Below, in pieces: positions 1 through 23,169 of a stretch of 23,169 nt of DNA (position 1 is its first letter; each line of letters begins with the position of its first letter). Location: positions 1 through 23,169 of the forward strand of contig JACTML010000174.1 in assembly GCA_014584635.1 (NCBI GenBank), written 5' to 3'. The notes under the pieces are model-generated. The model had not been told where the DNA came from, searched no databases, and saw only the letters and a program-made list of their open reading frames with translations. The translations under genes and the position numbers were made by a program. Origin of the DNA: Nitrosomonas eutropha (GTDB lineage: Bacteria > Pseudomonadota > Gammaproteobacteria > Burkholderiales > Nitrosomonadaceae).

Positions 1-27
1 CATCTGAATCACAGGTTAATCGCAATG

Positions 28-74
28 AAACGGTTTTTCAGATAAAAGTCATTTACGCTGAAGAACCGTTTTTT
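28..74. terminator. Bidirectional rho-independent terminator hairpin
   Basis: A 14-base arm (28-41, AAACGGTTTTTCAG) can pair with 58-71 (CTGAAGAACCGTTT), with a single G.U wobble and a 16-base loop. A run of six T follows on the + strand (69-74). On the - strand the stem is followed by a shorter, T-rich tract. It lies just beyond the stop of queH (-) and would also end any + strand gene entering from the left edge. The fold is seen directly; the terminator role is inferred. Confidence 0.75.
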
Positions 75-89
75 AATCGCGCACATCAT

Positions 90-737
90 TTACTCATTCA
101 CGTCGCCGTAATATTTTTCTCCAATCCGGATACGTTCTCTGCCATTTTTTTCCCGCCAGTTATTGGTATCACGCAGTGAATAGGCACAGCCGCAGTATTC
201 CTGCATATAAAATTTCTCCCGTTTGCTGATTTCCAGCATGCGCGCAGATCCCCCCTTCTTGCGCCAGTTATAAGTCCAATAGGTAATTCCCGGATATTTC
301 GCAGCCGCTCTCACACCACTGCCGTTGATTTGTTCCATGTTTTTCCAGCGGGAAATACCTAGTGAGCTGGAAATGACATCAAATCCGTTTTCATAGGCAT
401 ACAAAGCCGTACGCTCAAACCGCATATCAAAACACATGGTGCAGCGGATCCCTCGCTCCGGCTCCATTTCCATACCTTTGGCCCGCTTGAACCATTCATC
501 CCGATCATAATCTGCGTCAATAAACGGAATAGCATGTTCTTCCGCAAAACGGACATTTTCATCCTTGCGCAACTCATATTCCTTGCGCGGATGAATATTC
601 GGGTTGTAAAAAAAGATGGAAAACTCGATCCCGGAAGCCAGAATGGCTTCCATTACCTCCCCTGAACAAGGTGCACAACAGGAATGCAGCAATAATTTCT
701 TACCATTCTCCGGCAATGCCAGTTTTTCACGTTCCAT
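90..737 (-). CDS. queH: Epoxyqueuosine reductase QueH
   Basis: This 215-residue protein matches the QueH (formerly DUF208) family, which reduces epoxyqueuosine to queuosine at the wobble base of tRNAs with GUN anticodons, the last step of queuosine synthesis. It is a cytosolic iron-sulfur enzyme unrelated in sequence to the cobalamin-dependent QueG. The expected cysteine sets are visible: C20-C21-x-x-C24 in [11 protein letters not shown]99-x-x-C102 in RCTMCFD, and the C-terminal C182-G-C184 in YCGCAYS. Length is normal and complete. The ATG at 737 puts HSCCAPC at the usual distance from the N terminus, with a weak AGG about 9 bases upstream. It is transcribed away from the ATPase gene, with 144 bases between their starts. 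A TATAAT (773-778, - strand) is a possible -10. Family assignment is confident; the fact that it replaces QueG in this organism is not shown here. Confidence 0.92.
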
Positions 738-772
738 TTTGATCAGCCTGTACGTTATGACTCAACTGCTGC

Positions 773-778
773 ATTATA
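773..778 (-). promoter_or_regulatory. Possible -10 box of queH
   Basis: On the - strand a perfect TATAAT lies 35 bases before the queH start. The best -35-like hexamer, TTGCCA at 791-796, is only about 12 bases away, which is too close for a standard spacer. The -10 match is therefore the only strong element. Confidence 0.4.
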
Positions 779-881
779 GACTTCTTACGATTGGCAAAAA
801 CCTGGATCGCTCTCAAAATGCGGTTATGAACAAGATCCGCTACAATCATCCGGATATGACAACAGAAAACAAGACCACGCC

Positions 882-2165
882 ATGTTTACTTCTTTAAGAC
901 TCACCAACTTCAAAGCCTGGGAAGATACCGGTACGATTGCGCTAAAACCGGTAACCGTACTACTGGGCACCAATTCCTCCGGAAAATCCTCACTCATTCA
1001 AAGTTTGTTGCTGCTGAAACAAACCGCGCAATCTCCGGATCGATCCACCCATCTGAACCTGGGCGGCGATGAAATCAGCGATTTATTCAACTTTGGCAGC
1101 TTTGACGAAGTGCTGAAGCGAGGCACACGTTCTCCTCGCGAATTCTCAATCCGCTTTGCTTTTGAAACACATGCATCCTCTCAGGTGAACGCAGGTCAAT
1201 TTTCCTGCAGCTATCGGCAAGCAGCAACAGGCGCCACCGTTATTCAGGAATTGGCACTGTCCACTGGGGAACACCGCTTCCGGGCAATACGCAAGGAAAA
1301 GGAAAACTATGCCATTTTTGCTGATGACAGACGGCCATGCGCCAAAGACAGCCATCTTGCGCCGGAACGCTCCATCGCGTTTCCAGCCGCAGCAATCGCC
1401 GCACTGGGCAGCAAAGGCACGTTTGTTGAAGATCTGAGCCTGGCACTTCGCCGCGAGCTGGAAAATATTTGCTACCTTGGCCCATTCCGGCGCAAACCGG
1501 AGCGCGATTATGTCTGGAATAAAACTGTACCTGGCCAGATTGAAAGCGATGGGCATCGTACAATCGATGTATTGTTAGCAGGCGCGCTGAGCAAAGATGA
1601 CAAGCACAACGAAGTTTTACAGGGTATTTCTCACTGGCTGGCGCGGATGAAAGTCGCGGAGAAACTCACCATCAAGCAACTGGGACGCTCTTCCCGCTAC
1701 GAAATTATGGTGCATAAAGACGGTGTTGCCGCCAACCTGCGCGATGTCGGTATTGGCATCCCCCTGATTCTGCCTGTGCTGGTCGCAGGTTATTTTGCCC
1801 CGCCCGGCAGCACTGTCATCCTGGAAGAACCCGAGATCCACCTGCACCCGCTGGCTCAGTCAGTGCTGGCAGAATTTTTTGTCACACTCAGCCGGTCACG
1901 TCATATCCAGTTTATTGTGGAAACCCATTCAGAACATCTGTTCCGCCGCATGCAAACGCTTATTGCACGCAAGGAAACATCGGCGGAGCAAATTGCCATG
2001 CTGTTTGTAGAACGAGTGGCAGACAACGCCATATTACGCAAACTGAAAGTGGATGAATTTGGCCGGGTCAGTAACTGGCCGCAATATTTCTTCGGCGATG
2101 CGCTGGGAGAAACCCGCGAACAGGCCCGGCTGATGCTCTCCCGCCAGCAGGAACGAACCAATTGA
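882..2165 (+). CDS. AAA/ABC-type ATPase with DUF3696 C terminus
   Basis: A 427-residue SMC/RecF-like P-loop ATPase of the AAA_15/AAA_21 kind. It begins with the typical LRLTNFKAWEDTG motif. Walker A is GTNSSGKSS (29-37, Lys35). A degenerate signature, NLRDVGIG, lies at 285-292. Walker B is TVILEEPEIHLHP (311-323) with Glu315/Glu316. An H-loop-like ETHSEHL is at 347-353. The tail RVSNWPQYFFGD (395-406) is the G/R-x-x-x-WP-x-x-FF pattern of DUF3696. There is no TOPRIM (OLD) domain, so any nuclease activity should come from a partner. That partner is probably the PIN protein whose TTG start overlaps the stop codon of this gene. Related ATPases act as sensors or effectors in several phage-defence systems (for example Septu PtuA and PARIS AriA), but this exact protein is not one I can name. 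No strong Shine-Dalgarno precedes the ATG at 882. The ATPase call is firm; the biological role is unknown. Confidence 0.85.
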   Translation: MFTSLRLTNFKAWEDTGTIALKPVTVLLGTNSSGKSSLIQSLLLLKQTAQSPDRSTHLNLGGDEISDLFNFGSFDEVLKRGTRSPREFSIRFAFETHASSQVNAGQFSCSYRQAATGATVIQELALSTGEHRFRAIRKEKENYAIFADDRRPCAKDSHLAPERSIAFPAAAIAALGSKGTFVEDLSLALRRELENICYLGPFRRKPERDYVWNKTVPGQIESDGHRTIDVLLAGALSKDDKHNEVLQGISHWLARMKVAEKLTIKQLGRSSRYEIMVHKDGVAANLRDVGIGIPLILPVLVAGYFAPPGSTVILEEPEIHLHPLAQSVLAEFFVTLSRSRHIQFIVETHSEHLFRRMQTLIARKETSAEQIAMLFVERVADNAILRKLKVDEFGRVSNWPQYFFGDALGETREQARLMLSRQQERTN

Positions 2166-2689
2166 AACAACGTTACGTGATTGATACCAACGTATTGATC
2201 CTTGCCAGCGCCGCCAGCCCGACCACACCCAAGGATATTGATGCCACACCGGAAGAACCGGCATTGCAGTTGCAGGTGTGGCAATGGCTGGTCGAATTTG
2301 AAAACAGTATGGCGAGGCTAGTGCTGGATTCAGCCGGTAAAATCAAGGAGGAATACGATCGTAAACTTGGCTTCAATGATTATGGAATCCAGGTCATCAT
2401 CCACAAATGGAGCACTCTGGCTGTAGATAACGTGGAAGTTCAATATGATGCTGATGGCCATGCTGTTTTGCAGCCACCGCTGGAATCAGTCGTACACGAT
2501 CGGGCAGATCGAAAAATGGTAGCCGCCGCCCTGGCAGCCATGCAACAGTATGGAGAAAGCACCATCGCTTTTGCTGCTGATACGGACTGGCACGGCTGGG
2601 AACAGGCACTGATACACGCCGGTCTGTCACTGGAGCCCATTATCGAAGAATGGTCGCGCGCGAAATATACGGAAAAAATGAAAAGATAA
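2162..2689 (+). CDS. PIN-domain ribonuclease-like protein
   Basis: A 175-residue protein that opens with YVIDTNVLILA, the first strand of a PIN nuclease fold. The usual acidic set can be placed as Asp8, Glu64 (in KIKEEYDRKL), Asp116 (in DRADRKMVAAAL) and Asp140/Asp142 (in FAADTDWHGW), so the metal-binding site appears intact. PIN proteins are Mg/Mn-dependent single-strand RNases, often VapC-type toxins cutting tRNA or rRNA. This one is longer than a typical VapC (about 130-140 residues) and has no small antitoxin gene beside it. It starts with TTG in a TTGA overlap with the ATPase stop, which implies translational coupling and a fixed stoichiometry. I infer a two-component ATPase-nuclease system in which the ATPase controls RNA cleavage. 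The fold assignment rests on motif reading only; substrate is unknown. Confidence 0.72.
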   Translation: MKQRYVIDTNVLILASAASPTTPKDIDATPEEPALQLQVWQWLVEFENSMARLVLDSAGKIKEEYDRKLGFNDYGIQVIIHKWSTLAVDNVEVQYDADGHAVLQPPLESVVHDRADRKMVAAALAAMQQYGESTIAFAADTDWHGWEQALIHAGLSLEPIIEEWSRAKYTEKMKR

Positions 2690-2718
2690 TTTGCAATACT
2701 TCAAAAGGAATCCCGATT

Positions 2719-2746
2719 TTGCTCAATTTAACTTACTTCGTATTAT
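2719..2746 (+). promoter_or_regulatory. Possible sigma-70 promoter of the RNA ligase gene
   Basis: TTGCTC (2719-2724) and TATTAT (2741-2746) are separated by 16 bases and lie 33 bases before the ligase start. The same gap carries an 8-base inverted repeat: TTGCAATA (2691-2698) and TATTGCAA (2744-2751). Its right arm overlaps the -10, so it could be an operator. The match is moderate and untested. Confidence 0.4.
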
Positions 2747-2779
2747 TGCAAAGCATTTGCACTCACTATATGAAACACC

Positions 2780-3460
2780 ATGTCTGAATTCTTTCGTTTC
2801 CCCAACACGCCTCATCTGCTCTGGCTGGGACAGGGTCTGCCCCGGGATGACAAGATTTTATCCAATCAGGAAATCGCTACGCTCCTGCAAGATGAAGTGC
2901 TGATCGAGGAAAAACTGGACGGCGCCAATCTGGGTATTTCCCTGGATAACCAAAATGAGCTGCGCGCACAAAACCGGGGCCAATACCTGCCACAGCCTTT
3001 CTCCGGCCAGTTTTCCCGTCTGAACAGCTGGCTGGGGCAGCATGGAGAAACCCTCAAGCAAACTCTGACACCAGAGCTTATTCTGTTTGGAGAATGGTGC
3101 GCAGCGAGACATTCGCTTGACTATAACCAGCTGCCCGACTGGTTTTTACTGTTTGATGTATATGACCGCAAAGCCGGCAAATTCTGGAGCGTCGAACGAC
3201 GCAATGCGCTGGCACAAGCGCTTAATTTTACTACCGTACCTCTGCTGAAACGCACCAGGATCACATGCGATCAGCTTGTTGAGTTGCTGGATGATACGCA
3301 AAGCCGCTATCGCAATGGCAAGATTGAAGGGATTGTCATCCGCAGCGATTCTCCACTCTGGTGTGAAAATCGGGCCAAGCTGGTCAACCGTGAATTCGTC
3401 CAGGCGATTGAAGATCATTGGCGCAGCCGGGCAATTGAATGGAATCTGGTCAAGCCTTGA
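2780..3460 (+). CDS. ATP-dependent RNA ligase (Rnl2-like nucleotidyltransferase)
   Basis: A 226-residue protein holding the full set of covalent nucleotidyltransferase motifs of the RNA_ligase (PF09414) family. Motif I is EEKLDGAN with the adenylated Lys45. An NRG element follows at 65-67. Motif III is LILFGEW (100-106, Glu105), IIIa is LLFDVYD (123-129), IV is EGIVIR (183-188), and V is RAKLV (198-202, Lys200). Such enzymes join RNA 3'-OH to 5'-phosphate ends via ligase-AMP and RNA-adenylate intermediates. It is a minimal adenylation-domain form: no C-terminal domain, kinase or phosphatase is fused. The start at 2780 has only a weak ribosome site. It lies 90 bases behind the PIN nuclease gene on the same strand, with a possible promoter between. 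That context suggests sealing of RNA breaks, perhaps those made by the neighbour; this is inference. A DNA substrate is less likely because the motif spacing and domain layout are RNA-ligase-like. Confidence 0.85.
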   Translation: MSEFFRFPNTPHLLWLGQGLPRDDKILSNQEIATLLQDEVLIEEKLDGANLGISLDNQNELRAQNRGQYLPQPFSGQFSRLNSWLGQHGETLKQTLTPELILFGEWCAARHSLDYNQLPDWFLLFDVYDRKAGKFWSVERRNALAQALNFTTVPLLKRTRITCDQLVELLDDTQSRYRNGKIEGIVIRSDSPLWCENRAKLVNREFVQAIEDHWRSRAIEWNLVKP

Positions 3461-3529
3461 GCTGCAAAGTACAAAACATGAACAATCGTTTCAAATTCAG
3501 CAATAGCATCAGAAAACTGTGCTCAGCCC

Positions 3530-3904
3530 ATGTCTGATCTGAAAGACCCCAGAGTATTATTTGCCGCTGAGCGCACTTTGCTTGCCTGGAACCGCACCAG
3601 CCTGTCGCTGATTGCATTTGGCTTTGTGGTGGAGCGCTCGGGAAAACTGGCTCTGGCTATTTCTCCGGGGATTATCAGCCCGGATCAAATGATGGGGATG
3701 TTATGGCTTGGTCTGGCCTTCATCATACTGGGTGCAGTTGCCTCAGTCTTTTCCGCTCACCAGTACGCGGTTGTGCTGCGAACGCTGACACCGCATGAAT
3801 TCCCGCCAGGCTACGCTGCAAAATGGGGATTGCTGATCAACCTGGCGGTTGCCATACTGGGTTTGATACTGGCACTGGCACTCTGGCTATGGCGCTTGTA
3901 CTGA
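3530..3904 (+). CDS. DUF202 (YidH-like) small inner-membrane protein
   Basis: A 124-residue membrane protein with the DUF202 hallmark near its N terminus, AAERTLLAWNRTSLSLIAFGF, where an ERTxLAWxRT stretch leads into the first membrane segment. Two more hydrophobic helices follow, about residues 53-75 and 99-122, ending in LALWLWRLY. The molecular function of DUF202/YidH proteins is not established. The gene lies 69 bases after the RNA ligase on the same strand, and may be read with it or stand alone. Its stop is only 31 bases from the stop of the convergent catalase gene, and I see no clear hairpin between them. A functional tie to the ATPase/PIN/ligase block is unproven; YidH-like genes occur in many unrelated contexts. 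Confidence 0.8.
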   Translation: MSDLKDPRVLFAAERTLLAWNRTSLSLIAFGFVVERSGKLALAISPGIISPDQMMGMLWLGLAFIILGAVASVFSAHQYAVVLRTLTPHEFPPGYAAKWGLLINLAVAILGLILALALWLWRLY

Positions 3905-3935
3905 ACAGCACCACAGCCCGCCAGGCATTCCGAGC

Positions 3936-5393
3936 TTATCCCACCTCGCCCATGGAAATTCCCAGCGCTGCCGCAACCCCTTCTGCGTAGGCTTTGTCAG
4001 CATTCAGACAATGGATAATATGCCTGAGCTGGACTTCACGAGGAGCTTCAGCGATAGAACGCGCTGTATTATCGAATAACACTTGCTGTTGCGCCGGGCG
4101 CATCAACCGGAACAGATTGCCCGGCTGCGTGTAGTAATCCTCATCTTCGCGATGGTTCCAGTGAGCAGCTGCTCCCTCCAGCGCCAGGGGAGGCTCCGCA
4201 TAGCCGGGTTGCTGCTGCCATTCATGATAGCTGTTCGGCTCATACCCCAGTGTGCTGCCATGATTACCATCAACACGCATGGCACCATCGCGGTGATAAT
4301 GATGAAACGGGCAGCGAGGCGCATTAACCGGAATCTGCGAGTGATTGACTCCCAAACGATAACGCTGCGCATCGCCATAAGAAAACAAGCGACCCTGCAG
4401 CATTTTATCCGGTGAGAAACTGATACCCGGTACGACATTTGCCGGATTGAATGCAGCTTGCTCAACTTCGGCAAAATAATTATCTGGATTACGGTTCAAT
4501 TCCATCACGCCCACTTCGATCAGCGGATAATCTTTATGCGGCCAGACTTTGGACAGATCAAACGGATTATAGGAGAGACTGGCCACATCGCTTTCCGGCA
4601 TAACCTGTACAAATAATGTCCAGCGAGGAAACTCACCGCGCTCGATACTTTCATACAAATCACGCTGATGACTTTCCCGGTCCTTGCCGATCAGCGCTTC
4701 TGCTTCAGCATCGGTCAGATTTTTGATTCCCTGCTGTGTTCTGAAATGAAATTTCACCCAATGCCGTTCCTGCTGCGCATTGATGAAACTGAAAGTATGG
4801 CTGCCAAAGCCATGCATATGCCGATACGATGCCGGAATACCCCGATCACTCATGACAATGGTAATCTGGTGCAAGGCTTCCGGCAGCAATGTCCAGAAGT
4901 CCCAGTTATTGCGCGCACTGCGCAGATTGGTACGAGGATCCCGTTTTACAGCATGATTCAGATCCGGAAATTTCAGTGGATCACGCAGAAAAAACACCGG
5001 AGTGTTATTTCCCGCCAGATCCCAGTTGCCTTCTTCTGTATAGAACTTGATGGCAAAACCACGGATATCCCGTTCGGCATCCGCCGCTCCTCGTTCCCCC
5101 GCCACGGTGGAAAAGCGAACGAACAATTCTGTTTTTTTGCCAATCTCTGAGAAGATTTTTGCCTTCGTGTAACGGGTAATATCATGCGTTACGGTGAAGG
5201 TACCGTACGCACCGGAACCTTTGGCGTGCATTCTGCGCTCAGGAATCACCTCGCGATCAAAGTGCGCCAGTTTCTCCAGAAACCAGATATCCTGCAGCAG
5301 CATTGGGCCACGCTCTCCAGCTGTCATGACATTCTGGTTATCCGGAACAGGAGCACCCGCGCTGGTTGTCAGTTTCTTGTTGCTATCGCCCAT
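3936..5393 (-). CDS. katA: Monofunctional haem catalase, small-subunit (clade 3) type
   Basis: A 485-residue catalase that disproportionates hydrogen peroxide to water and oxygen in the cytoplasm. The catalytic distal His56 is in [12 protein letters not shown], the distal Asn129 in [12 protein letters not shown], and the proximal haem ligand Tyr339 in [12 protein letters not shown]. The [20 protein letters not shown] region is also canonical. The size and lack of a C-terminal flavodoxin-like domain place it among small-subunit catalases such as Proteus mirabilis PMC or KatA. A strong AAGGAGAG ribosome site sits 3 bases before the ATG. It follows the DUF3422 gene by only 30 bases on the same strand, so read-through from that gene is likely. 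No OxyR-type site could be recognised in the short gap. Complete and apparently functional. Confidence 0.97.
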
Positions 5394-5423
5394 TTTCTCT
5401 CCTTGCTGAGGTTGTCTATCAGG

Positions 5424-6752
5424 CTACTTTCTTCCACCACTTACTGCAGATTTGCTGACTATCCGGCGAAATCTTCTTATCGCAAGAAACACAATGATGA
5501 CGATAACAGGTATTGCAATACCCGTCGCCAGTTCTATATCAATACCCAGTCCGGCAGCCTTGGCCGCTTTCAGACCATAACCCGTGATACCAAGCAGATA
5601 ATAACTCAGCACAACCACGGACAACCCTTCCACTGTCTCCTGCAAGCGTAATTGCAGGTGGGCACGGGTATCCATGGATTTGAGCAGATCACGGATCTGC
5701 GATTCCATTGAAATATCCACCCGGGTACGCAGCATGGAAGTTGCGCGTTCCACCCGCAACGACAGCGTATCAAGCTTGGAGCGCACCAGATCAAACGTGC
5801 TCATGGCTGAGGTAACCCGCTGCTTTCTAAACTCGTACAGCATCTGCAGCCCTTCGATGCGTTCTTCGCGCAACTCAGTAATCCGCTGCTGCATGATGAT
5901 GTGATAAGTATGCGATGCGCTGAAGCGATGGCTGGACTGGGCCGATATTTTTTCGATCTCTGTCGCCAATGCTGTCAGCTTTACCAGCAGCCGCTGTTCA
6001 TCTTCGATCGAGTTGGGCCCGGTATTGGTCGTCATCAGTCCGATCAGCTGTTCCCCGTATTGTTCCAGCTGGGGAATAATTTCGCGCGTCATGGACAACG
6101 GCAAAATAGTGAGCATACGATAAGTCTCAATCTCCAGCAGGCGCTGCACCAGCCGGCCAACCTGGCGACTGCGCAGATTGTCATCATGTACCAGAAAACG
6201 GGTGAATCCATCCGGATGGATCTGGTTATCACTCCAGACACTGGCGCTGCCAGCCGAAACTTTGGAACCAATGACCGTGTTGGATGAAAACAAGGTGGCC
6301 AGTTCACTCATACTGCGGCCGGGCCGCCTGCGATCTTCCAGCGCAATATGCGTTGCAACCAGCAATTCTCCGGGCAACTTTGCCAGCCATTCCGCGGGAA
6401 CATAGGTAATGGCGGGCCGGGCGAAAGGTTCGTCAAATGGGCCTTCCCGATAGAAGGTATAGGTAGAATATTCTGTATGCCGCTCCCAGCGCAAATGAAA
6501 ATCGCCCAGTTCAACACTCAGCTGATCAAAAGCACCATTAAGAATCCGGACGCCAAAATGTTCGCACAATTCAATCACCAGTCCGCGTTCCCTGCTTACC
6601 CACTGCCGATCCGAAAGCAAGACCAGAAGTGAAAGCTGCAACGGAATGTTGACCAGTTCGTAGACATCCGCATTCAGTTCGTCATGCAACATCTTCCGCT
6701 CGAAATATTCCGGAATATCTACCAGCCCGCTTTTTAATGAAGTATCAGCCAT
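5424..6752 (-). CDS. DUF3422 family membrane-anchored protein
   Basis: A 442-residue protein of the DUF3422 (PF11902) family, found widely in proteobacteria and without established function. The N-terminal half carries the family-type HxERHTEYSTYTFYREG-like stretch (read here as RWERHTEYSTYTFYREG) and VPAEWLAKLPGELL. The middle (about residues 260-370) is rich in helices likely to form coiled coils, including an HRFSASHTYHIIMQQRITELREE-type region. Two hydrophobic helices near the C terminus (about 376-394 and 408-425) are followed by the basic tail RRFRRIVSKSAVSGGRK. The bulk of the protein is thus anchored to the inner membrane by its C terminus and most likely faces the cytoplasm. A GGGGA ribosome site precedes the ATG. 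It sits 30 bases upstream of katA, suggesting shared transcription and a possible, unproven, stress link. Confidence 0.85.
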   Translation of the reverse strand: MADTSLKSGLVDIPEYFERKMLHDELNADVYELVNIPLQLSLLVLLSDRQWVSRERGLVIELCEHFGVRILNGAFDQLSVELGDFHLRWERHTEYSTYTFYREGPFDEPFARPAITYVPAEWLAKLPGELLVATHIALEDRRRPGRSMSELATLFSSNTVIGSKVSAGSASVWSDNQIHPDGFTRFLVHDDNLRSRQVGRLVQRLLEIETYRMLTILPLSMTREIIPQLEQYGEQLIGLMTTNTGPNSIEDEQRLLVKLTALATEIEKISAQSSHRFSASHTYHIIMQQRITELREERIEGLQMLYEFRKQRVTSAMSTFDLVRSKLDTLSLRVERATSMLRTRVDISMESQIRDLLKSMDTRAHLQLRLQETVEGLSVVVLSYYLLGITGYGLKAAKAAGLGIDIELATGIAIPVIVIIVFLAIRRFRRIVSKSAVSGGRK

Positions 6753-6961
6753 CGGTCCCCAAAATTTTTATTGTATTCACTCCGGAAACCTGGCAACAGC
6801 CTGATTTCCGGCAAATAAAGCAATGCTGCAGAAAGAATATATGCGATTCTGGCGCCCGGTGATGCTGTCATCATATCGGCCAATGCCGCTACAGCCAGCG
6901 CAGGTAAACAAATATATCCTAATGAATAACGCGGTAGTGATTGTTTTTTCCGCCAATTCAT
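6734..6961 (-). CDS. Doubtful small hydrophobic ORF
   Basis: A 75-codon reading frame starting MNWRKKQSLPRYS, with two possible membrane helices (about residues 12-30 and 38-50), a PEIRLLPGF stretch and a polar tail. A GGTG motif lies near the usual ribosome-site position before the ATG. Its end overlaps the DUF3422 start by 19 bases, and it lies 102 bases after the EVE gene stop on the same strand. I recognise no family. A second frame (6777-7091) crosses the same stretch and reads less like a protein. It may be a small membrane protein, a remnant of a lost gene or chance. Apart from this frame I see nothing in 6753-7063. Confidence 0.25.
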   Translation of the reverse strand: MNWRKKQSLPRYSLGYICLPALAVAALADMMTASPGARIAYILSAALLYLPEIRLLPGFRSEYNKNFGDRWLILH

Positions 6962-7063
6962 CACACACCATAGACATGATATGTACGCAGATCGGAAATT
7001 GAGGCCACATTCTGGCAAAACAGTATGAAAACGCTTCAGAGAAGGAAACACGCGGCACGATTG

Positions 7064-7519
7064 CTACAGTTTCGCTTCGATAAACTTCCATTCCGATGGA
7101 TCGACTGGTGTAATGGACAACCGGTTACCCTTTTGCAGGATACGCATACTGCTTAATTCAGGATAACTTCTTAATTCCTTGAGCGGGAGCAGCCGGGTTT
7201 TTCTGAGCAGTCGAATTTCAACATTAAACCAGCGTGGATTCTCGCGCGTAGCTTTCGGGTCATAATACTTGCTGGCGGGATCAAACTGGGTTTCATCAGG
7301 ATAAGCAAGCCGGGAAACTTCTGCGATGCCGGCAATCCCCGGCTCAGGACAGCTTGAGTGATAGAAAAAAACCAGATCACCCATCTGCATCTGGTTACGC
7401 ATAAAATTACGCGCCTGGTAGTTACGCACGCCATCCCAGGCAGTGGTTTGCTCCGGCATTGCGGCAAGCTTATCGATGCTCATTTCCGATGGTTCAGATT
7501 TCATCAGCCAGCAGCGCAT
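7064..7519 (-). CDS. EVE-domain protein (THYN1-like)
   Basis: A 151-residue single-domain EVE protein. The family belongs to the PUA/YTH-like superfamily and is thought to bind modified bases in nucleic acid. Characteristic parts are the start CWLMKSEPSEMSIDKL, then TAWDGVRNYQARNFM (26-40), MGDLVFFYHSSCPEPGIAGIAEV (46-68), YYDPKATRENPRW and the final ITPVDPSEW. Length is standard and the gene is intact. The ATG at 7519 begins the family-typical N terminus; the ATG five codons further in (MKSEP) is an alternative. It lies immediately downstream of the 6S RNA gene on the same strand (about 45 bases), a placement I recall for EVE-type genes in betaproteobacteria, where the RNA can be followed by protein genes transcribed from the same promoter. 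Ligand unknown. Confidence 0.9.
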   Translation of the reverse strand: MRCWLMKSEPSEMSIDKLAAMPEQTTAWDGVRNYQARNFMRNQMQMGDLVFFYHSSCPEPGIAGIAEVSRLAYPDETQFDPASKYYDPKATRENPRWFNVEIRLLRKTRLLPLKELRSYPELSSMRILQKGNRLSITPVDPSEWKFIEAKL

Positions 7520-7563
7520 GCTTTTGAGGGGAAATTTTAAGAAAAAACTGCTGATTAAGTAAG

Positions 7564-7743
7564 AGGATCCCCGCGAGTGCCGTCAGGTTACTATCTTGAA
7601 CCTCAGGTTCAAGAGTGGCCGCCCGCCGGCCACATCAGGCGCGCTCTGTAAACAAAGTGCGCACAACAGCGACCATCTGGCTGGCAGCCAGGTACAAAGA
7701 ATTGGTTCAAAGAATGTGAACCTTAACAAACACCGCAGGGAAT
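7564..7743 (-). ncRNA. ssrS: 6S RNA (regulator of sigma-70 RNA polymerase)
   Basis: Read on the - strand, the region has the layout of 6S RNA. The 5' piece CCCTGCGGTGTT (about 7730-7741) pairs with the 3' piece GGCACTCGCGGGG (about 7567-7580) as closing stem. Near the 3' side is the family-typical hairpin CTTGAACC-TGA-GGTTCAAG (7595-7613), as in the Escherichia coli CUUGAACC...GGUUCAAG. Two more self-complementary arms lie inside: 7615-7633 (GTGGCCG/CGGCCAC) and 7676-7690 (CTGGCTG/CAGCCAG). The length, about 180 bases, is normal. 6S RNA mimics an open promoter and holds RNA polymerase-sigma70 in stationary phase. A TATACT lies about 24 bases upstream of the proposed mature 5' end, suiting a processed precursor, but without a good -35. 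No protein frame of note crosses it. Ends are approximate. Confidence 0.85.
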
Positions 7744-7904
7744 AAACTCATTGGGACTGATGCAGTATAAACGAATTTATTCATGATTCGCCTATTCCGT
7801 AAAACATATCAGTCAACCTGAATTTCAATTATTTGATTTTACGCTTAAACGCCGGCATGTCAAAATCATGCTTTCCTGTCACGCCCGATAGCAATCGCAG
7901 AAAA

Positions 7905-7917
7905 TCCGGGAGCCGGA
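7905..7917 (-). terminator. Possible short terminator after the H-NS-like gene
   Basis: On the - strand, just after the stop of the H-NS-like gene, TCCGG-CTC-CCGGA forms a small 5-bp hairpin directly followed by TTTT. The stem is short, so this is a weak call. The remaining bases up to the 6S RNA (about 7744-7904) hold no gene and presumably carry the 6S promoter. Confidence 0.35.
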
Positions 7918-7926
7918 GAGCAATGA

Positions 7927-8229
7927 TTACTTTGCCCCAATCAGGCAATCTTCAATCTTGCCGCCCTTAGCCAGGTATTCTTTCAACCATTTCGGCCTGG
8001 CGCCACCACTCCACGTTTGGCTCGGGTCATTCGGGTTGGCATACCGTGGTATACGCTTTTTGCTGTTACCCGCCAGCCCCAGTTCACTCGCTGTAAATCC
8101 GTAAACCTGAATGGTTTTCCTGATTTCCCTGAGTGCATCCTTACGTTTGCTTTCGAGCAATTCCTTTTTTCTGGCTTGCAGTGCTGCAATCTGATCATCG
8201 ATACCCTGAATTTCTTCAAGACTACTCAT
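7927..8229 (-). CDS. H-NS family nucleoid-associated protein
   Basis: A 100-residue H-NS-like DNA-binding protein. Residues 1-45 are a charged coiled coil (EEIQGIDDQIAALQARKKELL onward) for dimerisation. The C-terminal domain carries the family sequence YANPNDPSQTWSGGARPKW (63-81) followed by LAKGGKIEDCLI. The loop TWSGGARP (72-79) corresponds to the AT-hook-like TWTGRGRxP minor-groove-binding motif of H-NS. Such proteins silence AT-rich, often foreign, DNA and shape the nucleoid. It is a single gene with a GGTGAG-like ribosome site before the ATG at 8229, and it shares a 571-base divergent region with the mrp operon. The loop is GGA rather than GRG in the middle, a common betaproteobacterial variant. 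Many such bacteria have several paralogues, so no gene symbol is given. Confidence 0.9.
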   Translation of the reverse strand: MSSLEEIQGIDDQIAALQARKKELLESKRKDALREIRKTIQVYGFTASELGLAGNSKKRIPRYANPNDPSQTWSGGARPKWLKEYLAKGGKIEDCLIGAK

Positions 8230-8302
8230 TATTTCTCACCATCCATATTTATAATTTTCCAAAGTATAACAATCATACCAATTTCACCTGATACTGCCTT
8301 CC

Positions 8303-8334
8303 TCGATTGAAATCTTGAACAGGTTCTCAATCGA
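8303..8334. repeat. Inverted repeat / hairpin upstream of the H-NS-like gene
   Basis: TCGATTGA (8303-8310) and TCAATCGA (8327-8334) are perfect 8-base inverted arms. The 16-base loop contains a nested GAAC-AG-GTTC. It lies about 75-105 bases upstream of the H-NS-like start and could be an operator or attenuator. There is no T-run to make it a clear terminator. Confidence 0.45.
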
Positions 8335-8536
8335 AGTGTGCAGTATTCACGCAGTAATATTTGCGATTTGTTATCATTATCATCAGCTTACTGCATAAAT
8401 CGGCAGAATAAAAATAAACACGAAATAAAGCAGGCCAGAATACAAAATATTTTTGCAGATGACCTGTCAGGCAAGCGCATAAAAATACCGTAAGCAACCC
8501 ACTGATATTTACATCGGCATGAAATGTCAACTGATG

Positions 8537-8579
8537 GATTAAACTCCTTTAATCAGGAGAATATTTTCAAAATATCCTC
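8537..8579. promoter_or_regulatory. Twin inverted repeats, candidate operator of the mrp promoter
   Basis: Two palindromes lie 2 bases apart. 8537-8554 is GATTAAA-CTCC-TTTAATC, perfect over 7 bp. 8557-8579 is a 23-base near-palindrome with a single central C, arms GAGAATATTTT and AAAATATCCTC, matching at 10 of 11 positions. The second one covers the place where the -35 of the TATAAT at 8582 should be, the position expected for a repressor or activator site. The protein that would bind is unknown. Confidence 0.45.
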
Positions 8580-8581
8580 AG

Positions 8582-8587
8582 TATAAT
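8582..8587 (+). promoter_or_regulatory. Possible -10 box of the mrp operon
   Basis: A perfect TATAAT directly follows the AT-rich palindrome. No TTGACA-like hexamer lies 16-18 bases before it, so the promoter may need an activator. Use of this site would give mrpA a leader of about 205 bases. Confidence 0.35.
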
Positions 8588-8800
8588 CTCAGCAATTTGT
8601 GGCTGTTTCAGGGGTTCTGTCTGTCAGGATATGAACAGCCTGATTGCTTCAGTAATCCGGTAATCATTTTCCCGGTTATCCATCGCATACGGCTGTTACC
8701 CGGTCAAATAACTGTGCAATAAATTATCGGGTAGCCGATTGTTACACTTACCCTGCCGGCAACCCGGTAATATTCATACTGTTTAATTGTTTACCTGAAG

Positions 8801-11719
8801 ATGAATAGTGAAACGCTCCTTCTTCTCCTGATACTGCTGCCTTTTGCCGGAAGCGCTCTGGCAGCACTGTTGCCTGCCAATGCCCGCAATACGGAAGCAT
8901 GGCTGTCGGGATGCGTAACAATCACTGCACTTGCAATCACTATCTGCCTTTATCCATCCATTTCAGAAGGAGAAATACTTCGCTATGAAATTGAATGGCT
9001 GCCCGCAGCGGATCTGAATTTCACGCTCAGAATGGATGGCTTCGCCTGGATGTTTTCAATGCTGGTTACCGGTATCGGTTTTCTTGTAGTGCTCTACGCG
9101 CGCTATTACATGTCTCCTGAAGATCCGGTTCCACGTTTTTTCTCCTTTCTGCTGGCTTTTGCCGGCGCCATGCAAGGAGTCGTTATCGCCGGGAACCTGA
9201 TCTTGCTGGCGATTTTCTGGGAACTGACCAGCATTTTTTCGTTCCTGCTGATCGGTTACTGGCATCACAATGCAGCTGCGCGGGATGGCGCACGCATGTC
9301 ATTGATCATCACCGGAACCGGCGGGCTTTGTCTGCTCGTCGGATTGATCCTTATCGGCTACATTACAGGCAGCTACGATCTTGATCACGTACTGGCCACA
9401 GGCAATACCGTTCGGGAGCATGAACTGTATGTTCCGGTACTCGTCCTGATTCTGCTGGGGGCGCTGACCAAAAGCGCACAGTTTCCGTTTCATTTCTGGC
9501 TGCCCAACGCAATGGCGGCCCCTACGCCGGTATCGGCCTACCTGCACTCAGCCACCATGGTCAAGGCCGGTGTATTTTTGCTGACCCGATTATGGCCAGT
9601 ACTCTCCGGTACCGATGAGTGGTTTTTATTGTTGGGGCTGGCCGGCATGAGCTCGCTGCTGCTCAGTGCCTACTTCGCTATCTTTCAGCAGGACCTGAAA
9701 GGGTTGCTCGCTTACTCAACCATCAGCCATCTTGGCCTGATTACAACACTGCTTAGCTTTGGCAGCCCGCTGGCTGCGGTTGCCGCAATTTTTCACATGT
9801 TAAACCACGCTACGTTTAAGGCTTCCCTGTTCATGGCTGCCGGGATCATTGATCACGAAGCGGGAACACGCGACATGCGCAAGCTGAGCGGACTGTTCCG
9901 CTACATGCCAATTACTGCCACGCTCGCCATGGTAGCCAGCGCTGCCATGGCAGGTGTGCCGCTGCTCAACGGTTTTTTGTCCAAAGAAATGTTCTTTGCC
10001 GAAACTCTGGGGCAACACTCCGGCTCCGCACTGGATAACATATTGCCCTACGTTGCCACAATCGCCGGCGCCTTTTCAGTCACCTATTCCATACGCTTTA
10101 TCCACACGGTCTTTTTCGGAGACAAACCACGAGAGCTCCCCCGCAACCCGCACGAACCTCCGCGCTGGATGCGCTTGCCCATTGAATTTCTGGTACTGGC
10201 CTGCCTGGTTATCGGCATCATTCCCAGCATGACTGTCGGCCCTTATCTGCATACTGCCGTCACTTCGGTATTGCGTGAATACACCCCTCTGTACAGTCTG
10301 GCGATATGGCATGGTATCAATACCCCCCTGATCATGAGTACGACAGCACTTGTCAGTGGAATACTGCTCTATCGGGTTCTACAAAACTATCTCACGCAAA
10401 GCGAAGATGGCCCGCCGGGTATACGACAACTCAAGGGGCAACGGATTTTTGAACGTTCACTGGTTGCGCTCTCCTGGCGATGGGCGCGCTGGATGGAAAA
10501 TCTTTTAGGGACACAGCGTTTACAACCACAACTGTTTTTAGTCGTTTTTATCGCACTGCTCATGGGCAGCTGGCCGTTTCTCAAAACAGGACTTGTTCTT
10601 AATCCGGCAGCCAATACCGCAATAGATCCGGTTTTTGCAGTTCTCTGGGGAATCGGCATTGCCTGCGCACTTAGTGCGGCATACCAGGCTAAATATCATC
10701 GCCTGGCCGCATTGATCCTGATGGGGGGTGCAGGTCTGGTTACCTGCATTACTTTTGTCTGGTTCTCCGCACCTGATCTCGCAGCAACTCAGCTGGTGGT
10801 TGAAATTGTAACGACTGTCCTGATCCTGCTGGGGTTACGCTGGCTGCCCAAAAGACTGGAACAGGTGGATAACGCCACCACATTGACCGCACGAACACGC
10901 CGGCTGCGAGATTTCATACTGGCAGTTGGTTGTGGCACAGGCATGGCGCTCATTGCCTACACAATCATGACCAGTGAAAAATTAACAGAATCCATCGCCG
11001 GATTCTTTCTGGAACACGCTTATTCAGAAGGCGGGGGACACAATGTCGTTAATGTGATTCTGGTTGATTTTCGCGGTTTTGATACATTCGGGGAAATTAC
11101 GGTACTGGGCATTGTCGCGCTGACTGTGTATGCGCTGCTGAGACGCTTTCGGCCAGCTCCGGACAGTATAGAAATTCCTGAACAGCAACGCATACAAAAC
11201 GATTTCGACGATCGCCACCCTGATCGCAAGATTGGGGAAACAGTACACGATTACCTGATGATACCCGCTGTTCTCATGCAATGGATGTTTCCGTTTATCA
11301 TCCTGCTGACCGTTTATTTTTTCCTGCGCGGCCACGATTTACCGGGAGGCGGATTTGCCGCTGGTGTCATCCTGGCGATTGGCTTTCTGCTGCAATACCT
11401 GGCCAGCGGCACGCGCTGGGTGGAAAGCCATCTGCGTATCCTGCCGCTGCGCTGGATGGGCCTGGGGCTGCTGCTGGCCGCACTGACCGGAACAGGCTCC
11501 TGGTTATTTGGATTTCCTTTCCTGACATCCTACGCCACCCATCTGGAAATACCCATGATCGGCACAATCCCCATAACAACTGCCTTGTTTTTTGATCTGG
11601 GCGTACTTTTGCTGGTAGTCGGCGCAACCGCCCTGATGCTGATCGCCATTGCTCACCAATCGATTCGCAGTCATCGTGTGCAAGCCAGCGAATCTGCCAA
11701 AACAGGTGAGGACGGCTGA
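8801..11719 (+). CDS. mrpA: Mrp antiporter subunit A, fused to MrpB domain
   Basis: A 972-residue polytopic membrane protein, the large subunit of the Mrp/Mnh/Sha multisubunit cation/proton antiporter, related to NuoL (ND5) of complex I. Within the first 400 residues are the essential Glu141 in FWELTSIFSFLLIGYW and Lys224 in LGALTKSAQFPFHFWLPNAMAAPTPVSAYLHSAT. These are equivalent to E140/K223 of Bacillus MrpA. After residue 600 comes the MrpA-specific extension, with LVVEIVTTVLILLGLRWLPKR. From about 815 an MrpB (MnhB, PF04039) domain begins with MQWMFPFIILLTVYFFLRGHDLPGGGFAAG. A separate mrpB gene is therefore absent and unneeded, as in other proteobacterial A-B fusions (PhaAB). The stop TGA overlaps the mrpC ATG by 1 base. 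Exports Na+ or K+ in exchange for protons, giving salt and alkali tolerance. Confidence 0.96.
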   Translation: MNSETLLLLLILLPFAGSALAALLPANARNTEAWLSGCVTITALAITICLYPSISEGEILRYEIEWLPAADLNFTLRMDGFAWMFSMLVTGIGFLVVLYARYYMSPEDPVPRFFSFLLAFAGAMQGVVIAGNLILLAIFWELTSIFSFLLIGYWHHNAAARDGARMSLIITGTGGLCLLVGLILIGYITGSYDLDHVLATGNTVREHELYVPVLVLILLGALTKSAQFPFHFWLPNAMAAPTPVSAYLHSATMVKAGVFLLTRLWPVLSGTDEWFLLLGLAGMSSLLLSAYFAIFQQDLKGLLAYSTISHLGLITTLLSFGSPLAAVAAIFHMLNHATFKASLFMAAGIIDHEAGTRDMRKLSGLFRYMPITATLAMVASAAMAGVPLLNGFLSKEMFFAETLGQHSGSALDNILPYVATIAGAFSVTYSIRFIHTVFFGDKPRELPRNPHEPPRWMRLPIEFLVLACLVIGIIPSMTVGPYLHTAVTSVLREYTPLYSLAIWHGINTPLIMSTTALVSGILLYRVLQNYLTQSEDGPPGIRQLKGQRIFERSLVALSWRWARWMENLLGTQRLQPQLFLVVFIALLMGSWPFLKTGLVLNPAANTAIDPVFAVLWGIGIACALSAAYQAKYHRLAALILMGGAGLVTCITFVWFSAPDLAATQLVVEIVTTVLILLGLRWLPKRLEQVDNATTLTARTRRLRDFILAVGCGTGMALIAYTIMTSEKLTESIAGFFLEHAYSEGGGHNVVNVILVDFRGFDTFGEITVLGIVALTVYALLRRFRPAPDSIEIPEQQRIQNDFDDRHPDRKIGETVHDYLMIPAVLMQWMFPFIILLTVYFFLRGHDLPGGGFAAGVILAIGFLLQYLASGTRWVESHLRILPLRWMGLGLLLAALTGTGSWLFGFPFLTSYATHLEIPMIGTIPITTALFFDLGVLLLVVGATALMLIAIAHQSIRSHRVQASESAKTGEDG

Positions 11720-12063
11720 TGGAGCTGATTTTGTCCCTTGGTATTGGCATATTGGCTGGTTCTGGCGTGTGGCTGCTGCTGCGCCCGCGCACCTATCAGG
11801 TTATTATCGGACTGGGATTGCTTTCCTATGCGGTCAATCTGTTTATTTTCAGCGTTGGTCGATTGGTTATGAACAATCCGCCTGTTACACAGGCCGGCGC
11901 CCAGGTTGATTCAGCCACCTTCGCTGATCCGGTGCCCCAGGCATTAATTCTGACAGCCATCGTTATCGGCTTTGCCACAACAGCACTGTTCCTGGTGATC
12001 CTGCTGGCTGCACGCGGCCTGACGGGAACTGATCACGTGGATGGCAAGGAGCCGGATCGATGA
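11719..12063 (+). CDS. mrpC: Mrp antiporter subunit C (NuoK-like)
   Basis: A 114-residue membrane protein homologous to NuoK/ND4L. Three hydrophobic segments are seen, about residues 3-20, 27-47 and 74-98. The family sequence IGLGLLSYAVNLFIFSVGRL is followed by FADPVPQALILTAIVIGFATTAL, the conserved DPxPQALxLTAIVI signature of MrpC/MnhC. It starts in a TGATG overlap with mrpA and ends in an ATGA overlap with mrpD. It is an essential part of the antiporter complex; the short C-terminal tail is polar. Confidence 0.96.
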   Translation: MELILSLGIGILAGSGVWLLLRPRTYQVIIGLGLLSYAVNLFIFSVGRLVMNNPPVTQAGAQVDSATFADPVPQALILTAIVIGFATTALFLVILLAARGLTGTDHVDGKEPDR

Positions 12064-13712
12064 GATTTTCTCCGGAACACCTTGTTATTGCGCCCGTACT
12101 GATCCCGCTCATTGCTGGTGCATTGCAACTTTTCCTCGACGATCGCGGGCGCAAACTGAAGGCAACTCTGTCTGTTCTGGCAACTGTTGCCTTGCTGATC
12201 ATCTCGGTTTGGCTGTTACGTTTCACCTATGTAAACAGTCATGCGAGCGCAGGAAAAATTACAGTTTATCTGCTTGGTAACTGGCCGCCTCCATTTGCAA
12301 TCAACCTGGTACTGGATCATCTGTCGGCCATGATGCTGACCCTGACCGCCACGCTCGCCCTGCCCGCCCTGATATTTTCACTGGGACGCTGGCACAAATC
12401 CGGAGCGCACTTTCACACCCTGTTTCTGTTGTTACTAATGGGCTTGAATGGAGCATTTCTGACTGGAGATCTGTTCAATCTGTTTGTATTTTTCGAGATC
12501 ATGCTGGCAGCCTCTTACGGACTGGTACTGCACGGATCCGGTTTGCTGCGCGTAAAAGCCGGACTGCACTATATCGCCATCAACCTTGTTGCATCCTTCC
12601 TGTTTCTGATCGGAGTGGCGCTGATTTATGGTGTCACCGGCACGCTTAACATGGCTGATCTTGCATTGAAAATTCCGCAGATCAGCGCATCCGGCTACAT
12701 GCTGCTGGAATCCGGCGCGGCTGTTTTAAGCGTGGCTTTTCTGATCAAGGCGGGAATGTGGCCCCTGAGTTTCTGGTTGCCGGCAACCTACGCCGCAGCG
12801 CCCGCACCCTCTGCTGCTATCTTTGCCATCATGAGCAAGGTTGGCATTTACGTACTGCTGCGTCTGACACTGCTTTTCTTTGGAAACAACCCTGATTTTC
12901 CAGATGGGCCAGGAGCACAAATACTATTGTACGGAGGGCTGGCAACCATTGGCTTTGGTACTGTCGGCGTCCTCGCTTCACAAACCCTGGGACGATTTGC
13001 CGGTTTTTCGGTACTGGTTTCTTCCGGCACACTGCTGACCAGTATCGGCCTGGTGCAAACCGGGGTCACTGCCGGCGCATTGTTTTACCTTGTCAGCTCG
13101 ACGCTGGCAATCAGTGCATTGTTCATGCTGATTGAACTGATCGAAAGAGGACAGAATATGGCAGCCAGTGTGCTGGCAGTTACCATGGAAGCCTTTGGTT
13201 ACCAGGATGAGGAAACAGAAAATGAGGAAATCGTCGGAGTAGCTATTCCTCGAACCATTGCTGTACTCGGCACCTGCTTTGCAGCCTGCGCTATTTTACT
13301 GATCGGCTTGCCGCCACTTTCAGGCTTTATTGCCAAATTTGTTATTCTGTCCGCATTGTTCAGCCCTGATACCGCCAGCCAGGCAACCGATATTACCGCG
13401 ATATCGTGGGGGTTCACGGCACTGCTGATTCTTTCCGGGCTCGCCACACTGATTGCCATGAGTCGCTCCGGTATCCATACCTTCTGGGCGCCTTCGGTTG
13501 ATACCATGCTGCCACGGGTGCTGCTGATTGAAATTCTGCCGATTGCAGCCCTGCTGGGTGTGACACTGGTATTGACCATACAGGCCGGGCCGGTCATGCG
13601 ATTTATGGAAGCGACAGCAACCAGCCTGCACGCGCCACACCCTTATATTGAAAAGGTAATGAATACGCCACGTGCAACGGTGTTATCACAACCGGAGGAG
13701 CAGGTGGAATGA
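12060..13712 (+). CDS. mrpD: Mrp antiporter subunit D (NuoM/N-like)
   Basis: A 550-residue subunit related to NuoM/NuoN (ND4/ND2), with about 14 membrane segments. The proton-path residues are Glu146 in DLFNLFVFFEIMLAASYGL and Lys230 in LIKAGMWPLSFWLPATYAAAPAPSA. These match the functionally essential Glu and Lys of MrpD in other species. MrpA and MrpD together form the two ion-translocating modules. A loop about residues 362-395 is rich in acidic residues (DEETENEEIVG), which is unusual inside such a hydrophobic protein and may be a cytoplasmic or periplasmic excursion. Both ends overlap neighbours by ATGA. Confidence 0.96.
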   Translation: MRFSPEHLVIAPVLIPLIAGALQLFLDDRGRKLKATLSVLATVALLIISVWLLRFTYVNSHASAGKITVYLLGNWPPPFAINLVLDHLSAMMLTLTATLALPALIFSLGRWHKSGAHFHTLFLLLLMGLNGAFLTGDLFNLFVFFEIMLAASYGLVLHGSGLLRVKAGLHYIAINLVASFLFLIGVALIYGVTGTLNMADLALKIPQISASGYMLLESGAAVLSVAFLIKAGMWPLSFWLPATYAAAPAPSAAIFAIMSKVGIYVLLRLTLLFFGNNPDFPDGPGAQILLYGGLATIGFGTVGVLASQTLGRFAGFSVLVSSGTLLTSIGLVQTGVTAGALFYLVSSTLAISALFMLIELIERGQNMAASVLAVTMEAFGYQDEETENEEIVGVAIPRTIAVLGTCFAACAILLIGLPPLSGFIAKFVILSALFSPDTASQATDITAISWGFTALLILSGLATLIAMSRSGIHTFWAPSVDTMLPRVLLIEILPIAALLGVTLVLTIQAGPVMRFMEATATSLHAPHPYIEKVMNTPRATVLSQPEEQVE

Positions 13713-14194
13713 GCAGGCTGCTTCCTTACCCGCTGCTTGTCATTTCACTGATTATTACCTGGCTGTTGCTGGCAGGCTTTTCGTTCGGCCAGCTTTTGCT
13801 TGGTTCAATCATCGCTCTGATTGCAGCCTGGACCCTGGCTGCTCTAAGACCAGCGAAACCACGAATCAAGCGCTGGGATCTGCTACCCAAATTGTTCGCA
13901 ATCGTGTTTTACGATATTGTGCGTTCCAATATTGCTGTTGCCAGTATCATCCTGCACGGGGGCAAACGGATCGGGAAATCAAATTTCATGACTATTCCGC
14001 TGGATTTACGCGATCCTACCGGACTGGCTTGCCTGGCTATCATTATTACGAGCACTCCCGGCACCATCTGGGTTGATTACAATTCGGCACGCAGCGTCCT
14101 GACACTGCATATTTTTGACCTGGTTGACGAAGCTGCCTGGCTGAACCTGATCAAGAATCGTTATGAATACCTGTTACGAGAAATATTCGAATGA
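13709..14194 (+). CDS. mrpE: Mrp antiporter subunit E
   Basis: A 161-residue protein with two or three N-terminal membrane helices and a cytoplasmic C-terminal domain typical of MrpE/MnhE (PF01899). Family features are WDLLPKLFAIVFYDIVRSNIAVA, then TIPLDLRDPTGLACLAIIITSTPGTIWVDY and a final LxxHIFDLVDEAAW-like stretch. The gene starts at the ATGA overlap with mrpD, preceded by a good GGAGGAG ribosome site, and overlaps mrpF by ATGA. MrpE supports assembly and activity of the complex and has no counterpart in complex I. Confidence 0.95.
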   Translation: MSRLLPYPLLVISLIITWLLLAGFSFGQLLLGSIIALIAAWTLAALRPAKPRIKRWDLLPKLFAIVFYDIVRSNIAVASIILHGGKRIGKSNFMTIPLDLRDPTGLACLAIIITSTPGTIWVDYNSARSVLTLHIFDLVDEAAWLNLIKNRYEYLLREIFE

Positions 14195-14472
14195 GCATTG
14201 TTATACTTTTCTGGGCCGTCACAATTGCACAAATCGCGCTGGTCATTGCCATGGCACTGGCAGCAGTTCGCATAATCAGAGGACCGCACGCCCAGGATCG
14301 CGTGCTGGGGCTGGATACGCTCTACTGCAATGCCATGTTATTGATGCTGGTTTTCGGCATACGCACCGGAAATTCACTGTATTTTGAAATTTCGCTGATC
14401 ATCGGAGCGCTGGGTTTTGTCGCAACGGTAGCGCTTGCCAAGTTTCTGATGCGCGGGGAGGTTATCGAATGA
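14191..14472 (+). CDS. mrpF: Mrp antiporter subunit F
   Basis: A 93-residue protein with three membrane helices (about 4-24, 38-55, 61-82). The MrpF/PhaF loop IIRGPHAQDRVLGLDTLYCN contains the conserved RGPxxxDRxxxLD motif. The end FVATVALAKFLMRGEVIE is also typical. ATGA overlaps bind it to mrpE and mrpG. It is a required small subunit at the interface of the complex. Confidence 0.95.
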   Translation: MSIVILFWAVTIAQIALVIAMALAAVRIIRGPHAQDRVLGLDTLYCNAMLLMLVFGIRTGNSLYFEISLIIGALGFVATVALAKFLMRGEVIE

Positions 14473-14891
14473 ATCAGGCGACCAATTTACCTGAGTGGGC
14501 TGCGCTGCTCATTGCTGTCTTTCTGATTATTGGCGCCGGATTGACCCTGATCGGTTCTTTCGGACTCTATCGCCTGCGCAGTTTCTATGATCGTATCCAC
14601 GCACCAACATTGGGAACCAGCTGGGGAACTGCTGGCATTGTGATCGCTTCCATAATCTATTTCAGCGCGATAGAAGCACAGCTTGTGCTGCATCAATTGC
14701 TCATTGGTGCATTCGTAACGGTGACCACACCTGTAACCTTTATATTGCTCAGTCGCGCCGCGCTGTACCGCGACCGGGCAAAAAACAGCCCGGAGGTTCC
14801 GCCATTGGATCTACCAGACAACACCCCGGCACCCATTCCCCAAAATGAACAGACTGTTCACCACGACGACACATCTGCTGGAAAACCATAA
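14469..14891 (+). CDS. mrpG: Mrp antiporter subunit G
   Basis: A 140-residue protein with three membrane helices and the MrpG/MnhG (PF03334) pattern SFGLYRLRSFYDRIHAPTLGTSWG, where RxxxxYxRIHAxT is conserved. The last 40 or so residues (RAKNSPEVPPLDLPDNTPAPIPQNEQ onward) are a proline-rich polar tail predicted to be disordered. It is the last gene of the operon, ending only 28 bases before the stop of the convergent ABC permease gene. No classical terminator hairpin is evident between the two stops, so the transcripts may overlap. Confidence 0.95.
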   Translation: MNQATNLPEWAALLIAVFLIIGAGLTLIGSFGLYRLRSFYDRIHAPTLGTSWGTAGIVIASIIYFSAIEAQLVLHQLLIGAFVTVTTPVTFILLSRAALYRDRAKNSPEVPPLDLPDNTPAPIPQNEQTVHHDDTSAGKP

Positions 14892-14919
14892 TCAGCTTGT
14901 CACGGATAAACCGGCTGTT

Positions 14920-17409
14920 TTATTTCCTCAGTACCTGTAACGGCGGTTGGGACAAGGTTGCACGTGTTCCAATCAAACCAAATGCGGTCACCCCAATTAT
15001 GCTGACCAGCACGCCTGATACCCCGATCCATGGGCTGGGTGAATACGCAATGTGTAATGCGTACTTGCCAATCAGGTGACCCAGCACACTGGCGCCCGCT
15101 GCCGCAAAAAGACCGGCCAGCGCCCCAAGCACTGCAAATTCCACCGCCCATGCGCGTGCGAGCTGCTGCTTTCTTGCCCCGAATGTGCGAAAAACCGCAG
15201 CTTCATAAATTCTTTCGTCCTGGGTCGAGGCAATCGCCGCATACATAACAGCGAATCCCGCCAGCAACGTAAACAGGAATACAAACTCAATTGCATGCGT
15301 CACCTGTCCAACCATGCTTTGAACACGTTCAATGACACTCGCCACGTCGATAATCAGGAAATTTGGAAACAGGCGCGTCAGTTCCTGCATGACAGAAGCT
15401 TTATCGGGCGGTAAATAAAAACTGGTAATGTAGCTGGCAGGATAATTGTCAAGCAAACCAGGACGGACTACGGCAAAAAAATTCACGTGGAATGTATCCC
15501 AGTCCACCTTGCGCAAACTTGTAATGGTTGCCGTGAAATTGCCGCCGCCCGTGTAAAAACCGAGGCGATCTCCCAGCTTCAGACCAAGCGTTTCAGCAAA
15601 CCCTTCTTCCATTGACAGCTCATGTTCAGAAGGATCCGCTGCTTCGCTCCACCAATGTCCAGCCACAATTTCGTTATCCGATTGCAGCGTATCTGTCCAG
15701 GACAGATTGAATTCACGGTTGATCAGCTGCTTGGCGCGCGGATCAGGATACTCATCAAGATTTATTGCCCGGTCGTTTATCTGCAGCAACCGGCCACGCA
15801 CCATCGGAAAAACTTGCGGGCGGGGAATAGCGTGCTCATCAAAAAACGCCATTAACTGTTCCTGCTGATCCGGTTGAACGTTGACCAGAAACCGATTAGG
15901 CGCATTTTCCGGCAAACGGGCCTGCCAATCCTGGAGCAAATCATTGCGCGTCAGGGTCAATGTCAACAGTGCCATCAACCCCAGTCCCAGCGCAGTTGCC
16001 TGTATCAGACTGGAGACGGCTCGTCTGCGGATATTGGCCAGCCCGTAACTCCACGGACCGGAACCAGCCGGGCGTGTCAGCAGAAACAGCTTGATCAGCA
16101 ACCAGCCAAACAGGCCAAACAGGATAACGGCCAGCAGAAAGCCCAGCATGATCATGATTCCCAGCTTGAACGATCCGGCTTTCCAGACGAACAGCACCGC
16201 CAGTACGGCCGTTCCAAACGCGTAACCAGCCAGACTGTGCATATTGGCCAGCTCCAGATCACGCCGAATCACGCGCAATGCAGGAACCTGCCGTAAATTT
16301 AAAAGTGGCGGTAAAGCAAAACCCAGTAATAACACCATACCGGTTAATATTCCCTGAACAGCAGGCAGAATACCCGTTGACGGCAATGCAATTTCCATCA
16401 GTTTTTCCAGCCAGTACGACAGAAATTCCTGAGCAAAGATGGCAAGCAAACACCCCAGCAGGCTCGCAGCCATACCCAGCATAATGAAGTAGTACGAATA
16501 CAGGCGTAATAAATCAGATTCAGTTGCCCCCAAGCAGCGCATGACCGCACATCCATCCAGATGACGCTGTATAAAGCGGCGGATGGCCAGCGCAATCGCA
16601 GCGGCAGCCACCACCACACTGGCCAATGCTGCCAGGTTCAGGAATTTTCCGGCGCGATCCAGTGCTGAGCGAATTTCCGGACGCGCCTCCTGAATACTGA
16701 CAACACGCTCACCGGGAGACAGCCTGTTTTTAACCCAAAGTTTGAATTTTTTTACCTGCGGCTCCTCCCCTGCCACCAGAAGCTGATAACTGATCCGACT
16801 ACCAGGCCGAATCAGTTGCGTGGCCGCCAGATCTTTCTCGTTCATCAACAGTCTGGGATTCATGCTGACAAAACCGACAGAATGATCCGGTTCGCTTTCC
16901 ACCAGAGACATAATCGTCATTTCAGTGGCGCCCACCTCGATTTTGTCACCCAGCGTTGCATGTAACGCATCCATGACCTTTTCATCCACCCAAACTGTTC
17001 CAGGCTCAGGAATTCCCCGGGCAATACGCTCTTCTCCTGTTGAAGGATCAGCCAGTTTCAACTCTCCCCGCAACGGATAACCCGGTGCTACTGCCTTGAT
17101 ACTCGTCAAAACACTGTCATCGCCAAAACTGACCATACTGGGAAATCTGACCAGATGTGTAGTGCTCAACCCGATTTGATTTGCATATTCGGCATAGGTT
17201 AGCGATACAGGATTGTCGGAAGTGATCAGCAGATCCCCGCCCAGAAGCTGATTGCTTTCCAGCACCAGTGCTCTTTGCACCCGATCCGAGAAAAAACTGA
17301 CGGTAGCCACACTGCTCACCGCTATCACAAGCGCAAGCGTAAGAATATGCAGTTCTCCCGCGCGCCAATCCCGTAACAACATACGCAGAGACAGCTTGAC
17401 TATGTTCAT
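14920..17409 (-). CDS. FtsX-family ABC transporter permease (YbbP-like)
   Basis: About 829 residues with the layout of YbbP-type permeases. An N-terminal membrane helix lies in LHILTLALVIAVSSVATVSFF, followed by a MacB-like periplasmic domain that begins with DRVQRALVLESNQLLGGDLLI. A first FtsX core of four helices spans about residues 255-440, then come a second soluble region and a C-terminal FtsX domain ending in LSQPPLQVLRK. It should form the membrane part of a type VII-like transporter with the ATPase encoded 75 bases upstream. I choose the ATG at 17409 because GAGG stands 9 bases before it. A TTG three codons earlier (17418) is possible but its spacing is poor. The family is linked to lipoprotein or envelope processes; the substrate is unknown. 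Together with the divergent tesA the order mirrors tesA-ybbA-ybbP of Escherichia coli. Confidence 0.9.
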   Translation of the reverse strand: MNIVKLSLRMLLRDWRAGELHILTLALVIAVSSVATVSFFSDRVQRALVLESNQLLGGDLLITSDNPVSLTYAEYANQIGLSTTHLVRFPSMVSFGDDSVLTSIKAVAPGYPLRGELKLADPSTGEERIARGIPEPGTVWVDEKVMDALHATLGDKIEVGATEMTIMSLVESEPDHSVGFVSMNPRLLMNEKDLAATQLIRPGSRISYQLLVAGEEPQVKKFKLWVKNRLSPGERVVSIQEARPEIRSALDRAGKFLNLAALASVVVAAAAIALAIRRFIQRHLDGCAVMRCLGATESDLLRLYSYYFIMLGMAASLLGCLLAIFAQEFLSYWLEKLMEIALPSTGILPAVQGILTGMVLLLGFALPPLLNLRQVPALRVIRRDLELANMHSLAGYAFGTAVLAVLFVWKAGSFKLGIMIMLGFLLAVILFGLFGWLLIKLFLLTRPAGSGPWSYGLANIRRRAVSSLIQATALGLGLMALLTLTLTRNDLLQDWQARLPENAPNRFLVNVQPDQQEQLMAFFDEHAIPRPQVFPMVRGRLLQINDRAINLDEYPDPRAKQLINREFNLSWTDTLQSDNEIVAGHWWSEAADPSEHELSMEEGFAETLGLKLGDRLGFYTGGGNFTATITSLRKVDWDTFHVNFFAVVRPGLLDNYPASYITSFYLPPDKASVMQELTRLFPNFLIIDVASVIERVQSMVGQVTHAIEFVFLFTLLAGFAVMYAAIASTQDERIYEAAVFRTFGARKQQLARAWAVEFAVLGALAGLFAAAGASVLGHLIGKYALHIAYSPSPWIGVSGVLVSIIGVTAFGLIGTRATLSQPPLQVLRK

Positions 17410-17484
17410 CCTAAACAACCTCAGCCAAATAAATTGAAACGGGGATAACCGGATACCCCAAAAACTGATTTTTGCAGCAATTCA

Positions 17485-18201
17485 TCAGACTACAGCCCGA
17501 CCGGCGACCAGCTCGATCACCCGGGAGCAGCGGGCAGAGAGATTTTTGTCGTGTGTTACCAGAACAAGTGTGGTGCCCTGCTCCCGGTTAATCTGAAACA
17601 TCAGATCAATAATCTGGGCACCGGTTGCTGCATCAAGATTGCCGGTAGGTTCATCGGCAAACAGCATTTTGGGGTGTGTAACAAAAGCACGCGCAATCGC
17701 CACCCGTTGCTGTTCCCCGCCGGAAAGCTGTCTGGGATAATGCCCGGTTCTTTCTTTCAGCCCCACCCGCACCAGCCAGTTATGCGCAATTTCCCGGGCA
17801 CTGTCAGTACCTGACAACTCCAGTGGCAGCATGACATTCTCCAGCGCTGTCAACGACGGTAACAACTGAAACGACTGGAACATGAATCCCAATAACCTGC
17901 CACGCAAAATGGCACGCTCATCTTCGTTCAGTTTAAAAATATCTTCGCCATCCAGAAAAACGGTACCTTGGGTCGGTATATCCAGCCCGGCCAGCAAACC
18001 AAGTAACGTTGATTTACCCGAACCGGAAGTACCAACGATAGCGATGGATTCTCCCGTGCTGACTTGCAGATTGATATCCTGCAAAATAACCAGCTTGTCT
18101 TCCCCTGTATACACCTCTCTGGTTAAATTATTGACCTGTATGATAGGCTGCTCGTTATCGCTCACAGGAGCCACTTGTTCAACAGCCAACTTTCTTGCCA
18201 T
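17485..18201 (-). CDS. ABC transporter ATPase, LolD/YbbA type
   Basis: An ATP-binding cassette protein of the MacB/LolD/YbbA group. Taking the upstream-most frame as numbering, Walker A is GTSGSGKST (64-72), the signature [15 protein letters not shown] is at 166-180, Walker B is [12 protein letters not shown] (186-197) and the switch His is in LVTHD (224). All sites are intact. I prefer the ATG at 18201 (238 residues), which shares a CATG with the tesA start. An ATG at 18222 (245 residues) would run 22 bases into tesA and is less likely. No strong ribosome site is seen for either. It energises the FtsX-type permease encoded next on the same strand. In Escherichia coli ybbA is likewise divergent from tesA, supporting the YbbA identity. 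Confidence 0.92.
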
Positions 18202-18931
18202 GAAAAAACTATTGTTTGTCATATTATGTTTATTTGGTATTTTTCCATTTCATTCAGCCTGGTCAGGAACAGACACCAAAATCATGGTGCTGGGAGACAG
18301 CCTGTCCGCAGGATACGGACTACCCTCAGGAACCGGATGGGTAAATTTACTGGAACGGCGATTACAGGATCAATCCGCTGATTATAAAGTGATCAATATC
18401 AGCATCAGCGGGGAAATTACCTTGGGCGGGCGCAAACGGATAGAACAGGCACTTAAAAGTAATGAACCGGATATTGTCATCGTTGCACTGGGAGCAAATG
18501 ACGGTTTACAGGGTCACTCAATTTCATCCATTTATGAAAATCTGGAGGCGATTATCCTGACCTGCAAGCAGTACAAAGCCACCCCACTTCTGATCAGCAT
18601 GCAATTACCACCCAATTATGGCATAAGTTATACACGAAAGTTTCACGATCTCTACTCCCGTTTGGCCAGGAAAGAGCATCTGCAACTGGCGCCATTTCTT
18701 ATGGAAGGCTTTGGCGATCAGCCTGAATTCTTCCAGCCTGACGGCATTCATCCCACAGCCCAGGCTCAGGAAAAAATGCTTGATAACATCTGGCCTGCAT
18801 TAATTTCTGTATTAAAGTCACGGCAGGTACAATCATTCACTATCAGCAAACATTCGGCTAATACTATTACTGCCATAACAGATAAAAACAAAATCAGACT
18901 ACTCCATCACCCAGATCAAGATCTTTCATAA
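18200..18931 (+). CDS. tesA: TesA-like SGNH esterase/thioesterase/lysophospholipase
   Basis: A 243-residue periplasmic GDSL/SGNH hydrolase. A signal peptide is evident: [20 protein letters not shown] followed by WSGTD, cleavage near residues 20-23. The blocks are GDSLSAGYG (nucleophile Ser34), SGEITLGG (Gly71), GAND (Asn100) and DGIHPT (Asp181/His184), giving a complete triad and oxyanion hole. Family members hydrolyse acyl-CoA, lysophospholipid and ester substrates. The frame is open for 106 codons further upstream but that part is antisense to the ABC ATPase and lacks the signal peptide, so the ATG at 18200 is used. The protein runs about 35 residues beyond the usual end (LISVLKSR, about 208), and its last 38 bases overlap the convergent rluC. 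Confidence 0.93.
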   Translation: MKKLLFVILCLFGIFPFHSAWSGTDTKIMVLGDSLSAGYGLPSGTGWVNLLERRLQDQSADYKVINISISGEITLGGRKRIEQALKSNEPDIVIVALGANDGLQGHSISSIYENLEAIILTCKQYKATPLLISMQLPPNYGISYTRKFHDLYSRLARKEHLQLAPFLMEGFGDQPEFFQPDGIHPTAQAQEKMLDNIWPALISVLKSRQVQSFTISKHSANTITAITDKNKIRLLHHPDQDLS

Positions 18932-19880
18932 AAACCTGCAATTCATCCGGAAGGGGGGCTTCCAGACACAAAGAATCCCCCGTAACAGGATGTGAACAGA
19001 CGAATACCGAGGCATGCAGAAACATGCGTCTTAGTGCAAATCCCCTTTCATTCTCCTTTTGCAGCTGTTTATTCAACCCGAAATCACCATATTTATCATC
19101 CCCTGCAATGGGAAATCCGATATGCGCCAGATGCACACGAATCTGGTGAGTACGGCCGGTCTTGAGTTCAGCGCCCAGCAAACTGAAATCTTTCCAGGTT
19201 TTCTGCAAGGTAAACAGCGTATGCGCCTGTTGTGTCCCGGTACAGTTATTTTGATCAGTAACGACCGCCACGCGCCGCTCTCCCTCTGCAGTCAGATATT
19301 TGTGCAAGGGTAGACGAACATTCTGTACCGGATTTTTCCATACTCCGCGAACCAGTGTCAGGTAATGCTTCCGAACTGCTCCTTCACGAATCTGTCTGTG
19401 CAATTCCAGCAGAGATTGCCGTTTTCGGGCAAGCAGCAATACACCGGACGTTTCACGATCAAGACGATGTACCAATTCCAGAAATTTCCAATCCGGATGC
19501 TGCTTGCGTAATTGTTCAATCACGCCGTAGCTGACACCGCTTCCGCCATGCACTGCGGTTCCGGCCGGCTTATTGATCGCCAGCAGATAGTCATCCTGGT
19601 ACAGAACATCAAATTGTTCTGCCCGATAGGGTATCTGGCGCGGTGCCGGTTTCATAAATTTGAAAACAGGCGGAATACGCACTTTGTCATGCAGCAATAA
19701 ACGATAGCTTGCATCGATACGTTTACTGTTGACACGTACCTGCCCGCTACGAAGCAATTGATAAATATGACGTTTGGGTATATCCTTAAGCAATTTGGCG
19801 AGAAAATTATCAATACGCTGCCCTTCAGCCGTTTCATCAACCTGTTTAACAACCGCATGTTCCGCTATAATGCCCGGCAT
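18894..19880 (-). CDS. rluC: Ribosomal large subunit pseudouridine synthase RluC
   Basis: A 328-residue RluA-family enzyme making pseudouridines in 23S rRNA (955, 2504 and 2580 in Escherichia coli numbering). It has an N-terminal S4 RNA-binding domain (QRIDNFLAKLLKDIPKRHIY and RSGQVRVNSKR). The catalytic domain carries Asp141 in HRLDRETSGVLLLARK, NKPAGTAVHGGSG, and RTHQIRVHLAHIGFPIAGDDKYGD. The ATG at 19880, with AAGAG about 7 bases ahead, gives the usual length. An upstream ATG at 19958 would add 26 basic residues with no family support. Its placement divergent from rne, as in many proteobacteria, supports RluC over RluA/RluD. The 3' end overlaps tesA. Confidence 0.93.
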   Translation of the reverse strand: MPGIIAEHAVVKQVDETAEGQRIDNFLAKLLKDIPKRHIYQLLRSGQVRVNSKRIDASYRLLLHDKVRIPPVFKFMKPAPRQIPYRAEQFDVLYQDDYLLAINKPAGTAVHGGSGVSYGVIEQLRKQHPDWKFLELVHRLDRETSGVLLLARKRQSLLELHRQIREGAVRKHYLTLVRGVWKNPVQNVRLPLHKYLTAEGERRVAVVTDQNNCTGTQQAHTLFTLQKTWKDFSLLGAELKTGRTHQIRVHLAHIGFPIAGDDKYGDFGLNKQLQKENERGFALRRMFLHASVFVCSHPVTGDSLCLEAPLPDELQVFMKDLDLGDGVV

Positions 19881-20379
19881 AATTTTCTCTTTACCGGGTG
19901 CCCTGCTTTTACCTATACTTTTCAAACCCGAATTCCTGTAAACCTGTTTTTTCACCATGAAACAACTGCATGGTCTGTTAAGAAGTCATATGCCCGGAAC
20001 TCTGTTTTCATATACTGGATAAGCTCAGTGTCCGGCTGGTTAATATCGCTCACCATACTTAACAAGTAGCGATGGTAATTAATTTGCGCGCTCGACATAC
20101 ACTTAGATTCAAGTTCCTGATTTCATATTCTGGTACATGGAATATGTTCTCTGCTGGCTCTGTTTCTCGCTCATTTTTAACCCGGCCAGCCCGGGAATCA
20201 AAATGCCGGGTGATCACCATTAAACAATTATTGATTGGTCAGTCTCAAAGGATATCGCAACCATTATCCATGCTGTGTCCACTACCCGGACTGCAAACAA
20301 ATCTGTGCAAAAAATATCAGAAAGCCACACTGTCAGTGAACGAAAGGTTTACCCGTACACCGAGCGCGGGAGACACTAA
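19881..20379 (+). promoter_or_regulatory. rluC-rne divergent region with long rne leader
   Basis: 499 bases with no credible gene. It should hold both promoters and the 5' UTR of rne; in Escherichia coli the long rne leader is folded and lets RNase E control its own mRNA. Two structures are visible: CATATTC-GAATATG arms at 20124-20130/20140-20146, and ACCCGG (20180-20185) with CCGGGT (20206-20211). The latter competes with an internal CCCGG/CCGGG pairing at 20181-20195. GGGAG about 6-8 bases before the rne ATG is the ribosome site. No sure -35/-10 pair was found. Self-regulation here is inferred by analogy only. Confidence 0.55.
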
Positions 20380-22929
20380 ATGAAACGCATGTTATTCAAC
20401 GCGACTCAGCCCGAAGAGCTGCGGGTCGCTATTGTAGATGGGCAGAAGCTCATTGATATCGATATTGAAACACTGGGAAAAGAACAGCGCAAAAGCAATA
20501 TTTACAAAGCTGTTGTTACCCGCCTCGAACCAAGTCTTGAAGCAGCTTTTGTTGATTATGGCGCCGGTCGTCATGGTTTTTTACCCTACAAGGAAATTGC
20601 CTCTACCTGTTTCAGCAAAAGCACCGAGCGATTCAATCATCATCGTATCGGCGAACTGTTGCACGAAGGCCAAGAGCTGATTGTACAGGTTGACAAGGAT
20701 GAACGCGGCAATAAAGGCGCTGCGCTCACCACCTATATCTCGCTGGCAGGCCGCTATCTGGTGCTGATGCCCAATAATCCACAGGGAGGCGGTATTTCGC
20801 GCCGTGTCAGCGCAGAAGAGCGGGCAGAACTGCGTGAAGTGATCAATCATCTCCAAGTGCCAGAAGGCATGAGCATCATTGCGCGCACAGCCGGTATTGG
20901 GCGAACCGAAGAAGAACTGCAGTGGGATTTGAATTACCTGGTACAGCTCTGGCGCGCAATCGAAGAAGCAGCGAACAGTGAAAACGGTGTCTTTCTGATT
21001 TATCAGGAAAGCAGTTTGGTGATCCGCGCTATTCGCGACTATTTTCATGCGGAAATCGGTGAAATTCTGATCGACAACCCTGAAATATACGAGCAGGCAT
21101 ACCAGTTCATGGCCAATGTCATGCCTGCCAATGTCGATCGATTAAAGCTTTATCAGGACGATATTCCGCTGTTCTCCCGTTTCCAGATTGAACACCAGAT
21201 TGAAACAGCCTATTCCCGCCAGGTTACCCTTCCTTCCGGAGGATCAATCGTTATTGATCACACCGAAGCACTGGTTTCAATTGACGTTAACTCGGCGCGC
21301 GCCATACGTGGCTCTGATATAGAAACCACCGCGCTCAATACCAATCTTGAAGCCGCTGATGAAATCGCCCGGCAGTTGCGTCTGCGCGATCTGGGCGGGC
21401 TGGTGGTGGTTGATTTTATCGATATGGAAGTCACCCGTAATCAGCGGGAAGTGGAAACCAATCTGCTGAAAGCGCTGCGCCTGGATCGCGCCCGTGTCCA
21501 GATCGGCAAAATCTCCCGTTTCGGGTTACTGGAATTATCCCGTCAGCGCCTGCGGCCCTCCCTCGGGGAAGGCAACTACATCCCCTGCCCGCGCTGCCAC
21601 GGTACCGGCCATATCCGGGGAACAGATTCATCTGCGCTGCATATTCTCAGAATTATTCAGGAAGAAGCCATGAAGGAGCAGACCAGCATGCTGCAAGTAC
21701 AGCTGCCGGTTGACGTTGCCACATTTTTGCTCAATGAAAAACGATCAGAAATATACCGGCTGGAGGCACGCCTTAAAGTTGGCATTATCCTGATCCCCAA
21801 TATCTACATGGAAACCCCTAATTACACAATCACCCGGTTACGCCATGAAGATATCAAATCGACAGAATTACCGCCAAGCTATGAGATGGTGGAAAAAACC
21901 ACTGAAGAGGTCACACTGCCATCCGCTTCTCAAGAGCCCAAGGCAACCCGACCTAAAGCTGCAGTAACCGGTATCAAACCTGAGCAACCCGCTCCGGTTC
22001 CGGAAGAAAGACCTCGTGAGCAACTTTCATTCCTGGACAAATTCTTCAGTCTGTTCAGACCCGCCGGCAGCAATCGGATAGAACCCGTGCAAACCGCAGA
22101 AGAATCACAGGCAAAACCACCGCGCAGTGAACGCAGCCGCAACAAGCGTGATCGCGGTCGCAACAAGCGTACAAAAAACAATACTTCAGGAACAACAAAT
22201 GAAGTATTGCAAGAAACGGGGAATCTTCTACCGTCTGAACAATCTGCTGAGCACCCCGCAGAAGGCAAGAGCAGTACCAACCGTCGTCATCGCAAAACCG
22301 ATCAACAAAATCAGTTACCGGAATCAGATGCAGACAATAACGTGGCCGATGTAACCGCACCTGAAGAAGATGCCGCACTTGCAGGCGATTCTGCCAATGA
22401 TAGAAAGACAGACAGGCGGGGTCGTTCGCGCCGCCGTCGCGGGGGACAGCATCGCGAGCGCGAAGAACGGACAAACGCAAATAAAACCACTGAACAAACT
22501 GAAGCTACCCAAACAGCAGAAAATAACGCTATCGAACCGGTCACCCCTTCAGCTGAAAATCAGGAAGGCACGGAACTTTCCTTTCTGCCGTCTGCTGACC
22601 CGGTTCCGTACATCATGCCACCAGCATCGACCGATGCTATTGCCGCAGAACAGGAGGCAGCAGCTTCCATTCAAACAACCGAACCGGTCGGTATCGAAAG
22701 CCAATCAGACACGGAATCACAGGTTTCTCCAGAACCTCGTCAGCCAATCACACTGCCTGATCTCGCTGAAAGTGGTTTGGTCATGATAGAAACAGCACCG
22801 GACCAAATAGCGGAGGTATCGGAAGAATCTCTGGCGCCAGTCAAAAGACCGCGTATCCGACCCAGTCATTCGGCAGAGCTGGATACAACAGATTCCGAGC
22901 CATTGGTACAGGTGGAAACCAGGGACTAA
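20380..22929 (+). CDS. rne: Ribonuclease E
   Basis: An 849-residue endoribonuclease, the core of mRNA decay and rRNA/tRNA processing. The N terminus MKRMLFNATQPEELRVAIVDGQKL is that of RNase E. It is followed by the S1 domain (about 37-120), 5'-sensor and DNase I-like domains with catalytic Asp302 (IDVNSARAIRG) and Asp345 (VVVDFIDME), and the Zn-link C403-PR-C406 (CPRCHGTG). These correspond to D303, D346, C404 and C407 of the Escherichia coli enzyme. After about 500 the protein is low-complexity. An amphipathic EQLSFLDKFFSLFR (547-560) resembles the membrane-targeting segment A. Basic patches at 582-599 and 678-696 should bind RNA, and an acidic stretch and short basic end follow. RNase G lacks such a tail. 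Complete, with the ATG at 20380. Confidence 0.97.
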   Translation: MKRMLFNATQPEELRVAIVDGQKLIDIDIETLGKEQRKSNIYKAVVTRLEPSLEAAFVDYGAGRHGFLPYKEIASTCFSKSTERFNHHRIGELLHEGQELIVQVDKDERGNKGAALTTYISLAGRYLVLMPNNPQGGGISRRVSAEERAELREVINHLQVPEGMSIIARTAGIGRTEEELQWDLNYLVQLWRAIEEAANSENGVFLIYQESSLVIRAIRDYFHAEIGEILIDNPEIYEQAYQFMANVMPANVDRLKLYQDDIPLFSRFQIEHQIETAYSRQVTLPSGGSIVIDHTEALVSIDVNSARAIRGSDIETTALNTNLEAADEIARQLRLRDLGGLVVVDFIDMEVTRNQREVETNLLKALRLDRARVQIGKISRFGLLELSRQRLRPSLGEGNYIPCPRCHGTGHIRGTDSSALHILRIIQEEAMKEQTSMLQVQLPVDVATFLLNEKRSEIYRLEARLKVGIILIPNIYMETPNYTITRLRHEDIKSTELPPSYEMVEKTTEEVTLPSASQEPKATRPKAAVTGIKPEQPAPVPEERPREQLSFLDKFFSLFRPAGSNRIEPVQTAEESQAKPPRSERSRNKRDRGRNKRTKNNTSGTTNEVLQETGNLLPSEQSAEHPAEGKSSTNRRHRKTDQQNQLPESDADNNVADVTAPEEDAALAGDSANDRKTDRRGRSRRRRGGQHREREERTNANKTTEQTEATQTAENNAIEPVTPSAENQEGTELSFLPSADPVPYIMPPASTDAIAAEQEAAASIQTTEPVGIESQSDTESQVSPEPRQPITLPDLAESGLVMIETAPDQIAEVSEESLAPVKRPRIRPSHSAELDTTDSEPLVQVETRD

Positions 22930-22936
22930 GGAACTA

Positions 22937-22963
22937 ACATGCCAGCCACTACGGTTGGCATGT
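22937..22963. terminator. Hairpin terminator between rne and xerD
   Basis: ACATGCCAGCC (22937-22947) pairs with GGTTGGCATGT (22953-22963), 11 bp with one G.U wobble and a 5-base loop. It starts 8 bases after the rne stop and lies in the 78-base gap between two convergent genes, so it may serve both. The T-tail is short (TTT) on the + strand. Confidence 0.6.
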
Positions 22964-23007
22964 TTCGTATTGCTGTGCAGGCTACAACAGACCAGCGGGT
23001 GTCATCA

Positions 23008-23169
23008 TTACAATTTTCCCCTTGGATGATGGCGCGCATGCAGCTGCCTGAGTCGTTCACGTGCCACATGTGTATATATTTGCGTTGTGGAAATATCGCT
23101 GTGACCCAGTAACAGCTGCACCACCCGCAGATCAGCACCATGATTGAGCAAATGGGTGGCAAATGCATG
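23008..23169 (-). CDS. xerD: Tyrosine recombinase XerD, C-terminal fragment (cut by window edge)
   Basis: The last 53 residues of a gene that runs off the right edge. Translated from 23169 without frame change it begins [18 protein letters not shown] and goes on through [17 protein letters not shown] to [15 protein letters not shown] and a TAA. This has the final catalytic His and the Tyr nucleophile region (TTQIYTHV, Tyr32 of the fragment) nearly as in Escherichia coli XerD, including its LRQLH-HHPR ending. XerD with XerC resolves chromosome dimers at dif. It converges on rne, separated by a hairpin. An overlapping longer frame (22926-23168) is a shadow. Confidence 0.93.

Follow-up and report, generated by a model that had tools for sequence, protein, structure and literature searches.

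Why would a bacterium encode an RNA ligase immediately beside a putative RNA-cutting enzyme? This question is raised by a contig of Nitrosomonas eutropha (GCA_014584635.1, contig JACTML010000174.1), of which a stretch of 23,169 nt, hereafter referred to as the window, was analysed. A preliminary description of this DNA had reported three co-oriented genes for an ATPase, a PIN nuclease and a minimal ATP-dependent RNA ligase, with a 4-base overlap between the first two and a 90-base gap ahead of the third. This layout is confirmed, and all three genes are intact (Table 1). No promoter-like site was found in the 90-base spacer, and a promoter of the ligase's own within it was therefore rejected. 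The neighbours of the trio are queH, DUF202, catalase, DUF3422 and EVE genes, the ligase being flanked by the PIN gene on one side and the DUF202 gene on the other; tRNA genes are absent from the window.

Table 1. Features of the three-gene cluster, with positions in the window
Feature	Position	Strand	Remark
OLD/AriA-like ABC-type ATPase with C-terminal DUF3696 (HEC-03B-like)	882..2165	+	Pfam, PADLOC
PIN-domain nuclease (HEC-03A-like), TTG start	2162..2689	+	4-base overlap with ATPase stop
PIN-ligase spacer, 90 bases	2690..2779		
Single-domain ATP-dependent RNA ligase, nucleotidyltransferase domain only	2780..3460	+	

Conservation of the three-gene unit

A survey of Pseudomonadota genomes plus plasmid, phage and viral collections revealed 30 loci in which ATPase, PIN and ligase genes follow each other in this order on one strand. 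Their hosts comprise 12 Nitrosomonas genomes, other Pseudomonadota, plasmids (including one of Rhodococcus) and three viral contigs, with regions inspected in 10 of the 27 plasmid records that have a ligase match (one of three for Acinetobacter soli) and the best 14 of 44 viral-contig ligase loci examined. Given the start codons chosen, on which these lengths depend, the ATPase-PIN gap is at most 8 bases in all 30 loci and the PIN-ligase gap at most 14 bases in 28, the exceptions being the window (90) and G045 (87). Within 398 Pseudomonadota genomes, every ligase match with E <1e-90 (11 of 11) adjoins an ATPase-PIN pair, while the remaining 8 of 19 matches (E >1e-65) lie away from one. In the same genomes, the ligase accompanies 11 of 15 PIN genes; PIN genes without it occur in 6 of 18 PIN-bearing genomes from two surveys and in 3 of 12 plasmid records, which means that the pair can do without the ligase. 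Linkage of the three genes, previously only presumed, is thus well supported: they form a conserved, tightly coupled unit, both the pair and the full trio recur as neighbours, and the notion that the ligase might never lie near the pair in other genomes is ruled out.

Among the Nitrosomonas copies that share a site, computed purifying selection on the trio is strong. The ligase has been exchanged between divergent ATPase-PIN pairs, as seen in an identity matrix of 16 loci and in a comparison of trees; the ligase trees comprised 27 and 41 rows. The branching of the ligases disagrees with that of the ATPases (AU p 0.0004, a descriptive value since types I, II and III of the pair had been defined on the identity matrix ahead of any tree), and this conflict rests on rows other than L062 and L063, for which the 27-row tree carries a long-branch warning. 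Disagreement of this kind would be anticipated if the ligase works on a product rather than on one partner.

An ATPase-PIN pair related to HEC-03

The window ATPase matches AAA_15, AAA_21 and DUF3696 in Pfam and, over nearly its full length, the PADLOC model HEC-03B (2.3e-86), far better than it matches AriA (2.9e-25). Catalytic motifs are intact, and G29, N31, S32, G34, K35 and S36, E315, P317, E318 and H320-P323, as well as E347 and H349-H352, are invariant in 19 of 19 aligned rows. The PIN protein has the predicted fold of VapC. Its match to HEC-03A is weak (1.7e-7, 29.5 bits; PADLOC's own cut-off lay outside this comparison), whereas the PIN proteins of four other trio loci match at 9.3e-24 to 1.4e-29. 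ATPase plus nuclease had been put forward as a defence architecture, and this holds in that both proteins match the models of a recognised candidate, the Hma-embedded HEC-03 (HEC-03A PIN plus HEC-03B ATPase), of which the window pair represents a divergent lineage with an added ligase. Hma embedding, which we take as the way HEC-03 was found and not as a requirement of each member, is seen for two relatives (L051, L093) but not at the window.

The preliminary description was aware of no named system composed of exactly these three genes. This stands for the trio within the literature searched by title and start of abstract, a scope outside which the likeliest surveys (Burroughs and Aravind 2016, Krishnan et al. 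2020) fall, and the ligase-bearing form is, to that extent, apparently undescribed; the pair, however, already bears the name HEC-03. In the accessible portions of the sources, HEC-03 is mentioned once in PMC13356809 and nothing on HEC systems was found in PMC9252829. Some Hma-embedded candidates, including HEC-06, were active in assays (PMC12988326, whose accessible text does not mention RNA ligase), and DefensePredictor validated other PIN systems (PMC13092281, where 'ligase' is absent from the main text as accessible).

Two further systems have a related ATPase. PARIS combines a related OLD-ABC ATPase, AriA, with a nuclease partner, and some relatives of the trio share its BREX and P4-satellite setting; yet the partner AriB is a Toprim tRNase, whereas the window encodes a PIN protein and an extra ligase, so membership in PARIS proper was rejected. 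An ATPase paired with a PIN endoRNase, as in the window, is also described for the OLD-ABC + PIN modules of BREX neighbourhoods, which are proposed to act as a backup suicidal effector and in whose accessible main text the word 'ligase' does not appear (PMC12839542).

Type and relatives of the RNA ligase

With 226 aa, the window ligase consists of the catalytic domain only, and the nucleotidyltransferase fold and motifs are present, as claimed for a minimal ATP-dependent RNA ligase. The fold is common to all ligase families compared. Full-length Rnl2/Rnl5-like nick-sealing ligases carry an additional domain, and the window protein has no such N- or C-terminal extension. By VIA-align, nick-sealing ligases nevertheless rank first, ahead of Rnl1. 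Archaeal Rnl3-type enzymes, by contrast, give its only PDB sequence matches (2vug, 0.0011; 5d1o, 0.0073), and 2vug also ranks first in Foldseek; remote kinship to Rnl3 therefore stands despite a score for TIGR01209 (36.6 bits) below the cut-off of 136.9. The methods thus point to different ligase types, nick-sealing and Rnl3-like, which is a weak point of the reading we favour. None of the PADLOC models matched the ligase at E 0.1.

Within its broad family, distant sister ligases are mostly paired with an HD-kinase instead of an ATPase-PIN pair: an HD + AAA_33 kinase gene lies beside 8 distant genome ligases. HD-kinase and RNA ligase pairs, such as HD-Pnk of Runella, are repair pairs; the kinase partner was seen only with the sister subfamily and is absent at the window. 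Among phage records, 144 match the window ligase, all at <60% identity (23-30% for the 25 listed). One phage-like contig (L125) carries a ligase of the window clade, and no ATPase-PIN pair was found on it.

In PrrC and RloC, an ATPase-controlled anticodon nuclease cuts RNA, and an ATP-dependent ligase system, T4 Pnkp and Rnl1, seals it. The opposed roles of these enzymes had been invoked as a parallel, and the fit is loose: the PrrC nuclease is HEPN and not PIN, for which reason a PrrC-like assignment was rejected, repair there needs a kinase, and the kinase seen with most sister ligases is missing here, the T4 enzymes that mend the cut are the phage's own while the window ligase sits in the operon of the nuclease, and VIA-align places the ligase nearer to nick-sealers than to Rnl1. 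Repair of cut RNA by T4 is also mentioned in PMC12409363. A linkage of a PIN-family RNase gene to an RNA ligase gene is likewise described for HARP (protein-only RNase P) and Rnl3, although with no ATPase and in a typically bidirectional orientation in the accessible text (PMC12153264). The window PIN and ligase fall below the models of those families, which excludes the trio from them.

Defence and mobile-element context

Several relatives lie in defence surroundings, an observation that is well supported, although the flanks tested were chosen for their defence-like look and provide no background rate. One relative (L051) is flanked by genes for an HmaB-like methylase and for a PLD/SNF2 helicase, another (L093) adjoins HmaB and Orf5/HEC-06, and two more adjoin PglX (L094) and BrxHI (L096). 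Conjugative plasmids carry the trio as well, and one copy (L127) lies between the integrase and Psu of a satellite, a site at which P4 satellites carry anti-phage systems (PMC9122126). This satellite trio had no match in 20,395 E. coli records at blastn sensitivity, nor had its PIN in 50,697 phage records. A location in defence islands thus applies to several relatives in BREX- or Hma-like loci and to one in a satellite hotspot, but not to the window itself, judged by its neighbour genes.

A model and its alternatives

Taken together, we regard an anti-phage module in which a VapC-like RNase is under the control of a PARIS-like ATPase and has its cuts resealed by a ligase as the probable, if by no means assured, reading. 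The trio would be a candidate HEC-03 pair extended by a dedicated RNA ligase. We propose that the OLD/AriA-like ATPase acts as sensor and keeper, binding the PIN protein and holding it inactive as in PARIS until it senses a phage component and releases it. The freed PIN would cleave a structured RNA that the cell cannot do without, and translation would halt. A tRNA or an rRNA loop is the most plausible target by analogy with VapC enzymes, which cleave initiator tRNA or the sarcin-ricin loop (PMC5408214). If the ends were 3′-OH and 5′-phosphate, the lone ligase could reseal them with ATP, needing neither kinase nor phosphatase. The ligase may thereby mend leaky cuts in healthy cells, setting a threshold, and permit recovery when infection fails. 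End chemistry is a further weak point: for AriB, the partner of AriA, a 3′-OH end is shown and a 5′-phosphate end stated (PMC12409363), whereas one paper assigns 5′-OH ends to VapC products (PMC6459853), and such ends could not be sealed by a ligase without a kinase.

Alternatively, the trio might serve defence while the ligase joins the attack or processes other RNA, for example by joining or circularising fragments and thereby putting them beyond repair by others. The absence of the ligase from some pairs and its exchange between others would fit, as would the proximity by sequence and Foldseek to Rnl3, which is described as circularising RNA and co-occurs with the PIN-family RNase HARP in a proposed RNA processing role (PMC12153264). 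Against this stand the VIA-align ranking and the phage-like contig L125, where a ligase of this clade without a detected pair fits repair better than attack. We consider this role unlikely, albeit worth keeping in view.

More doubtful still is an addiction or stability module of mobile elements, with ATPase or ligase as the antitoxin to PIN and no specific anti-phage role. Carriage by conjugative plasmids and the VapC-like fold, common to VapBC, point in this direction, but no small VapB-like gene lies in the ATPase-PIN or PIN-ligase intervals, and the PIN gene has the ATPase gene on one side and the ligase gene on the other in all 30 trio loci. Moreover, some relatives sit within defence operons and one in the satellite int-psu site, and the ATPase is related to the phage-sensing AriA.

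A chromosomal housekeeping operon for RNA maturation or repair in Nitrosomonas appears improbable. It would agree with the queH-trio-DUF202 site shared, under strong purifying selection, by seven loci (the window, G001, G012, G021, G036, G038 and G045), and with a base composition of the trio that resembles the remainder of the window. Yet among 101 nearby genomes just 12 carry the trio, five of the copies (G002, G003, G025, G035, G044) show no queH or DUF202 genes in the stretch fetched around them, and plasmids and a satellite carry it too. Proof of insertion by an empty site failed: DUF202 matches occur in 19 of 61 genomes, and the 11 distant loci checked (L111-L121) lack queH within up to 1.5 kb on each side, so they offer no empty site for comparison. 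Finally, that the ligase is an unrelated passenger beside HEC-03, as pairs without it might suggest, is hardly credible and was rejected, given the order, overlaps or short gaps and near-exclusivity kept in 30 loci across many families and a Rhodococcus plasmid.

Implications

To our knowledge, the usual view of defence nucleases acting on host RNA is that of a switch thrown in one direction only. We tentatively suggest that the trio may instead be a suicide-type operon with its own reset enzyme, i.e. a form of reversible abortive infection whose threshold would be the balance of cutting versus sealing, with a portable ligase that at least one phage may have captured, plausibly for counter-defence. 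One ligase subfamily is partnered mostly with an HD-kinase and the other with a PIN nuclease, a contrast from which the type of ends left by an uncharacterised nuclease can be predicted. Where one operon supplies both the nuclease and an enzyme able to undo its cut, the reversibility of abortive infection would become directly testable with three genes in E. coli.

Distribution of the trio

Three co-oriented genes, with a TTGA overlap between ATPase and PIN nuclease and a 90-base spacing between PIN and RNA ligase, had been claimed in the preliminary description, and all of this was borne out at the window, one contig of a Nitrosomonas-like genome assembly of 1.68 Mb (230 contigs, 80% complete). 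The upstream neighbour is queH, on the opposite strand; downstream follow a DUF202 gene, a gene that we take from its sequence to be a catalase, DUF3422 and an EVE gene, and the base composition of the trio is unremarkable against its surroundings.

Genes of the trio at the window
Feature	Position	Strand	Remark
ATPase	882-2165	+	gene 1 of the trio
PIN nuclease	2162-2689	+	TTG start inside the TTGA overlap with the ATPase
RNA ligase	2780-3460	+	90 bases past PIN

Among 101 related genomes, 14 carry the ligase, and 12 of these have the full trio in identical gene order. A broken ligase remnant in G053 (L034 7776-8300), with no ATPase or PIN found within the 16 kb fetched, suggests that one Nitrosomonas has lost the module; in G091, from a different family, a distant ligase adjoins an HD-kinase (HD plus AAA_33 domains). 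The site queH - trio - DUF202 is common to seven Nitrosomonas genomes (the window's own, G000, and G001, G012, G021, G036, G038 and G045); neither gene was found in the stretch fetched around the trio in G002, G003, G025, G035 and G044. Ligase matches in a class sample of 369 genomes numbered nine (four trios, three with HD-kinase, one truncated in G107 and one other in G299), and in a phylum sample of 398 genomes they numbered 19, where all 11 ligases with E < 1e-90 lay in trios and the eight with E > 1e-65 comprised six with an adjoining HD-kinase, one fragment and one that was neither.

Mobile elements carry the trio as well. The ligase was matched in 27 of 72,556 plasmid records, nine of which hold ATPase-PIN-ligase: six from Aeromonas (three assigned from adjacent match coordinates) and those from Azotobacter, Tistrella and Rhodococcus. 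In one of the Aeromonas trios, on an Aeromonas caviae plasmid (L066 4403-6498), an insertion sequence splits the ligase. Three viral trios (L124, L126, L127) were found among the best 14 of 44 ligase loci on viral contigs. With the start codons chosen in this analysis, the ATPase-PIN gap is at most 8 bases in all 30 trio loci measured and the PIN-ligase gap at most 14 in 28, the exceptions being G045 (87) and the window (90), in whose spacer (2690-2779) no promoter-like site was found. Both ATPase-PIN and ATPase-PIN-ligase recur as neighbours, the trio in 30 measured loci, and linkage of the three genes is well supported.

The ligase as an exchangeable accessory

The ligase is missing from two of six PIN genomes in the class sample (G170, G340) and from four of 15 in the phylum sample (G073, G479, G533, G644); with both joined, 12 of 18 distinct PIN genomes have it. 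Three of the 12 plasmid records with PIN, all Acinetobacter soli, lack a ligase match, and in the one examined (L103) an HNH endonuclease gene follows PIN. Since some ATPase-PIN pairs have no ligase, it is an accessory of a subset of pairs, though the trio ligase subfamily is almost exclusive to them. As a side observation, a gene whose product starts much like NPLQRTLIEK lies 3′ of the ligase in L123 (645-1514), L055 (5956-6399) and L029 (after 2715; seemingly frame-broken), and one that starts similarly lies 3′ of PIN in L103 (7538-8296), the one locus tested for HNH, where it matched; it is possibly a fourth component of HEC-03, the PADLOC candidate system of PIN (HEC-03A) and ATPase (HEC-03B).

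Across 16 loci, ATPase and PIN identities covary (r 0.94), while ligase identities track them loosely (0.51 and 0.53). The L029 ATPase shares 66% identity with the window's and 35% with that of L030; for the ligases, the values are 59% and 78%. The ATPase tree joins 11 type I rows (those of the window, of L029 and of nine more loci) in a single group (100/100), with the ligase-less L101 beside it. The ligase data reject this grouping (AU p 0.0004) and likewise a placement of L029 among the type I ligases of Nitrosomonas (p 0.0007), both values being descriptive since types were named before the trees were built. On these sequence comparisons, the ligase is a part swapped between pairs. Because it passes between pairs with about one-third ATPase identity, dependence on a close fit to one partner is unlikely, and we infer that it more likely acts on a common product.

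Defence context

The claim that no named system has this exact trio needs dividing: the trio was found nowhere described in the literature searched (titles and starts of abstracts), nor was a ligase addition to ATPase-PIN, but the pair itself is the candidate HEC-03, of which the window's is a divergent member with the ligase as an addition. Four divergent trio PINs match HEC-03A (9.3e-24 to 1.4e-29), and the two further ATPases tested match HEC-03B (4.5e-110, 1.2e-136).

Among flanks tested for their resemblance to defence genes, and hence a chosen set rather than a background rate, L051 has an HmaB-like DUF1156 methylase on one side and a PLD/SNF2 helicase on the other, L093 adjoins HmaB and Orf5/HEC-06, L094 comes after PglX (E 0), L096 precedes BrxHI (E 0), the ligase-less L076 lies near DrmD, and in L053 (1922-8249) the trio has as neighbours a DUF4143 ATPase and a primase-helicase of the TOTE type, a conflict-system protein. 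The satellite contig L127 reads integrase - trio - Psu, which is the psu-int site where P4 satellites are reported to harbour anti-phage systems (PMC9122126, the original description of PARIS); L126 carries an integrase resembling that of L127, and in L124 a phage portal gene lies 2.7 kb from the trio. A 2026 BREX survey presents pairs of an OLD-ABC ATPase and a PIN endoRNase as suicidal effectors held in reserve as a backup; 'ligase' is a word absent from its main text (PMC12839542). A defence-island setting holds for several relatives (Hma, BREX, satellite) but not at the window, whose own flanks are not defence-type genes; overall, the defence context of the trio is well supported.

Cut-end chemistry and a possible counter-defence

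In a 41-row ligase tree, one branch (96/100) parts the 30 trio ligases, L123 and L125 from the HD-kinase ligases and their viral kin. Using a profile built from L035, L054 and L065, three of the kinases it counts, the HD-kinase was found adjoining eight distant genome ligases (L035, L054, L056, L057, L192-L195) and on three of four plasmids examined with distant ligases (L064, L065, L068; not L067); none was found beside two weak genome matches (L058, L196). It is apparently an end-healing partner of these sister ligases, and the obvious reading is that they need end healing and trio ligases do not.

Cut-and-seal would be the most economical mechanism for the trio. The trio may work in a PARIS-like manner, with a VapC-like nuclease as the effector here. 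A PIN leaving 3′-OH/5′-P ends would spare the ligase any end healing, which would explain trio ligases without HD-kinase. Such ends are reported for AriB, the PARIS nuclease (PMC12409363); VapC products, however, carry 5′-OH according to one paper (PMC6459853), which counts against this reading. The chemistry of the cut ends is the point that decides whether the cut-and-seal model holds.

One trio-clade ligase stands alone, on the 80.6-kb phage-like contig IMGVR_UViG_3300028029_000002 (L125, 3998-4663), which also encodes a portal, a DnaB-like helicase, a primase and a ribonucleotide reductase. On this possibly incomplete contig, searches found neither an ATPase (three trio records serving as positive controls) nor a PIN (no positive control). 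It is possible that this lone ligase serves counter-defence, which would be expected to take this form if the ligase reverses cutting by PIN.
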